Positions 1 through 64,000 of a stretch of DNA of 64,000 nt are shown here, in pieces. The notes beneath the pieces are model-generated. The model worked only from the letters and a program-made list of their open reading frames with translations, did not search any database and was not told the DNA's origin. Positions within the stretch are counted from its first letter, which is position 1; each line of letters starts with the position of its first letter. Made by a program: the position numbers and the translations under genes. Source of the DNA: Shouchella patagoniensis (lineage in GTDB: Bacteria; Bacillota; Bacilli; Bacillales; Bacillaceae_D); contig NZ_KV917377.1 of NCBI RefSeq assembly GCF_002019705.1, positions 1,858,565 through 1,922,564 of the forward strand. The letters run 5' to 3'.

Positions 1-257
1 TCAGTCGCTGTATCTAGATGCGCTAAAAAACCAATAACAGGAACCTCTTTATCTGTATTCCCTTCGAGCGTTGCCATCACATAACCATTTTCATCAATCG
101 TTACTTCACTTAATCCTAGAGCTTTCAGTTCTTCAACAAGAATGTTCCCAAGCTCAAGTTGTCCCTTTGTTGTCGGAATAGCATTGCTTGATTCACTTGA
201 TTGTGTATCTATTTTAGCGTAGCGCACAAAACGTTCAATTATTTGTTGTTTCATCAT
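1..257 (-). CDS. pepT: Peptidase T (tripeptide aminopeptidase), N-terminal part, cut by window edge
   Basis: Only the first 85 or so residues lie in the window; the gene runs off base 1. PepT is a cytosolic M20-family zinc tripeptidase that removes N-terminal residues from tripeptides. The visible part has the PepT-like opening with IIERF, KIDTQS and [11 protein letters not shown], the last carrying the first metal-binding histidine of the family. Two adjacent ATG codons are possible (257 or 254). An AGGAG at 264-268 lies 6 bases from the first and 9 from the second; the second gives an opening closer to that remembered for B. subtilis PepT. It is divergent from the NhaC-type gene. Confidence 0.9.
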
Positions 258-482
258 TCTAGCTCCTCTTTAATTATGTAGTTAGTAGAATCATTATAGC
301 AAATTTATTCGTTGCATCGCTTAGAGAATCTCATACTATTTATTTTTTAAAACAATTTGTCGAAAAAAATAAACCGATATGCTATATTCTAAAAGGTGCA
401 TAATCATAAGTTTCTATTCCAATTTCCGCACACAACTTAGACGAACAAAATTTATATGTAAGAGGTGATTAATATCGAACAT

Positions 483-1985
483 ATGGGGTTTATCTCGCTC
501 ATCCCTCCGTTACTTGCTATCGGACTGGCAATATTGACGAAAAACGTTTTAGTATCTTTATTTACTGGTCTGTTTGCTGGTGTACTACTCCTAACAAAAG
601 GAAATCCTATTACAGCAACAACGGAGACAATTGGTGAATATTTGTTCCCACAACTGACGGATAGTTATAATGCAGCTGTCTTAGTCCTGCTTCTATTTAT
701 TGGCGGATTCGTAGGGCTAATCGAAAAATCAGGAGGATCATTCGCGTTAGCGAACCGTGCTGTAAAGTACTTAAATACAAAAGCGAAAACCCAAATAGCA
801 GCTTGGTTTGGAGGCCTCATCATCTTTTTTTCTGACCTTGGTTCTCCACTAATCGTTGGTCCAATTTTTGAGAAGATCTTTGACCAAGTAAAATTGTCGC
901 GTGAAAAACTCGCTTGGATCATAGATTCTACTGCTTCCCCTCTCGCGGTTATGATTCCCTTTATCGGCTGGGGCGTTTACATCATGGGGTTAATCCGCCA
1001 AGAATTTGACAATATCGAAGCAGAATTATCGGAGTTCTCCGTTTTTTTACAAGCCATTCCTTTTCAGCTTTACCCGATTTTAGCTGTGTCTATTGTCCCT
1101 GTCATTGCGTTAACAAAGCTCGACTTTGGTCCAATGGCAAAAGCTGAACGCCGTGTAGAAAAAACAGGTGAACTTTACTGGAAAACGTCCCGCCCACTAC
1201 GCTATAGCGAGGATGCAGACCAAGGTCAACCAAAAAGCTATTCCATCTTAATCTGGCTACCTTTACTCACTTTGTTCACGACATTATTTGGTCTTCTTTA
1301 TACATACGGATTTCCGTTTGAACCTGTACCAGGCGGTGATTTTCGTGTTGCTTTAAGTACGGCTTACCTTTTTGCCAGTATCGTTTTAATCGGACTAATG
1401 GTTACGCTAAAAGTCAGAAGCTTCACTCAGGCATTTGAGCTTTACTCCAAGGGCATGCAAAAAATGGTATTTGTACTTGCTACACTTGTGCTGGCTTGGG
1501 CATTAGGAACGGTCATGAGTGAAATGGGGACAGCCAATTACGTCATTGAGCTATTGCAAGACAGCTTGCCTAGTTCTTTCGTTCCCGCGGTCTTATTTCT
1601 AGTGGCAGTCTGTATATCACTTGCTACCGCTACTTCATGGGGAACCTTTGCTATTATGATACCATTTGCAATTCCAATGGCCTTTGGTCTTGATGCCCAT
1701 TTGGCTGTGTGCATTGGCGCGGTTTTATCTGGAGGCATTTTCGGTGATCACTGCTCGCCTATTTCGGAGACAACCATTCTTTCATCTACTGGTGCCGGGT
1801 GCGACAATATCGATCATACAAAAACACAATTTCCTTATGCAGCTATGAATGGCCTCATTGCTTTAGGAGGCTTTGTTGTTGCAGGAATAACCGGAAGCGC
1901 ATATGTTTTTCTTATTGCCCTTGCACTCATGATAGGATTACTTGTTTTGTTTGCCCAGCTAAAGCCAAAGCTCTCTAGCTCTTAA
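483..1985 (+). CDS. NhaC-family Na+/H+ (or organic acid/Na+) antiporter
   Basis: Integral membrane protein of about 500 residues with about 11-12 hydrophobic segments. It begins with the family-typical short cytoplasmic end followed by a LIPPLLAI-type first helix. The C-terminal half has the conserved SWGTFAIMIP stretch and the GDHCSPISETTILSS motif typical of NhaC/MleN-type carriers. The role is exchange of Na+ (or Na+ plus organic acid) for protons, useful for pH and sodium homeostasis; the exact substrate cannot be read. The start is uncertain: GTG 465 lies inside the ribosome site, ATG 483 is far from it, and ATC 474 is at ideal spacing (see findings). No other gene shares its transcript. 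Confidence 0.85.
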   Translation: MGFISLIPPLLAIGLAILTKNVLVSLFTGLFAGVLLLTKGNPITATTETIGEYLFPQLTDSYNAAVLVLLLFIGGFVGLIEKSGGSFALANRAVKYLNTKAKTQIAAWFGGLIIFFSDLGSPLIVGPIFEKIFDQVKLSREKLAWIIDSTASPLAVMIPFIGWGVYIMGLIRQEFDNIEAELSEFSVFLQAIPFQLYPILAVSIVPVIALTKLDFGPMAKAERRVEKTGELYWKTSRPLRYSEDADQGQPKSYSILIWLPLLTLFTTLFGLLYTYGFPFEPVPGGDFRVALSTAYLFASIVLIGLMVTLKVRSFTQAFELYSKGMQKMVFVLATLVLAWALGTVMSEMGTANYVIELLQDSLPSSFVPAVLFLVAVCISLATATSWGTFAIMIPFAIPMAFGLDAHLAVCIGAVLSGGIFGDHCSPISETTILSSTGAGCDNIDHTKTQFPYAAMNGLIALGGFVVAGITGSAYVFLIALALMIGLLVLFAQLKPKLSSS

Positions 1986-2004
1986 TAAACTTCTTAAATA
2001 GTCC

Positions 2005-2033
2005 TTGCATTTTCATTTTTCTTACACTATACT
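2005..2033 (+). promoter_or_regulatory. Sigma-A type promoter of the T-box/ThrRS unit
   Basis: TTGCAT at 2005-2010 and TATACT at 2028-2033 are separated by 17 bases, close to the sigma-A consensus. It sits just before the T-box leader, so transcription would start near 2040. Confidence 0.6.
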
Positions 2034-2049
2034 ACTAAGAAATTACAAT

Positions 2050-2292
2050 TAGCATTGATAAGGACATGAATCAATCTCTTCCTTTCTTTTTAGAGAAACA
2101 AGGCCCTTGGCTGAAAGCCTTGTAAGAAAAAGACTTGATTTACCACCTTTGAGCTATTGCGGGGAAACAAAGTATCCGCAATCGGTCGAACCGTTATCTC
2201 GTTTAAGCATAGAGATGTTTTTTCTCTATGAAAGTAGGGTGGAACCACGGCCGCACTCGTCCCTTGTTTGGGATGAGTGCGGCCTTTTTTTA
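2050..2292 (+). promoter_or_regulatory. T-box riboswitch 1 (threonine), with terminator
   Basis: Leader RNA that senses uncharged tRNA. The stem I region has the GGCTGAAAGCC distal part, followed by a specifier region in which ACC (threonine) at 2142-2144 is followed by the usual A. AACCGTTATC follows, then the T-box core AGGGTGGAACCACGG at 2236-2250. It ends in a strong GC-rich terminator (arms about 2251-2263 and 2270-2282) followed by a T run. A second copy follows directly. Confidence 0.9.
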
Positions 2293-2304
2293 TGGAATCA
2301 GCGA

Positions 2305-2543
2305 TGAAAAGGATACGCATAAACAAACGTTTCACTAAACAGAGAGCGAGGCCTTGGCTGAAAGCCTTGTTAGTAGAAATTGTCTATGTACCACCTTTGA
2401 GCTATTACGGGGAACCTCATGTATCCGTAATCGGTCGAACCGTTATCTCGTATAAGCATAGAGACGTTTTTTCTCTATGAAAGTAGGGTGGAACCACGAC
2501 CACACTCGTCCCTTATATGGGATGAGTGTGGTCTTTTTTATAT
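2305..2543 (+). promoter_or_regulatory. T-box riboswitch 2 (threonine), with terminator
   Basis: Second complete leader, very similar to the first. It has AGAGAG and GGCTGAAAGCC in stem I, specifier ACC at 2390-2392, AACCGTTATC, the T-box core AGGGTGGAACCACGA at 2485-2499, and a terminator whose arms contain CACACTCGTCCC and GGGATGAGTGTG before a T run. The two boxes in series should demand strong threonyl-tRNA starvation before the downstream gene is transcribed. B. subtilis thrZ is known to carry several threonine T-boxes in tandem. Confidence 0.9.
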
Positions 2544-2562
2544 CTAAAGGAGGCGATTTATT

Positions 2563-3738
2563 ATGATAATCAAAAACAATCATCAAAAACTTGGCCAGGA
2601 ACTTGAGCTATTCACAACATTAGAAGAGGCTCCAGGTATGCCATTCTTCTTACCTAATGGGATGATTATTCGAAATGAACTAGAAGCTTATTGGAAACAA
2701 ATTCATCAAGCCAGTGGTTACGAAGAAATAAAAACGCCCATTATGATGAAACAACATATGTGGGAACAATCTGGTCATTGGGATCATTATCAGGAAAACA
2801 TGTTTTTTTCATCTGTAGAAGATCAATCATATGCATTAAAACCAATGAGCTGCCCAGGCGCTGTTCTTTTATATAACCGAAAAAGGAGAAGTTACCGAGA
2901 ACTGCCTATTCGTTACGCGGAGTTAGGACTTGTTCATCGTTACGAACAATCAGGATCGTTGAATGGCCTTTTGCGCGTCCGATCATTCACACAAGACGAT
3001 GCCCACTTGTTTGTTCGAGGGGACCAAATCGAAATTGAGCTAGAACGTGTGTTAGACCTTGTTGACCACGTTTATTCCATCTTTGGTTTCAACTATCATG
3101 TAGAATTATCAACTAGACCAGACGATTCAATGGGCTCACAAGAGTCCTGGGATCATGCTGAATCTGCTCTCGAATTTGTATTAAAGAAAAAGGGGGTTCA
3201 GTATAAATTGAACCCTGGTGATGGTGCTTTTTATGGTCCCAAAATCGATTTTCATATCCAAGATTCGAAAGGGAGAAGCTGGCAATGTGGAACGATTCAA
3301 CTCGATTTTCAAATGCCCGAAAAGTTTGACTGCTCTTATGTAGACGAAAAGAATGAAAATCAAACACCAATTTTAATTCATCGCGCAATATATGGAGCAA
3401 TTGAACGGTTTATGGCAATCTTAATCGAACATTACGAAGGTGCTTTCCCATTCTGGCTCGCCCCCGTTCAAGCAGTGATCTTGCCGATCCATTCTTCACA
3501 TGGCACATTCTCTACAAGTGTCTTGAGAACTCTCGAAATTGCTGGTATTCGAATAAAACTTGATGACCGAAATGAGAAATTTGGTTTAAGAATACGCGCC
3601 GCACAAAAACAAAAGATTCCATACATGCTTGTGATAGGTGATAAAGAAGTAAACAATAACCTTATATCTGTTAGAGATAGGGATGGCGAACAAAAAGACA
3701 TGACTGTAGAGGAATTTATTCAATTCGCTAAGAACTAA
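2563..3738 (+). CDS. Threonyl-tRNA synthetase, short form without TGS and editing domains
   Basis: At 391 residues it is about 250 shorter than ordinary bacterial ThrRS (about 640). What is present is the class II catalytic core and the anticodon-binding domain. Motif 1 is around residues 25-62, motif 2 around 117-150 (RYAELGLVHR to DDAHLF), and motif 3 around 273-285 (HRAIYGAIERF). The zinc ligands are all present (C97, H148, H273). The C-terminal domain (about 295-391) has the usual LDDRNEKFGLRIR stretch. The TGS and N2 editing domains are absent, not broken: the gene has its own AAAGGAGG site and starts cleanly at ATG 2563. It should charge tRNA-Thr but cannot clear Ser-tRNA-Thr by itself. 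A housekeeping full-length thrS probably exists elsewhere. Confidence 0.9.
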   Translation: MIIKNNHQKLGQELELFTTLEEAPGMPFFLPNGMIIRNELEAYWKQIHQASGYEEIKTPIMMKQHMWEQSGHWDHYQENMFFSSVEDQSYALKPMSCPGAVLLYNRKRRSYRELPIRYAELGLVHRYEQSGSLNGLLRVRSFTQDDAHLFVRGDQIEIELERVLDLVDHVYSIFGFNYHVELSTRPDDSMGSQESWDHAESALEFVLKKKGVQYKLNPGDGAFYGPKIDFHIQDSKGRSWQCGTIQLDFQMPEKFDCSYVDEKNENQTPILIHRAIYGAIERFMAILIEHYEGAFPFWLAPVQAVILPIHSSHGTFSTSVLRTLEIAGIRIKLDDRNEKFGLRIRAAQKQKIPYMLVIGDKEVNNNLISVRDRDGEQKDMTVEEFIQFAKN

Positions 3739-3853
3739 AATGTTGAGCATTATTTGATAACCATTGAGAATCATCTAGCCGAGGCAAAATGATACTAGCT
3801 TTGGCTACTTATTTTTATTGTTATCTTCTATCTTCACTGAAGTCATTACAAAA

Positions 3854-3894
3854 TAAAAAAGCTAAGTGCTACCCTTTTCAGGTAGCACTTAGCT
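3854..3894 (-). terminator. Terminator of the sugar ABC operon
   Basis: A perfect 13-bp inverted repeat GCTAAGTGCTACC (3861-3873) and GGTAGCACTTAGC (3881-3893) is followed on the minus strand by six T. It lies just after the stop of the last permease gene. Confidence 0.85.
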
Positions 3895-3902
3895 ACAACC
3901 TT

Positions 3903-4793
3903 TTACCCTTTTACTCCAGTAAGTGCGATTCCCTCAATAATTTGTCGCTGTGCAAAGAAATAAACGACAAGAACTGGTACAACAGAAATCGTTGCTCCTG
4001 CCATTAAAAGCGGCCATTGAGTAACATACAACCCTTTAAACATTGCAAGCAAGAGGGGAACGGTATACAAACTCGTATCACTAATAAACACAAGCGGTTG
4101 TATGAAGTTGTTCCAAATCCCTATAAAGGAAAATATCCCAAACGCTGCAAGGGCAGGCTTAATTAAAGGAAGCATAATTCGCATATACACATACGCGGGA
4201 TTTGCTCCGTCGATTACCGCAGCTTCTACCATTTCTTTAGGGATGCCCATCATAAACTGACGTAATAAGAAAACTCCAAAAGCATTAAAGATCGCATTAG
4301 GAACAATAATAGACAAATGCGTATTCACCCAACCAATATAGTCCATGATTAAATAGAGCGGTATTAATGTCACTTGCATTGGAACCATCATTGTCGCTAA
4401 AAAGGCAATAAATAATACGTTTGATCCAGGAAACCTGAGCTTAGCGAATGCATAAGCTGCCATAGAACAAGTAAGAATTTGACTAAAAACAACAATTGTT
4501 GAAATATAAAAACTGTTAAAGTAGGCACGGCCAAACGGCATGGCTTGAAGAGAGTCAGTAAAATTACTCCAAACAAACGGATCTGGAACCCAGACAGGAG
4601 GTACTGCAAACATCTGCTGAAAGGACTTTAAACTACTTAATGCCATCCAAATAAATGGTCCAGCCATCACGATGGAACCAATAATTAGTGCAATATGAAG
4701 CATAATACGGGAAAAACGGAGTTGGTTCCCTTTTCTCTGTTGAATTACTGGTGGTTTTGACTTTATGATTGGATTATCTTCCGCCGTCTTCAT
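3903..4793 (-). CDS. Sugar ABC transporter permease, MalG/UgpE type (CUT1)
   Basis: Inner-membrane subunit of a carbohydrate importer, 296 residues with six predicted membrane segments. The EAA loop that contacts the ATPase is visible as EMVEAAVIDGANPAYVYMRIMLPLIKP-like sequence around residues 190-215. It overlaps the previous permease gene by 20 bases, so the two are translated together. The long hydrophilic N-terminus (about 30 residues) is usual for this subunit. No ATPase gene is in the operon; related Bacillus importers share one ATPase (MsmX). The sugar cannot be told from sequence. Confidence 0.9.
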   Translation of the reverse strand: MKTAEDNPIIKSKPPVIQQRKGNQLRFSRIMLHIALIIGSIVMAGPFIWMALSSLKSFQQMFAVPPVWVPDPFVWSNFTDSLQAMPFGRAYFNSFYISTIVVFSQILTCSMAAYAFAKLRFPGSNVLFIAFLATMMVPMQVTLIPLYLIMDYIGWVNTHLSIIVPNAIFNAFGVFLLRQFMMGIPKEMVEAAVIDGANPAYVYMRIMLPLIKPALAAFGIFSFIGIWNNFIQPLVFISDTSLYTVPLLLAMFKGLYVTQWPLLMAGATISVVPVLVVYFFAQRQIIEGIALTGVKG

Positions 4794-5655
4794 AATGCAC
4801 CCACTTCCGTGAAACCGTAAATTGAATCAATGTGAACGTCAGAATAATGACAAATAGAATCATCGCTGATGCTGTACTTGTACCAAAGGAATTACGTGTA
4901 AAAGCTTCATCAAAAATATGGAGTACTAATGTATAACTCGCCTTGCCTGGACCACCTTGAGTCATTACATAGGCTTGATCAAATACTTGGAAGGAAGCAA
5001 TTACCGTCATAATAGCAACAAAAAAAGTAGTTGGAGAAAGAAGCGGAAACGTTATATGGCGGAATTTCTGCCATGCTGTTGCGCCATCAATATCCGCTGC
5101 TTCATAATAGCTACGCGAAATCCCCTGTAAGCCAGCTAAAAAGATGACCATATTTGTGCCAAGTCCCCACCAAATACTTAACATTGCAATTGATGGAAGC
5201 ACTAGATTTCGATCTGTCAGCCAATTAGGACCATCAATTCCGACCATTGCAAGTAGTTGATTAATTAATCCAAAGTCTCCATTTAATAACCACATCCAGA
5301 TAACAGCAATTGAGACGGAACTTGTGACAACCGGCATAAAGAAAAACATTCGATAAAAGTCTTTTCCTTTTACTTTATTTAAAGCTAATGCTGATAATAA
5401 AGCGGCCGCAATTCCACCCGGAATGACCATTAACGAATAAACCGTAGTATTCCTTAATGCAGTCGTAAAGTTAGAGTCTTGAAATTGTTGGATATAATTT
5501 TCAAAGCCGATGAATGTTCGTTCGCCAAACCCATCCCAATGCATGAAGCTAATGCCAAGAGCAAAGATGAGCGGAAGCAGCGAGAAAACAATCATACCAA
5601 TCATCTGGGGAGCAATAAATGCATAACCCCACCATTTTTCTCGCTTTGTATACAT
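4774..5655 (-). CDS. Sugar ABC transporter permease, MalF/UgpA type (CUT1)
   Basis: Partner permease of 293 residues with six membrane segments. It has the EAA motif (YYEAADIDGATAWQKF) around residue 200, followed by an FPLLSPT stretch. It begins with the short MYTKREKWWGYAF N-terminus common in the UgpA/LacF group, 56 bases after the binding-protein gene and in the same operon. It forms a heterodimeric pore with the downstream permease. Confidence 0.9.
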   Translation of the reverse strand: MYTKREKWWGYAFIAPQMIGMIVFSLLPLIFALGISFMHWDGFGERTFIGFENYIQQFQDSNFTTALRNTTVYSLMVIPGGIAAALLSALALNKVKGKDFYRMFFFMPVVTSSVSIAVIWMWLLNGDFGLINQLLAMVGIDGPNWLTDRNLVLPSIAMLSIWWGLGTNMVIFLAGLQGISRSYYEAADIDGATAWQKFRHITFPLLSPTTFFVAIMTVIASFQVFDQAYVMTQGGPGKASYTLVLHIFDEAFTRNSFGTSTASAMILFVIILTFTLIQFTVSRKWVHYEDGGR

Positions 5656-5711
5656 AATGAGCCCTCTCCTTTATCATCAAAGAGGGAAAAATCCCCTCTC
5701 TGTACTCTTGT

Positions 5712-6986
5712 TTATTCACTATCAAGCGCATTGCGCGCTGTATTAATTGCTTCATCTAATGCATCTTCTGCAGTTGTATCCCCAAGCATCATTAATTCAT
5801 ATATTTCAAGTAAATCATCAGCTAAACCTGGCGATGTGTATTCATAACTAATGACTCGACCAATGTCACGCGCGTCTAATAAATATTGTCCGTGTTCTGG
5901 TTTATCCTGATTTAAGACAATATCATCTATTCCATTAACTGAAGGAACCGCATTACCTTCTCCATCAAGTCGAATTTCCTGTCCTTCAGTGGACGTATAA
6001 TACGTAATAAATTCCATAGCTTCTTCAATATGATCACTATTTGAATTTGCAGCCATATATGCTGTAGCGATATTGGCTGTCTCTAATGCATTATCTGTAT
6101 TCGAGGGCCATGGGATGTAATCAAAATCAAGATCTGTTTGCAAGAACATTGGTGTCAGCCAACGCCCCGCAGAGACAAAACCAACTTGATTAGACATAAA
6201 CATTGCTTCCATACCTTGACCGTCTGGCATTGTCCCAGCATAAGTGAAGTTGCCTCCATCAATCATCTCACTGACATATTCAAACGCTTCTAGCACTTTG
6301 GGATCAGAATCGGCAACAATCTCTTCATCGGTCGCAAAGTTGCCTCCATTCGTCCAAATCCAGTTCAACATATGGGGATGGCCACTTTCTTGCATATACC
6401 CATGGTTGCCCGCATCACTAAGCTTGCCTGTTACTTCAGCAAAAGCATCCCAATTCCAGTTGCCTTCTTCATAATACTCTTGCGGAGATTTAGCTCCGAC
6501 TGATTCAAGTAATTCTTTATTGTAGTACATCAAGTAAGGATTACAATCAACAGGCAGACCATAAACAGTTCCATCTACTCGCGATGGTCCCCAAATGTCT
6601 TCAGCAAATTCATCCTCTGTCACAAACGACTCTTCAGTACCTAAAAATTCAGATAACGGTTCAATTGTTCCATTCGAGATGAGTGTGGACATATTTTCTG
6701 TACCTACATAAAAGATATCTGGTGCTTGCCCTCCTTGAAGACGAGTCGTAAGTGTTTGAAAGTAGTTATCGTTAGGCAATCCAGTTAATGTAACTTTAAT
6801 ATCCTCATGCGCTTCGTTAAATGCATCTACAGCTCGATTATAAACATCAAGTTCAGCCGGGTTACCCCAAGCAGAAAATGATAATTCGACAACATCATTT
6901 CCCCCACCAGAACTCCCCTCATTACAAGCAGTTAGCAACCCGACAGTCATTGCTGATACGCATACATATCCAATTGTTTTCTTCAT
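5712..6986 (-). CDS. Sugar-binding lipoprotein of ABC transporter
   Basis: Extracellular solute-binding protein family 1, 424 residues. The signal peptide ends in a lipobox LLTAC with the lipidated cysteine at residue 21, followed by a Gly/Ser-rich linker. The mature protein is acidic and has the VELSFSAWGNPAELDVYNRAV-like start and FYVGTENM region typical of CUT1 binding proteins. It delivers sugar to the two downstream permeases. It is the first gene of the operon, divergent from the AraC regulator, and has a cre box just upstream of its ribosome site, so glucose repression by CcpA is likely. Confidence 0.92.
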   Translation of the reverse strand: MKKTIGYVCVSAMTVGLLTACNEGSSGGGNDVVELSFSAWGNPAELDVYNRAVDAFNEAHEDIKVTLTGLPNDNYFQTLTTRLQGGQAPDIFYVGTENMSTLISNGTIEPLSEFLGTEESFVTEDEFAEDIWGPSRVDGTVYGLPVDCNPYLMYYNKELLESVGAKSPQEYYEEGNWNWDAFAEVTGKLSDAGNHGYMQESGHPHMLNWIWTNGGNFATDEEIVADSDPKVLEAFEYVSEMIDGGNFTYAGTMPDGQGMEAMFMSNQVGFVSAGRWLTPMFLQTDLDFDYIPWPSNTDNALETANIATAYMAANSNSDHIEEAMEFITYYTSTEGQEIRLDGEGNAVPSVNGIDDIVLNQDKPEHGQYLLDARDIGRVISYEYTSPGLADDLLEIYELMMLGDTTAEDALDEAINTARNALDSE

Positions 6987-7007
6987 TTTTTCGGCCTCCC
7001 TATTCCA

Positions 7008-7022
7008 TTGAAATCGTTTGCA
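7008..7022. promoter_or_regulatory. cre box (CcpA site) 1
   Basis: TTGAAATCGTTTGCA matches the published cre consensus WTGNAANCGNWNNCW at every fixed position. It lies 21 bases upstream of the binding-protein start codon, where bound CcpA would block transcription of the sugar operon. Confidence 0.7.
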
Positions 7023-7095
7023 AGCTATACTATAGAGATAGACGTTTTCTATCTACTTCTCCAGCTATATGGCTATTACTTACGACTAGTATACA

Positions 7096-7110
7096 ATGCA
7101 AGCGCTTTCT
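7096..7110. promoter_or_regulatory. cre box (CcpA site) 2
   Basis: ATGCAAGCGCTTTCT matches the cre consensus fully. It sits in the middle of the divergent region, 88 bases from the first cre box, and could affect either the sugar operon or the araC-type gene. Confidence 0.7.
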
Positions 7111-7193
7111 TTAATCTAGTAAGATTTTTGCGAATAGGGGTAATTTTTTGCGGTCTAGACCGTTTTGACAATATGTTTAAGGAGGAATCGTCT

Positions 7194-8087
7194 ATGGATA
7201 AGAAGCCATTGTTTACACGAGGATCTCATTCTTTTACGTTTCAATTTTTCCCCGAAACGGGTTTGCTGAGTTTATGGAATATAGGTTGGGAACTACAAAC
7301 AAGTCCCAGTTATTATTGGGATGGTAATGCACGTTTTATTGATAATAATACGATTATTTTTCAGTACACCATTTCTGGTCGTGGAATCTTAGAAATAGAT
7401 GACAGGAAGTACGAACTGCGCCAACATCAAGCGTTTCTAGTAACGGTTCCCGGAGATCACCGTTACTACTATCCAAAAGAAGCAAAGGAGCCATGGGAAT
7501 TTATCTATATCGCATTACAAGGACCTACTGTCCGAGATATATGGGAGCGCCTCGTCCGAAAATCAGGTCCTGTATTAAAAATGGAACCTAATTCTCCTTT
7601 AATCCGGTCCCTTTTTGCTATTTATGCAGAAACAAAAGCAGACCGCTTACGAGATCCGTACGTGGCTGCTTCACAAGGTTATTTATTTCTTCTTGAATGC
7701 TTCCGTGCACTGACCGAGGAAACTCCACCAGGAGACCCCTATCACTATCAACAAGCGTTAAATTATATTGAAGCAAACTATCATCGCCAAATCTCCTTAG
7801 ATGATATTGCGGAACAAATTGGCTTGTCCCGTTATAGTTTAACTAGATTATTTAAAAGACATGTCCATAAACCACCGATGCATTATGTAACAGAGTTGCG
7901 CATTCGAAAAGCGTGTACTTTGTTGCTTCATACAAACTACTCTGTTAAGAAAATCGCTACTGATGTAGGGTATCTCGATGATAATTATTTCCACAAAGTG
8001 TTTAAACGATATACTGGAAAAAGCGCTAGTCACTTTCGCAGAACAGGGGATTTGTCTCAACTTTATTCTTCAAAGATGGTTAAATAA
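7194..8087 (+). CDS. AraC-family transcriptional regulator with cupin sensor domain
   Basis: 297 residues. The N-terminal half (about 1-150) is the AraC-type cupin sensor fold (GRGILEIDDRKYELRQHQAFLVTVPGDHRYYYP region). The C-terminal 100 residues hold two helix-turn-helix units: ISLDDIAEQIGLSRYSLTRLFKRH and a second at about 265-290 (SVKKIATDVGYLDDNYFHKVFKR). ATG 7194 is chosen because AAGGAGG ends 7 bases before it; the open frame extends 62 codons upstream through the promoter region without a ribosome site. It is divergent from the sugar importer and is probably its activator in the presence of the sugar. Confidence 0.9.
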   Translation: MDKKPLFTRGSHSFTFQFFPETGLLSLWNIGWELQTSPSYYWDGNARFIDNNTIIFQYTISGRGILEIDDRKYELRQHQAFLVTVPGDHRYYYPKEAKEPWEFIYIALQGPTVRDIWERLVRKSGPVLKMEPNSPLIRSLFAIYAETKADRLRDPYVAASQGYLFLLECFRALTEETPPGDPYHYQQALNYIEANYHRQISLDDIAEQIGLSRYSLTRLFKRHVHKPPMHYVTELRIRKACTLLLHTNYSVKKIATDVGYLDDNYFHKVFKRYTGKSASHFRRTGDLSQLYSSKMVK

Positions 8088-8105
8088 CCATATACTTATT
8101 ACTTC

Positions 8106-8150
8106 AGCTTGTCAACGAAGCCTGACAAAACTCGTTGGCAAGCTTCTTTA
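8106..8150 (+). terminator. Terminator after the AraC-type gene
   Basis: AGCTTGTCAACGA (8106-8118) pairs with TCGTTGGCAAGCT (8132-8144) with one G-T wobble, followed by a T-rich stretch. It is moderately strong and lies 18 bases after the stop codon. Confidence 0.6.
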
Positions 8151-8202
8151 TTGCTATTGCTAACAGAACAGTCGATGCGTTTGTTTTACTTTATCGTTTC
8201 GC

Positions 8203-9015
8203 TTAATACTTAAGCATGTTTTTTTTTGCATCTAGAAAATGAACCGGTTTAACCCACGGACGTTCATTCGACCAACTCACATCAATCGGTAACCCTAATG
8301 TATTGCTAAGGTTCTCCGAGGTCATTACTTCTTCTTTTTGACCACTTGCCAACACCTGTCCCTCTTTTAATAAGAGCACATTGTTAATCGCCGGTATAAT
8401 TTCTTCAGGATAATGAGTTACGTATAAGAGCGTAGGTGCATCTGCTTTCATTAGTAAACTCTCTATTTCTTCAAGTAGTTGTTCTCGGGCATATAAATCA
8501 AGACCGCTAGTTGCCTCGTCTAAAATAAGTAATTCTGGTCGATTTATAATTGCACGCGCTAAGAAAACTTTTTTTCGTTCCCCTTGTGATAATGTGGTTA
8601 ATGGTTGATACATCGTTGACTCTAAGCCAAAGGATTGAGCAAGTTCGATTGCTCTTTGCTCATCGGCCTTCGTTATTGATTCATGCACTCCAATTGATGC
8701 ATGCACACCACTGACAATTACATCCACACAAGGCAAATGTTCATACATTTGATACCGCTGATCTAAAGATGCGCTAACCCAACCAATCTTTTTGCGTAAT
8801 TCCTGCAAGTTGGTCCTCCCGAATTGATTATCTAATACAGAGATTCGACCTTTACTAGCCCATTCATACCCAGTTAGCAATTTAAGCAACGTTGTTTTTC
8901 CAGATCCATTTGCTCCTAAAACTGCCCAATGCTCTCCCTTTTTAACCTTCCAATTCACATTATTTACAATTGCTTTCCCTTCTCGATAAAAAGAAAGTTC
9001 TTCTATATGTATCAA
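8203..9015 (-). CDS. ylmA: ABC transporter ATP-binding protein, YlmA-like
   Basis: A single ATPase domain protein of 270 residues. Walker A is GANGSGKTT (about residues 34-42), the signature is LSQGERKK (about 143-150), Walker B is LLILDEATSGLD and the switch histidine is in YVTHYPEE. It resembles B. subtilis YlmA, a stand-alone ATPase of unknown substrate encoded beside the thiamine salvage gene ylmB in that species. Here ylmB is 13 kb away, beyond the secretion operon. The start is TTG 9015, preceded at good spacing by AAGGAG. No permease lies beside it. Confidence 0.8.
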   Translation of the reverse strand: MIHIEELSFYREGKAIVNNVNWKVKKGEHWAVLGANGSGKTTLLKLLTGYEWASKGRISVLDNQFGRTNLQELRKKIGWVSASLDQRYQMYEHLPCVDVIVSGVHASIGVHESITKADEQRAIELAQSFGLESTMYQPLTTLSQGERKKVFLARAIINRPELLILDEATSGLDLYAREQLLEEIESLLMKADAPTLLYVTHYPEEIIPAINNVLLLKEGQVLASGQKEEVMTSENLSNTLGLPIDVSWSNERPWVKPVHFLDAKKNMLKY

Positions 9016-9121
9016 ATTGTCAACTCCTTATCACATAACAAATTAAGCTATCACTAGATTATCATTTTCTTCAGATACATTCGACATCTATTACTCAATG
9101 ATAAAAGCACTTAAAATCTAC

Positions 9122-9152
9122 AAAAAGGCTGAGTATAAAACTCAGCCTTTTC
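9122..9152 (-). terminator. Terminator of the type VII secretion operon
   Basis: AAGGCTGAGT and ACTCAGCCTT enclose a 5-base loop; the minus strand continues with TTTTTG. It is nearly symmetrical, so it may also work on the plus strand. Confidence 0.75.
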
Positions 9153-9211
9153 AGTCACTCATTATACTACTCACTAGAGCGTTTAAATGAACAGGAGGCT
9201 CTTACTATATA

Positions 9212-9667
9212 CTACACCTCGTTCATTTTAGGGACGATTACTAGCAATAAGACACCAATAAGCGCAGCAGCAAACGCGGACATAATCCATGGTAGCCAAT
9301 TAGAAGCAGGCTCCTCTGCTGCTATATATCGTTTAACATCCATTTCTTCATTAAAGAGAGCCAGTTGCTCTGCTTCAGATTCTTTTTCAGTTTCCTGGGT
9401 CGTGCCCCCAACTGTAAATAAAGCCACCTGCAGACCTTCATATTCCTCTTCTTTTATTTGATCAAATGTAATATACCGTTGTTCTTCTGGAACATCAATG
9501 CTTTTGCGTTCTACTTCAGTCGAATATTTTCTTAAATCAAGCAGAACTTCCCTCTCTTTGTAAGTTCCAGGCTCTACACGATTCACTTCTTGTGCAGAGC
9601 TTGGGATTGTCTGCAGCACAAGGAAAAGGCATGTTCCAATCACTGCAATAACAAACTTACATTTCAT
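9212..9667 (-). CDS. essA: Type VII secretion protein EssA/YueC
   Basis: Last gene of the T7SSb operon. It is 151 residues from ATG 9667, which has AGGAGG at 6 bases; two earlier ATGs touch or lie before the ribosome site and overlap esaA further. The N-terminal signal segment (residues about 5-25) ends at a plausible SSA-QE cleavage or anchor site. A charged middle follows, then a single membrane helix near the end (WIMSAFAAALIGVLLLVIVP) and a short tail. The match to EssA is by size, position and topology rather than by motif. It overlaps esaA by 11 bases, indicating translational coupling. Confidence 0.75.
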   Translation of the reverse strand: MKCKFVIAVIGTCLFLVLQTIPSSAQEVNRVEPGTYKEREVLLDLRKYSTEVERKSIDVPEEQRYITFDQIKEEEYEGLQVALFTVGGTTQETEKESEAEQLALFNEEMDVKRYIAAEEPASNWLPWIMSAFAAALIGVLLLVIVPKMNEV

Positions 9668-12600
9668 ATTCATCCTCCTGTTTTTTCTTTCCATTTACAA
9701 CGAAATGCTGAATAAGTGGCACGGCGATTACTGCTAAAGCAAGCAGTAATAATGGAATGAAACCGGTCATAAAGGCATTTTGTGAACCTGCTTGTAACGA
9801 TATATATAACTCTGCCACGGGGTTACTTGATGAGAAATTCGGCATCGCCATATCAAGCAAAGGACTTGTATAAAAGAGGATAAGCGCTACACTTAACAGC
9901 CATCCTACCCATGGACCAGCCATAAAAGCTGTCCGGACTAAACCTGAAGATACGATAACAAGTAGCACAGTTATTATGGTCCATTCGATTGCTTGACTCC
10001 CACTTACTGTGTAAATCGTTAACCCATAAATGCTAATAACCAATCCAACAATAATGGACAAAATCCCAAATAATGCAAGATTAATAGAGATTGGAACGGA
10101 ACTATATTGATGAGTCAAAAACCCTATCAATAAACTAGTTAGCAATAATATGACCAATACGACAATTGGTGGAGTTGTCTGCTTCACAGGTCCTTCAGCT
10201 TGTTCACCACTAACTTGAACTGGGCTAGACAAATGATGATACACATAATCATTATGATGACCATCAGACAATGCATTCTCTAAAATGGTTTGAATATCTT
10301 GATAAACTACCTCTGTATTATCCACATTACTAGACCAACGATTATTTAAATCATCGGATTGTGCCTGGACAGATTCAATACTACCAAACATTTCATCTGT
10401 ACGGGTAATGACATCACCTTGTTGTTCCTCCAAGGTTTGCACGGAACTACCTAATTGTTGGATCTCACCTAACGAAGTCTGTTGATTTGAAACAACCATT
10501 TGACCATTTAAGTCCTCAACTGGAGGCTGGCCAACCTCGAGTGAATTCCAATCAGAACTTATACTTGATCCGATTGTTTCCACTGTTTCCGCAATCGCTA
10601 GCGATTGCTCACGAATAGCTTGTTGTTCCTCCGTTATTTCTTGTTCAAGTTCTGATAAAACAGACGTTGTATCTGCAAGAAACGCATTGAATTCTTTCTC
10701 TGCCGCTTCTCCAGTTTGTCCTGCTCCTTCGATATCCGATCGATTTTCCATGAATCCATTTATGCTAGCAATTGATCGATTGACTTGTTCTTGCACTTTC
10801 TCAACCTGATTATCACTTGCAATTAATCTACGAATCCTATTTTCGTTGATTTGACCATTCTGTGCAATTGTTAATTCGAACTTGGACAATTCTCCAAAGT
10901 AATTCATGAGTTGTCTAGAATCACTTACCACAATCGGTTCATTCGCTACAGTTGGTCTCCATCCTAGCTCATTAAACAGCTCATTTTCAGCATCAATGAT
11001 TGTCTGAACGAGGGACGGTGTTACTTCTCCAAGTTCTTCTTCAAGATCTTGTGTATATGCTTCTAATTCTTCCACATAAGCAAGTAAACGTTCAATGTAC
11101 TCGTTGCTATCATCAATTTCCGTTTCAATAAGGTCCATTGGTGACAATGGTTCTTCATCTTGAAGCTTCTCCAAAAGACTGATCGCTTCTTGCCAAATGA
11201 GTTGGAGTTCGGTAATAGAATTGGTTACAAGCTGAACCTGAAATGGCGGAAAAAATGCCAAATCATCAATAGAGTCTGCCTGTTCCTCGTTTTCATTACT
11301 CTCTTCTCCTTCTTCAGGTGTAGGTTCCTCCTCGGGTTCATCGACTGATGGTTCTTCAGGTTCTAGTTCTGATTCCCCTTCGTCACCATCCCCTGGATTC
11401 CCATTCCCATTATCAGGAGGTGAGGTTTCACTCTCTTCAGGATCTGGCGTTTCTCCTGGAGGGGTCACCTCTGGTTCATCACCTGGCGGCTCGTCTCCCC
11501 CTTCATTATCGTTCTCATCTTCAGGTTGATTATCTGGATTTAACTCATAGACCAAATTTCTAATTTGTCCAAGAGTGCTTTTTACTTCTGCTAATAGCTG
11601 TTCTCCATCAACTGATTCCCATTCTTCTTCAATGGGTTCTGGTCGAGGATTTTCTGGATTGTCTGGTCCGTCCTCTTCTTCAGTTAAGCTCCATCGAGCT
11701 TCTTTAAGGTCTTTTAGTTGTTTATTAAATTGTTTATCTTGTTCTTCTGTTGCATAAAGTCCAATTAAATCTGCTTGCGCTTCAGGTAACCCATTAATGG
11801 CTTCATTCGAACGAGCATAATGTTGTTCCATCTCTTGATTAAATTGGTCCATCACATTTCCAAACATGTAAGCACTAATGGCCCAACCTTGAAACAACGA
11901 CTCTACTTCTGAACCATCATTCACCAACTCTGGTGCAAACGGTGTTTGAAGCTCTTGGATTGTACTTGTGCCTTCTTGCAAAGCAGATTGGTACGCTAAT
12001 TGAGCCTCATTCATCAACAATTCATTCTCACTATGGGCCGTAAGCATTAGCTCCGTTTGTTCATCTTGGTACGTCATGTACATATTAATCGCTTCAGATA
12101 AGACCTCAAAATTCTCTTGTGCTTCTTCAAGAGTCTGTGCTGATCGCTCTGCAGAATCTGTTGCCTCAGAAGAGTTCGCAAATAAATTACTTAGTCGTTC
12201 ACGCTGCTGTTCAATCTCACCAGCAAGCTGTTCTGAGCTCGGTGCATAGAAATCATACATCTCAACCAGGAAATCTTCTTCCTTTTGCAATACTTCTTGA
12301 AAATTATCACGAACTCTATCTACTTCTTCAGAAACATAGCGCCAATATTGTGTACTAATTTGTTGGTTCATTTTTAGCTGTGCACTCTCAAGTTCTTTTT
12401 GCACTCGCTCTTGATTCTCAGCATTTAGATTGTTATAAATCTCATACTGAACTGCCGCTCGATTAGGGATCATGTCCTGAAATGACATTACGTTTTCTGA
12501 AAAGGATGATTCAATATACACAATTGCATCGTAATCTCGTCGCTCCAGACCAGCCTGAGCAGCAGATCGACTTGTTACATCCCAATCGTATTCTGAATCA

Positions 12601-12812
12601 TTTTGCAAGGTCAATACAATATCTTGACCTAAAAGAAGCGATTCATTTTCTTCATATTGATACCCATTGTCTTCATTAACAATAGCCAACTTGCCAGAAG
12701 CTTGCTTTTCTTCCCGCATTGGTTCTTGACCAATGTATTCATAAAAAAGAACAGGCACTGCTAGAATTAAAACAACAAGCAAAACTAATTTGACCGTGTG
12801 TCTTTTTTCCAT
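9657..12812 (-). CDS. esaA: Type VII secretion protein EsaA/YueB, with acidic Pro-rich insert
   Basis: 1051 residues. It has one N-terminal membrane helix (about 8-25), a large extracellular region of over 800 residues with long coiled-coil stretches, and about five to six membrane helices from about 880 to 1040. This is the EsaA/YueB layout; B. subtilis YueB forms cell-surface fibres and is the phage SPP1 receptor. Residues about 375-517 are a low-complexity acidic, proline-rich insert (many PE, DEP, EEP steps, few basic residues), unlike the coiled-coil parts around it. It starts 20 bases after essC in the same operon. It is probably a pore or surface component of the secretion machine. Confidence 0.88.
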   Translation of the reverse strand: MEKRHTVKLVLLVVLILAVPVLFYEYIGQEPMREEKQASGKLAIVNEDNGYQYEENESLLLGQDIVLTLQNDSEYDWDVTSRSAAQAGLERRDYDAIVYIESSFSENVMSFQDMIPNRAAVQYEIYNNLNAENQERVQKELESAQLKMNQQISTQYWRYVSEEVDRVRDNFQEVLQKEEDFLVEMYDFYAPSSEQLAGEIEQQRERLSNLFANSSEATDSAERSAQTLEEAQENFEVLSEAINMYMTYQDEQTELMLTAHSENELLMNEAQLAYQSALQEGTSTIQELQTPFAPELVNDGSEVESLFQGWAISAYMFGNVMDQFNQEMEQHYARSNEAINGLPEAQADLIGLYATEEQDKQFNKQLKDLKEARWSLTEEEDGPDNPENPRPEPIEEEWESVDGEQLLAEVKSTLGQIRNLVYELNPDNQPEDENDNEGGDEPPGDEPEVTPPGETPDPEESETSPPDNGNGNPGDGDEGESELEPEEPSVDEPEEEPTPEEGEESNENEEQADSIDDLAFFPPFQVQLVTNSITELQLIWQEAISLLEKLQDEEPLSPMDLIETEIDDSNEYIERLLAYVEELEAYTQDLEEELGEVTPSLVQTIIDAENELFNELGWRPTVANEPIVVSDSRQLMNYFGELSKFELTIAQNGQINENRIRRLIASDNQVEKVQEQVNRSIASINGFMENRSDIEGAGQTGEAAEKEFNAFLADTTSVLSELEQEITEEQQAIREQSLAIAETVETIGSSISSDWNSLEVGQPPVEDLNGQMVVSNQQTSLGEIQQLGSSVQTLEEQQGDVITRTDEMFGSIESVQAQSDDLNNRWSSNVDNTEVVYQDIQTILENALSDGHHNDYVYHHLSSPVQVSGEQAEGPVKQTTPPIVVLVILLLTSLLIGFLTHQYSSVPISINLALFGILSIIVGLVISIYGLTIYTVSGSQAIEWTIITVLLVIVSSGLVRTAFMAGPWVGWLLSVALILFYTSPLLDMAMPNFSSSNPVAELYISLQAGSQNAFMTGFIPLLLLALAVIAVPLIQHFVVNGKKKQEDEYEM

Positions 12813-12832
12813 CTGTCATCACCTCAATTGTC

Positions 12833-15800
12833 CTAGGCAGGAGCCTCTGGTATTCTTATTTTTGTCTCTATTCCATTTACAACATAGTAGCCAAATCCTG
12901 GCTTAATTTCTTCTTCATTCCGCGTGAATGTAAGATTAGTAAGTGTTTGCTCTCCTTTTTTCATGACAAAAATGTAATGACGTACAAGCTTTAATTCTGC
13001 CGTTAATGGATCAAACCCTTTTGTGAAATCTGTCGCATTACCTGCTACCACAGCTTTAAACCCTAAATGGGATGTATTTTTAATAAGTTTAGCTAATGCA
13101 TCTTGCAGCGAAGCATCAATTGTTTGTTGAAAACGAGCCAAACTATCTACAAACAATAGTAGCGGTTTAAAAGAAGGTAAAGCATCACCGCGATTTAACG
13201 CGTCCATGTATTCAGTCTCTCTCTCTTTCATTTTTGCTTCGACAGACCCAATCCATTCTTTAATCTGTTCTTTCTGATCAATATAACGAATCTGTTCATG
13301 TCCAGCATAACTAGACATTTTGCGATCCATTCCATCAAATAAACCAATTTCATCTACTTCACGCTGTAGATAATAGGTCAGCAATACTTTCCCAACATTC
13401 GATTTTCCTTTTCTAGGCTGTCCAACAATAAGCAAATGCGGTTCAGCAGCTGTTTGTAAAAATACTGGTTTCACCGTATCTTCATCAAGTGCAAACGGAA
13501 TATCGCCTCTCGTATCATCCACCCGTTTTTCAAACGCACTAAAAGGCAGTTGCGTCGGCAACATCGCAATTGGTTCTGGCAACAAATAACCTTCAAATTG
13601 TTGCTTTAAACGTGCTATTAATTCTTTTGCAGTAGCCATCATTTCTTGTTCATTCACTCCGGAAGCAGGTAAGTACATTTGCGAGAAATAAAGAGATTCT
13701 TTTGAGATAATAACGCGTCCTGGAATCGGCTCAATCTCATACTTACTCCGACCTATTATCGAATAAACCTCACCTTTATCAATCAAATAGTGAATGATTT
13801 TTGTTTTAAGATTATTCATTAATGGTTGTCGCAATGAATTGACCCTAGATGCTGCTATAACCGTATAAATGCCAAGCGATTGTCCATCTCGTGACACTTG
13901 GGTGATAACTGATTCTAGGTGTTCAAATTCTTCCTTCACTAAATCAAAATTATCTATAAATAAAAAGATAAACGGTAACGGCTTATCACTTACCTCGTTG
14001 TACATAGTAAGATTACTTACTTCGTTCACCAGAAATAGCTCGCGACGCTCATTAATTGTTGCTTTAAGTAAAGCAATCACTTTTTCGATTTTGCGCTTTT
14101 CATCAATTTTTAAATAGTCAGCAGTGTGTGGTAATTGCTTGTAAGGCAAGAGTGATCCATTACCAAAATCAAACAAATAATAATGGAGCTCTTCCGGAGA
14201 AAATACCTGAGCGAATTGCAAGATCATTGATATTAAAGTCGTTGATTTTCCATAACCACCGGAACCTAATACAGCCACATTGCCATCTTTAATCCAATCA
14301 TAGGTAATATCAAACTGGCTTTGCTTCTCTGGTTCGTCTGCTAGAGCAATCGTGAAAGACTTCTTCAATCCCTTGTTTTCCTTCGGTTGGATCCAAGCAC
14401 CGAGTGGTTCAAGCCAAGGGCTTGATGCTTTTTGAATAGCTAATCTCTCAGTTGTCTCCACAATCTCTTCTACCACTGCTTCCATTTCTGTTTTGCTTTT
14501 TTGTTTTTTTCTAGGAGCTACTTGCACATTCGAAACCGGAACAAGACCAGCATCAGTTACAAGTGCAACATCTTCTTCCCCTTCATGTGTTTCTCGTAAA
14601 TACGGCGCACCACTCCAGGCAGATTGGAACATTTCATACAGCTCATTGTTTCCTACTTGTAAGTAGCCTCTACCCGTAACGGTTAAATTAGCAGCGTCTG
14701 TATTTTTTAAAATTTCTTTGGAATCTTGACCATCTTGCACTTTTAAGGCAACGCGGAATCTAGCATTACTCCATATTTGGTTATCGATAATTCCTCCTGG
14801 CTTTTGTGTGGCTAAAATAAGATGTACGCCTAAACTACGCCCGATTCTTGCAGCACTGACGAGTTCTTTTATAAATTCAGGCTCCTCGTTTTTTAATTCG
14901 GCAAATTCATCCGAAATGATAAACAAATGAGGCATCGGCTCGAGCACTTTTTTTTGTTTATATAAGTCCATATAGTTGTCAATGTGATTAACCTTTGTCT
15001 CATCAAAGAGGCGCTGCCGTTTTCTTAATTCACTTTTTATTGAAGCCAGTGCCCTCATACTGAAGTTCTTACTTTCGTTTATGTTCGTAATTGTCCCTAA
15101 CAGATGTGGAATGTTTTTAAATGGCTGGGCCATGCCTCCACCTTTGTAATCAATCAACAGAAACGCAACTTCATGAGGATGATAATGGACAGCCAACGAT
15201 AAAATGTACGTTTGTAAAAATTCACTTTTACCAGAACCCGTTGTTCCTGCCAATAATCCATGTGGCCCGTGGGCTTTTTCATGAACATTTAATTCAAGTA
15301 AATCATCCTTTGCTTTAAATCCAACCGGAACCGCTAATGACTCCGCACTATTACTTGTTTTCCATCGCTGTCCAATTTCAAGCTCCTTCGTCTGCCGTAC
15401 ATCAAACAGCTCTAAAAACGAAACCATATCAGGAATTGAACGGCTCATACCTCTCAAGTGATTTAAAGATGCTAACGTGCGCGCAAACGATTCATTTGTT
15501 TCATCTTGGTGTTCATCAAAAACAAAACGTTTGTGTTCGGCTTTACGATCACGTATAACGATTTCTCCCTCTTTCTTATTAATCGCTTTAACGATTGTAT
15601 GGACATACTCAGTTATATTCTCTTGTGCATCTGTTATAAAAACAACTGAAAAACCTAGGTTTTTATTAGGCCCCTCTAAATACTCCATAATTCCATGATC
15701 GCTAATAAGTCCTCGATCCGCTATGAGAAAAACAAAGTGTGGCCCAAATCTCCTTTTCCCATCTTGCTCCAAATCCCGTTCACGAATCATCTCATAAATA

Positions 15801-17248
15801 GACGTCAGTAATTGGTCACGCGTACGCTCATTATAAATGAACCCTTTTGCATACATATGGGGCAATTGAAAATGAGGCAACCACTTCATCCACTCCCAGC
15901 TCGTATATTGGTCTTCACCAAAAACTGCGACGAAGCGCAAATCATGGTAGCTGTGAAAAAACGCAAGTTGCCCGACCATCTGTGCCACTTCACGTTGCAC
16001 CGTTTTCAACTGTCCGATATAACCAATCGAGCCGCTGGCTAAATTCAAACTTAATGGTGCATGATCAACTTTCGAATAGTAGTCTTTCAGTTTTTCCCCT
16101 TCTTCTAATAACTCATCACGATCACGGTTTGCTAAATCTCCGCCAGGATCAGCAACTTTAAAACTTATCGGTATAGAGGATCTCCCTACACGTACGGCCA
16201 TAAAATCTTCATCATTTATCGTTTTTTCCCAAATTCGACCACTTAAGTTAGATACCATGTATTTACTCGTTTCAAATGAAGGAAAATGATAGTCCAATAC
16301 ATGGCGCTGCTTTTCTACAAGTTCTTGTAGTTCTTCTCGTTTCTCCTTTAAGTATCTTGTATAGACACGTTGGCGCTTTTCCTCTTTTCGTTTACGCGTT
16401 TTTCGATCACGAAAATAGTTAACGGTTGAAGTAATAAGTGTTACCATAAACATCGTTACCGATATAATAATGAAGATTCCTCTTGGAATTAATAGTGCAA
16501 CAATCCCCATCACAATTAACATAACTAGTGGGGGCAAGATAATCAGCCATAATGCTCGAGGGTTTTCATCCGCTTCTTGACCTGGAATGGAAAAAGTCAC
16601 TCGATCGCTTGGCTCTTCGTATATAATTCTAGGCGTCCGGCGGTAATCAGGATAATTTTTTTTTCTTTCCGAAGTCGGCACCTTTATTTCATGCAAATGT
16701 GTTTCTAGTTGTTCGGTAGATTCAATCACTAATAGATCATCTTCTTGAATGGAAAATGAACACAAACCAATTAACAATAGATCGCCGTTGCTTAATTCAT
16801 CTGAGGCCGCTATCGTACGCCCATTCACATAGGTCGTGCCACTTTTAGGATGAACAATCCACTTACCGTTTTTTCTTTGAATGGTACAAGTTCCTGGAGA
16901 GTATTTATGTGGCACCTTAATATCTGCACCATCTTCATTAGAGATAGTGAATTGTATTTGATCACCTATATAATACGTTCTAGCGCTCCTCTCCTCATTT
17001 GTAAATAAAAACATGACAGAGCGCTTGTTTTCCTCATAAGTAAAGGTTTGCCCTGATCCAATTTCCCGCACCATACCTTCTGTTTCGATTTGGCATAATT
17101 CGTTATCTTCATTTATTTTAAGACGGTGTTCAGTTTGCAGCACAGGTACTAGTACATCTGCATTTTCTGAATTCCCAACCGAACGCTCATTTTGACTAAG
17201 TTCTAATTGTTGAATGTAAGTATCATACATGATCCAGACATTGTTCAT
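12833..17248 (-). CDS. essC: Type VII secretion ATPase EssC (FtsK/SpoIIIE family)
   Basis: Motor of the T7SSb machine, 1471 residues. Two FHA-like domains occupy about residues 1-190, and two membrane helices lie at about 232-280. Three FtsK-type ATPase domains follow, with P-loops at about residue 673 (GTTGSGKSEF), 998 (GSGGYGKSTT) and 1281 (GQPRKGKSN). The first has a full Walker B region (FLLIDYKGGGM) and is the best preserved. The second keeps a P-loop lysine; the third has a less standard loop, as is usual in this family. The family recognises and pushes WXG100 and LXG substrates. It lies between essB and esaA. It is a single fused protein, where B. subtilis was once annotated as yukA plus yukB. 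Confidence 0.95.
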   Translation of the reverse strand: MNNVWIMYDTYIQQLELSQNERSVGNSENADVLVPVLQTEHRLKINEDNELCQIETEGMVREIGSGQTFTYEENKRSVMFLFTNEERSARTYYIGDQIQFTISNEDGADIKVPHKYSPGTCTIQRKNGKWIVHPKSGTTYVNGRTIAASDELSNGDLLLIGLCSFSIQEDDLLVIESTEQLETHLHEIKVPTSERKKNYPDYRRTPRIIYEEPSDRVTFSIPGQEADENPRALWLIILPPLVMLIVMGIVALLIPRGIFIIISVTMFMVTLITSTVNYFRDRKTRKRKEEKRQRVYTRYLKEKREELQELVEKQRHVLDYHFPSFETSKYMVSNLSGRIWEKTINDEDFMAVRVGRSSIPISFKVADPGGDLANRDRDELLEEGEKLKDYYSKVDHAPLSLNLASGSIGYIGQLKTVQREVAQMVGQLAFFHSYHDLRFVAVFGEDQYTSWEWMKWLPHFQLPHMYAKGFIYNERTRDQLLTSIYEMIRERDLEQDGKRRFGPHFVFLIADRGLISDHGIMEYLEGPNKNLGFSVVFITDAQENITEYVHTIVKAINKKEGEIVIRDRKAEHKRFVFDEHQDETNESFARTLASLNHLRGMSRSIPDMVSFLELFDVRQTKELEIGQRWKTSNSAESLAVPVGFKAKDDLLELNVHEKAHGPHGLLAGTTGSGKSEFLQTYILSLAVHYHPHEVAFLLIDYKGGGMAQPFKNIPHLLGTITNINESKNFSMRALASIKSELRKRQRLFDETKVNHIDNYMDLYKQKKVLEPMPHLFIISDEFAELKNEEPEFIKELVSAARIGRSLGVHLILATQKPGGIIDNQIWSNARFRVALKVQDGQDSKEILKNTDAANLTVTGRGYLQVGNNELYEMFQSAWSGAPYLRETHEGEEDVALVTDAGLVPVSNVQVAPRKKQKSKTEMEAVVEEIVETTERLAIQKASSPWLEPLGAWIQPKENKGLKKSFTIALADEPEKQSQFDITYDWIKDGNVAVLGSGGYGKSTTLISMILQFAQVFSPEELHYYLFDFGNGSLLPYKQLPHTADYLKIDEKRKIEKVIALLKATINERRELFLVNEVSNLTMYNEVSDKPLPFIFLFIDNFDLVKEEFEHLESVITQVSRDGQSLGIYTVIAASRVNSLRQPLMNNLKTKIIHYLIDKGEVYSIIGRSKYEIEPIPGRVIISKESLYFSQMYLPASGVNEQEMMATAKELIARLKQQFEGYLLPEPIAMLPTQLPFSAFEKRVDDTRGDIPFALDEDTVKPVFLQTAAEPHLLIVGQPRKGKSNVGKVLLTYYLQREVDEIGLFDGMDRKMSSYAGHEQIRYIDQKEQIKEWIGSVEAKMKERETEYMDALNRGDALPSFKPLLLFVDSLARFQQTIDASLQDALAKLIKNTSHLGFKAVVAGNATDFTKGFDPLTAELKLVRHYIFVMKKGEQTLTNLTFTRNEEEIKPGFGYYVVNGIETKIRIPEAPA

Positions 17249-17266
17249 TGCTGCACCCCACTTAGC

Positions 17267-18574
17267 CTACTCGTTATCGTCTTCATCATCATTGTTTTCT
17301 TCTTCCTCATTATCATCTGTAGAAGATTCATCCTGGTCTTGACCATCAGTATCCTCTGAACTTTCATCGCTTAAATCATTTGGCTGTGAAGCTGCTTCCT
17401 CTGAATCTTGTTCCCCTTCTTCCAATGCTTCCATATAATCATCAATCACTCTTTCAATCTCAGATAACAAAGCATCACGGTCTTCACTTGAAAGATCTGT
17501 ATCTTCTCGTACTTCCTCACGCCATTTTAAATTGGCATATACGATGAGATGGTCATCTTGCAAGTTCTTGGCGATATCATTCGCTTCTTCATTATCGCCT
17601 CGTCCAATAGCAATCCAATAGTAAAAGTATGGTTCTGCCGACTGTAGCGTCAACGTATTTTGAACATTCGCCGCTTGTTCCATATTTAAGTTTTCATTTG
17701 CAACATAAGATTGAGCAAGTTGATAGTTAACCACTCGGGGCATTTGTTCTGGATTATAAGGTTCTAATTCAGAAATCACTTGGCTCGAATTTGTATTTAA
17801 AAAAGCTTCATTACTAGAAATAAACGCTTCGTACCGAGGTTGCAGAAAAAATAGCGCATACACGATGTATACACAGGTAGGAACAAGTAAAAATAGTATT
17901 ACAAAAAAACTCGTTTTATAGATGGTCCACTTCTTTTTTGGAAGCGCATACGATTGACTATCTTTCTCCTCTTCTGCTTTAATCCATAATTCGATCTTTT
18001 CCAGCAAACCGTCTAGCGTTTCAGATTCCATTAAATCCTTCGCGAGAGGAGAGAGCTTCATCGTATCAGTAAAATTCATGTACTCGGAAAAACGGTGCTC
18101 TCCATCCAGGAGCACTGCAAGCGTTGTTTGCAGCTCTAAAAATACCTTATCTTCATTTCGTTCATAAGGAGGCAAGCTTTCCTTAACACCATAATATATA
18201 AACGAAACAAGTAAACTATCATTTACAAGCAGGTTTTCCGGGCACACAATTAAATTGAGTCTTTTTGTTTGATGTTGTTTCACTAGTGAGATTAACGAGT
18301 GAGCAATCGTCAACTTGGCAAATTGTGACTTTCTGCGGAATTGGCTAAATGGCACCATCCGCATCTTGGGTGTTGCACTTATAATGAGCTCGTCTTCTTT
18401 TTCCTCAATAACTCTATCAATCAGTTTATCTTTTTCTTTTAGAAATTCGATTTCCAATGAATCGGATAACTTTACTTCAGCTGTTTGAAATGTTAGCTTA
18501 TATGTGTCCGATCCAGAGTCTTTTGTAAACTCAGCACCGGTTTTCTGTTCTAAGTAAAATGCCTTTTGTTCCAT
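17267..18574 (-). CDS. essB: Type VII secretion protein EssB/YukC
   Basis: 435 residues. The cytosolic N-terminal part (about 1-215) corresponds to the pseudokinase-like fold of the family. One membrane helix follows (about 219-242, FFVILFLLVPTCVYIVYALFF), then an extracellular helical domain (about 245-385). The protein ends in a tail of about 50 residues made almost only of D, E, S, N and Q. EssB/YukC is an essential membrane subunit that contacts EssC. The gene follows yukD after 27 bases and precedes essC by 18. Confidence 0.9.
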   Translation of the reverse strand: MEQKAFYLEQKTGAEFTKDSGSDTYKLTFQTAEVKLSDSLEIEFLKEKDKLIDRVIEEKEDELIISATPKMRMVPFSQFRRKSQFAKLTIAHSLISLVKQHQTKRLNLIVCPENLLVNDSLLVSFIYYGVKESLPPYERNEDKVFLELQTTLAVLLDGEHRFSEYMNFTDTMKLSPLAKDLMESETLDGLLEKIELWIKAEEEKDSQSYALPKKKWTIYKTSFFVILFLLVPTCVYIVYALFFLQPRYEAFISSNEAFLNTNSSQVISELEPYNPEQMPRVVNYQLAQSYVANENLNMEQAANVQNTLTLQSAEPYFYYWIAIGRGDNEEANDIAKNLQDDHLIVYANLKWREEVREDTDLSSEDRDALLSEIERVIDDYMEALEEGEQDSEEAASQPNDLSDESSEDTDGQDQDESSTDDNEEEENNDDEDDNE

Positions 18575-18601
18575 CCCGTCTCCGACCCCTTCAAGAAATG
18601 C

Positions 18602-18841
18602 TTATAAAATCTCCAAGCGATCCCCATTTGTCACTCCATTTTGTGCAAGTATTTGTGTACTATGTAAATGGGAGTCTTTGTTTTGGATACGTATCCAACT
18701 TCCATCTCTCCGAGGAGCCTTCAGATTTTCCATCCCCCATACCAAGTCAACCACTTTCTTAGCTGAATATTGGTCTGAAAGCCTTAAGTCAAACCGCTTG
18801 CCCGTATATCGGTGCATATCAATCGTAACTGTTATATACAT
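18602..18841 (-). CDS. yukD: YukD, ubiquitin-like type VII secretion component
   Basis: A 79-residue beta-grasp protein beginning MYITVTIDM and ending GDRLEIL, the ubiquitin-like family found in every T7SSb operon between esxA and essB. ATG 18841 is chosen because GGAGG lies 6 bases upstream. The open frame continues 71 codons further back, but that part runs antisense-like through the esxA 3' end without a ribosome site. It is thought to act as a cytosolic or machine-associated accessory subunit that is not conjugated to other proteins. Confidence 0.9.
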   Translation of the reverse strand: MYITVTIDMHRYTGKRFDLRLSDQYSAKKVVDLVWGMENLKAPRRDGSWIRIQNKDSHLHSTQILAQNGVTNGDRLEIL

Positions 18842-18860
18842 CACATTCCTCCATAAGGAA

Positions 18861-18883
18861 GGGCGCAATCGATAATTGCGCCC
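18861..18883 (-). terminator. Hairpin between esxA and yukD (partial terminator or mRNA end stabiliser)
   Basis: A perfect 9-bp repeat GGGCGCAAT/ATTGCGCCC with a 5-base loop lies 10 bases after the esxA stop. The following minus-strand bases (TTCCTTATGG) are only weakly T-rich, so read-through is expected. It would yield more esxA mRNA than downstream mRNA. Confidence 0.6.
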
Positions 18884-18893
18884 TAAAAACCTA

Positions 18894-19187
18894 TTAGCCG
18901 CGAATATTGCTTGCGATCTGCTGGTCTGTATCTTGAAGCGTTTGTCCAGTGCTTCTAATCTGCTGAGAAACTTCTTCAAGAAGTGTACCCATACGTTGAA
19001 ATGAAGGTTTAAGCTCATCGTATTGAGCAATAAATGCTTCGCGAGCTTGACCATCCCACATCGCTTCTAACTGGTTTCTATACCCATCCAACGTTGAAAC
19101 GAGATCTTGAACGCGCCCACTCGCTTCAGTGTACTCTTGAGCTTTAGTAAAAAGTTCTTCAGGTGTTACGCGAATATTTCCTGCCAT
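18894..19187 (-). CDS. esxA: WXG100 family secreted protein EsxA/YukE
   Basis: 97 residues, the usual WXG100 size. The protein is a helical hairpin with the turn motif W44-D-G46 and, in the second helix, the conserved hydrophobic spacing ending in QIASNIRG. It lacks a signal peptide because it is exported by the type VII machine as a dimer. It is the first gene of the operon, with AGGAGG 8 bases before ATG 19187. In B. subtilis YukE is the main small substrate of the Yuk machine. Confidence 0.95.
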   Translation of the reverse strand: MAGNIRVTPEELFTKAQEYTEASGRVQDLVSTLDGYRNQLEAMWDGQAREAFIAQYDELKPSFQRMGTLLEEVSQQIRSTGQTLQDTDQQIASNIRG

Positions 19188-19218
19188 ATAAATCTCCTCC
19201 TAAATAGTTGATACTTAC

Positions 19219-19248
19219 ATGGTAGCTACTGGGAGTTTTTCCAGTCAA
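19219..19248 (-). promoter_or_regulatory. Possible sigma-A promoter of the type VII operon
   Basis: TTGACT (19248-19243) and TACCAT (19224-19219) are 18 bases apart, 31 bases before the esxA start. The -10 element is a poor match, so an activator may be needed. Confidence 0.4.
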
Positions 19249-19635
19249 CTATAATCATCCAAAATTCGAAAAATTGGTAGGAAAGTACCTACTCTATCAA
19301 ATTTCGCGTTCGACAATTATAGCCTTTTACCCGGTTCTTCTTCTTCATTTTTCTGGAAATTTCTTAGTTCTGAGATCTATTACCCTTTGTAAAAACATTT
19401 TAAACCTCTATTTCGAAAATTTATTTTCTCATATTTGTAACATTATTTTACGAACGTATCATATCCATATCAATTCTTGTAACACTGTTCAAAAATTACC
19501 GCAAAATAAAGGTTAAAGTCAGTAGTTACGTAAAGCTGTATGTAAGTATTGCCCACAAGGTTTCTCAACGATCTAACGTGTGTATACTACATTTAAAGAA
19601 GGACTTTTGTTCATTAGCAAAGGATGTGATTAACA
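19249..19635. other. Intergenic region between esxA and the acyltransferase gene
   Basis: About 390 AT-rich bases between divergent genes. Short open frames occur in it but none has a ribosome site and recognisable product. AAAGGATGTGATTAACA just before 19636 is the ribosome site of the acyltransferase gene. Confidence 0.6.
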
Positions 19636-20688
19636 ATGGACAAGCGAATTAACTGGATTGATGTAGGAAAAGGGTTGGGTATTATTCTTGTTGTAATGAG
19701 CCACGCTCCAATGGATGCAACTCTAAAGACGTTTTTATTTGCTTTTCATATGCCATTATTCTTTTATTTATCTGGAGCCGTTTTTCGCCCAAGCGATATA
19801 AGCGTTTGGTCTTTTATTAAAAAGAAATCACGAAGCTTGTTGTTACCTTATTTCCTTTTTTCGGCAATCACTTATCTTATTTGGTTTTTTATTCTTCGCC
19901 ATTTCTCATTCACACCAGGGGAAGGGGTAAATCCAATAAATCCGTTTGTAGGGATTTTTCTTTCCACACCTGAGAACTATCAGTTAACATACAATCCCGC
20001 CATTTGGTTTCTAACATGTTTATTTCTAGTTGAATTATTATTCTTTCTATACCACCGTATAACAACCGGAAAGTTTTTACTGTTATTCTTAGCAACAAGT
20101 GGAGGAATTGGCTACTTTACTACATCACTTGAGTTTGCATTACCTTGGAATGCGTTTGTCGCATTAACTGCTCTTGTGTTTTATGGACTCGGTTATGCAA
20201 CGAAGCATTATTGGAAAGAACTTTCTTGGAGTAAAGTCATTCCGATATCGAGCATTCTTTTCTTATTTATCTTTATTCTTCAGTCGTTCAGTTCAGAGCG
20301 TGTTGACTTAAGAGGAAATATAATTGGTGACAGTGGTATTTTATTTTATGTAGGGGCCATTACTGGAATTGCAGCATTTATTTTGTTCATAATAAAAATA
20401 CAACACTCAAAAACACTGCTGTTTTTAGGAAAGAATTCTATTGTCATATTACTTGTCCACATGCCAATCTTGAATTTTGTTCGTGCCGGAATGCATTACG
20501 GAGTTGGTATTGATTTAGACATCGCTAACACATTGCCATGGACGTTTTTCTTCACAGCTACAACTATCACACTAACAATTCCATTTATTTACTTTTTTAA
20601 TAAAAATCCGTGGTTTCTTGGAAAGAAACCTTGTGAACCCATCAAAAAACAAGCATTTCCACTTCAGAAAAACGCCGTCTCCCGTTAA
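19636..20688 (+). CDS. Acyltransferase family 3 membrane protein
   Basis: 350 residues with about ten membrane helices. The N-terminus has the family hallmark RINWIDVGKGLGIILVVMSH, with the catalytic-type histidine at residue 22, followed by FHMPLFFYLSGAVF. This family (OafA/fucose 4-O-acetylase type) moves acetyl or other acyl groups onto cell-surface sugars or polymers. The target here is unknown. The gene stands alone, divergent from the secretion operon, and its stop codon lies inside the loop of a terminator shared with tenA. Confidence 0.85.
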   Translation: MDKRINWIDVGKGLGIILVVMSHAPMDATLKTFLFAFHMPLFFYLSGAVFRPSDISVWSFIKKKSRSLLLPYFLFSAITYLIWFFILRHFSFTPGEGVNPINPFVGIFLSTPENYQLTYNPAIWFLTCLFLVELLFFLYHRITTGKFLLLFLATSGGIGYFTTSLEFALPWNAFVALTALVFYGLGYATKHYWKELSWSKVIPISSILFLFIFILQSFSSERVDLRGNIIGDSGILFYVGAITGIAAFILFIIKIQHSKTLLFLGKNSIVILLVHMPILNFVRAGMHYGVGIDLDIANTLPWTFFFTATTITLTIPFIYFFNKNPWFLGKKPCEPIKKQAFPLQKNAVSR

Positions 20689-20706
20689 GGAGCGGCGTTT
20701 TTTTAT
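20670..20706. terminator. Bidirectional terminator between acyltransferase gene and tenA
   Basis: AACGCCG and CGGCGTT arms plus CTCC/GGAG form a hairpin with T runs on both strands. The stop codon of the plus-strand gene is in its loop, and the minus-strand tenA stop is 9 bases or fewer away. Confidence 0.85.
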
Positions 20707-20708
20707 TC

Positions 20709-21380
20709 CTATTCGACTGGCCATCCTTCTTTTTTATAAGCCATATCCCAAAACATATATTCATAACGACTTGTATTTAAAAAGATCGCTTCAATTCGGT
20801 TTAACTCTTCCGGGGTTTTACCGTCTGCCAACTTGTCCAACGTAGCAATCAACCATTCTGCTATTTCTCCAAACTCATCTGACGAATACATTTTAACCCA
20901 TTCACCATATTGCTCATGTTCGAGCGCTCCTGGTATTTCTGCTAGTGCTTTTCCAATTTCGTAATAACTCCAGGCACAAGGCAAAATCGCTGCAATTAAT
21001 TCAGCAAGTGACCCTTTCTGGGCTTCAGCCAGCATAGCGCTACTGTATGCAAGTGTCGTAGGACCAGGAACCGTTGCTTCTAATTCTTCACGTGATATAC
21101 CTAATCGTGCTGCATAGTTACGGTGCAATTCCATTTCTGTATTTAATGTTTCATCTAGCGCAGCAGCAAAGCCTGACATTGTTTCTAAATCTGGTGCAAG
21201 CACACTTCCAAGGGCCATCACACGAGAATAATCAATTAAATACTTATAGTCTTGGCACATATAATATTTAAACGCCCCGATATCCAGCGTGCCTTGACCT
21301 AGTTCTTGAACAAATGGATGAGCATGACTTGCCTTCCATATAGAGTCTGCACTTTCTCTAATTCGCTTCGTAAATGTCAT
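20709..21380 (-). CDS. tenA: Aminopyrimidine aminohydrolase TenA (thiaminase II)
   Basis: Cytosolic enzyme that hydrolyses 4-amino-5-aminomethyl-2-methylpyrimidine to the hydroxymethylpyrimidine (HMP) used in thiamine synthesis. It has 223 residues, close to the B. subtilis enzyme. The active-site residues known for that enzyme are seen at matching places: D44 in MCQDYKYL, Y47, Y112, C135 in LPCAWSYYEIG, and E207 in RYEYMFWDMAY. AGAGGAG precedes ATG 21380. The gene overlaps ylmB by 23 bases and is the second gene of the TPP-controlled operon, so its job is clearly salvage of degraded thiamine. Confidence 0.95.
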   Translation of the reverse strand: MTFTKRIRESADSIWKASHAHPFVQELGQGTLDIGAFKYYMCQDYKYLIDYSRVMALGSVLAPDLETMSGFAAALDETLNTEMELHRNYAARLGISREELEATVPGPTTLAYSSAMLAEAQKGSLAELIAAILPCAWSYYEIGKALAEIPGALEHEQYGEWVKMYSSDEFGEIAEWLIATLDKLADGKTPEELNRIEAIFLNTSRYEYMFWDMAYKKEGWPVE

Positions 21381-22659
21381 GTGAACGCTCCTCTTTTGAT
21401 TGATTACACCAATTTAGCATAAATTGTAAAATAGATTTCGTATAAAGGATTAACTGTTTTATTTCTACATGCTCATCTACTGCGTGCGCATGTTTTAATT
21501 CTCCTGGACCGTAACAAACAGTTGGTATCCCATACTCTGCCAACCATCCTCCATCATTGACTGAGGAAGACATTCCTACCTGTGCATCACTTAAGAAAAT
21601 CGATTTATGCGCTTCCTTCAGTGTAAGCGCGCCTCGATGGTTTTCATCAATTGAAAAAGAAGGAAACACTTCACCTCGATCCTCTATCATTGATGAACCT
21701 CCCCATGTAAAGGTGGGTGGGTGGTCCTTCATCCATACATCCGCTTGAGCAGCGGCAAACAAATGCGCTTCAATTTCTTTTGCGACACTGTCAGCAGTTT
21801 CATTCGGATAAAAATGAACAGTAATCCAGAGTCTACATTCATCAGCGATAAACGCTGCATGACGGCCTCCTTCAATTACAGCAGGATTTATTGTATTTGC
21901 ACCTGCCGGAAAGCCTGGATATGATTTAGTAACGGCCCAATCCCTTTCTAGTTCTTGTAAAGCGTTCATTAATTTTGCCATTTTTTCAATAGCACTTGCA
22001 GCCTTTACCCCACCACCAGCATGAATCATTTGATGACGCGTTCCATCATGATGGGTTGTTGGACTTTTCAACGTTATCCAACCTGTTATAACGCCTCCTT
22101 GACCATGGAGTTCACAATTACTTGTGTCAGCTACAAGTGCATAATCTGCTTTATATCCACGTTCACAACAACTCTTTGTACCAGCTTCTCCAACTTCCTC
22201 TCCAGTAACAGACTGAAAAATAACATCACCTTGGAGGTTCACATTGTTGTCATGAAGCAATTTCAAAGCAAATATACATGCGCCTAAGCCACCCTTCATA
22301 TCTGCTGCTCCTCGTCCATAAAGCATGCCATTGTCTACAAACGGATTAAAAGGTTCATGTTCCCACTCTTCGTCACTACCAACAGAAGCTACATCTACAT
22401 GCCCATTCAAAATTAGACTTTGATAAGTATTAGGGCTCTTACCTTTCTTCACCCCGACTACGATCGGATCACCTGGATAGAGCTCCCACTGTTCCACATT
22501 CAGATTCATCATCTGCAATTGCTTTGAGATGTAGTCCTGAATAGCTGCAGTATTTCTAGCTGGTGGCGCCTCCGTTTGGTACGATAGGAGATCAGATATA
22601 AGTTGAATTAATTCATCACTTCTCGTATCAACTTGACCTAAAATATCGTCGATTTTCAA
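21358..22659 (-). CDS. ylmB: Formylaminopyrimidine deformylase YlmB (M20 family)
   Basis: Removes the formyl group from N-formyl-4-amino-5-aminomethyl-2-methylpyrimidine, a base-degradation product of thiamine, and hands the product to TenA. It is an ArgE/DapE-like zinc enzyme of 433 residues with the metal-site motifs LNGHVDV, YGRGAADMKGG and VTGEEVGEAG. The start is TTG 22659, preceded by GGAAAGGAAG; an ATG 10 codons earlier has no ribosome site and lies on the leader terminator side. It is directly downstream of a TPP riboswitch and upstream of tenA, which supports this role over other ArgE-like activities. Confidence 0.9.
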   Translation of the reverse strand: MKIDDILGQVDTRSDELIQLISDLLSYQTEAPPARNTAAIQDYISKQLQMMNLNVEQWELYPGDPIVVGVKKGKSPNTYQSLILNGHVDVASVGSDEEWEHEPFNPFVDNGMLYGRGAADMKGGLGACIFALKLLHDNNVNLQGDVIFQSVTGEEVGEAGTKSCCERGYKADYALVADTSNCELHGQGGVITGWITLKSPTTHHDGTRHQMIHAGGGVKAASAIEKMAKLMNALQELERDWAVTKSYPGFPAGANTINPAVIEGGRHAAFIADECRLWITVHFYPNETADSVAKEIEAHLFAAAQADVWMKDHPPTFTWGGSSMIEDRGEVFPSFSIDENHRGALTLKEAHKSIFLSDAQVGMSSSVNDGGWLAEYGIPTVCYGPGELKHAHAVDEHVEIKQLILYTKSILQFMLNWCNQSKEERSHDIYEAN

Positions 22660-22678
22660 ATGAATACTTCCTTTCCAC

Positions 22679-22713
22679 AAAAAAACCACTTCTCATATAG
22701 TGGGAAAAGTGGC
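22679..22713 (-). terminator. Expression-platform terminator of the TPP riboswitch
   Basis: CCACTTTTC and GAGAAGTGG pair around a short loop and are followed on the minus strand by seven T. It lies between the TPP aptamer and ylmB, as in riboswitches that act by transcription termination. Confidence 0.85.
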
Positions 22714-22730
22714 AGGAAATACACATTTTG

Positions 22731-22818
22731 CCTACTTCCCTCCGCTAGTATGAACTAGATCAGGTCAATAAGGGTTAAGGCTACGCCTCTCTCAGCTAAA
22801 AATAGCACCCCCAGTGGC
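22731..22818 (-). promoter_or_regulatory. TPP riboswitch (thi box)
   Basis: The minus strand carries the conserved thi-box blocks in order: CACTGGGGGTGC, CTGAGAGAGG, ACCCTT, GACCTGATCTAGTTC, ACTAGCGGAGGGAAGT. It binds thiamine pyrophosphate and shuts off ylmB-tenA when thiamine is plentiful. Confidence 0.97.
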
Positions 22819-22819
22819 T

Positions 22820-22980
22820 TTTTTTATAATGTTCTATGTCAACGCTACCATAGGAACTTTAATCGGGCAAGCACTCGCTCAAAAAAGAAGAGAGTCGTAT
22901 TCATTCGGCTTTTCTTTCTTACAGGTTTGTCCTTGCTTTTGGTGTTCACCCATGCTAATGGAACAGTCTTTTCGTCTTAA
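22820..22980 (+). pseudogene. Possible frameshifted remnant of a membrane protein gene
   Basis: The plus strand encodes a stretch with IMFYVNATIGTLIGQALAQ up to about 22910. One base out of frame from about 22912 a hydrophobic stretch FFLTGLSLLLVFTHANG continues to TAA 22978-22980. Joining the two frames gives a protein-like end of a membrane protein. No start or ribosome site is visible because the upstream side is the TPP riboswitch. The family is not recognised; this could be chance. Confidence 0.3.
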
Positions 22981-23029
22981 GTGCACGTGGTTATAAACGT
23001 ATGATTTTAAATCACAAGCTTTTTTAAAC

Positions 23030-23818
23030 TTACCTCATCACACTACCGCCAGAAATTTTTAATGACTCACCTACGATATTCGTAGCGGCATCAGTCAAAA
23101 GAAAAGCAATAGATCGAGCTACTTCATTTGGTTCTGTTATTCTACCCGTCGGCAGACCTTCTTTTACTTTTTCAAATTGATCTTCAAAGGAAATTTTATT
23201 TCTTTGTGCTTTGTTGTTCATTGCATTTCTCCCCATTTCTGTGTTAACAAAGCCAGGACAAACCGCGTTTACTCGAACACCATACTCAATTGCTTCTAAT
23301 GCAAACGACTGCGTAAACCCAATTAACGCAAACTTACTCCCAGCATACGCTGTATTCGCATATGTCCCACGTAAACCTGATAGAGAAGAGACGTTTATCA
23401 CAGCTCCTTGGTTTTGCTTTTTTATTGATCGGTAAGCTTCCTGAGTCAACAAGATTAGTGAGATGAAATTTGTTTGCATAATTGATTGTAATGTATCCTC
23501 ATCAAGATCCTCCACTGTCGATCCACCACTCACACCCGCAGAATTAACGAGGCCGTAAATTGGACCATGTTGTTTAATGGCTTCTTCAACCAATTCTTTT
23601 CGATCCTTTTCGTTATTTAAGTCAGCTGTTCGGACAAAAACACGCTTATCCTCATTTATGTCTTTTTTCAGTTCATTAAGTTTTTCTTCGTTTCGACCGG
23701 TAATCGTTACATCGGCACCCATCTGTACAACTGTTTTGGCTGTTTCATAGCCAATTCCTCCTGTTGCGCCTGTAATTAGAATATGTTTATCTTGCAATGC
23801 ATTATGTGAGAAAATCAT
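23030..23818 (-). CDS. Short-chain dehydrogenase/reductase (SDR)
   Basis: A classical SDR of 262 residues. The NAD(P)-binding motif TGATGGIG is at 16-23, NSAG near 92-95, the catalytic serine is in INVSSLSG and the YAGSK motif supplies Tyr and Lys. The C-terminal LKISGGSVMR ending is of the FabG/glucose dehydrogenase type. An Arg in TGRNEEKL suggests preference for NADP(H). The substrate is unknown. It stands alone, downstream of the dtn operon terminator and with its own AAGGGG site. Confidence 0.85.
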   Translation of the reverse strand: MIFSHNALQDKHILITGATGGIGYETAKTVVQMGADVTITGRNEEKLNELKKDINEDKRVFVRTADLNNEKDRKELVEEAIKQHGPIYGLVNSAGVSGGSTVEDLDEDTLQSIMQTNFISLILLTQEAYRSIKKQNQGAVINVSSLSGLRGTYANTAYAGSKFALIGFTQSFALEAIEYGVRVNAVCPGFVNTEMGRNAMNNKAQRNKISFEDQFEKVKEGLPTGRITEPNEVARSIAFLLTDAATNIVGESLKISGGSVMR

Positions 23819-23956
23819 TTACTTATCCCCTTGTTTATTCTCTTTTTTGAGTAACCTATTTTCAATAGATTTAAACAGGTGTTAGACAATTTGGTCACTT
23901 GATCTACTGAAGCTCCAATTTTTTATCACAATAGAGGAGCTCTCTTCAATACAAAT

Positions 23957-23993
23957 AAACGAGATGAGTATAAAACTCACCTCGTTTGTTTGT
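23957..23993 (-). terminator. Terminator of the four-carbon acid sugar operon
   Basis: Arms AAACGAGATGAGT (23957-23969) and ACTCACCTCGTTT (23975-23987) pair with one wobble, followed on the minus strand by a T-rich stretch. It lies just after the gntP-type gene stop. Confidence 0.7.
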
Positions 23994-24008
23994 TAAGTTC
24001 ATTTACAT

Positions 24009-25382
24009 TTAGAAGATAAAATCTGCAATAATTAATAAGATAAGAGAAACAAACCAAGCAATTGTTGTTGGGACTGACCAAACTAGAATCTGTTCTTTTG
24101 CTTGTTTAATACCAATCGTGCGGTTTACAACCCAGAATAAGCTGTCATTAAAATAGGAGAAAAATAATGAACCTAGCGCCGCTGCCTGTGCGGCCAAAAC
24201 CATGTTTACATCCATTCCAGAGAGTATCGGAGCAGATATAGATGCCGCTGTAATCATCGCGACTGTTCCGCTTCCTTGGATAAAGCGAACAAGAGTTGCA
24301 ATAACGAATGGAAGAAGAATCGCAGGTACTCCCGTATTTACGACAATTTCTGCAATATGGTCACCAACGCCCGTTTCTCTCAGAACAAAACCAAGAGCTC
24401 CACCTGCACCTGTAACAAGTAAGACAATCCCCGCTTGCTTAATCCCTTCCTCCATGCGCTCCAGTGCTTCTGCACGTCGAACATGACCGAATAATCCGTA
24501 TATTGCTAATAATACAGCTATACCTACTGCAATGACAGGATTACCGAAGAAACGAATATAGTCAACAATTGTTCCAGACAGTTCCATAGCAGTAACTGTT
24601 GTATTCATGAAAATGAGTAATACGGGCACAATAATTGGCAGAGCGGACCGGAATAAAGATGGCAAATTTTTACTTTCTTTCTCTTCCATCCAATCATCCA
24701 CAGAAATTTGTTCCTCTGGACGAATCCAATCCATCCCATCTTCACTAGGTAGTTGATAGATCCTTTTTCCTAACCATTTTGCGTATATAACCATGCTAAT
24801 AACAATAGGTATAGCAAAAATCATTCCTGCTAGGATCATTAAACCAATGTCAATCCCAAAAATCCCAGCTACTCCAAGAGGACCAGGGGTGGGAGGAACA
24901 GCGCTGTGCATAACAACTGCACCACCAGCTAATGCAACAGCAAGTGCAACAATTGATTTCCCTGATTTCTTAGATAGTGCCTTCGCAAGGGGACTTAAAA
25001 TAATGAAGGCAGAGTCAACGAAAATCGGTATTGCCACAATATAACCAGTTAACGCCATTGCCCATTCTTCTTTTCGTTTTCCCAATACTTTGACAATCGT
25101 ATAGGCAAGCCGTTCTGCCGCTCCCGAAACCTCTAAAATTCGTCCCATCATGACACCAAAACCAATAACAATGGCAATAGATCCAAGCGTATTTCCAAAA
25201 CCTTGAGTTATGGCGTCAATAACTGCAGGTGGGGTCATTCCTCCAATTAACCCCGTTATGGAAGCCGCAATGATGAGTGCTAAAAAGACATGCACTTTTG
25301 TTTTGACAACAAGAAAGATTAATACGATGATTGCAATTGCGAGACCGACTATCATTTGATTTCCTGACACTGGTACATCCAC
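24009..25382 (-). CDS. GntP-family permease, probably for D-threonate or a related sugar acid
   Basis: 457 residues with about 12-14 membrane helices, the GntP/gluconate:H+ symporter family. It has the HSAVPPTPGPLGVAG loop and a C-terminal SLFFSYFNDSLFWVVNR stretch typical of the family. The start is GTG 25382, with AGGAGG 8 bases upstream. It is the last gene of an operon with a DUF1537 kinase and a PdxA homologue, which points to uptake of D-threonate or D-erythronate rather than gluconate. Confidence 0.88.
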   Translation of the reverse strand: MDVPVSGNQMIVGLAIAIIVLIFLVVKTKVHVFLALIIAASITGLIGGMTPPAVIDAITQGFGNTLGSIAIVIGFGVMMGRILEVSGAAERLAYTIVKVLGKRKEEWAMALTGYIVAIPIFVDSAFIILSPLAKALSKKSGKSIVALAVALAGGAVVMHSAVPPTPGPLGVAGIFGIDIGLMILAGMIFAIPIVISMVIYAKWLGKRIYQLPSEDGMDWIRPEEQISVDDWMEEKESKNLPSLFRSALPIIVPVLLIFMNTTVTAMELSGTIVDYIRFFGNPVIAVGIAVLLAIYGLFGHVRRAEALERMEEGIKQAGIVLLVTGAGGALGFVLRETGVGDHIAEIVVNTGVPAILLPFVIATLVRFIQGSGTVAMITAASISAPILSGMDVNMVLAAQAAALGSLFFSYFNDSLFWVVNRTIGIKQAKEQILVWSVPTTIAWFVSLILLIIADFIF

Positions 25383-25430
25383 AAGTCATTCCTCCTTTTA
25401 AGTAAGCGCTTTTATATCGGTTAAAAGCAT

Positions 25431-25449
25431 AGGCTGCGTGATGCAGCCT
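25431..25449 (-). terminator. Hairpin between pdxA-like gene and permease gene
   Basis: A perfect AGGCTGC/GCAGCCT repeat with a 5-base loop, 8 bases after the upstream stop. The T tract is weak (ATGCTTTT), so it is more likely an attenuator or mRNA stabiliser than a full stop. Confidence 0.45.
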
Positions 25450-25456
25450 CGCTTCA

Positions 25457-26452
25457 TTATGCATTAACAAAATGTGGTGCGTATTTCGCTGCCAGTTTAA
25501 TGCTTTCTTCCATGCTGACAGAGCTTGCGATTCCTTTTCCAGCAATATCAAATGCTGTTCCATGGTCAACAGAAGTACGTAAGAACGGCAATCCGTTTGT
25601 GATAGAAATCGTCCGATGAAAATCTGTCATTTTTGCAGCGATATGCCCTTGGTCATGATAAAGTGACAAGACTGCATCATAACGGCCATTTAATGCTTGA
25701 AAGAAAACAGAATCAGCAGGCACAGGTCCTACTGCGTCAATTCCATCAGCTCTCGCTAATTCAATACCAGGCTTAATTTCATCCATTTCTTCATAACCAA
25801 ACAATCCGTTTTCGCCGCTGTGAGGATTTAAACCAGCTACAGCAAATTTCCGACTTTCAACACCAAGTTGTTTAAGTGCATCATCACAACGAATCAAATA
25901 ATCTTGTACACGTTCTTTTGTCATTTGTCCGATCGCATCTTTTAAAGACAAGTGACGTGTTAAGAAAAAGATACGCATATTACGAACTTCAAACATTGTG
26001 AGTGGATCATCGATGCCAGACAAACCTGCAAGCATCTCAGTATGCCCGATATAAGGCACCTCTGCTGCTTTCAGAGATTCCTTATTAATTGGTGCAGTAG
26101 CCATGGCTTGAACCTCGTTTGTTTTACATAGCTCTGCTGCATGTTTAATGTATTCAAACGCTGCCGTGCCACATTCTGCATTCACTTCCCCAAATTCATA
26201 AGCTGATAGCTCCGCAAAATCAATCACATCAATCGTTCCATATTCGCCAATCGCTTCTGATGGTTTTTTAATACGGTTCAGTTTCAAATCTGCTTTTTTC
26301 ACAGGCAATAATTTTTCAAGAACTGCCGCATTCCCGATTACTACAGGCGTACACACATCATAGATTTCTTTTTTATCAAGTGAGCCAATTGTAATTTCCG
26401 GCCCTATGCCTGCTGGATCTCCCATTGTTACTGCAATCATTGGCTTTGTCAT
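25457..26452 (-). CDS. pdxA2: PdxA-type dehydrogenase (PdxA2), D-threonate 4-phosphate dehydrogenase
   Basis: 331 residues of the PdxA family: GDPAGIGPE near the start, GHTEMLAG with a metal-binding histidine, and YHDQGHIAAK. PdxA proper oxidises 4-hydroxythreonine 4-phosphate in vitamin B6 synthesis. Bacillus makes B6 by another route (PdxST), and here the gene is next to a DUF1537 kinase. That pairing is known for PdxA2, which oxidises and decarboxylates D-threonate 4-phosphate (or D-erythronate 4-phosphate) to dihydroxyacetone phosphate. It starts 17 bases after the kinase gene with GGGAGAGG upstream. Confidence 0.85.
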   Translation of the reverse strand: MTKPMIAVTMGDPAGIGPEITIGSLDKKEIYDVCTPVVIGNAAVLEKLLPVKKADLKLNRIKKPSEAIGEYGTIDVIDFAELSAYEFGEVNAECGTAAFEYIKHAAELCKTNEVQAMATAPINKESLKAAEVPYIGHTEMLAGLSGIDDPLTMFEVRNMRIFFLTRHLSLKDAIGQMTKERVQDYLIRCDDALKQLGVESRKFAVAGLNPHSGENGLFGYEEMDEIKPGIELARADGIDAVGPVPADSVFFQALNGRYDAVLSLYHDQGHIAAKMTDFHRTISITNGLPFLRTSVDHGTAFDIAGKGIASSVSMEESIKLAAKYAPHFVNA

Positions 26453-26469
26453 CGTAAACCTCTCCCTAT

Positions 26470-27756
26470 TTATCTAGATTTTGTTTCAATAAACTTTACA
26501 CATTCATAAATGGCTTTCTTATCACCAATTAATCCACCTTTTGTCACAACAGGAAGGCCATCAAAATAACCTCCATCAAATGTGCCATAAGCTGCAAGTG
26601 GCATAACCTCATCTTTTAATGCGATTCCATTGGCACGACCAAGAGCGCAAACAGAAGCCGTTACATCTCCTCCACTTGTAAAACAACCAACAAATGCCAC
26701 TGTATCACTTGTTAATAGTTTTCGGCTAATTGTTGCTAATCCATCTGTAATTCGTTTCGCAAGTGCGTCACTACTTTTATTTTCACTCAGTGCCTTGGCC
26801 TTCAAATCGACAAGCTCTTGTCCTGGTTTATGAGTGGTCACAATTAAGATACGATCCTCTTTTGCTTGCTTAAGAGCGGCTACTGTCGCCCTATTTACTT
26901 CCTCTTCCCATGAACTCGTATAACTAGCAAGCGGCTCTGGATTTACATAAATAGGAGAAGAACCTGTTTTATCTATTAAATAGGAAAGCTGTGTACCTGT
27001 TAAACTAGTCGCACTCCCTACAGCAACAAGGATATTCGCTTTTTTATTATGCTTTTTCGTAACCGCCCGAGCATAGCTTGCTGTAAGCGGGCCGGGATCA
27101 GCACATAGAAATGTTTTCCCAGTACTTGCTAATGCTTCTGCTACATCTTCAATTTGCTCATTTGTTGTAGCATCAACAACTATGACTTTATTTCCCTTAG
27201 AAAGCTCTTGTGAGAGCCCTTCCAAAAATGCTTTCTGGCCTTCCATCACTGCACTTAATCCAATATAACCAACTTGATGATGCGATTGTTCCTTCATCAA
27301 TTCCGGAACATAAGATTTTTTTATTGGTGAGATTGGATCTTTTGAAACATACGTTTCTTGAAGTGGAACACCGTCAAGAAGCAGATACCCACCTGCCATT
27401 GTTCGACCGGAATCAGGGAAGGAAGGCATAATGATACTTACTGCACCATCACTCATATTCGCTAACATTTCATCAATCTCAGCGCCTATATTTCCTCTTA
27501 CCGTGCTATCGATCCGCTTTGTAAAAACCTCGGCTCCCCAATCATTTAATTGCTTCATTGCTCGACTAACTCGCTGTTTTGCCAAATCAGTTTCTATATA
27601 GCGGCTATCTGTATCCATAATGACTGCATCATAAAAACTATTAACAGGCAAGCTAGCACTATGCACAATTGTTGTTGATTGAAACCCTTGTTTTACCAAC
27701 TTTACACCAGAAGCATTAGCGCCTGTTAGGTCATCTGCAATAACGCCTATCTTCAT
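26470..27756 (-). CDS. dtnK: Four-carbon acid sugar kinase (DUF1537), D-threonate kinase-like
   Basis: 428 residues of the DUF1537 kinase family. The N-terminal domain opens with IGVIADDLTGANASGVKL, where the paired aspartates bind the sugar acid. The C-terminal nucleotide-binding domain ends with the TSGGDV and PLAAYGTFDGGYFDGLPVVTKGG-type stretch. ATG 27756 has GGAGG 8 bases upstream; a TTG five codons earlier overlaps that site. It phosphorylates O4 of D-threonate or D-erythronate for the PdxA2 step. It is the second gene, directly after its DeoR regulator. Confidence 0.88.
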   Translation of the reverse strand: MKIGVIADDLTGANASGVKLVKQGFQSTTIVHSASLPVNSFYDAVIMDTDSRYIETDLAKQRVSRAMKQLNDWGAEVFTKRIDSTVRGNIGAEIDEMLANMSDGAVSIIMPSFPDSGRTMAGGYLLLDGVPLQETYVSKDPISPIKKSYVPELMKEQSHHQVGYIGLSAVMEGQKAFLEGLSQELSKGNKVIVVDATTNEQIEDVAEALASTGKTFLCADPGPLTASYARAVTKKHNKKANILVAVGSATSLTGTQLSYLIDKTGSSPIYVNPEPLASYTSSWEEEVNRATVAALKQAKEDRILIVTTHKPGQELVDLKAKALSENKSSDALAKRITDGLATISRKLLTSDTVAFVGCFTSGGDVTASVCALGRANGIALKDEVMPLAAYGTFDGGYFDGLPVVTKGGLIGDKKAIYECVKFIETKSR

Positions 27757-27775
27757 TTGGTTCCCCTCCAATTAT

Positions 27776-28537
27776 CTAAAACTGCACTAATTGAATCTTT
27801 TCGTGATAGGTTTCTGCCTCATTTTCACTTAATCTGGCATCTGAGATAATACCTTCTAATAAACCTAAATCACAAACATGTGCAAATGCTTTTTCATTAA
27901 ACTTACGTGAATCACTTATAAGCCATGTTTTTTCAGCAGCCTCCATCATCAACTGCTTAATTCTTGCCTTTTCAAGAGTGGGTGCCGTAACCCCAGCATT
28001 CTTATCCACCGCATGCGCTCCTAGTATGAACAAATCCACGTGGATGGTTCGAAGTAACTCCTGCGCATGGGATCCGTAAAGAGTACCTACTTCAGGCTGA
28101 ACTTCTCCACCCGTAACAATGCATTTAGGTTTCGCATTAATTAATTCTGACGCGATTTTTATATCATTTGTAATGACCGTTAAATCATCGCGATCCTTGA
28201 GTAACCTGACTAACTCAAGTGTCGTTGTACCAGAATCGATCAAAATGGTTGCATTCTTTTCAATTAGTGCAACCGCTTCTTGTGCGATTGCTTTTTTGGC
28301 TTGCAGTTCTTCAACTTCTTTACGAGCATATGGCGTTTCTTTTATTAACGACTTATGGAGGATAGCTCCCCCATGAGTTCGGATAACTTGGTTCTCTGCC
28401 TCAAGTTGCGTTAGATCACGCCTAATGGTCATATGCGATACATCAAGCGATTCTGCTAATTGATCAATATCCGCTTTTCCATTTGCATCTAAAAACTGTT
28501 TAATTTGTGATCTTCTTTGTTTAGGATTCATGTTCAT
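27776..28537 (-). CDS. DeoR-family transcriptional repressor
   Basis: 253 residues. The N-terminal helix-turn-helix has ADIDQLAESLDVSHMTIRRDLTQLE followed by RTHGGAI, the DeoR signature. The C-terminal sugar-phosphate-sensing domain has DSGTTTLELVRLL, VTNDIKIA and CDLGLLEGIISD. It is first in the operon with the kinase, dehydrogenase and permease genes, so it probably represses them until a phosphorylated intermediate appears. Confidence 0.9.
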   Translation of the reverse strand: MNMNPKQRRSQIKQFLDANGKADIDQLAESLDVSHMTIRRDLTQLEAENQVIRTHGGAILHKSLIKETPYARKEVEELQAKKAIAQEAVALIEKNATILIDSGTTTLELVRLLKDRDDLTVITNDIKIASELINAKPKCIVTGGEVQPEVGTLYGSHAQELLRTIHVDLFILGAHAVDKNAGVTAPTLEKARIKQLMMEAAEKTWLISDSRKFNEKAFAHVCDLGLLEGIISDARLSENEAETYHEKIQLVQF

Positions 28538-28557
28538 TTTTCACACCCTACATTGTA

Positions 28558-28586
28558 AATTTAAAACAATATCAAGCTTAAGTCAA
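28558..28586 (-). promoter_or_regulatory. Sigma-A promoter of the DeoR/dtn operon
   Basis: TTGACT (28586-28581) and TAAATT (28563-28558) with 17 bases between them, 21 bases before the DeoR start. Several TGTTC words upstream (about 28592-28660) could be repressor sites. Confidence 0.55.
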
Positions 28587-28776
28587 TAACTTTTGTTCTT
28601 TTTTAACGTAATTACATTATAAATATGTTCATTTCGATCATTCGTAATGCTTGTTCACATAGAAAACTTACCCTCTTATCTTATCGTATTAAAATGAGTT
28701 TTGCCCATGTTTAAACGTCTCACCCGGACAACTTATCCTTTGTCGTTTTAATGTTTACAATTAAATTTTTGCAAAT

Positions 28777-28941
28777 GCTATGTTCTGGTCCAATGCCATT
28801 ATGAAAACGATCCGGTTCCTATTCAAACCAGTAATCCCAAATATTCTTGCCTTTTCCTCCAACGGAAGAAGCCCCTTCCATCTGTGTAGCCGGGGCAGCT
28901 GTTCCAAAAAAGAAGTTTTCGGATAATGTATGCGCTATCAT
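28777..28941 (-). pseudogene. 6-phospho-beta-glucosidase (GH1) N-terminal fragment, with in-frame stop
   Basis: The minus strand from ATG 28941 reads the GH1 N-terminus: FFFGTAAPATQMEGASS, then KNIWDYWFE, an in-frame TAG, and in the same frame EPDRFHNGIGPEHS. These are the first 60 or so residues of a phospho-beta-glucosidase that cleaves imported phosphorylated beta-glucosides. The remaining 400 residues, including both catalytic glutamates, are missing. Upstream in the same frame about 25 codons continue without similarity that I recognise. The gene is dead. Confidence 0.8.
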
Positions 28942-29077
28942 AAATGCACCTGCTTTCTTTTTTGTTTCCGCTATTATAACGTTGCCGTCACGATCCAATT
29001 TAGCTCGGTTTTTATTTAATTGATCCAGCTAATCTTTGATTTATCCATAAACCGTTCGCCTTGTACATCTACTTGTC

Positions 29078-29698
29078 TTATTTGGTTCTATCATTCGTAA
29101 GAACCAAACTCATTCCAATGCCCCAACTATAAATTATCCCGTAAAAAACACGCTGCAATAGTCCTCCAATTTCCAACGGAAAAAAGACGATAAGAATGAA
29201 TCCTACGAAGATTAATAACGTAAGGAAACAACAGATATACGACAACCATTTGCCTTTTCTCATATTTAACCCAAATAATCCGATTGCAGGAATCACTGCA
29301 ACCATGGCAATCAAAGCAGGTACAGTATGCCAATCGAAATGAACATTTGCTGGTATGACGCTAAACCCATTGCCAATAGAAAACACAAGCAATAATCCAA
29401 CTGCTACCTTAATCGTTTGGCTCTTCTGTGACGCCTGATACAAATAGAAAGTACCCACACTAATCGCGATCGCTGTAAGCAGAAACAAACCATTCACGAT
29501 AGCCGCATGAGGGGAGCAAATGTCATAATTTGCCCATGGATACGTATTTATTCCGCATTCAGTAACGCCTAAGTCACTCATTGGCTGTTGAATCGCGCTA
29601 TAGGTCGCTTGAGATGCAGCAATTGCGAGAGGCTCATACAAAAAATAGGCGGCAGCTATGACCCAGCTGCCAATACCGATGAAAGAAGGTATTCTCAT
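29078..29698 (-). CDS. DUF998 family membrane protein
   Basis: 206 residues with six predicted membrane helices, of the DUF998 family, whose function is unknown. The first loop has the family-like QQPMSDLG motif and C-rich NYDIC region; a conserved-looking HFDWHTVPA stretch is near residue 125. ATG 29698 is chosen because AAAGGAG lies 8 bases upstream; a GTG three codons before overlaps the site. No operon partners are seen: decayed DNA lies on both sides. Confidence 0.75.
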   Translation of the reverse strand: MRIPSFIGIGSWVIAAAYFLYEPLAIAASQATYSAIQQPMSDLGVTECGINTYPWANYDICSPHAAIVNGLFLLTAIAISVGTFYLYQASQKSQTIKVAVGLLLVFSIGNGFSVIPANVHFDWHTVPALIAMVAVIPAIGLFGLNMRKGKWLSYICCFLTLLIFVGFILIVFFPLEIGGLLQRVFYGIIYSWGIGMSLVLTNDRTK

Positions 29699-29745
29699 GT
29701 TATTCACTCCTTTTTCTAAACCTACTTTTTAGTTTAGCACTCACT

Positions 29746-30260
29746 ATGCGAAAAACCATTCATGCGTGTAAGGCATTCTATATGATTCTTGTCATAGATT
29801 TTACTCTTCCCATGTTTCTAGTAGCTCAACACCATCTTCCACCTCCCATAGCAAACCGAAAAATGGTTTCTTTTAATTCCTTTTGTTTTGTCCGGACGGT
29901 AAATGTTGCGGAATCGCATAAAGCTGACTTCCAAAGGAAAGAAGTGAAGCAACTGCTCTGCTTTAGATACTTTAGAAAACAGCTGCTTGATCCCTTCGAA
30001 CACTCTACCCCGTGTTTTTTGTCAGCAACACTGTATCTTAATGACACTTTCACCGACGGAATTTTCCGTTAACTCATCCGATAACTTTTTATGAATAGGA
30101 CAAATGGTTTTACATATAACCACTGCCCCAACTCGCCCCTTTTCCTTGAAAGAGATATCGTCAGATGTAATCCCCATCTTGTTGCAACGATTGAAAGATG
30201 ATAGTTCACATCCAAAACGATTACACCTCTCATCTTCCCACCTCATTTTTCTTTCTAATT
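29746..30260. other. About 500 bases without a recognisable gene
   Basis: Overlapping short open frames occur on both strands, none with a good ribosome site. On the minus strand protein-like pieces seem to continue by switching frames (for example KGRVGAVVICKTICPIHKKL, then VRTKQKELKETIFRFAMGGG in another frame). This suggests a decayed gene, but I cannot name it. Confidence 0.4.
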
Positions 30261-30264
30261 AATG

Positions 30265-30304
30265 AAAAACGCCCCATTCGGCAAAATAGCCAAACAAGGG
30301 CGCG
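30265..30304 (-). terminator. Terminator after rlmN
   Basis: CGCCC and GGGCG arms with an inner GGC/GCC pair form a hairpin followed by TTTTTC on the minus strand, 6-40 bases after the rlmN stop. Confidence 0.65.
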
Positions 30305-30309
30305 CGATA

Positions 30310-31383
30310 TTAAATCGCTTTTTCTTTCTTTTTCTTCTCTTGCTTACTCCGCAATTGACCACACGCAGCATCAATGTCCGTTCCTTGTTCCAAACGAACA
30401 CCACAATTAATTCCTTTTTTCTTCAATGTATCAAAGAACTGCGAAATCGCTTCAGGCGTGCTTCTTTGATACTGACCATGCTCATCAACTGGGTTATACG
30501 GAATTAAGTTAACGTAAGAAAGATGTCGTTTGTCCCCAATTAACTCTGCTAGTTCTAGTGCCTCTTCTTTATGATCGTTTACATCTTTTATAAGAATATA
30601 TTCATATGTTACTCGGCGATTTGTTGTATCCAAATAATAGTTAACCGAGTCCATTAATTTCTCGATAGGAAACGCTTTGTTGATTTTCATAATTCGAGAA
30701 CGAAGCTCATCGTTTGGCGCATGTAACGACACAGCCAAATTAACTTGCGTTTTTAAATCAGCAAACTCTTTAATCTTATGGGCAAGGCCACTTGTAGAAA
30801 CAGTGATATGTCTTGCACCAATTGCAAGCCCTTTATGGTCTTTAATAACGTCAAGAAAATCAACTGTATTTTTGAAGTTATCAAATGGCTCCCCTATACC
30901 CATTACAACAACATGGCTAACACGTTCATCTTGACCTTTTGAATCTAGGTGGAATTGGACTTTTAAAATTTGTTCAACGATCTCACCACTTGATAAATCG
31001 CGGTTCTTTTTTAATAATCCACTCGCACAGAAACTACAGCCAATGTTACAACCAACTTGAGTCGTTACACAAACAGAGAGACCATATTTATGGCGCATTA
31101 AAACTGTTTCAATTAAATTGTTATCGCTCAGTTTAAATAGAAATTTAATTGTGCCATCTTTTGATTCTTGACGCACATGCTCTTCTAACGTTTCCATTGA
31201 AAAATTTTCTTCTAACAAGTCGAGACAATCTTTATTCACATTACTCATATCCGCAAACGATTTAACCCGTTTCCGATAAAGCCAGTCCCATACTTGCGTC
31301 GCACGAAATTTTTTATATCCTCGCTCTGTCAGCCAATCGGTTAACTGAGCCATCGTTAAACCATATATCGATTCCTTAGTCAT
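30310..31383 (-). CDS. rlmN: 23S rRNA/tRNA adenine-C2 methyltransferase RlmN
   Basis: Radical-SAM enzyme that methylates C2 of A2503 in 23S rRNA and A37 in some tRNAs, important for decoding accuracy. It has 357 residues. The iron-sulfur cluster motif is C112-C116-C119 (GCNIGCSFC), and the methyl-carrying cysteine near the end is in DAACGQL at about 341. [10 protein letters not shown] is the usual GEP motif. The C-terminus is a lysine-rich tail. It stands alone with terminators on both sides. Cfr-type resistance was considered, but the sequence is of the ordinary RlmN type. Confidence 0.95.
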
Positions 31384-31607
31384 TTCGATCCCTCTTTCTG
31401 ATTCGTTTTTTGCTATAATAAATTCGCATTTTTTAAGCGATTGTCATTTTCATTCTACAATCTTTTATTATAGCAGATTACAATCAATAAATAAAAGAAG
31501 TTAACCAAAAAAGTCTTTACATCCAATTTAAATTGATTTTACAGCTAATGAAAATCCTCTCATCACCTTATTGTTTGCATCGATACAAGCTATTTTGAAA
31601 CGTACTG

Positions 31608-31643
31608 CAAAAAAAATGCCCACTGCTTAAGCACGGGCTTTTT
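31608..31643 (-). terminator. Terminator of the VanRS-like/carboxypeptidase operon
   Basis: GCCC-x3-GCTTAAGC-x2-GGGC hairpin with a run of A on the left (T run on the minus strand) and TTTTT on the right. It could work in both directions. Confidence 0.7.
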
Positions 31644-31678
31644 CGATGTTCATTCAGAGAGTAAATGTATTCGATTTT

Positions 31679-32590
31679 TTATAATTGATAAGAAATCCCT
31701 TGATATACATCTAACGCATCTTGAATATGATAAGGCTCCGTATGATGATTCCCATCCGCTTTTGCAGTAATTAAAATGTATTCCTCACCATTTACAACTG
31801 CTAAAGTCGCTAAGCACAAGCCAGCTTCTTTCGTATAACCTGTCTTCCCGCCAAGAATCTCACCTTCAAACCACTGTGTGTCAGGTACTTTCGTAAATAA
31901 TGTACTCTGTAGCGTTATTCCATTTGGATGTAGCGCGGACGGATTTGTTACGTGAGATTTAGCTGTAAACACCTCTCGAAAGTGTTCATTCTTTAGCGCA
32001 TATCTCAACAAACGTGCCATGTCTTCACTCGTTGTATATTGGTTCGCATCATGTAATCCGGTAGCATTAGCAAACTGTGTATCTTGCATGTTGAGCTCAC
32101 TTGCCTTCGCATTCATTCGGTCAACAAAAGCTGTTTCCGATCCTGCTATATGTACAGCGAGTCCTATAGAAGCTTCTGCGCCAGATGGTAGCATTGCCCC
32201 AAAAAGTAGATCAATTAAAGTTACCTCTTCGCCAGGATAAAATCCTGCCATGGAAGAACCTGTACCTTCTAAATTCATAAAAAGTTGTCCATTAAGTAAA
32301 ACAGGCTCACTTAAGTTGGTTGTTTCTTCAATTGCCACAAGAACTGTCATCATTTTTGTCAACGAAGCAGGATAAAACGATTCGTCACTCGCTTTCTCCA
32401 TTAAAACCTCTTCTTCAGCACCTAAACTTGTTAAAATAGCATGGTCGCTAGCAATATTTAGCTCTATTACCCCTTCTGTTTTACTCCATCCCAGTAGTGA
32501 GTATTGATTCTCCATCATCCATAAGACTCCTACCACAATAACCAATACAAAAGCAGCTGCAACTTTCTCTTTAAATGTGTAAGATCTCAT
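31679..32590 (-). CDS. D-alanyl-D-alanine carboxypeptidase (S11 family)
   Basis: 303 residues from ATG 32590, which has GAGGGG 9 bases upstream (the frame is open for eight more codons without a site). One N-terminal membrane helix (about 8-27) is followed by the S11 penicillin-binding fold: SLTK (catalytic Ser and Lys), SGA in place of the usual SGN in LPSGAEAS, and GGKTGYT. It trims the last D-Ala from peptidoglycan stem peptides outside the cell. It follows a VanR/VanS-like pair on the same strand after 91 bases, so it is probably under their control and acts as a VanY-like or DacA-like function. Confidence 0.85.
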   Translation of the reverse strand: MRSYTFKEKVAAAFVLVIVVGVLWMMENQYSLLGWSKTEGVIELNIASDHAILTSLGAEEEVLMEKASDESFYPASLTKMMTVLVAIEETTNLSEPVLLNGQLFMNLEGTGSSMAGFYPGEEVTLIDLLFGAMLPSGAEASIGLAVHIAGSETAFVDRMNAKASELNMQDTQFANATGLHDANQYTTSEDMARLLRYALKNEHFREVFTAKSHVTNPSALHPNGITLQSTLFTKVPDTQWFEGEILGGKTGYTKEAGLCLATLAVVNGEEYILITAKADGNHHTEPYHIQDALDVYQGISYQL

Positions 32591-32681
32591 TACAAACAAC
32601 CCCTCTTCTCTCATGCTTCTATTGAACCATGTAAGAACGTGTTGTTTTTTAACTTCTATTTAGCAAAACCTTAAGATTCCC

Positions 32682-33809
32682 TTAATTTTTTAAAGGGAGC
32701 ACAACAGTAAAGACGGTTTCCTCTTCATTACTCGTAGCTGAAATCGTACCACCATGGGCTACAATGATTTCTTTTGCAATAGCAAGTCCTAATCCAGAAC
32801 CACCTGTTTGTGTGCCTCTCGCCGAGTCTAAGCGATAAAATTTTTCAAAAATCAACTCTAATTTCTGTTCAGGAATAGCCTTTCCTTTGTTTTTGAAAGA
32901 CACGATGACAGATGTGTTTTCTCTCTGAACACTAATATCAATGACACTATTCTGCTCGCTATACGCAATCGCATTTTTAAGGATGTTATTAAATACACGT
33001 GCAAGCTTGTCTGGGTCTGCATAAACTTTGATTCCTTCTTCAGCATTGACATTAGCCTTTTGTCCTCTTGGTGCAAGTAAAGGATAGAACTCATCAGCCA
33101 ACTGCATCAACATAAACGGCAGAGGGATTGTCTCTTTATCCAAAACAATTGACTGTAAATTAAACCGTGTAATCTCAAAAAATTCATTAATGAGCTGTTC
33201 CAGACGGTACGCTTTTTCTAATGTAATGTCTACATATTTTGCCTTTTGTTCAGTTGGCATATCAGAAGCTTCACTCAATAGACTTAAATAACCAATTACA
33301 GAAGTCAATGGTGTTTTAATATCATGTGCCAAATAAACAACAAGGTCATTCTTACGTTGTTCAGCCTCCTGTACGGCCTGCGCTCTTTTTTCGAGTGCTC
33401 CTTTAACGGAATTTAGTTTTCGCTCCATAAAATCAAGTTCCTCGGGTAATTCGATTTCTTTATCTGACTCCTCTGCCAACCGATCAATACCCTCACTAAT
33501 TGCAATAAAGTAATTCTTAAATCTTGATAAAGCGAAATAAAATACGATCAACAAAAGTACGATAAATCCTACTGCAAGCCAAAGCACTTTATTTTGCCTG
33601 AAAATCCTTGAATACACACCGACTGCTTCGTAATAATCAAGATTAAATAGAGAAACGATTATTGATACAATCATTTCTGCAAACGGAGCTTGTAAGATGC
33701 CATCTACAAATACGTAGTAAAAAACAAATCCCATTATTGCAGCCAGTATTGCAATTAAAAGCACCTGACCAATCATCTTTTGTTTGAGTTGGCTAAACTG
33801 CTTATTCAA
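32682..33809 (-). CDS. VanS-like sensor histidine kinase
   Basis: 375 residues. Two membrane helices (about 15-35 and 75-93) enclose an extracytoplasmic loop of about 40 residues; a HAMP-like linker follows. The kinase core has the H box VVYLAHDIKTPLTSVIGYL with H162, then the N box NILKNAIAYS, G boxes and a FEKFYRLDSARG F box. The H-box region, the RLEQLINEFFEITRFNLQ stretch and the DPDKLARVFNNILKNA stretch are very like the VanS of VanA-type vancomycin resistance as I remember it. It overlaps the regulator gene by 8 bases. No vanHAX genes are in the window. Confidence 0.9.
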   Translation of the reverse strand: MNKQFSQLKQKMIGQVLLIAILAAIMGFVFYYVFVDGILQAPFAEMIVSIIVSLFNLDYYEAVGVYSRIFRQNKVLWLAVGFIVLLLIVFYFALSRFKNYFIAISEGIDRLAEESDKEIELPEELDFMERKLNSVKGALEKRAQAVQEAEQRKNDLVVYLAHDIKTPLTSVIGYLSLLSEASDMPTEQKAKYVDITLEKAYRLEQLINEFFEITRFNLQSIVLDKETIPLPFMLMQLADEFYPLLAPRGQKANVNAEEGIKVYADPDKLARVFNNILKNAIAYSEQNSVIDISVQRENTSVIVSFKNKGKAIPEQKLELIFEKFYRLDSARGTQTGGSGLGLAIAKEIIVAHGGTISATSNEEETVFTVVLPLKN

Positions 33810-34497
33810 TCATATAACCTACTCCCCATACCGTCTTAATATAATCGCGATTTTCGGCGATATCATTCATTTTTTCTCGCAAATGACGAATGTGTACCAT
33901 CACTGTATTGTTACTGTTAAAATACTTTTCTCCCCAGACTTCTTGAAATAACTCTTCTGAACTAACTGCTCGTCCGCGATTCAAGCAGAGAAACCATAGA
34001 ATGGAAAATTCTTTTGGAGTTAAAACGAGTGGTTTTTCATTTAAAACGCATTTACGTGAATGTTTATCTAAAATGAGTCCCGAAAATGCAATCAGATGAT
34101 CATTGCTTTGTTCTGTCTCAATTTGATTATATGTAGTAAACCGCCTTAATTGCGCTTTGACCCTTGCAACTAATTCGAGGGGGCGAAACGGTTTTGTCAT
34201 ATAGTCATCTGCCCCTAAAGTCAAACCAGTAATCTTATCCACTTCCCCGTCTTTTGCCGTTAACATGATAACTGGATAGTTATGTTTCTCTCTTATTTTC
34301 CTGCAAATTGAGAAACCATCCGTCCCTGGTAACATAACATCTAATATAGCTAAGTCCAATTTCTCTCTTTCAATACATTTAAGCGCATCTTCAGCCGTAT
34401 AGTAGGTATGGACAACATAATGTTCAAGTTCTAAATATAATTTTATTAAATCAGCAATTTCTTTTTCATCATCAACAACAAGTATGTTAATAGCCAT
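33802..34497 (-). CDS. VanR-like response regulator (OmpR family)
   Basis: 231 residues. The receiver domain has D9, D10, phospho-acceptor D53 and K102 (GADDYMTKPFRPLELVARVKAQLRR). The C-terminal winged helix has LTPKEFSILWFLCLNRG and HIRHLREKMND and ends TVWGVGYMIE. These are almost the same words as in VanR of VanA-type clusters. It is first in the operon, with AAAGGAGG before ATG 34497, followed by the kinase and the carboxypeptidase. It likely responds to cell-wall stress or glycopeptides. Confidence 0.92.
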   Translation of the reverse strand: MAINILVVDDEKEIADLIKLYLELEHYVVHTYYTAEDALKCIEREKLDLAILDVMLPGTDGFSICRKIREKHNYPVIMLTAKDGEVDKITGLTLGADDYMTKPFRPLELVARVKAQLRRFTTYNQIETEQSNDHLIAFSGLILDKHSRKCVLNEKPLVLTPKEFSILWFLCLNRGRAVSSEELFQEVWGEKYFNSNNTVMVHIRHLREKMNDIAENRDYIKTVWGVGYMIE

Positions 34498-34603
34498 GAG
34501 AGTTGCCTCCTTTTAACTCTTCCTTCACTTTCAGTATATATGATTTAGCCCTTAGTAAAGCTTACGTTTTTCTTAAGACCAAATCAATTTAGATTATTCT
34601 CCA

Positions 34604-34647
34604 TAAAAAAGCAAGAACCTATTCCAGTACTTCAATAGGTTCTTGCT
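34604..34647 (-). terminator. Terminator of the sulfate assimilation operon
   Basis: AGCAAGAACCTATT (34610-34623) pairs with AATAGGTTCTTGCT (34634-34647), and the minus strand continues with six T. It lies just after the cysI stop. Confidence 0.9.
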
Positions 34648-34652
34648 AACTT

Positions 34653-36374
34653 TTACTTATGAAAGTCGAGTCCTGATTCTGTCTTTGTTATAAAACCAGC
34701 TCTGATCACATAGTCACCAAAATGCTCGCCATCTTCTCTTTCTTTAGCATAATTAAATATGAGCGGCTCAAGAGTTTCTAAAATTTCTGCTTCTCCAATA
34801 TTCTCTTTATACATTTTGCTCAAGCGCTCGCCGGCAAAACCTGCCCCTAAATAGAGATTGTATTTACCAGGTGCTTTTCCAATAAAACCAATCTCCGCCA
34901 ATGCAGCTCGCGAGCACCCATTCGGACATCCAGCCATTCGAATGGTGATATCCTCTTCACGTAGACCAGCTTCGTCTAAAACTAGCTCAAGTTTACTGAC
35001 AAGGCTAGGTAAATAACGTTCCGATTCAGCCATCGCTAAGCCACATGTTGGCAGAGAAACACATGCCATTGAGTTACGCCGCAACGCCGACGTATGAAAG
35101 CCATCTGTTAGACCATATTGCTCAATTAGCGCATTAATTTGTTTTTTCTTCGCCGTTGTTACATTGCTAATAATAACGTTCTGATTACCAGTCAATCTGA
35201 AATCACCATTATGCTTTTTGGCAATTTCACGTAACCCTGTCATTAGCTGATAATCCCCATCATCTTTTATACGACCGTTCTGAATGAATAAAGTAAAATG
35301 CCAACGCCCTTTTACACCTTTTTCCCAGCCATAGCGATCCCCGTTGTGATCAAAATGATAGGACTCCATCTTCTCTAGCTTCCAGCCAAGGCGTGAATGG
35401 AGCTCTTCTATTAACCAATCAAGTCCATAACGATCAATTGTATACTTAAAACGCGCATACTTCCGTTCTGAACGATTGCCATAATCACGCTGAATTGTAA
35501 TCAATTTCTCTGCAACCTCTACCATTTGCTCCGGTCTGCAAAAACCTATAACACGACCTATTTGTGGGTACGTATTTGTATCTCCATGGGTCATCCCCAT
35601 ACCGCCACCAACAGCTACATTAAACCCATGCAACCGCTCATCCTTAATGACTGCAATATAACCAATATCTTGTGAGAATACATCAACGTCATTTGCCGGA
35701 GGAACGGCAACTCCAATTTTAAATTTTCTTGGCAAATAATGTTTGCCGTACATTGGTTCTACTTCTTCTTGCTGCGGTGTGCCGGCAACTTTTTCTTCTC
35801 CAAGCCAAATCTCATGATATGCACGTGTTTTTGGAAGTAAATCATCGCTTAATTTCCTTGACCATTCGTAAACTTCTTGATGCAACTCTGATTGGTAAGG
35901 GTTGGGCGTAATCATTACATTACGGTTCACATCTCCACAAGCAGCAATTGTGTCCATCAATGCATGATTGATACCCTGAATGCTTTTTTTCATGTTCCAT
36001 TTCAAAATACCATGCATTTGAAATGTTTGTCGTGTCGTTAGTCGAAGGGTTCCATTACCATACTGATGAGCAAGTTCATCCATCGCTAGCCACTGTTTAG
36101 AAGTTGCTACTCCCCCTGGAAGGCGAACACGAACCATAAATTGATGGGCAGGCTCTAGCTTTTGTTTTCTTCTTTCGTCACGTAGATCTCGATCATCTTG
36201 CAAGTAACTTCCGTGAAACTTCATTAATCGATTGTCATCATCGTTAATACCTGCGCTTAAAGGTTCTACTAACGCTTCAGCCAAAGATCCGCGTAAATAA
36301 TTGCTTTCGTCTTTAATCCGTTCTACATCACTTGGAGGTCCGTCTTGAGTAAGCGTCGTTTTCTTATCTGCCAT
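34653..36374 (-). CDS. cysI: Sulfite reductase hemoprotein (beta) subunit
   Basis: Reduces sulfite to sulfide with six electrons at a coupled siroheme-[4Fe-4S] centre. It has 573 residues, the normal size. The cluster and siroheme ligands are seen as C-x5-C (CVSLPTC, about 437-443) and C-x3-C (CPNGC, about 481-485). Substrate and siroheme-binding arginines lie in RVRLPGG and [12 protein letters not shown]. It follows cysJ by 14 bases and is the last gene of the operon that also makes siroheme. Confidence 0.96.
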
Positions 36375-36388
36375 TTGTCATTCCTCCA

Positions 36389-38215
36389 TTAATAAACATC
36401 TCGTAAATAGCGATTTTGTTGTTGCATGTTATTGAGATATGAAACAGCTTCTTCTTTTGTATATCCGCCTTCTTCTTCAATGATGGAGAGCAGCGTATTA
36501 TGAACGTCTTTTGCCATATGGGTTTCGTCACCGCACACGTAAAATGCAGCGCCATCTTCGAGCCATTGATACAATTCTTTACTATGTTCTTTCATTCGAT
36601 GTTGAACGTACACTTTTTCTTCAGTATCACGTGAAAACGCAACATCCATTTTTGTTAAAATGCCTTCCTTCACCCAGCGCTGCCAATCCACTTGATACAA
36701 GAAATCAGTTGTAAAATGTTGATCTCCAAAAAACAACCACGCTGGGCTGTCAATTTCAAGCTCCTCTCGTTCCTCCAAGAACGCTCTAAATGGAGCAACT
36801 CCCGTACCTGGGCCGACCATAATAATTGGTGTTTCCTTTTTTTCAGGTAAACGAAAGTTTTCATTCCGTTGAATAAAAATTGGCAATGTATCCCCTGGTG
36901 CCTTTCTTTCAGCACACTGAACAGAGCAAACTCCTGATCGCTCCCTGCCATGTGCATCATATCGAACGGCACTCACAGTTAAATGCACCTCATCTGGTTC
37001 TGCCGCATAACTGCTCGCAATCGAATAAAGCCGTGGTGGAATTTTCCGAAGGATGGAAATAAAATCAGCTGCAGTCGCATCCCAAGGTCCAAACTGTTGG
37101 ATAAAATCGAGCAAGTCCCGGCCTTCCATATAATCTCGAAGCCATTCTTCATTTCCCACTGCTAGAAGCTGTTTTAATTCGTTATTTGTTGTCAGAAGCG
37201 ATGCCTTCTCAATTAGTGGTTTAGTTAAAACTGTAATTTCAAAACGAGTAGTAAGAGCTTCTTTCAGAGTCAGTACATGCCCTTGCTTATTTACTGGAAT
37301 AGACTCTTCTTCATTCCAACCCATTTCATCTATAAGCATTTGAACAAGCACTTCATCATTCTCTGGAAAGATCCCTACGCTATCTCCAGGAGCAAACTTA
37401 AACCCAGACCCTTCTAGTGATAATTCGAGATGCCGAGTTTCCTTATTCGATCCTCTGCCATTAAGTGTCACGTTCTCTAAAATTTCAGCTTTGAATGGAT
37501 TTGTACGTGAATACGTTGCGTCCGTATTCACTACCGGAGTAGCCAATTCAGGTACAGAACTTGTCTGTGCTATATCCTCCGATAAACTCTCGACAACACC
37601 ATCAATCCAGCCTGCTGCGTCATCATCAAAGTCAATATCACAATCCACTCGTGGATATAATCTGGTCCCCCCGAGCGTTTCAAGCCGTTCATCAAACTCC
37701 TTACCGGTTTGACAATAAAACTCGTATGAAGAGTCACCAAGAGCAAGGACAGAGTAACGCACATCATTCATTTTTGGAGCTTTACGCCCTTGTAAAAATT
37801 CATGGAACGCAATCGCATTATCTGGTGGTTCGCCTTCGCCATGAGTACTGACAATCACAAGCAAATTGGAGACCGATTTTAGTTCCTTGGGCTTGTATGT
37901 ATGCATGGACGAGATCGTCACCTCAAATCCCTGCGCCTTCAATTTGCTGCTTGCTTCCTCAGCTAAAAGCTGACAGTTGCCTGTTTGCGAGCCATATAAG
38001 ATCGTAATTGCTTTATTTTCTTGAACCACAAGCGTTGAAGAAGCCGTATCTGTATTTGCGACTGTAGCTGCGACTTCAGTTGAAGCGGAACTTCTTAACG
38101 CAGCAATATAGCCACTAAGCCATACTTTTTGTTCATCCGTCAGCGTGGGTAATAATTGATTTAATAAATCAGCTTGTTCTTTGCTGAAAGGACTATTTGT
38201 ACTCTGAAGCTGCAA
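36389..38215 (-). CDS. cysJ: Sulfite reductase flavoprotein (alpha) subunit
   Basis: Carries electrons from NADPH through FAD and FMN to CysI. It has 608 residues. The flavodoxin domain is at about 65-205 (ITILYGSQTGNCQLLAEE, STHGEGEPPDN). The FAD domain follows, with RLYSIASSYAAEP. The NADP domain at the C-terminus has MVGPGTGVAPFRAFLEER and YVCGDETHMAKDV and ends in the aromatic YLRDVY. It lies between the siroheme gene sirC and cysI. Confidence 0.96.
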   Translation of the reverse strand: MQLQSTNSPFSKEQADLLNQLLPTLTDEQKVWLSGYIAALRSSASTEVAATVANTDTASSTLVVQENKAITILYGSQTGNCQLLAEEASSKLKAQGFEVTISSMHTYKPKELKSVSNLLVIVSTHGEGEPPDNAIAFHEFLQGRKAPKMNDVRYSVLALGDSSYEFYCQTGKEFDERLETLGGTRLYPRVDCDIDFDDDAAGWIDGVVESLSEDIAQTSSVPELATPVVNTDATYSRTNPFKAEILENVTLNGRGSNKETRHLELSLEGSGFKFAPGDSVGIFPENDEVLVQMLIDEMGWNEEESIPVNKQGHVLTLKEALTTRFEITVLTKPLIEKASLLTTNNELKQLLAVGNEEWLRDYMEGRDLLDFIQQFGPWDATAADFISILRKIPPRLYSIASSYAAEPDEVHLTVSAVRYDAHGRERSGVCSVQCAERKAPGDTLPIFIQRNENFRLPEKKETPIIMVGPGTGVAPFRAFLEEREELEIDSPAWLFFGDQHFTTDFLYQVDWQRWVKEGILTKMDVAFSRDTEEKVYVQHRMKEHSKELYQWLEDGAAFYVCGDETHMAKDVHNTLLSIIEEEGGYTKEEAVSYLNNMQQQNRYLRDVY

Positions 38216-38247
38216 CGAAATCCACCTCTCGCCATCTATATATTTTT

Positions 38248-38868
38248 CTATTCTCTCTCTAGTTCCTCACATCTTTTTTCAAACCACTCTTGTCGATTTT
38301 CTTTTTGTAAGATAGTAGGACTCGCTAATTCTTTTAATAGAGCTAGTTTTTTTAGTTTGTTTACAGGTATATGCAGAATTCGTCTTCTCGCCTGTTGCAA
38401 AAAAATGAGTTCTTCTGCTGCGTATTCAGGAAGCATTTCATCAATCTGATTTTTGAGTCTTTTTGTATAAGAGGGACTTGCCCCAGCAGTAGATACACTA
38501 ACCGTTAATAATCCTTTTTCGATTTTTGCCGGTACATAAAAATCACCTTTTTGGGCCTTATTGCTTAAATAGACATGTTGCCTAGGCGCTTTTTGTTTGT
38601 AAATCTGATCGTGGAGTGCTTTATTATTTGAGCAGAGAAACACAAGCTCTGATGTAAAACATTCATTAAATCCAACAGCACGCTTTTCCACACTTATCAA
38701 ACCTTTACATTTAAGTAGAAAAAATTCCGGTAAGATAGTAGGTGCAATCACATGAACAAAACCACCGGCAAGGACAAGGGCTTTTGTTCGTTTGAGTGCA
38801 ACAGAACCACCACCGACAACTACAATACTCATCTTTTCGACATTTACCATAAAGGGTAGTGCGCTCAC
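38248..38868 (-). CDS. sirC: Precorrin-2 dehydrogenase SirC (YlnF type)
   Basis: Oxidises precorrin-2 to sirohydrochlorin with NAD+. It has 206 residues, a stand-alone form of the CysG N-terminal domain. The opening FMVNVEKMSIVVVGGGSVALKRT has the GGGSVA dinucleotide-binding loop at about 17-22, and SVSTAGASPSYTKRLKNQI contains the conserved ST-GxSP block. Its stop overlaps nothing; its start overlaps the end of sirB by 4 bases. It is the second step of siroheme synthesis, feeding CysI. Confidence 0.9.
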   Translation of the reverse strand: MSALPFMVNVEKMSIVVVGGGSVALKRTKALVLAGGFVHVIAPTILPEFFLLKCKGLISVEKRAVGFNECFTSELVFLCSNNKALHDQIYKQKAPRQHVYLSNKAQKGDFYVPAKIEKGLLTVSVSTAGASPSYTKRLKNQIDEMLPEYAAEELIFLQQARRRILHIPVNKLKKLALLKELASPTILQKENRQEWFEKRCEELERE

Positions 38869-39635
38869 CTTGAAAACTCCTTAGCTTGCAGCGCTTCTTT
38901 TGTGCGACGAACCAGAACTCCATTTAACCCATGGTCAAAGCCAAGAAAATCTGAAAGAATGTATCTTGTATTTGTCTCACTATTTCGTTTGGCAAGCATT
39001 TCTGTTAATTCTTCCATCAGTACACCAGTAAAAAGAAGATAAGGCAATACATAAACACGCTTTGCTTCGAGCTTTTCACACTTTTGTAATCCTTCTTCTA
39101 CCGTAGGAGTTGTGGCCGCTAAAAATGCGATCTCAACATTATCACAAGCCACTCGTTCATATATCAACCGAGCAATTTTTGCAACATCACTTGGTTGATT
39201 TCCATCACTTGAGCCACGTCCAACAACAAGTACAGTTGTATCTGGCTCTCGCTGTCTATCCTCGACCATCTTTTTAAGTCCCACATCCAAAAGCCGCTTT
39301 TCCGCAATATCAATTACATCTTTTTCAATACCAAATGGCTTACCATATGTGAATTTGATTTTAGGGTAACGAGCTTTGGCTGATATTAATTCTTGGGGAA
39401 TATCAATATTGGCATGATAGGCCGTAAGTAGAAGCACTGGCACAACAGCAATTTGATTTGCTCCTTTTCGTACACATTCGTCTACTCCCTCTTGAATCGA
39501 AGGAGATGTAAGCTCAATAAATGCTTCGGTTTGAAACACGTCAAATTCTTGCTTCACATTGTTAATAAAAGCTAGAAATTGCTTGTTTCCTTTATCAATT
39601 CGGCTGCCATGTCCCACGTACAAAATTGCATTCAC
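38865..39635 (-). CDS. sirB: Sirohydrochlorin ferrochelatase SirB (YlnE type)
   Basis: Inserts Fe2+ into sirohydrochlorin to give siroheme. It has 256 residues with two CbiX-like halves: LYVGHGSRIDKGNKQF (active-site histidine) in the first and VLVVGRGSSDG in the second, where the histidine is replaced by Arg. Only the N-terminal half keeps the catalytic-type histidine plus the second VVPVLLLTAYH histidine. Its first 41 bases overlap the end of the methyltransferase gene. Confidence 0.9.
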   Translation of the reverse strand: MNAILYVGHGSRIDKGNKQFLAFINNVKQEFDVFQTEAFIELTSPSIQEGVDECVRKGANQIAVVPVLLLTAYHANIDIPQELISAKARYPKIKFTYGKPFGIEKDVIDIAEKRLLDVGLKKMVEDRQREPDTTVLVVGRGSSDGNQPSDVAKIARLIYERVACDNVEIAFLAATTPTVEEGLQKCEKLEAKRVYVLPYLLFTGVLMEELTEMLAKRNSETNTRYILSDFLGFDHGLNGVLVRRTKEALQAKEFSR

Positions 39636-41043
39636 TAGTTTCCACCCACCTGTTCAACCAGTCTTTCATCCATATCCCCAACCTGTCTTCAAAAACATCT
39701 TTTGCCATTCTAGTGTCATAGCCTAGGCTTTTTGCAAGAGAGAATGCTTCTTCATCTAAACAGAGAACAGGCAGTTGTTTTAGCCGTTTATCTTTTTGTG
39801 ATGCTTCTACTAGAAAAGCCACCGCCTCTGCTGTTGGTAAAATCATTTCAGTAATACTTTCTTCTTCTTTTACACGGTCAAATACCACCTCTGATGACTG
39901 CTTCCTTTTAAGAATTCTAGTTGGAACAAACTGATAATCTAGTTCCATTGGTTTCCCTTCAGGACCTAACCAAATTCGCAGACCGGTTAACGCTTTTTCA
40001 TTAGAGCGAATTCCTCTTTTTCGAAGTGCATTTTCTGCTGATTTCGTTTTGGCGCATAAAGCGGCTTTGATATTCCGAATATCCACTGTCTTTTTTTGAA
40101 GCCATCTGAAAAAAACATCCACATCAGCAGATTCATAAAAAGCAAACTCATCCACTTCTAGCAAGTTTATTTCTGGAACCTCGGTTTCTTCATTCACAAA
40201 CCGCGGATATAAAAACGGTTCAGCACCGTCTTCCTGAAGCGCATTGATTAACGAATTGGAATGTTCATCATTCAATACAATTGGAGATCGTCCAAATAAC
40301 GGGCGTTTCTCAAACCAACTTTTCCCTTTATAAAGTAATGCTACCTGACCGACAAGTGTAATAGCCGGATTTGTAAACCCTGCTTCAGTTGCTTTGCTAG
40401 CAATTGTCCCTAGTTCCGCCCGCAGCGTTCGTTGTTTATTCGTCGCCCCCCACTGAATGAGTAAGACCGGCTCACTTTTTGAACGTCCATGTTTTATTAA
40501 ATTTTCTGCGATGGTCGGTAAATTTTTTACGCCCATATAAAAAGCAACAGTATCAATATGTGCCAGTGCTTGCCAATCCAATTTAAGACCATTTGGACCT
40601 TGACTATGACCTGTTGCCACAGCAAAACTTGTACCAAGCATCCGATGCGTAACAGGGACCCCTGCATAAGCTGGTGCGGCAATTCCTGCAGTTATTCCTG
40701 GTATAATTTCATATGCTACTCCGTATTCCTCAAGAAATGACGCTTCTTCGCCAACACGACCAAATACACTTGGATCTCCGCCCTTTAAACGCACCACTTT
40801 TTTCCCTTGTACTGCATGACGAACAAGCTCATCATGAATGACTTCTTGTCTAAGTACATGCCGATCTGGTAACTTTCCAACATACTGAAGTTCTGCCGAT
40901 CGCTTCGTGTCTTCTAGTAACAAAGGGTTAACGAGTCGGTCATATAAGACGACATCTGCTTCACGAAGAAGCTTAAGCCCTTTTGCACTCATGAGCCCTC
41001 TATCCCCTGGACCCGCTCCAACTAAATAGACCGTCCCTGACAT
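39595..41043 (-). CDS. cobA: Uroporphyrinogen-III C-methyltransferase fused to a HemD-like domain
   Basis: 482 residues, about twice the size of a stand-alone SUMT. Residues about 1-245 are a complete SUMT: VGAGPGD, RLKGGDPSVFGRVGEE, PGITAGIAAPAYAGVPVTHR and the GATNKQRT block. It methylates uroporphyrinogen III to precorrin-2. Residues about 250-482 (from RPLFGRSPIVL onward) look like a diverged uroporphyrinogen-III synthase (HemD) domain, with only weak motif support. SUMT-HemD fusions are known in clostridia and lactobacilli; B. subtilis YlnD is the single domain. It stands between cysC and sirB. Confidence 0.85.
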   Translation of the reverse strand: MSGTVYLVGAGPGDRGLMSAKGLKLLREADVVLYDRLVNPLLLEDTKRSAELQYVGKLPDRHVLRQEVIHDELVRHAVQGKKVVRLKGGDPSVFGRVGEEASFLEEYGVAYEIIPGITAGIAAPAYAGVPVTHRMLGTSFAVATGHSQGPNGLKLDWQALAHIDTVAFYMGVKNLPTIAENLIKHGRSKSEPVLLIQWGATNKQRTLRAELGTIASKATEAGFTNPAITLVGQVALLYKGKSWFEKRPLFGRSPIVLNDEHSNSLINALQEDGAEPFLYPRFVNEETEVPEINLLEVDEFAFYESADVDVFFRWLQKKTVDIRNIKAALCAKTKSAENALRKRGIRSNEKALTGLRIWLGPEGKPMELDYQFVPTRILKRKQSSEVVFDRVKEEESITEMILPTAEAVAFLVEASQKDKRLKQLPVLCLDEEAFSLAKSLGYDTRMAKDVFEDRLGIWMKDWLNRWVETSECNFVRGTWQPN

Positions 41044-41063
41044 CGTCCTTCACCACCTCTACA

Positions 41064-41660
41064 TCAATCGATCAATTGCTTTTGTCTTAAGTAAACGACA
41101 ATCGCTTCAACTGCCTCTTCCACTGATAGCACGCCCGTATTCACAACCAATTCAGGACCTTCAGGCGCTTCATAGGGTGAACTAATTCCTGTGAAATGAG
41201 GAATTTCTCCATTTCTCGCTTTTTTATATAAGCCTTTCACATCACGTCGTTCGCACTCTTCCAATTCGCACTCCACGTAAATCTCTACAAATTCTTCATC
41301 ACCTAATAGCGAACGGACCGTATCACGATCTGATTGAAATGGAGATATAAATGCCGTTGATACGATCGAACCTGCATCAACAAATAATTTAGCAACTTCG
41401 CCAATACGACGAATGTTCTCTTGTCGATCTTCGTCAGTGAAACCTAAATCATTGTTTAAACCATGACGAACATTATCCCCATCTAATACGTATGTAGACA
41501 GGCCTTCATTAAACAATTTCCGATCTAGCGCATTTGCTAGCGTTGATTTCCCTGAACCTGACAAACCAGTAAACCAAAGCACGCAGCTCTTATGTTTGTT
41601 ACGTGCTTGGCGTTCCCCTTTAGATACACTAGCGTCATGCCATACGATGTTTTCCGCCAT
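41064..41660 (-). CDS. cysC: Adenylylsulfate (APS) kinase
   Basis: Phosphorylates APS to PAPS with ATP. It has 198 residues, the family size. The P-loop GLSGSGKST is at residues 32-40, followed by [11 protein letters not shown] and [13 protein letters not shown] (APS-binding). The [20 protein letters not shown] segment is the usual lid. It lies 20 bases after sat. Confidence 0.96.
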
Positions 41661-41680
41661 TTTTCTCCTCCTCTTTACCG

Positions 41681-42802
41681 TTATTCTCCCCGCATAAGTA
41701 CTTCTACCACTTCTTTACGACTAAACTCTTGTGGCGGCATTTCTCCGTTTTTTAACATCTCACGTACTTTCGTTCCAGAGAGAATGACGTGATGATCTAC
41801 ATCATGTGGACATGTTTTTTGTGAAGCCATATTGCCGCAAGTTTTGCAATAAAAGCTATGTTCAAAAAATAAAGGTTTGATTCCAAGTTCCCCGTTCTGG
41901 AATTCTTTAAATATCTCTTGTGCATCATAGGTTCCGTAATAACTGCCGACTCCAGCATGATCACGCCCAACAATAAAGTGGGTACATCCGTAATTTTTAC
42001 GGACAAGCGCGTGAAAAATCGCTTCTCTAGGCCCTGCATACCTCATTGCTGCAGGAAAAACGGATAAATGGACACGGTTTCTCGGATAATAGTTTTGAAG
42101 TAATACTTCATAGCTCTCCATCCGAACATCAGCTGGGATGTCTCCCTCTTTTGTTTCCCCTACTAATGGATTTAAGAAAAGCCCATCAACTGTTTCTAAA
42201 GCTGCCTTTTGAATGTACTCATGCGCTCTATGAACAGGATTGCGCGTTTGAAAACCAACTACAGTTTCCCAGCCACGCTGTTTAAAAATCGCTTGTGTTT
42301 CAGCTGGGTCTATGTAATAAGATTGAAATCGATCATGCTTTACTCGTTTAGTTAGAATAATTTCTCCTCCAACATATACTGGTGGACGTGAATACATCTT
42401 AGCTACACCCGGATGTTGTGAGTCATTCGTTCGATACACCTCAACTGCTTCCAACCCTTTGTCAGGTTCATAAATTGATTCGATTTTAATAATCCCGTAC
42501 ACATCTTCTTCAAAAACCAATTTCGCTTCCATACCAGCCTCTAACCGCGCTGCCTGTTCAAATGAAACGGGCAGCGTAATAGGAATGCTCCATGGTAATC
42601 CGTTGGCAAGGCGCATTGACTTCACAACAGATTCATAGTCTTCCTTATTTAAGAAACCTGTAAGCGGAGAGAACCCTCCAATTCCAATAAGCTCTAAATC
42701 AGATAGCGCAAAGGCATCTAATTCGATTGCTTCTTTTAAGCTAGCCATTGGGTATGTGGAATTGTATTGATTCACTAATCCCGATTCTTTAATTAATGTC
42801 AT
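41681..42802 (-). CDS. sat: Sulfate adenylyltransferase (ATP sulfurylase)
   Basis: Activates sulfate with ATP to APS. It has 373 residues. The adenylyl-transfer motif [13 protein letters not shown] has the two histidines, and [12 protein letters not shown] is the second nucleotide motif. A Cys-rich stretch ([18 protein letters not shown]) precedes the C-terminal [13 protein letters not shown] 42802 has GGAAGGAG upstream and overlaps the cysH stop as ATGA; the frame open for 38 more codons upstream runs through cysH and is not used. Confidence 0.96.
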
Positions 42803-43527
42803 TTGTTTTCTCCTTCCGTCGGCGCATGAAGGCCGCATTCTATTTTTCCTGTACCTGACCAGCGACCGCTTCTCGCATCTTCTCCCGGCAAAATCGGATT
42901 GGTACAATGCGTACATCCAATGCTCGGGTAATGTTGATCGTGCAATTCATTGTATGGCAACTTATGAAGTTGAATGTACATCCAAATCTCTTCTTCAGTC
43001 CAATGGATAAGTGGGCAGATCTTCACTTTTTTAAAACGTTTGTCTTGATTGACAAACTCTGTATTTGCCCGAGTTGGCGATTGCTCACGTCTAAGCCCCG
43101 ATAACCACGCATCATAATTTCCAAGCTCCCGTTCCAACACATCAAGCTTACGTATTTGACAACATTGGTCTGGATTTTTTAGCCAAAGCTGCTCACCAAA
43201 CTGATTTGCCTGCTCACTTGGTGTAAGAGCTGGCTTCGCCAAATTGATTTGGAATTGAGGATAGCGCTCTTGAACACGTTCAATCAACTCATACGTTTCT
43301 GAAAAATGGAAATCTGTATCAAGAAAGAGGATATTTGCTTCTTTTTGGACCTTAGATAACAAATCGAGCAACACCATCGCCTCTGCACCAAAGCTGCATG
43401 CATAGACAAGCTTTTTATCAAATGTATCCCTTGCCCAGCGCAAAACATCTAAGCTGTCACGATTTTTTAACGTTGCATTTAATTTGTCATAATCAACACG
43501 TTCCATCTCTTGATAAACGTATGCCAT
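42799..43527 (-). CDS. cysH: Adenylyl-/phosphoadenylyl-sulfate reductase
   Basis: Reduces PAPS or APS to sulfite with thioredoxin. It has 242 residues. The presence of C122-C123 and C205-x2-C208 means a [4Fe-4S] cluster, the mark of the APS-reducing group; the Bacillus enzyme of this type accepts both APS and PAPS. The catalytic cysteine is C231 in the ECGLH motif near the C-terminus. It is first in the eight-gene operon and follows a near-consensus promoter. Confidence 0.95.
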
Positions 43528-43597
43528 AAGCTGCCCCTTTCATTTTTAAGGAAATTCCGTCTTTTTAATCCCTTGTATTTTGATATGTTTTAATGAA

Positions 43598-43626
43598 ATT
43601 CTACTCGTGTTTGAATTGACTGTCAA
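43598..43626 (-). promoter_or_regulatory. Sigma-A promoter of the sulfate assimilation operon
   Basis: TTGACA (43626-43621) and TAGAAT (43603-43598) with a 17-base spacer, about 70 bases before the cysH start. No S-box, T-box or clear operator was found in the short leader. Confidence 0.75.
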
Positions 43627-43663
43627 TAATGGATTCTCGCTTAATTAAGGGTGAAAATGCTGA

Positions 43664-43698
43664 AAAGCCCCGGTGTATATGCATACACATCCGGGGAT
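43664..43698 (-). terminator. Terminator after the 2-hydroxyacid dehydrogenase gene
   Basis: CCCCGGTGTAT and ATACACATCCGGGG pair with a one-base bulge; the minus strand continues with CTTTT. It separates this gene from the cysH promoter. Confidence 0.75.
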
Positions 43699-43791
43699 CA
43701 AATCATATATTGATATTCCTAATTAGTATTATTAAAATTCCTAATCGATTTTCAACTTGAAATGATAGCGTCACCATTTATTTAGGTCGTT

Positions 43792-44742
43792 TTAATTTAC
43801 AGGTGTTATCGCCTTACCATCTTCTAATATGCGGCAAATATTTTCCACAGACAACCTCGCCATCGCTTCCCGTGTTTCAACGGTCGCATTGCCAATATGA
43901 GGTGTGAGAACGACATTATCCATTTCTTTTAAAACATCATTAATTACAGGCTCAAATTCAAATACATCCAATGCCGCACCTGCTAATTGCTTTTCTTGAA
44001 GAGCAGACGCAAGCGCCGCTTCATCAACAACTGGCCCTCTTGCCAAGTTAAGTAAGAAAGCCGATCTTTTCATTGTTTCAAACGTTTCTTTTTGAAAGAG
44101 GTGATGCGTCTCTTTGTTATAGGCTGTGTGGATCGAGATCACATCAGCGGTTTCAGCTAAATCTGCAAATGACACATAAGTCGCTCCATATTTCGCTTCC
44201 TCTTCTTGTTTTCGCTCTCTTCCAGAGTAGAGAATCTCCATGCCAAAAGCACTTGCTCGTTTAGCAACTGCTTGACCAATCTTTCCAAACCCAACAATTC
44301 CCAGTTTCTTTCCTGCTAGCTCTCTTCCTAAGAAGAACAAAGGTGCCCAACCGTTAAATCCAGTTGTACGGCATAATGTATCTCCTTCAGGAATTCTTCT
44401 CATTAATGCGATCATTAGTCCTAAGGCTAGTTCAGCAGTTGCCTCCGTTGAGACGTTTGGCGTGTTTGTTACAACTATGCCTTTCGCTGTCGCGGCCGCT
44501 ACATCGATATTGTCATAACCGGCACCAAAGTTCGCGATAATTTTCAAATTCGGAGCTGCTTCCAGGACACTTGCAGTCACCTTAGTAGACAAAGGACATA
44601 ATAGTGCCTCGGCTTGGGCAACACCTTCTTTCAGTTCATCTTCCGTGATTAAAGATTCACCTGTATGTACTTGAAATGTATACTTTTGTAGCTGATGATA
44701 ACCAACTTCCGGGATCTCACCTGAAATAAAAATTTGCGGCAT
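43792..44742 (-). CDS. D-isomer 2-hydroxyacid dehydrogenase (glyoxylate/hydroxypyruvate reductase-like)
   Basis: 316 residues of the NAD(P)-dependent D-2-hydroxyacid dehydrogenase family. The nucleotide motif is LGIVGFGKIGQAVA. The catalytic triad is visible: Arg in NLARGPVVDE, Glu in the VFEFEP region and His in LTPHIGNAT. NFGAGYDNID is typical of the GhrB-like subgroup. An Arg-rich YSGRERKQ after the second strand suggests NADPH. It likely reduces glyoxylate, hydroxypyruvate or 2-ketogluconate. It is monocistronic, with its own terminator. Confidence 0.88.
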   Translation of the reverse strand: MPQIFISGEIPEVGYHQLQKYTFQVHTGESLITEDELKEGVAQAEALLCPLSTKVTASVLEAAPNLKIIANFGAGYDNIDVAAATAKGIVVTNTPNVSTEATAELALGLMIALMRRIPEGDTLCRTTGFNGWAPLFFLGRELAGKKLGIVGFGKIGQAVAKRASAFGMEILYSGRERKQEEEAKYGATYVSFADLAETADVISIHTAYNKETHHLFQKETFETMKRSAFLLNLARGPVVDEAALASALQEKQLAGAALDVFEFEPVINDVLKEMDNVVLTPHIGNATVETREAMARLSVENICRILEDGKAITPVN

Positions 44743-44774
44743 TTAAAACCCTTCTTTCTTTAATGTTATGTGTG

Positions 44775-45440
44775 TTAGTTAGTCAATCTACGAATTCGCT
44801 TGGTTAATTTTTGTTTCCAGTCGAGTGCAAGCTCATCGACAGATTGTATCTTCTCCATCGCTACTGGGTCTACATTGTTGAAGTACGTCTCATTGCAAAA
44901 TAGAATAGAAATAGCAGCTGGATGTTTTTGCAGCAACTGAATGGGTGAATTAGATCGGACAATTCCTTCTTTTAAAACACGGCCCAAATAACCAGTGAAA
45001 CCTGTCTCAATTACACGCTTTAGTAAAGTGTTTGCGTTGACATGCTTGTCGATCGTACTACATGGAACTCTCCCTTGTGTAATTTGAATAACTGCATCAC
45101 CAACTTTATAAATATCGCCTATACATACATCCGCTTCGTGCATATTTTCAACCGTAAGATTTTCTCCAAAAGCAGCTACTGGCAACACTTTGCCTAATTC
45201 TAACTCCCATTTTTGATAATGTTCAATTGGGTATAAGCAAACAGCACGGTCCACTCCACCGTGGTTTTTCTTGTCTGCTACATCATCTCTTTCAAATCCC
45301 TCGAATGCTAAGTAGACTTCTTTCGTTTCCTTTTTATGAATACCAGTTGTCAACGTCTTACCTTCGCCATACTGCAACTCCTTTGGCATCCCGACAGCCA
45401 ATGTATGAATCTTTGGCTCTTTACCCTGCATGGTCTCCAC
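44775..45440 (-). CDS. MOSC domain protein (YiiM-like)
   Basis: 221 residues with the MOSC fold (about 30-165): GDXKNHGGVDRAV-type opening (KNHGGVDRAVCLY), AAFGENLTVEN, and the conserved cysteine in QGRVPCSTIDKH. MOSC proteins handle molybdenum cofactor or reduce N-hydroxylated bases such as 6-hydroxylaminopurine (YiiM). The C-terminal part has the helical extension of YiiM-type proteins. No cofactor genes are adjacent, so the substrate is not known. Confidence 0.85.
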   Translation of the reverse strand: METMQGKEPKIHTLAVGMPKELQYGEGKTLTTGIHKKETKEVYLAFEGFERDDVADKKNHGGVDRAVCLYPIEHYQKWELELGKVLPVAAFGENLTVENMHEADVCIGDIYKVGDAVIQITQGRVPCSTIDKHVNANTLLKRVIETGFTGYLGRVLKEGIVRSNSPIQLLQKHPAAISILFCNETYFNNVDPVAMEKIQSVDELALDWKQKLTKRIRRLTN

Positions 45441-45508
45441 TCCTTAATCACTATGCCTGAATTTTAGCACATTGGCTTTAGAAGAGGAACAAAGATTAAC
45501 TCCATCCC

Positions 45509-47170
45509 TCACTCGCAAGCAATTGCTTTACCAGCAATTCTCCCACTAAATAAACAACCTCCTAAAAAGGTCCCTTCGAGGGCACGGTAACCATGGACAC
45601 CGCCTCCACCAAATCCAGATGCTTCCCCTGCCGCATACAACCCCGTTATTGGCTGTCCAACATGGTTTAACACACGCGCCGATAAATCAGTTTGCAACCC
45701 GCCCAATGTTTTTCGACTAACAAGATGTAATTTAACTGCAATGAGGGGACCATTTTTAGGATCAAGTAACTTATGTGGTTTAGCCACTCGCACAAACCTG
45801 TCTCCAATATAACGTCTTGCCCCGTGTATAGCGGTAATTTGCTGGTCTTTAGCAAAACGATTATCAAGTTCATTGTCACGCGCCATAATTTGCTGACGAA
45901 TGGCTGTCTCATCAAGCCAAGGTCCTTCACCCATTGCATTCATTTTATGAACTAGACTGGATAGGGAATGCGCAATTAAAAAGTCCTTCCCATGATTAAT
46001 AAACGCTTGCACTGGTGCAGGTGCGCCTGGTAATAAACGCTTAGCCAGTTGTTTTAAACTTTTTCCTGTTAGATCAGGGTTTTGTTCTGAGCCGGATAAA
46101 GCAAACTCCTTCTCAATCATTTTTTGCGTAAGAATAAACCACGAATGACTATAACCAGTTTTCTGGATCGCCTTTAATGTTGATAACGTATCAAAACCCG
46201 GCATATTCGGAGCATGAAAGCGCTCTCCTTTTGCATTTAACCATATTGAAGATGGCCCAGGTAATATACGAATTCCGTGATTTTTCCAGACAGGATTCCA
46301 GTTTTGGATTCCTTCCGTATAATGCCACATCCGATCACGATTCACTAGCCTAGCCCCGGATGCTTCAGCAATCCCCAGCATTCTACCATCCACATGGGCG
46401 GGGACGCCTGATATCAAATGTTTCGGTGGTGGTCCAAGACGAACCGGCCAATTCTTTTGAATCAATTCGAGGTTAGCGCCAATTCCTCCGCTCGCTATCA
46501 AAACATGATCTGCATTGTATTGAAACGGCTCCTGTTCATCTCGGTTGCTGGCTTCACCTCGAACAGCTGAACTTTCTGCAAGAACGAGCCCTTCTACCCC
46601 AGTCACATGATTATCACTCATGATGAGATGATCAACCCGATGCCGAGGGCGATAAATAACCTTACCAGATTCTTGATAAGATCTCATCATTTTTATAAAG
46701 GGTGCAAGTATAGCCGGTCCAGTTCCCCACACAATATGAAACCGAGGAACCGAATTTCCATGGCCATGTGCGAGAGAGCCGCCTCTTTCTGCCCAACCTA
46801 CCACTGGAAAGAAACGAATTCCTAAACTTCTAAGCCATTGCCTTTTTTCACTTGCAGCGAAATGAACATAAGCTTTTGCCCACTCATACCCAAAACGATC
46901 TTCTCCATCCGCTCCCTCTAAGCGGTCAAAACCAGCAGAGCCAACCCAATCCTGCCATGCCAGCTCTTCTGAATCACGGACTCCTAGCCGTCTTTGTTCT
47001 GGTGAGTCGATTAGAAACAAACCACCAAACGACCACCAAGCTTGTCCACCTAATGACGCCTCGGGTTCCTGGTCAAGCAGCAAAACACGTTTACCAGCTT
47101 CTGCTATTTCTATCGTTGCAACTAGTCCCGCAAGTCCAGCTCCAATTATAATTGCATCATACCTTTCCAT
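45509..47170 (-). CDS. FAD-binding dehydrogenase (KsdD/fumarate reductase-like flavoprotein)
   Basis: 553 residues. The N-terminal FAD motif is DAIIIGAGLAGLVATIEIAEAG with the acidic strand end LLLDQE. The C-terminal FAD site is GLYAAGEASGFGGGGVHGYRALEGTFLGGCLFSG. It belongs to the large flavoproteins annotated as FAD-binding dehydrogenases, related to 3-ketosteroid dehydrogenases and fumarate reductases; the substrate is unknown. No signal peptide is seen. It is divergent from the TetR gene, which may regulate it too. Confidence 0.85.
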   Translation of the reverse strand: MERYDAIIIGAGLAGLVATIEIAEAGKRVLLLDQEPEASLGGQAWWSFGGLFLIDSPEQRRLGVRDSEELAWQDWVGSAGFDRLEGADGEDRFGYEWAKAYVHFAASEKRQWLRSLGIRFFPVVGWAERGGSLAHGHGNSVPRFHIVWGTGPAILAPFIKMMRSYQESGKVIYRPRHRVDHLIMSDNHVTGVEGLVLAESSAVRGEASNRDEQEPFQYNADHVLIASGGIGANLELIQKNWPVRLGPPPKHLISGVPAHVDGRMLGIAEASGARLVNRDRMWHYTEGIQNWNPVWKNHGIRILPGPSSIWLNAKGERFHAPNMPGFDTLSTLKAIQKTGYSHSWFILTQKMIEKEFALSGSEQNPDLTGKSLKQLAKRLLPGAPAPVQAFINHGKDFLIAHSLSSLVHKMNAMGEGPWLDETAIRQQIMARDNELDNRFAKDQQITAIHGARRYIGDRFVRVAKPHKLLDPKNGPLIAVKLHLVSRKTLGGLQTDLSARVLNHVGQPITGLYAAGEASGFGGGGVHGYRALEGTFLGGCLFSGRIAGKAIACE

Positions 47171-47266
47171 GACTTCCCCCCTTTTTTGTCTTAATACGAT
47201 AGCAAGTCTGTATTCTCCTTTTGTTCGTTTATATTAAATAAACAATCATTTATAGAAACAAAAAGC

Positions 47267-47295
47267 TTGACTTACTAAACCCGAGTAAATATATT
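47267..47295 (+). promoter_or_regulatory. Sigma-A promoter of the TetR/oligopeptide operon
   Basis: TTGACT at 47267-47272 and TATATT at 47290-47295 with a 17-base spacer, 57 bases before the tetR-type start codon. Confidence 0.65.
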
Positions 47296-47312
47296 AGGAT
47301 TATTGGATAACC

Positions 47313-47326
47313 GACTGACGAGTCAA
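47313..47326. promoter_or_regulatory. Possible TetR operator
   Basis: GACTGACGAGTCAA contains a TGAC-GA-GTCA dyad directly after the -10 element of the promoter, a place where a bound TetR repressor would block its own operon. Similar TGACT-type dyads are bound by some Bacillus TetR proteins (e.g. FadR). Confidence 0.4.
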
Positions 47327-47351
47327 TCACCAACATTGTAAAGGAGTTATT

Positions 47352-47972
47352 ATGACTATTTCTGAAAATCGACGTCATCTTATGGATGCCGCTTTACCTT
47401 TATTTGCCGAGAAAGGGTATCACAAAACAAAGATATCTGACATCGTCAAAAAAACAGGTGTCGCGCAAGGTACCTTCTATTGGCATTTTAAAAATAAAGA
47501 AGACATTGTCCTCTGTATTTTAAAAGAAGGCGAAAAACAATTACTTAAAGTCATACATTCTGGCTATCGTGAGAAAGTAGGACATTTAGAAGATATGATT
47601 GCTTCTTCAACTCTGTTAATGACCAACTTGTTTGCTTTCGCAAAAAGAAACTCAGAATACATGCAATTGTTATTTAAAACAGGACAAGATACAGATAAGA
47701 ACATTCTTACCCATATTGAAAAAACGTTTGTTTCTATTGAAAAAGCTTTTGAAAAAAACATTGCAAGAGCTCAAGAATTACATATGTTGCCTACTTATTA
47801 TATAAGCAAAGATCGAGCCGCAATGCTTGTTAGCCTCATATTTGGCATGTTAGAGCGATGGTTGTTTAGCGCTACCCCTCCCTTCTATGAAAAGGGTCCA
47901 GAACAGTTTGCTGCGGAACTCGTCGAATTTGAATTCTTTGGGTTACAAGGCCATTTAAAAGCTAATACGTAA
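47352..47972 (+). CDS. TetR-family transcriptional regulator
   Basis: 206 residues. The N-terminal helix-turn-helix is at about 25-50 (KISDIVKKTGVAQGTFYWHFKNKEDIV), the TetR signature. The C-terminal ligand domain is helical and unassigned. The gene has AAAGGAG upstream of ATG 47352 and is followed after 18 bases by the first ABC permease gene, so it heads the transport operon and probably represses it. It is also divergent from the FAD-binding dehydrogenase gene. Confidence 0.9.
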   Translation: MTISENRRHLMDAALPLFAEKGYHKTKISDIVKKTGVAQGTFYWHFKNKEDIVLCILKEGEKQLLKVIHSGYREKVGHLEDMIASSTLLMTNLFAFAKRNSEYMQLLFKTGQDTDKNILTHIEKTFVSIEKAFEKNIARAQELHMLPTYYISKDRAAMLVSLIFGMLERWLFSATPPFYEKGPEQFAAELVEFEFFGLQGHLKANT

Positions 47973-47990
47973 GAAAGGGAGGTGACTGTA

Positions 47991-48905
47991 ATGGGCATCC
48001 TTAAAAAAGTATTCTTACAAGTCATACCGAGCTTGTTGATATTATCCTTTATCATTTTTTGTCTTGTTTATGTAGCTGGCGACCCTGCATCAATGATGCT
48101 ACCAGAAAACGCAACAGCTGCTGATCGGGAAATGCTGCGTGATTCTCTCGGATTAAATGACCCTTTTTTGGTCCAATATATAAATTTTTTAACAGATTTA
48201 ATGCGTGGCGATTTTGGCATGTCTTTACAATATCAACAACCAGCAAGTGACCTTGTCATGAGCAGACTTGCAGCAACATTAACACTGTCACTTGTCGCTA
48301 TGGTTATTGCAGTTGTTATTTCAATCCCACTCGGTATCTTTGCAGCACTCAAGCGTAATACCTTTTTAGATTTTCTGATCTCTGGTGTGTCCATTGTCGG
48401 TAAAGCAATGCCAAACTTTTGGATTGGCATTATGCTTATTCTCTTTTTTGCTGTAGTTATACCGATTTTCCCTGTTTCTGGGGCCGCTTCCCCCCTGCAC
48501 TTTGTCCTACCTGCTTTTACATTAGGCATTGCCTTAGCTGCAGAGATGACTCGCCTTACTCGAGCAAGTGTCCTTGAAGTCATCGAACAAGAATATGTAC
48601 AAACTGCTCGAAGTAAAGGACAAAAAGAGTATATTGTAATTGGAAAGCATGTATTTTTAAATGCTCTTATTCCCGTTGTTACCATTATCGGACTACAGTT
48701 TCCCCAGTTAATTGGTGGTGCGATTGTCGTAGAAACCGTGTTTTCTTGGCCAGGTATTGGACGATTGTTGTTAACAGCAATGGAAAATAGCGATATGGCA
48801 GTCGTGCAAGCAATCGTCTTTGTTATTGCTCTCATAACCATTACGGTGAACTTATTAACCGATCTTCTTTATCGTGTGTTAGACCCGCGGATCAAATATA
48901 ACTAG
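47991..48905 (+). CDS. Oligopeptide/nickel-type ABC permease (DppB/OppB)
   Basis: 304 residues with six membrane helices. GDFGMSLQY near residue 80 and the EAA-type motif (YVQTARSKGQKEYIVIGKHVFLNALIP) near 200 are typical of this family. It ends LDPRIKY. ATG 47991 is used because GGGAGGTGA lies 5 bases before; a GTG three codons earlier overlaps that site. It forms the pore with the next permease; the substrate is a peptide or another compound imported by this family. Confidence 0.9.
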   Translation: MGILKKVFLQVIPSLLILSFIIFCLVYVAGDPASMMLPENATAADREMLRDSLGLNDPFLVQYINFLTDLMRGDFGMSLQYQQPASDLVMSRLAATLTLSLVAMVIAVVISIPLGIFAALKRNTFLDFLISGVSIVGKAMPNFWIGIMLILFFAVVIPIFPVSGAASPLHFVLPAFTLGIALAAEMTRLTRASVLEVIEQEYVQTARSKGQKEYIVIGKHVFLNALIPVVTIIGLQFPQLIGGAIVVETVFSWPGIGRLLLTAMENSDMAVVQAIVFVIALITITVNLLTDLLYRVLDPRIKYN

Positions 48906-48916
48906 GAGCGACTTTT

Positions 48917-49813
48917 ATGGATGTTATTAAGAAATCAAACCAAACGATTCGCAACCGCCTTCTGCCGAATGTATCGCCTCTAGGATTGACTGGCCTAGTA
49001 ACTGTAGCGGTTATAGCGTTACTCGCCCTTTTTGCACCATGGATTGTTCCACATGATCCATTCCAAATCGATGCAACACAACGTCTTATTCCTCCCTCGT
49101 GGCTGGAGAATGGTTCAAGTATGCACTGGCTCGGGACAGACCACCTTGGGAGAGATGTTCTAAGTAGACTTATTTACGGTGCTCGCGTGTCCTTACTTGT
49201 CGGCATCATCTCCGTATTCATTTCTGGCGTGATTGGGCTAGCTCTTGGACTTGCCTCTGGCTATTTTGGTGGGTGGTTTGATGCAGTTACTATGCGAATT
49301 GTGGATGCAATGCTGGCGATTCCAACACTCCTTCTTGTTCTTGTAGCAATGGTCGTTCTTGAAGCAAACATCGTAACTTTAATTTTAGTTATTGGATTAA
49401 CTAGTTGGGTACAATACACACGAGTTGTCCGTGGAGACGTGCTTAGTGTAAAAGAACGGGAATATGTGCAATCAGCACAAACACTTGGAGCAAGCCATTT
49501 CTACATCATTCGTAAACATATCTTGCCCAATGTCCTCTCTTCCTTTACTGTCATCGCTACAATTGGTGTGGGTACTGCCATATTAACCGAATCCTCGTTA
49601 AGCTTTCTTGGTTTTGGTGTTCAGCCACCAGATATTACGTGGGGAAGTATGCTTAATGATGGACGTAATTACATTGCAACAAGCTGGTGGATTGCTACGT
49701 TCCCAGGTATTGCAATTACTGTCACAGTCTTATCCATTACTTTTTTAGGTGACTGGCTTCGTGACTTTTTAGATCCTCGCTTAAAAAAAGGAGATGATGA
49801 GGATGAATCATAA
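48917..49813 (+). CDS. Oligopeptide/nickel-type ABC permease (DppC/OppC)
   Basis: 298 residues with six membrane helices and the N-terminal domain typical of OppC. WLGTDHLGRDVLSRLIYGARVSL is the family hallmark, and REYVQSAQTLGASHFYIIRKHILPN is the EAA loop. SFLGFGVQPPDITWGSML and a LDPRLK end also fit. It starts 11 bases after the previous permease stop and overlaps the ATPase gene. Confidence 0.92.
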   Translation: MDVIKKSNQTIRNRLLPNVSPLGLTGLVTVAVIALLALFAPWIVPHDPFQIDATQRLIPPSWLENGSSMHWLGTDHLGRDVLSRLIYGARVSLLVGIISVFISGVIGLALGLASGYFGGWFDAVTMRIVDAMLAIPTLLLVLVAMVVLEANIVTLILVIGLTSWVQYTRVVRGDVLSVKEREYVQSAQTLGASHFYIIRKHILPNVLSSFTVIATIGVGTAILTESSLSFLGFGVQPPDITWGSMLNDGRNYIATSWWIATFPGIAITVTVLSITFLGDWLRDFLDPRLKKGDDEDES

Positions 49814-50786
49814 CCCCTTGCTTTCTGTTCGTCACTTGTCAACTGCTTTTCAAGCAAATAAACAGAAAACAACTGTTGTCAATGACCTTTCCTTTGATGT
49901 ATCTCCTGGAGAGATCGTCGCTATTGTCGGGGAATCGGGTAGTGGAAAAAGCGTTACTTCGTTATCCATTATGGGACTATTAAAGAAGAATGCTATTACA
50001 AGTGGTTCTATCTATTATGGAAATAAAGATTTACTTACTTTAAACGGAAAGCAAAAAAGAGCTTTGCGTGGCAATGAGATATCAATGATTTTCCAAGAAC
50101 CCATGTCATCATTAAATCCAATGTTGCGTATTCGTTCACAAATTGCTGAAGTAATAAAAATTCATAACCCTACTTGGAAAAAGGATCAAGTGAATCAGAA
50201 AACGATTTCTCTTTTAGAACAAGTGGATATTCCTAATCCAAAAGAAACGGCATCACGGTTCCCACATCAATTATCTGGAGGAATGCGTCAACGAGTTATG
50301 ATAGCAATTGCACTTGCTTGTGATCCAAAGTTATTAATTGCAGACGAACCAACAACTGCGCTCGACGTAACCACTCAAGCGCAAATCCTTTCCCTCATTA
50401 AAAAATTAAATCAACAAAATGGAACAGGGGTTGTGTTCATCACGCATGACTTAAGCGTTGTTGCAGGCATTGCAGATCGTGTTCTTGTTATGTATGCCGG
50501 TAGAATTGTGGAAGAAGCAACTGTTTTTGACCTGTTTAATCAGCCGCAACACCCTTATACGATTGGTTTAATGAAAGCCATGCCGACATTAGAAACCAAT
50601 TCTAACTCGCTGACAGCGATTTCTGGAAATGCACCTAACCTAGCACGTCTTCCTAATGGATGTTCCTTTCATCCTCGTTGCCCTAGAGCAACCAAAGCTT
50701 GCACAATAGAAATGCCCTTGTTAGATGAGAAAATGGATGCCCATTATGCACGTTGTATTCATCCAGGAGAGGAGAAAGGTCAATGA
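49803..50786 (+). CDS. Oligopeptide-type ABC ATPase (DppD/OppD)
   Basis: 327 residues. Walker A is GESGSGKS, the Q loop is in MIFQEPMSSLNP, the signature LSGGMRQR, Walker B LLIADEPTTALD and the switch H FITHDLSVV. The C-terminal OppD extension has the four-cysteine iron-sulfur or metal motif NGCSFHPRCPRATKAC...C. ATG 49803 is favoured because AAAGGAG is 9 bases before it; ATGs at 49794 and 49797 abut the site. It overlaps the permease gene by 11 bases. Confidence 0.92.
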   Translation: MNHNPLLSVRHLSTAFQANKQKTTVVNDLSFDVSPGEIVAIVGESGSGKSVTSLSIMGLLKKNAITSGSIYYGNKDLLTLNGKQKRALRGNEISMIFQEPMSSLNPMLRIRSQIAEVIKIHNPTWKKDQVNQKTISLLEQVDIPNPKETASRFPHQLSGGMRQRVMIAIALACDPKLLIADEPTTALDVTTQAQILSLIKKLNQQNGTGVVFITHDLSVVAGIADRVLVMYAGRIVEEATVFDLFNQPQHPYTIGLMKAMPTLETNSNSLTAISGNAPNLARLPNGCSFHPRCPRATKACTIEMPLLDEKMDAHYARCIHPGEEKGQ

Positions 50787-51610
50787 CTAAAAAACAACCA
50801 CTCCTCGAAGTAAATAATTTGAGTAAAAGCTTCTCATTAGAAAAGAAAAGTAAGCAAATACTTAAAGCGGTTGATAACGTTAGTTTTCAGATCTATGAAG
50901 GAGAAACACTTGGAATTGTTGGAGAATCAGGTTCTGGCAAATCAACAATCGCTAAAATGATCTTGCAATTGTTGTCACCAACAGAGGGCACAATTCATTT
51001 TCTTGGTACTGATATAGCTAAACAATCAAAAACAATGCAAAAAGAAAGCAAAAGTAAAATGCAAGCAATCTTTCAAGATCCCTATGCATCACTTAATCCA
51101 AGGATGAAAGCAAAAGAGATTGTAACAGAGCCTCTTACGATTCATCGAAACTTAAATAAAAAAGACCGCGATAAAGAGGCTCTTATCTTATTAAAAGAAG
51201 TTGGTCTTGATTCGCAACACCTTAATCGTTATCCACACGAATTCAGTGGCGGACAACGTCAACGACTTAGTATTGCCAGAGCTATTGCTTTAAAACCTGA
51301 TCTGATTATTTGCGATGAAGCTGTCTCTGCTTTGGATGTTTCGATTCAAGCACAAATATTAAACTTGCTTAAACATTTGCAGAACATACACGGTTTGTCC
51401 TATCTTTTTATCGCTCACGGTTTGCCAGTTGTAAAACATATAAGCGACCGAGTAGCTATTATGAAACAGGGACAGATCGTTGAAATTGGAACAACAACTG
51501 AGATTTTCAACAACCCAACACACACCTATACAAAATCTTTGCTACATGCTGTCCCTCCCGCACACCCGCGGGATCGGAAAGACAATTCAACTGGAGGTTT
51601 ACTACCATGA
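50783..51610 (+). CDS. Oligopeptide-type ABC ATPase (DppF/OppF)
   Basis: 275 residues. Walker A is GESGSGKST, the Q loop IFQDPYASLNPRM, the signature FSGGQRQR, Walker B LIICDEAVSALD. The switch position reads FIAHGLPVV rather than the usual HDL, so the histidine is kept but the following Asp is Gly, a small oddity. ATG 50783 overlaps the OppD stop as ATGA; the frame is open for ten more codons before it, without need. The C-terminal tail is shorter than in many OppF proteins. Confidence 0.9.
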   Translation: MTKKQPLLEVNNLSKSFSLEKKSKQILKAVDNVSFQIYEGETLGIVGESGSGKSTIAKMILQLLSPTEGTIHFLGTDIAKQSKTMQKESKSKMQAIFQDPYASLNPRMKAKEIVTEPLTIHRNLNKKDRDKEALILLKEVGLDSQHLNRYPHEFSGGQRQRLSIARAIALKPDLIICDEAVSALDVSIQAQILNLLKHLQNIHGLSYLFIAHGLPVVKHISDRVAIMKQGQIVEIGTTTEIFNNPTHTYTKSLLHAVPPAHPRDRKDNSTGGLLP

Positions 51611-53136
51611 AAAAAATTCTTTCAACAAGTACTTTGATTGCGGCATTAACATTATCTGCTTGTGGCTTTAATGATCCAGATACAAGCGATTCAGAAACGG
51701 GCGGTTCAACGAATGATTATGAACAATTAACGATTGCTAACCCAGCAGATATCACCACATTTGATCCGCACAACAATAGTGTTATTACAACATCTGCAGT
51801 GTTAGTTAATGTATATAGTAAGTTGGTTCAACGAGATGAGACAGGAGATATTGTCCCTGATTTGGCTGTAAAATGGGAAGAGATTGATGACACGACTGTA
51901 GAATTCCAGTTACGCGATGATGTGACTTTCCATAATGGCGACCCGTTCACGGCATCCGATGTTAAATTTTCATTAGAACGAGTTGCCGGTGATTCTTCTT
52001 TACAGCAACATTCCACATTTAGTCAGATTGAATCAGTCGAAGTCGTAGACGAGCATACTGTGCGTATTACAACAAATGAACCTGATCCACAATTAATAAG
52101 TCGTTTGTCAACCCCAGCTGCTAGTATTTTGCCACAAGACCACTTTGAAGAAGTTGGTGCAGAATCATTTTTTCAGTCACCGATTGGGACAGGTCCATTT
52201 CAATATGAGAGCTGGCAACAAGATGAAGCAGTTAACCTAGTTAAGTATGATAATTATTTTGAAGGTGCTCCGAACTGGGAAAATGTTCGTTTCAGTGTTG
52301 TACCTGAAGATTCAACGCGTGTGTCAGAGTTGCTAACAGAAGGGATTGATATTGCCTTTAACATTCCAACCGCCGATATGGAGCGCATTGACAATAATGA
52401 CGGGACACATGTCGCATTAGAACCGATTCAACGTGTCATTCAATTGTGGATGTCCAACGAGGATGGAACCACTACTTCCGACCCTGCTGTAAGGGAAGCA
52501 ATTGACCTTGCAATTGACAATCAAGTAATCATTGATGAAATTTTAAATGGGAGTGCGACTGCCACTCGAACTCATATCACACCTGGTAACTTTGGAGCAG
52601 ATGAATCATTGTATGACACGTATGAATACAATCCAGAGCAAGCAAAAGAAATTCTTGCAGATGCCGGTTATGAAGATGGAGTTTCAGTTGATTTATCCGT
52701 AAATAATTACTACACGGAAATGGCTGAAGTTGTTGGTGGTATGTTAGCAGATGTAGGGATAACAGCGAACATTGAACTCATCGAACAAAGTCGATTTGCC
52801 AACCAATTATTTAGCGGTGAGTTAGCAGAAAGCATTTTTGTTGGTTGGGGAAACGATATGTTTGACGCGAGCGTCTTAGAATTCTTTTTAGAAGATGGTG
52901 TGGCTCCATATACAAACCCTGAAATAGACGCATTACTTGAAGACGCAGCGTACAATATGGATGAAGAAGAGCGAGAAGCTCAATATCAAGAAGTCCAACA
53001 AATTCTTGCTGAAGAACGTGGTGCGGTATACTTGTTCCAACTTCAAGGACGCTACGGCGTTAATGATCGACTCGATTATACACCTCGTCTCGATGAACTT
53101 TATTATGTAAATGACATCACATTATCAGAAGACTAA
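51607..53136 (+). CDS. Peptide-type solute-binding lipoprotein (SBP family 5)
   Basis: 509 residues. The signal peptide ends in the lipobox LSAC with the lipidated cysteine at residue 19. The mature protein is very acidic and has the family 5 features: DITTFDPHNNSV, LAVKWEEIDD, VTFHNGDPFTASDVKFSLER and GTGPFQYESW. It captures peptides, or another solute handled by this family, for the preceding permeases. ATG 51607 overlaps the ATPase stop as ATGA, so all five transporter genes are translationally linked. Confidence 0.92.
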   Translation: MKKILSTSTLIAALTLSACGFNDPDTSDSETGGSTNDYEQLTIANPADITTFDPHNNSVITTSAVLVNVYSKLVQRDETGDIVPDLAVKWEEIDDTTVEFQLRDDVTFHNGDPFTASDVKFSLERVAGDSSLQQHSTFSQIESVEVVDEHTVRITTNEPDPQLISRLSTPAASILPQDHFEEVGAESFFQSPIGTGPFQYESWQQDEAVNLVKYDNYFEGAPNWENVRFSVVPEDSTRVSELLTEGIDIAFNIPTADMERIDNNDGTHVALEPIQRVIQLWMSNEDGTTTSDPAVREAIDLAIDNQVIIDEILNGSATATRTHITPGNFGADESLYDTYEYNPEQAKEILADAGYEDGVSVDLSVNNYYTEMAEVVGGMLADVGITANIELIEQSRFANQLFSGELAESIFVGWGNDMFDASVLEFFLEDGVAPYTNPEIDALLEDAAYNMDEEEREAQYQEVQQILAEERGAVYLFQLQGRYGVNDRLDYTPRLDELYYVNDITLSED

Positions 53137-53149
53137 AAGGAGAGATTAG

Positions 53150-53599
53150 ATGACACGACCAGCACTTTCACAATGGGACGCTTTTATGGTTGAAACATTG
53201 CTTGCAAAAGGCATGTCACAGCAAACCTTAATCCAGCATATTCAAAACGAAAACGCCGATGCTTTGAATGCATATGATCAAACGTTTAATTACTCCGACC
53301 TCATTCAAACAGCAAAAAAAGCACCTAAAATACTTTTAGAAGCGATCGAAACGGGCTACACGATCAAGTTTGTATCAAATTTCGGCATTAAACGCTTGCT
53401 TGGATTAAAGTTTGGATTCGAAGACGGCGTTGATTATCATATGTCAGAAACCCGTTTTGACAACTTAACATTAACTGAAAATCAATTACACGTATTTCAG
53501 CCAATGCTCTCTCCCAATTGGAAGCTATTTAGTGAAAAGAACAAACAAGACAAATACGAAGTAGCAATTATCCATGCTACTGCCGTGGAACAAGTTTAA
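53150..53599 (+). CDS. Protein of unknown function, last gene of the peptide ABC operon
   Basis: 149 residues, soluble, no signal peptide, no membrane helix. I do not recognise the family. The N-terminal third is helical (LSQWDAFMVETLLAKGMSQQTLIQHIQ) and resembles a small helix-turn-helix-like bundle only loosely. The middle has KAPKILLEAIETGYTIKFVSNFGIKRLLGLKFGFEDGVDY, and the end is beta-rich. It starts 13 bases after the binding-protein gene with AAAGGAGAG, and a terminator follows, so it belongs to the same transcript and probably acts on the imported compound or senses it. Confidence 0.75.
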   Translation: MTRPALSQWDAFMVETLLAKGMSQQTLIQHIQNENADALNAYDQTFNYSDLIQTAKKAPKILLEAIETGYTIKFVSNFGIKRLLGLKFGFEDGVDYHMSETRFDNLTLTENQLHVFQPMLSPNWKLFSEKNKQDKYEVAIIHATAVEQV

Positions 53600-53607
53600 T
53601 AAGAGTA

Positions 53608-53646
53608 AAAACCTTAGCATATCCATGCTAGGGTTTGTTGTTGTTT
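53608..53646 (+). terminator. Terminator of the TetR/oligopeptide operon
   Basis: AAACCTTAGCAT and ATGCTAGGGTTT pair around a 4-base loop with one wobble, followed by GTTGTTGTTTT. Confidence 0.75.
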
Positions 53647-53791
53647 TAATAGCTTTTCTGCGTTAGGTTCATTAAGCTAAAAACAACAAAAATTGTTTAT
53701 TTATTAAAAAAGAGATTTTATTCCAACAGTTTCCCTTCTTGAAACGTTATCTCTATGAACAAAGCAAAAATGAATGGAACAGGTGATTTGT

Positions 53792-54238
53792 GTGGAAAGA
53801 ACATTTAACGATCTTAACAAAGATTTACTACGCTTTGCCTGTTCCATTGCTAGGCATGAGCAGGAAGCTTTTGATCTAATGCAAGATGCATGGGAAAAAT
53901 CTCTACATGTAAACGAACTTTCTTCTTGGCCATACCATAAGCAAAAAGCTTGGTTTTATCGGGTAATGAAAAACGCCTTAATCGATACAAGAAGAAAACA
54001 AAAACGCGAATCGGCATTAGCGGATTTGGATGAACCTGTCTTCATCGCATATGGCTTTTCAGCGTTCGAAACAACTGAATTATTACAAGCATTACCTACG
54101 AAACAAAGAGAGATTGTCTTTAAACGGTATTGGATTGGTCTTTCAAGTAATGAGATTGGTGCTGAACTAAACCTACCAGCTTCGACCGTCCGTTACCAAC
54201 TCGCACAAGCGATTCAAAAACTACGGGAACAATTTTAA
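53792..54238 (+). CDS. Small sigma-70 family (ECF-like) sigma factor
   Basis: 148 residues from GTG 53792, which has AGGTGAT 4 bases upstream; ATG 53774 six codons earlier lacks a site but cannot be excluded. Region 2 is at about 5-75 (LLRFACSIARHEQEAFDLMQDAWEKSL, then KAWFYRVMKNALIDTRRKQKR). Region 4 is at about 95-148 (LPTKQREIVFKRYWIGLSSNEIGAELNLPASTVRYQLAQAIQKLR). It binds core RNA polymerase and selects special promoters. No anti-sigma gene is beside it. It is followed after 12 bases by the repeat-rich protein and the exporter gene, so it may control its own operon. Confidence 0.88.
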   Translation: MERTFNDLNKDLLRFACSIARHEQEAFDLMQDAWEKSLHVNELSSWPYHKQKAWFYRVMKNALIDTRRKQKRESALADLDEPVFIAYGFSAFETTELLQALPTKQREIVFKRYWIGLSSNEIGAELNLPASTVRYQLAQAIQKLREQF

Positions 54239-54250
54239 GGAGGAGCAAAA

Positions 54251-55438
54251 ATGGGTCAACGAATTGGAAATGTTGGGACGTTAAATCTATTAAAAGCAAC
54301 ACCAGAAAGCATTGCGGAGTACGATTATATTGGGAATGTCGGTCTCGTTTTATACAATCAACAGACGGCTCCCCTACTTTCAAAACTATCAATTGGTAAT
54401 ATCGGGCAAACGATTAGCCTGGAAGGTGATGCCAAAATAATAACAGGTGTGCTTACAATTGATTCCAATTATTTGAAACTTCTTGAAGAGTCAACACCCC
54501 TCCTTGTAAATGGTGTTGTTATTGTCACACCAAATGTAACGGAAACAGAATTAAAGGAAACTGGATGTTCACTTATCGTTAATGGTGTCATTTATACTCC
54601 TACTCAATTAAAGAGTGCTGTTCAGACGATCGTGAAAAGCAACAGTGGACTTACACTCACCTACGAAGGCGTTGAGCCTATCATAAAGAACGGAAATTTT
54701 GAATTAACGAATCAATTTTTAGATTCAATAACCGATAAGGCTCCCATTCTTATAAATGGACTGATCACACTTGCTCAAGATCTTGACACAGCATTATTTC
54801 ATTCAAAAGTTGAGCGAATAGATGTGAATGGTAAAGCTTTATTGTATCAAGAACAAGAAACCACCTTTTCTGCAAAAGCAACTGTCAATGGAAAAATTGA
54901 AGTCATACCAGCAGGTTTTATGCCGTATCGCACTAGCTTACAATTAAACATGCGCTCTATACGCAAATTTAAAAATCAGCGTATGTATACAAATAAGCCA
55001 ATTATTTTCGAGAAAGAAATTAACCGTGATCAATTTAGCTCTGCGTTTCAATCAATCCACTCTACCTCGTATATCATTTGTCATGAAGAGATTGAAGACC
55101 TTGTGTATGAGACACTTAACCTAATTGAAACGGAAGTCTTTGTATACACAGAAGCCATTCGATACGTTAAAAACGAGAAGTGGTCAATAGAAGACATCAA
55201 TGCATTAGATCTAGGTACTACGATTGTCGTCCATGAAAAACTCACTCTTCCTGAAGTAATAGACGATTTAATTGCTAAACGGCCAGTTATTAGTATTATT
55301 GGGGAACTTCATGTTCCTAATAATATGGTTAAAGCAGCTGTTCAATCATTGGTTCAAACGTATGACGGGCTTATTGTAAATACATCAACACAAGAAGATA
55401 CTCTTGAACTTCATAATATTGGTGAACTTTCTCTTTAA
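54251..55438 (+). CDS. Repeat-rich protein of unknown function
   Basis: 395 residues, soluble, no signal peptide or membrane helix. The family is not recognised. It is built from imperfect repeats: IGNVGTLNL, IGNVGLVLY and IGNIGQTISL at the N-terminus, then VNGVVIVTP, VNGVIYTP, INGLITLAQ, VNGKALLYQ, VNGKIEVIP about every 30-40 residues, and HNIGELSL at the end. Each is preceded by a short helix and a K/T-x-PILI strand. This pattern suggests a beta-solenoid or bactofilin-like polymer former. It lies between an ECF-like sigma factor (12 bases) and an MFS exporter (14 bases), with AAGGAGG upstream of its ATG. Confidence 0.8.
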   Translation: MGQRIGNVGTLNLLKATPESIAEYDYIGNVGLVLYNQQTAPLLSKLSIGNIGQTISLEGDAKIITGVLTIDSNYLKLLEESTPLLVNGVVIVTPNVTETELKETGCSLIVNGVIYTPTQLKSAVQTIVKSNSGLTLTYEGVEPIIKNGNFELTNQFLDSITDKAPILINGLITLAQDLDTALFHSKVERIDVNGKALLYQEQETTFSAKATVNGKIEVIPAGFMPYRTSLQLNMRSIRKFKNQRMYTNKPIIFEKEINRDQFSSAFQSIHSTSYIICHEEIEDLVYETLNLIETEVFVYTEAIRYVKNEKWSIEDINALDLGTTIVVHEKLTLPEVIDDLIAKRPVISIIGELHVPNNMVKAAVQSLVQTYDGLIVNTSTQEDTLELHNIGELSL

Positions 55439-55452
55439 GAAAGGAAAACTCT

Positions 55453-56805
55453 ATGAGTCATAGTCAACTCGAATATGCGAAAGAGCGAATCAAACAGCTA
55501 CGTGAAGAAGCGCGTTTATACCATTTATCGAAACAGGTCGCACAAAAAACAGAAAGGCCACATTCCATATGGGAAGTCCCAGGCTTTCCTAAGCTCTTTG
55601 CTTCCTATAGCATTTCAATTATTGGGCAATGGTTTGACATGGTTGCCATTATGATTGTATTTGGATACATCTGGAATGCAGATCCATTCCTTATTGCCTT
55701 AATCCCTGTTGCATACGCAGCTCCTCAAGCACTTTTTAGCCAATTTGCAGGTGTTATTGCTGAGCGAACAAATAAAATCAAATTAATGGCCATCGCAGAT
55801 TTATGTACAGTTCTGTTAACAATAGGTTTGTTTTTCACCTCAACACCGATTGCAGCACTTCTTATCCTAACACTGCGAGGAATCGTTAACGTCATACATT
55901 TCCCCGCACAACAAAGTTTGATTCGCCAACTTGTTCCTGACAAACTTCGATTAAAAGCAGTAACGTGGAATGGGGGCATAAACCAAGCGGCAAAAATCTT
56001 TGCCCCACTTGTTGGTGGTGCTCTACTCACATTTATGAATCCACAATCTCTGCTGCTTATAAATGCATTTGCATTTTTTATCTCTGCTTGCTTGCTTCTA
56101 TCAATGTTTCGCCTGAATAACACAACTTTAAAAGAAGACTTCCAATCTACTGACTCGGACCAGCCTTCTTTCTTTGAACAGTGGCGTAATGGTTGGCAAT
56201 CTATCTTTACGACTCAAGTCCTTGCACTAACCATAAGCTTATCTTTACTTGGTATTTCCATTATCCAACTTGTTGACTCTCAATTCGCTGTGCTATTTCG
56301 CGAGCTTGCTCCAGCAAAGCCACAAATCGTTGGCTGGATTATTTCTTCTATTGGTGCCGGCGCAATCACAGTAATGATGATCCTCAATCGACTTGATGAA
56401 TTAAAGCGAATTGGTTTATGGCTTAGCCTTGCTCTGCTTTTTATCGGTATTTCATTTAGTGGAATTGGTCTGCTTCAAATCAATTTCCCTCTATTTTCAC
56501 CACTTCTATTTGGGTTTATAGGTGGGATTGGAACCGGGATTGCGATGGTTGTTTCCAATTTCGTTATTCAAACGATTCCCAAACCATGCGATGTAAGTAC
56601 AGTAGCTGGAATATTCCAAACACTAACGAGTTTTTCCGTTTTTCTAGCCCCTTTACTTGGAGCAGCGCTTATCCATGCGGTAGGAATACAAGCGGTCTTC
56701 ATTCTTTGTGGTTTCTTGCTCATTGTTGTTGGGTTCCTCCCGATGATATGGCTGCGACGCCGTTCTTCTATTTCGAGAAAGGCTGAAATGAAACATAGCG
56801 CATAA
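55453..56805 (+). CDS. MFS transporter, DHA3 (macrolide efflux-like) family
   Basis: 450 residues with 12 membrane helices after an unusually long charged N-terminal part of about 50 residues (SHSQLEYAKERIKQLREEAR, helical). ISIIGQWFDMVAIMIVFGYIW and LRGIVNVIHFPAQQSLIRQLVPDKLRLKA are typical of the DHA3/MefA-type exporters. Family members expel macrolides and other small molecules; the substrate here is unknown. It is the third gene of the sigma factor operon, suggesting that export is induced through the sigma factor. Confidence 0.88.
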   Translation: MSHSQLEYAKERIKQLREEARLYHLSKQVAQKTERPHSIWEVPGFPKLFASYSISIIGQWFDMVAIMIVFGYIWNADPFLIALIPVAYAAPQALFSQFAGVIAERTNKIKLMAIADLCTVLLTIGLFFTSTPIAALLILTLRGIVNVIHFPAQQSLIRQLVPDKLRLKAVTWNGGINQAAKIFAPLVGGALLTFMNPQSLLLINAFAFFISACLLLSMFRLNNTTLKEDFQSTDSDQPSFFEQWRNGWQSIFTTQVLALTISLSLLGISIIQLVDSQFAVLFRELAPAKPQIVGWIISSIGAGAITVMMILNRLDELKRIGLWLSLALLFIGISFSGIGLLQINFPLFSPLLFGFIGGIGTGIAMVVSNFVIQTIPKPCDVSTVAGIFQTLTSFSVFLAPLLGAALIHAVGIQAVFILCGFLLIVVGFLPMIWLRRRSSISRKAEMKHSA

Positions 56806-56837
56806 TATCTCTTCTGAAGAGACAGATACTCATAAGT

Positions 56838-56870
56838 AAGCCACGATTACTAACTATATAATCGTGGCTT
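56838..56870. terminator. Bidirectional terminator between MFS gene and maoC-type gene
   Basis: A perfect 12-bp repeat AAGCCACGATTA/TAATCGTGGCTT with a 9-base loop lies between two convergent genes. T tracts on both sides are modest. Confidence 0.75.
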
Positions 56871-56875
56871 GTTCT

Positions 56876-57277
56876 TCATTGATACAATATATACGTTGCT
56901 TCTCCTTCAAGCGCGGATTCACCCGTTTGCTTGACAGCTTTAATCGCGAAGATTATCTCCTTATCTGTACGGCTTTGTACGTTTGCTTGGAGCGTGACAA
57001 CATCCCCTAAAAAGACCATTCCCCTGAAACGAATTTGATAGGTCGCGACAAATCCTTCTTCCAGATAAGGGGTAAATAATTTCGTCAAATTGCCCATTGT
57101 CCACATACCATGGGCGATAATCCCTGGTAGCCCCGCTCTTGTCGCTTCTTCATCAATCGTATGGATTGGATTGTAATCACCTGATGCCCCTGCATATTTT
57201 ATTAAGTCAAGTCTAGTAACAGGAGAAAGCTTAATCGACTTTAATTCATCACCGTGCTCAATTAAAGCAAGTGTCAT
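56876..57277 (-). CDS. MaoC-like (R)-enoyl-CoA hydratase
   Basis: 133 residues, a single hot-dog domain. The hydratase-2 motif is complete: GDYNPIH with D34 and H39, followed by GIIAHGMWTMG. It hydrates trans-2-enoyl-CoA to an (R)-3-hydroxyacyl-CoA, or does the reverse. It is the last gene of the operon and overlaps the previous hot-dog gene by 4 bases, so the two probably form one heteromeric hydratase. Confidence 0.85.
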   Translation of the reverse strand: MTLALIEHGDELKSIKLSPVTRLDLIKYAGASGDYNPIHTIDEEATRAGLPGIIAHGMWTMGNLTKLFTPYLEEGFVATYQIRFRGMVFLGDVVTLQANVQSRTDKEIIFAIKAVKQTGESALEGEATYILYQ

Positions 57278-57723
57278 ACCTTCATCGCCCTCCTAACTGT
57301 TTCTGTTAAAATAATGACTTGTTTAGAAGAAAAGAGTTGCTTCCCTTTGTCATCAAGCCCCACACTTTTAACAGACAGCAATCCCATCGTTCCACTTTTT
57401 CCCTTTTTCTCCACATAATCAGCTACCTCGGAATAACAACTGACTGTTTCACCTACGAGAAGCGGTCGAACATATTCATACGTCTGTTCCCCATGAATCA
57501 AGCCTTTATCAGGTAGCTTCAATTCAGACATTTCTCCATAGTCAAATACACGTGGAAATGTTGGAGGTGCGATATTCTGCCCATACAGAGAAGCTTCACC
57601 GTATGCTTCATCTACGTAAAGAGGATGAGCATCACCTATAGACTGAGCAAAAGCTTTTACTGCTCCTCGCTCAACGATGTTTTTTGTTGGTTGTGATTTT
57701 ATTCCAATCAACTGTTTAAACAT
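57274..57723 (-). CDS. MaoC-like N-terminal (FAS1A-type) dehydratase subunit
   Basis: 149 residues, a hot-dog domain of the FAS1-like dehydratase type that normally lacks the active-site His-Asp pair and serves as the substrate-binding partner. PLYVDEAYGEASLYGQNIAPPTFPRVF and LIHGEQTYEYVRPLLVGETVSCYSEV are typical. ATG 57723 is used because GGAGG is 8 bases before it; an ATG five codons upstream overlaps that site. It pairs with the small hydratase that follows. Similar two-subunit enzymes occur in steroid and fatty acid pathways. Confidence 0.82.
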   Translation of the reverse strand: MFKQLIGIKSQPTKNIVERGAVKAFAQSIGDAHPLYVDEAYGEASLYGQNIAPPTFPRVFDYGEMSELKLPDKGLIHGEQTYEYVRPLLVGETVSCYSEVADYVEKKGKSGTMGLLSVKSVGLDDKGKQLFSSKQVIILTETVRRAMKV

Positions 57724-57741
57724 TAGCCTTACCTCCATTTA

Positions 57742-58503
57742 TCAAGCTTTTGGTCCTCCAGCAACATAGATGACTTGGCCACTGACAAATGAAGAACGTT
57801 CGTCCGCAAAAAAAGCGACTGCATTGGCAATGTCTTCAGGTTTTCCACTTCTCGCAACCGGGATTGATGCTACGCTTCCTTCAACAAGGTCTTCAAAGGA
57901 AATGCCAATTCTGGCGGCTGTTGCTTTTGTCATATCGGTTTCAATGAAGCCAGGTGCGACCGCATTCACCGTAATACCGAATTTACCCAATTCAATCGCA
58001 AGCGTTTTTGTAAATCCTTGTAAACCAGCTTTTGCTGTCGCATAGTTGGCTTGCCCTCGATTTCCCAGCGCGGAGGTAGATGAAATATTAATAATGCGTC
58101 CGTACTTTTGTTTCACCATATATCCTTGAGCTGTTTGTGAAGCGACAAACGCCCCTTTTAAATGAACATTCATGACCGTTTCCCAATCGGTATCATCCAT
58201 TTTGAATAACATATTATCGCGAATCACACCGGCATTGTTCACAAGCACATCAATCGATCCAAATGCATCATGCGCTTCTTTCATCGCCACTTCGACCTGC
58301 GTACGATCCGTTACATCAGCTGCGATCGCCAAAATTTCTTGATTATTCTCCAAGAAATAGGCTTTCGCTTCTTGGAGCGCCTCTTCGTTTACATCAATAA
58401 TGGCCACTTTAGCACCGTCATCTGCCAATCGTTTCGCAATTCCTCGCCCAATTCCACGACTTCCTCCTGTAATAAAGACGCTTCTTCCTGTAAATACACC
58501 CAT
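57742..58503 (-). CDS. SDR, 3-oxoacyl-(ACP/CoA) reductase or 3-hydroxyacyl-CoA dehydrogenase (FabG-like)
   Basis: 253 residues. The cofactor motif TGGSRGIG is at about 11-18 and an acidic DVNEE after strand 2 suggests NAD(H). NNAGV, the catalytic Ser in NISSTSALG, and YATAK follow. The end has FVSGQVIYVAGG. In this operon it should oxidise the (R)-3-hydroxyacyl-CoA made by the MaoC enzymes, rather than act in fatty acid synthesis. AAGGAG is 11 bases before the ATG. Confidence 0.87.
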   Translation of the reverse strand: MGVFTGRSVFITGGSRGIGRGIAKRLADDGAKVAIIDVNEEALQEAKAYFLENNQEILAIAADVTDRTQVEVAMKEAHDAFGSIDVLVNNAGVIRDNMLFKMDDTDWETVMNVHLKGAFVASQTAQGYMVKQKYGRIINISSTSALGNRGQANYATAKAGLQGFTKTLAIELGKFGITVNAVAPGFIETDMTKATAARIGISFEDLVEGSVASIPVARSGKPEDIANAVAFFADERSSFVSGQVIYVAGGPKA

Positions 58504-58523
58504 CGTTTCATTCGCTCCTTCTC

Positions 58524-59699
58524 CTACATAAATTGTCCGAGTTTCACATGACCTTTTAATAAATTGCGGCTAATAATGAGACGTTGAATTTCATCCGTTC
58601 CGTCATAAATGCGCCATAAACGCGCTTCTCGATACCAACGTTCAATTGGTAATTCCCTCGTATAACCCATGCCCCCATGAATTTGCAAAACACGGTCAAT
58701 AATGTCATTCGCTTTCGTTGCTCCAAATAATTTCGCAATTGAGGCTAGATGACGATTGTCTTCGCCTTGATCAAGGGTATAAGCTGCATTTAAGACGAGC
58801 CAGCGCATCGCTTCAAGCTCAACAGCTGAATCAGCAATCTGCCATTGGATAGCTTGGCGTTCAGAAATTGGCTTTCCAAAAGTGTATCGTTCTTTTGCAT
58901 AGTCAATTGCCATATTTAATAAACGCTCTGAACCACCAACCGCTCTTGCCCCAACTTGCCAACGAGCAAACCCAATCCATTCAAGTCCTAAATCATAGCC
59001 TTGATGTAATGTTCCTAGAATGTTTTCTTCCGGGACTCTAACATTGTCAAAAAAGAGTGATGCAGGTCCCCATTCACCCATCGTATGAATGTATTCTGAA
59101 GTCCATCCCATATCGCGATCAACGATAAAACACGTTACCCCTTCTCGCCCTGTTTTCGTGTACATCTCTTTGTCTGTAATTGCAATCGCCATAACAAAGT
59201 CAGCTTCGTTTCCGCCAGTAATAAATGTTTTTTCACCATTTAAGACCCATTCATCCCCGTCTTTAAACGCTGTCATTTTAATATTGCGCGTATCAGATCC
59301 AGCACCTGGTTCTGTCATCGCAAAACACGATTTTTTGTCACCGTTAATTGTAGGCACTAAATAGCGTTTCTTTTGTTCGTCGTTGCCACGGTAAAGGATG
59401 TTATCGGCTGAACCACCAAATTGAAACGGCACAAACGTCTTAGATGCTTCAATCATGACAAGGGCCATCATCAGTTGACCAAGATCAGCCCCACCGTATT
59501 CAGTTGGTGTGTTTATCCCCCAGAACCCTGCATCTTTTGCTTTTCTCTGAAGCTCTTTTATCTTTTCGGCAGATAAGCTTGGTTTTCCTTGTAGTTCATT
59601 TCGTAATACTTGATTTTCTAACGGGATTAACTCCTTTTCGACAAATTTCCTAATTGTTGCTTGCACCATTCGTTGCTCTTCATTTAAACGCAGTTCCAT
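58524..59699 (-). CDS. Acyl-CoA dehydrogenase
   Basis: 391 residues, normal length. It makes the trans-2-enoyl-CoA with FAD. FAMTEPGAGSD and GEKTFITGG are the flavin and substrate motifs; the end has QIHGGMGYTRELPIERWYREARLWRIYDGTDEIQRLIIS. Where short- and medium-chain enzymes have the catalytic Glu in YEGT, this has YDGT. Its catalytic base may therefore lie on another helix, as in isovaleryl- or long-chain enzymes, or the Asp may act. The preferred chain is not known. Confidence 0.9.
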   Translation of the reverse strand: MELRLNEEQRMVQATIRKFVEKELIPLENQVLRNELQGKPSLSAEKIKELQRKAKDAGFWGINTPTEYGGADLGQLMMALVMIEASKTFVPFQFGGSADNILYRGNDEQKKRYLVPTINGDKKSCFAMTEPGAGSDTRNIKMTAFKDGDEWVLNGEKTFITGGNEADFVMAIAITDKEMYTKTGREGVTCFIVDRDMGWTSEYIHTMGEWGPASLFFDNVRVPEENILGTLHQGYDLGLEWIGFARWQVGARAVGGSERLLNMAIDYAKERYTFGKPISERQAIQWQIADSAVELEAMRWLVLNAAYTLDQGEDNRHLASIAKLFGATKANDIIDRVLQIHGGMGYTRELPIERWYREARLWRIYDGTDEIQRLIISRNLLKGHVKLGQFM

Positions 59700-59718
59700 C
59701 TTTTTTCTCCCCTATCTT

Positions 59719-60888
59719 TTATGAATGTGTTCGTTCAATCAGTAAGGCAATCCCTTGACCGCCACCAATACAAGCCGTCACAAGCCCTCTACGTTTTCCC
59801 TGTCTCTCTAGTTCATAACACAGCTTAGTCACGAGCATCGCCCCGGTTGCTGCAATTGGATGCCCATGTGCGATCGCTCCTCCATTAACGTTCAATTTGG
59901 CATGGTCAAATCCAAGCTCGCGGTCAACAGCTAATGTTTGCGCGGCAAAGGCCTCGTTACATTCAATTAAATCAATTAATTCAAGTGTGACTCCAGTCCG
60001 TTTTAGTACCTGCTTTACAGCTGGAACAGGTCCAATCCCCATAATTGTTGGGTCAACCCCCGCTACTGCCCAATCAACAATACGAGCTAAAGGAGTAAGT
60101 CCACGGCGTTCTGCTTCATCTTTTGCCATTAGTACAAGAGCCGATGCTCCGTCATTCACACCAGATGAATTTCCCGCAGTTACTGTACCCCCTTCTTTAA
60201 ATACTGGTGGCAAATTGCCGAGAATTTCTGGTGTAATTTCAGCACGAGGATGTTCATCTTTTTCAAATAATTGGTTGCCTTTTTTTGTTTTTACTGTAAT
60301 AGGTACAATCTGGCTATCAAAAGCACCATCCTTCATCGCTTGGGCCATTCTATTCTGGCTCCGCGCAGCAAACTCATCTTGCTCTTGTCTGGAGATCTGA
60401 TACTTTTCGGCTAGATTCTCTGCCGTAATCCCCATTGGTGGATTGCCTATCGTCTCAGGTACTAATCGTGCTTGCATAAATTGAGGCGGACTCCGATCAA
60501 ACGCTCGTGTGGCCGGGCGAAGTAGGTGTGGCGCGCATGACATACTCTCTGCCCCACCGGCAATAACAACCGTACTCCGCCCACTTTGAATCTGTTCCGC
60601 AGCAAGGGCGACACTATTTATACCTGAGCCACACTGCCGATCAATCGTTAACCCAGGAACACTGATTGGCAAACCTGCTGCAAGTAACGAAAAACGTGCA
60701 GCATTCCCTCCCCCGCTTAAACAGTTGCCGAATATCACATCTCCTACTTCAAAGCCATCAATCTCTGCTCGACGCACCGCTTCCTTGATAACTTCGCCCC
60801 CATAACTTGTGTGGTCAAGACCTGAAAGAGCCCCTCCTTTTTTTGCAATCGCTGTTCGAACTGCTGATACGATGACAGCTTCTTTCAT
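59719..60888 (-). CDS. Thiolase (acetyl-CoA C-acyltransferase)
   Basis: 389 residues. Catalytic residues are all visible: C86 in DRQCGSGINS, H343 in AIAHGHPIAATGA and C373 in TACIGGGQG. It cleaves 3-oxoacyl-CoA with CoA, or condenses two acetyl-CoA. In this operon the degradative direction is more likely. ATG 60888 overlaps the thioesterase stop by 4 bases. Confidence 0.93.
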   Translation of the reverse strand: MKEAVIVSAVRTAIAKKGGALSGLDHTSYGGEVIKEAVRRAEIDGFEVGDVIFGNCLSGGGNAARFSLLAAGLPISVPGLTIDRQCGSGINSVALAAEQIQSGRSTVVIAGGAESMSCAPHLLRPATRAFDRSPPQFMQARLVPETIGNPPMGITAENLAEKYQISRQEQDEFAARSQNRMAQAMKDGAFDSQIVPITVKTKKGNQLFEKDEHPRAEITPEILGNLPPVFKEGGTVTAGNSSGVNDGASALVLMAKDEAERRGLTPLARIVDWAVAGVDPTIMGIGPVPAVKQVLKRTGVTLELIDLIECNEAFAAQTLAVDRELGFDHAKLNVNGGAIAHGHPIAATGAMLVTKLCYELERQGKRRGLVTACIGGGQGIALLIERTHS

Positions 60889-61295
60889 ATGTCCATCCCT
60901 GCCTTCCTCATTAATTTAAAAGTCCCGCTCCCTTTTGCTACGACCGTCCCTTCCTCCGTATAAATGCTCGCTTCAACCATTGCTGATTTATACGTGAGAT
61001 TCTGAATCTTGGCTTTGGCAGTTAATTTACCTTCTTTAAAAGCAGCAAAGTAGTGAATATGGAGCGATGTTGTGACGCTTGGGGTTTCAGTCGCTTGAAA
61101 CAAAGTTGTTCCCAAAATATTATCAATCATCGCTGCATGCACACCCCCATGCAACGATCCTTGTATATTTAAATGTTCTTCTTTTACTTCTAGTTCAATA
61201 TAAACATTCCCTCGATCATCAACTCGATTTTCAAAGCCTAGCAGTTCGAAGAAAGGACTTTGCTTTGTCTCAAAAACAGGATGCTTCTCATTCAT
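60885..61295 (-). CDS. PaaI-type hot-dog thioesterase
   Basis: 136 residues. The hot-dog helix contains LHGGVHAAMIDNILG, the HGG-x(n)-D motif of the PaaI/4HBT-type thioesterases. It hydrolyses acyl- or phenylacetyl-type CoA esters, perhaps to free stuck CoA. It overlaps the binding-protein gene by 8 bases and the thiolase gene by 4, so is clearly part of the operon. Confidence 0.85.
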   Translation of the reverse strand: MNEKHPVFETKQSPFFELLGFENRVDDRGNVYIELEVKEEHLNIQGSLHGGVHAAMIDNILGTTLFQATETPSVTTSLHIHYFAAFKEGKLTAKAKIQNLTYKSAMVEASIYTEEGTVVAKGSGTFKLMRKAGMDI

Positions 61296-62493
61296 TCATT
61301 TCCACCACTTTGATTTCTCCGTCTTCCACTACTGCCATTCGCAGTTCCGTTCCAAGGCCACCATCATCGGATACTTCTGTTAGAGGATAAATTAACTTAT
61401 CCTCTGGTATATTATTTAACCCCTCATTTAGATTCGCTCGAATGCCTGCCGTGTCATCAACAGTACCGGCCGCTTTCATCGCTTCTGCTAACATATAAAC
61501 AGATAAGTAGTGATAACCCGCTTCTGAACCAGGATTTCGGTCATGTTCCTCAAAATAATCGTTAACAAAAGCTTCATTGCCATCATGAACGTCTGCACTT
61601 AAAGGTGTTACACCCACAGAGCCCTCAATCACGTCTGCTTGATCACCAAGCACTAGTTCCATCTCATCGAGCTTCGCCTGATCCATTACGAGAAACCCTC
61701 CTTCAAACCCGAGTTCACGAGCTTGCTGCATCACCTGAGACGTTGGTTCAGAAGCTCCACCTACAAACATGACATCTGGATCATCGCGCAACGCATTCGT
61801 CACTAATGTAAAAAAGTCTGTATCTTTGCTGTAATCGACAGTTCCTTCATAAACAACTTCTCCACCGAGACCTTCCCAAACAGGGGTAAGTTCTTCCGCC
61901 CAATCAAGCCCATATTGCGTATTGGTCGGAAGCATCGATAATTTCGGTCCGAACCGTTCGAGTTGGTATTTAGAAAATGGTCCGACATATTTGTCGTACG
62001 TTGGTGGAATCCGTAACGTCAACTCATTTCCTTGTGCAGTAATATCAGGTTCACTCGAATACGCACCGATTATAAAATCCTCTTGTTCATTAAATACTTG
62101 TGTTGCGAAAATCCCTCCGCTATGAGGAACATAAACAATTGGGGTATCATATTCTTGAACAAGCCTTCGTGCGTTCGCTCCAGTTTCATTAGGCAAATAT
62201 TGGTCATCTAGAGTGACTAAATTAAACGAATACATCTGTCCATCTACTTCAAATCCGCCAGCTTCATTAATTTCGTTAATCGCCATCGTCAACCCACTTG
62301 CTGCATTTTGTCCATAGAATGCAGCGGCTCCAGATAACGGCCCGCTGAAACCAAGATTGATTACTTCGGTTCCGACCACTTTTTCGATCGCTTCACCTTG
62401 TTCTTCATTGTCTCCCCCAACAATTGTGTCATCGCCGATACATCCAACAAGCAAACCAATAGCACCTACAACAGTAAACAGCATTCTCTTCAT
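61288..62493 (-). CDS. Branched-chain amino acid type (LivK-like) ABC binding lipoprotein
   Basis: 401 residues. The signal peptide has the lipobox LLVGC with the cysteine at 18, then an acidic linker. The periplasmic-binding fold begins INLGFSGPLSGAAAFYGQNAASG, the LivK/aliphatic amide-binding start, and has SEAGYHYLSVYMLAEAMK near the C-terminus. Neighbouring CoA enzymes suggest that the ligand is a carboxylic (perhaps aromatic or branched) acid and not an amino acid. It lies between livF and the thioesterase gene. Confidence 0.9.
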   Translation of the reverse strand: MKRMLFTVVGAIGLLVGCIGDDTIVGGDNEEQGEAIEKVVGTEVINLGFSGPLSGAAAFYGQNAASGLTMAINEINEAGGFEVDGQMYSFNLVTLDDQYLPNETGANARRLVQEYDTPIVYVPHSGGIFATQVFNEQEDFIIGAYSSEPDITAQGNELTLRIPPTYDKYVGPFSKYQLERFGPKLSMLPTNTQYGLDWAEELTPVWEGLGGEVVYEGTVDYSKDTDFFTLVTNALRDDPDVMFVGGASEPTSQVMQQARELGFEGGFLVMDQAKLDEMELVLGDQADVIEGSVGVTPLSADVHDGNEAFVNDYFEEHDRNPGSEAGYHYLSVYMLAEAMKAAGTVDDTAGIRANLNEGLNNIPEDKLIYPLTEVSDDGGLGTELRMAVVEDGEIKVVEMNE

Positions 62494-62514
62494 GCCTAAG
62501 CTCCTCCTTTTGGC

Positions 62515-63222
62515 TTATGCCCCAATATACGCTTTTTTAACAGCTTCATTTGCAAGCAACTCTTCCCGTGTCCCTTCAACTACCATGCGACCATTCTCAA
62601 TCACATAACCACGATCGGCGATTCGAAGAGCTGCATTTGCATTTTGTTCTGCTAGTAATACTGTTGTGCCTTGCTGATTGATTGTCCGGATCACTTCAAA
62701 AACTTGTTCGACAATAAGAGGAGCGAGACCTATTGAAGGTTCATCAAAAAGAACAAGCTTTGGTTTTGACATCATCGCTCGCCCAATTGCGAGCATCTGT
62801 TGTTGTCCACCACTTAATGAACCTGCCTGAGCATCTTTCTTTTCTTCTAGTATCGGAAAGAGTGCGTAAATTTCAGAAAGTGATTCTTGTAGTTGCTGTT
62901 TCTTCGGTCGCAATGCATAAGCGCCCATACGTAGATTTTCATAAACACTCATTGCTGGAAACAAATTTCTTCCTTCAGGACAATGACCAATACCTTCCTG
63001 TACAAGCTTACTAGCGGACTTTCCACCAATTGCTTTTTTATTCCATGTAATCATTCCTGATGCTGGTTTAGAGAGTCCACTAATACTCCTAAAAATCGTA
63101 CTTTTCCCTGCGCCATTAGCTCCCAGCAAAACAACTAATTCACCTTGTTCAACATGGAGGGAGATATTAGATAACACTTCATACATACCATATCGAACCG
63201 ATACTTCATTCAGCATCAGCAT
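62515..63222 (-). CDS. livF: ABC transporter ATPase LivF type
   Basis: 235 residues from ATG 63222, which has GGAGGAGG 8 bases upstream; a start ten codons earlier has none. Walker A is GANGAGKST, signature LSGGQQQM, Walker B LVLFDEPSIGLAP, switch H replaced by Gln in VLLAEQNAN, as is normal for LivF. ATG 63222 overlaps the livG end by 17 bases. Confidence 0.93.
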   Translation of the reverse strand: MLMLNEVSVRYGMYEVLSNISLHVEQGELVVLLGANGAGKSTIFRSISGLSKPASGMITWNKKAIGGKSASKLVQEGIGHCPEGRNLFPAMSVYENLRMGAYALRPKKQQLQESLSEIYALFPILEEKKDAQAGSLSGGQQQMLAIGRAMMSKPKLVLFDEPSIGLAPLIVEQVFEVIRTINQQGTTVLLAEQNANAALRIADRGYVIENGRMVVEGTREELLANEAVKKAYIGA

Positions 63223-63982
63223 AGACGTTGCCTCCTCCGAGATAGGCTTCAATTACCGCTTCATTTTTTTGAATCTCCGCTGGAGTACCTTCTGCAATTT
63301 TCCGGCCGTAATTAAGGACGACAATACGGTCAGCTAGACCCATAATCATCTGCATCTTATGTTCAATCAAACAAATAGTCAGCCCTTTCGCGGCCATTTT
63401 ACGAATGTATTCTGCAAGCTGAACGGTTTCTTCTGGATTAACACCCGCGGCTGGTTCATCAAGAAAGACGATCTTCGGATCTGTTGCAAGTGCAAGTGCA
63501 AAGGCTGTACGTTTTTTTGCCTCCTGAGAAATATCACCTACGAGGCGTTCTGCTTCTTTTTCTAAGTCTAGAAACGCAAGCATCTCTTGGGCTTTCTCTC
63601 TAGCAGCCGCTTCTTCTCTCTTTAAACGAGGGGTTCGAAATACCGCATCAGCAACCCCCGATTTCGTTCGCAACCGATGACCAATAATGACGTTGTCAAG
63701 GACAGTTGAATGCTCAAATAAATTTGTTGTTTGAAATGTACGGGCTATACCAAGCTTCGCGTTATGGTACGGACGATTTTTCGTTATGTCTAGACCATCA
63801 AATAGTACTTGACCCTCGCTAGCTCTGTAGTAACCACTGATAACATTAAATAAAGTTGATTTCCCAGCACCATTAGGTCCGATAATTGCTGTGATTTTCC
63901 CTTCTTCAATTGTGAGATCGACTTCATTGACCGCTATTAGCCCCCCAAATTTTTTGGTCAGCCTTTTTGTCTCGATCAGCAT
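63206..63982 (-). CDS. livG: ABC transporter ATPase LivG type
   Basis: 258 residues. Walker A is GPNGAGKST, the Q loop is in GIARTFQTTNLF, the signature reads ISQEAKKR (LSGGQ replaced, see findings), Walker B is IVFLDEPAAGVNPEE and the switch H is in LIEHKMQMIMGLADRI. The LivG-type insert after the Q loop is present. GAGGGGGG precedes ATG 63982. Permease genes (livH, livM type) are not in the window and are expected upstream. Confidence 0.9.
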   Translation of the reverse strand: MLIETKRLTKKFGGLIAVNEVDLTIEEGKITAIIGPNGAGKSTLFNVISGYYRASEGQVLFDGLDITKNRPYHNAKLGIARTFQTTNLFEHSTVLDNVIIGHRLRTKSGVADAVFRTPRLKREEAAAREKAQEMLAFLDLEKEAERLVGDISQEAKKRTAFALALATDPKIVFLDEPAAGVNPEETVQLAEYIRKMAAKGLTICLIEHKMQMIMGLADRIVVLNYGRKIAEGTPAEIQKNEAVIEAYLGGGNVYADAE

Positions 63983-64000
63983 TTACGGTCCCCCCTCATA

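Follow-up and report, generated by a model that had tools for sequence, protein, structure and literature searches.

ECF sigma factors are commonly, though not universally, paired with a cognate anti-sigma factor that carries a known domain. The locus described here lies in Shouchella patagoniensis, in a 64,000-nt stretch of contig NZ_KV917377.1 that was analysed as a whole (hereafter the window), from a genome of 4.65 Mb in 3 contigs. Its sigma factor shares with the partnered ECF sigma factors of Bacillaceae the presence of regions 2 and 4 only, a conserved predicted promoter of AAC-N-CGT type upstream of the sigma gene itself and a tightly coupled downstream partner. Unlike in the usual case, this partner is a repeat protein without a match to an anti-sigma family. 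Several ECF groups are given without a recognised anti-sigma factor or a known mechanism in the part of PMC8999054 drawn on here, including in Bacillaceae ECF201 (Oceanobacillus picturae) and part of ECF265 (its Table 2). Going by these partial descriptions, the window sigma factor is like them a Bacillaceae ECF sigma factor without a recognised anti-sigma factor, and one might guess that it belongs to ECF201.

Two further families bear on the partner protein, which we call the solenoid. Bactofilins are, like it, elongated repeat proteins, and their fold is an all-strand beta-helix. The RHH_8 regulators (PF17723) carry repeat units homologous to those of the solenoid, and their genes frequently overlap an exporter-like gene.

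Gene content of the locus

The original prediction had proposed three genes, for an ECF-like sigma factor, a cytosolic repeat protein and an MFS exporter, and the ORF calls confirm all three on the + strand within 53774-56805, with intergenic gaps of 12 and 14 nt (Table 1). For the sigma gene, the GTG at 53792 is the preferred start; judged by eye, its ribosome-binding site (AGGTGA, five bases before it) is the better one. The inverted repeat behind the exporter gene is the probable end of the operon. The nearest named relative found was Bacillus sp. JCM 19041 (Bacillaceae; 89% identity), whose solenoid gene is split into two ORFs in a draft assembly (L016:6001-7187), through either assembly error or decay. 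The window also holds a 149-aa ORF (53150-53599) downstream of oligopeptide-transporter-like genes, which has no Pfam or NCBIfam match.

Table 1 Features of the sigma-solenoid-exporter locus in the window
Feature	Position	Strand	Basis or remark
Terminator-like hairpin, parts upstream gene from operon	53609..53636	+	Terminator list
Conserved ECF-type promoter CCAACA-N16-CGTTATCTCTATGAA of sigma gene	53723..53759	+	Locus comparison
ECF-type sigma factor	53792..54238 (ORF opens 53774)	+	Pfam regions 2 and 4; ORF of 154 aa
Strand-helix solenoid protein, 395 aa	54251..55438	+	Constant gene partner of sigma
MFS exporter-type protein, 450 aa	55453..56805	+	PF07690; nearest NCBIfam model TIGR00900
Charged N-terminal helix of exporter	55453..55560	+	Resembles small separate module proteins elsewhere
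Inverted repeat after exporter gene	56838..56870	.	By eye; absent from terminator-tool list

The sigma protein matches Pfam regions 2 and 4 with E values of 1e-9 and 8e-12; PF04542, PF08281 and PF04545 exceed their cut-offs, and region 3 is without a match among the matches listed. It passes the cut-off of the general model TIGR02937 and falls below that of the other 24 models among the matches listed (24 of 89, TIGR02937 aside). No anti-sigma family occurs among the Pfam and NCBIfam matches of the solenoid and MFS proteins, so that the earlier reading of a sigma factor without an anti-sigma factor holds in the sense that neither downstream protein contains a known family of this kind in these two collections. 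The job of an anti-sigma factor may fall to the solenoid or to the small helix described below.

The sigma and solenoid genes across genomes

The sigma gene stands directly upstream of the solenoid gene in 40 of the 40 genomes in which the locus was read. These are the window and 16 other genomes (L016-L032, where L028 repeats L018), the loci L060-L079 (20 of 20), and three distant loci from outside the class (L133-L135). A first search found the solenoid protein in 16/40 genomes, its own included, and a solenoid profile then matched 29 of 397 genomes of the order, one of them (G037) with a fragment at a contig end; weak matches in G092, G204 and G264 (E 2.5e-4 to 6.3e-4) and a second match in G005 were left out before this count. 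At E<=1e-25 a sigma profile picked out exactly those 29 of the 397 genomes that hold the solenoid, a result to be read in the light of its having been built from sigma-solenoid loci, so that more divergent partnerless sigma factors could be missed. In G251, whose locus is outside the 40, the sigma and solenoid matches are also adjacent. A draw from the phylum gave solenoid matches at E<=0.001 in 7 of 398 genomes, namely the own genome, G462 at full length, G547 and G478 weakly, two RHH proteins and one case of noise; weak as they are, the matches in G547 and G478 sit in the same sigma-solenoid architecture.

The gap between the two genes ranges from -25 to +22 nt in 37 loci and is 2 nt or less in 28 of them (hand-entered coordinates; L016, L021 and L028 omitted), a spacing like that of translationally coupled pairs. 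The other neighbours of the pair vary among loci. To judge by sequence comparison, the sigma factor and the solenoid are a conserved two-gene unit. The expectation that all three genes would travel together was therefore right for the sigma factor and the solenoid (adjacent at 40/40 loci; the same 29/397 genomes) and wrong for the exporter, an operon member in 9/40, and it is to the sigma-solenoid pairing that the earlier claim of a candidate undescribed system now attaches. Relatives were absent from plasmids (searched with the window and L064 proteins), phages (window protein) and viral contigs (profile A3). In one distant genome, a gene that overlaps the solenoid gene (L178:7143-8255) resembles by eye a membrane-anchored alpha/beta hydrolase.

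A solenoid encoded with the sigma factor at every locus read, behind the same promoter, might also be an activator, serving as a co-sigma factor or chaperone and giving positive feedback once a ligand binds. The sigma factor, however, retains both region 2 and region 4 and should need no assistance, and we regard an activating solenoid as distinctly improbable.

A predicted promoter at the operon

Upstream of the sigma gene stands CCAACA-N16-CGTTATCT, which is kept although the A3 solenoid proteins are only 27-47% identical to that of the window. With at most one mismatch, this strict pattern occurs at 31 sites in 29 of the 37 solenoid-bearing genomes, and 31 of the 31 lie at the module; the reversed pattern, searched as a control in the same 37 genomes, gave 0 sites. 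In a promoter score, which omits L016 and L021 (near copies of the window and of L020), 33 of 34 loci exceed the best of 611 random windows, the exception being L078, and the score is descriptive because the consensus was drawn from the scored loci themselves. Similar sites precede sigma in L134 and L135.

A slightly looser pattern yielded 36 sites, spread over 22 of 25 genomes; 25 of them lie at the module and 11 elsewhere (one mismatch each), versus 6 control hits, so that a few further sigma targets are possible. In the own genome a looser pattern yielded 10 sites versus 11 in the control, which gives no sign of a wider regulon. Two loose sites were taken as chance: one common to G003, G005 and G006, within the coding sequence of an NPPF-motif protein, and the own genome's second one, within a transposase-like coding sequence by eye. 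Beside the module, extra copies of the promoter precede a small ORF in each of G151, G215 and G084, and in G462 a gene pair. This pair (L177:7640-11085) consists of two adjoining ABC exporter-like genes, encoding 572 and 575 aa, and follows an almost identical copy of the sigma promoter. The first gene has matches to ABC exporter families, and the second was recognised by its LSGGQ motif. Given that 33 of 34 loci carry the predicted promoter and that the strict matches, all 31, lie there, the sigma factor most likely transcribes little beyond its own operon.

The solenoid protein and its relation to RHH_8 regulators

The IGN- and VNG-type repeats noted earlier in the solenoid are real: in AlphaFold2 models (pLDDT 87 and 89, pTM 0.65 and 0.68) strands and short helices alternate along the chain, and the better model, built from 33 sequences, consists of strand-helix units throughout. 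The Pfam matches of the window protein are at chance level and its PHROG matches weak; it matches no NCBIfam model and no PDB sequence, and profile A3 likewise found none among PDB sequences. Foldseek searches against the PDB and viral models gave nothing at E<=0.001; leucine-rich-repeat solenoids are among the top ranks, without significance.

The proposed likeness to bactofilins did not survive these comparisons. No bactofilin family appears among the Pfam matches listed for 33 members, helices stand between the strands in the models, and the repeats are instead homologous to the C-terminal part of RHH_8; on the first two points a bactofilin identity was rejected. Cys277 was also considered as a redox or metal sensor. 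All of the first 14 sequences keep it, but L073-L077 have Val and L078 has Thr at this position, and the idea is weakened since the residue is not universal.

RHH_8 (PF17723) matches 26 of 33 solenoid members at E<=0.5, with a best E value of 2e-9; in L133 the match covers profile positions 78-115 only (a single range available). When an HMM of the RHH_8 C-terminus (8 sequences) was run against 1022 ORFs, ranks 1-36 were all solenoid proteins, with 2-5 segments each. The window solenoid came at rank 42, after three unrelated ORFs and with a weak E value of 1.4, and it has no RHH_8 match in its own Pfam search, so its link to RHH_8 runs through its relatives. The HMM of the N-terminal DNA-binding half did not pick out the solenoids, the best of which came at rank 14 with E 9. 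This pattern marks the repeats of the solenoid family as homologues of the RHH_8 C-terminal part. The solenoid differs from the RHH_8 regulators in its many repeats and in lacking any detectable RHH DNA-binding half, whose place is taken by a sigma factor.

RHH_8 was found in 8 of 299 phylum genomes, 7 of them above the cut-off. Eight genomes with a true RHH_8 protein were read, the 7 over the cut-off and G714; L138 (a purine-permease-like region) and L146 (an SMC-like ORF below the cut-off) were dropped as noise. By motif and by eye, the RHH_8 gene overlaps an ABC exporter-like gene in 5/8 and an MFS-like gene in 1/8; G620 and G714 have no exporter-like gene adjoining it. The RHH_8 protein of L137 gave only weak HSP90 hits among PDB sequences.

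An NxGxLxL-type motif is common to the first and the last strand of the solenoid; N7, N389 and L393 in it are invariant in 33/33 sequences, and such ends could allow end-to-end stacking. The solenoid might be the product of the operon, as a cytosolic scaffold, filament or sponge, with the sigma factor controlled otherwise, for instance by the small charged helix protein in the role of a short anti-sigma factor. A regulon of one operon would fit a product as well, the promoter being found mainly at the sigma-solenoid operon, and in many genomes the operon seems to consist of no more than sigma, the solenoid and a small ORF. Yet such close translational coupling to sigma is more in keeping with a partner than with a product made in bulk, the homologous domain belongs to the RHH_8 regulators, which bind DNA, and no significant structural neighbour in Foldseek points to a filament. 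On balance we think it unlikely that the solenoid is the product.

The exporter and its charged N-terminal helix

The MFS protein exceeds the cut-off of PF07690 and matches TIGR00900 (the 2A0121 profile) with E 2.6e-33, below the cut-off of that model; it is a candidate member of the drug exporters of class TC 2.A.1.21/DHA3. It is the third operon gene in 9 of the 40 genomes read, all in the GTDB family of the window, and a homologue is absent from the operon in the other 31. A window-type exporter therefore cannot be the general purpose of the module, and its absence from 31/40 loci is what chiefly speaks against a pure efflux role. The gene distribution marks the MFS exporter as a lineage-specific third gene. 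A distant MFS gene (22% identity to that of the window), lacking the helix, lies about 170 nt upstream of sigma in one locus (L017:4119-5369).

At E<=1e-70, 13 exporter homologues were found in 46 genomes, 9 in the operon and 4 outside it (G253, G294, G047 and G221). These four next-best homologues are 37-43% identical, align only from residue 32-36 onwards and start just before a shared IW motif; those of G294 and G253 lie 1.7 kb upstream of sigma. The charged N-terminal extension claimed for the window exporter is thus real and missing from all four, although it comprises about 36 residues and not about 50.

The view that this helix is special gained from separate small proteins of the module elsewhere, which resemble it. 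L067 was among the training sequences of a first helix model. A model of the exporter helices only, run against 9166 small ORFs from loci without the fusion, placed L017, L071 and L067 on top (E 1e-5 to 1e-4); they are the only matches below E 1e-3, and all flank the module. Ranks 4-5 are one unrelated ORF found twice. Eight of the top 10 lie in the module flanks, which supply 3.5% of the ORFs, a proportion drawn from related loci that are not independent. The L070 small protein scores poorly (E 0.4 in the first model, outside the top 30 of the exporter-helix-only model). A small ORF occupies the equivalent place at many loci, and for L018, L064, L066, L068, L076 and L077 it was recognised mainly by position and a ribosome-binding site by eye; none was seen in L072 or L133, nor in L019-L022 except YrzI, and L078 and L079 are uncertain. 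The resemblance to the exporter helix is clear in three loci and weaker or positional in others. We read the helix as a once separate protein of the module that became fused to the exporter.

The YrzI exception invites comparison, as YrzI family proteins (PF09501) are short and charged like the small proteins of the module. L019-L022 carry a YrzI-family gene some 250 nt downstream of the solenoid gene, and the L019 copy matches the family with E 4e-18. Among eight small sequences compared with PF09501, only that of L019 passes the cut-off, two are weak (L071 among them) and five give no match; in 18 of 24 genomes, moreover, YrzI is found at places outside the module. With 1/8 over the cut-off and this off-module distribution, YrzI is out as the general third protein. 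The part of PMC10100781 used here describes yrzI operon products as peptides of unknown function.

Its confinement to 9 genomes, all of one GTDB family, could mean that the MFS gene is a passenger, caught behind the sigma operon in a single lineage and functionally unrelated to it. This explanation sits badly with a helix that the in-operon exporters have, that their four next-best outside homologues lack and that resembles the small proteins of the module; with the ABC gene pair of a distant genome, which stands behind a promoter copy of its own; and with the related RHH_8 regulators whose genes overlap exporter-like genes. We consider an exporter without functional connection to the module quite unlikely.

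Proposed mechanism and its significance

The comparisons above indicate a promoter, a fixed sigma-solenoid pairing, the resemblance of the helix to small proteins, a relation to RHH_8 and exporter-like genes in two regulator settings. We propose an autoregulated ECF-sigma module in which the solenoid sets sigma activity and the exporter removes a toxic compound, a reading to which we give an even chance. The sigma factor would direct RNA polymerase to the dedicated promoter before its own gene, and this would switch on sigma, the solenoid and, in the lineage of the window, the MFS exporter with its charged helix. The solenoid would be the cytosolic partner that binds sigma and sets its activity, most likely by holding it inactive. 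Sigma would be released when a toxic compound, the presumed ligand, or the state of the exporter is sensed, and the exporter would then remove the compound. The module is probably one for efflux, and the solenoid may plausibly stand in for a canonical anti-sigma factor.

A more specific version makes the exporter itself the switch. The charged helix would be a short peptide that binds sigma or the solenoid; fused to the MFS protein, it would hold the sigma complex at the membrane and release it with transport, and the solenoid would be an expanded RHH_8 regulatory repeat, a new class of sigma partner. This version is doubtful; if true, the sigma factor would read efflux demand directly.

A description of the module was not found among the papers listed on ECF classification, autoregulation in alkaliphiles, ECF201, anti-sigma-MFS fusions or RHH_8/PF17723, nor among those on ECF factors with bactofilins, ECF factors without an anti-sigma factor but with an MFS protein, or RHH with ABC proteins. 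These searches covered titles and the starts of abstracts, and subscription papers fell mostly outside them. For one of the ECF sigma factors without a recognised anti-sigma factor there is now a constant partner and a precisely predicted promoter, and the regulon predicted for it extends little beyond a single operon; this combination makes its control testable in laboratory Bacillus. In addition, one repeat domain is linked with exporter-like genes both in a sigma setting and in an unrelated RHH regulator setting.

As a separate observation, among the RHH_8 loci L136 and L139-L144 the regulator gene overlaps an ABC exporter-like gene (5 genomes) or an MFS-like gene (1 genome) by 8 nt, a candidate regulator-exporter operon type of its own.
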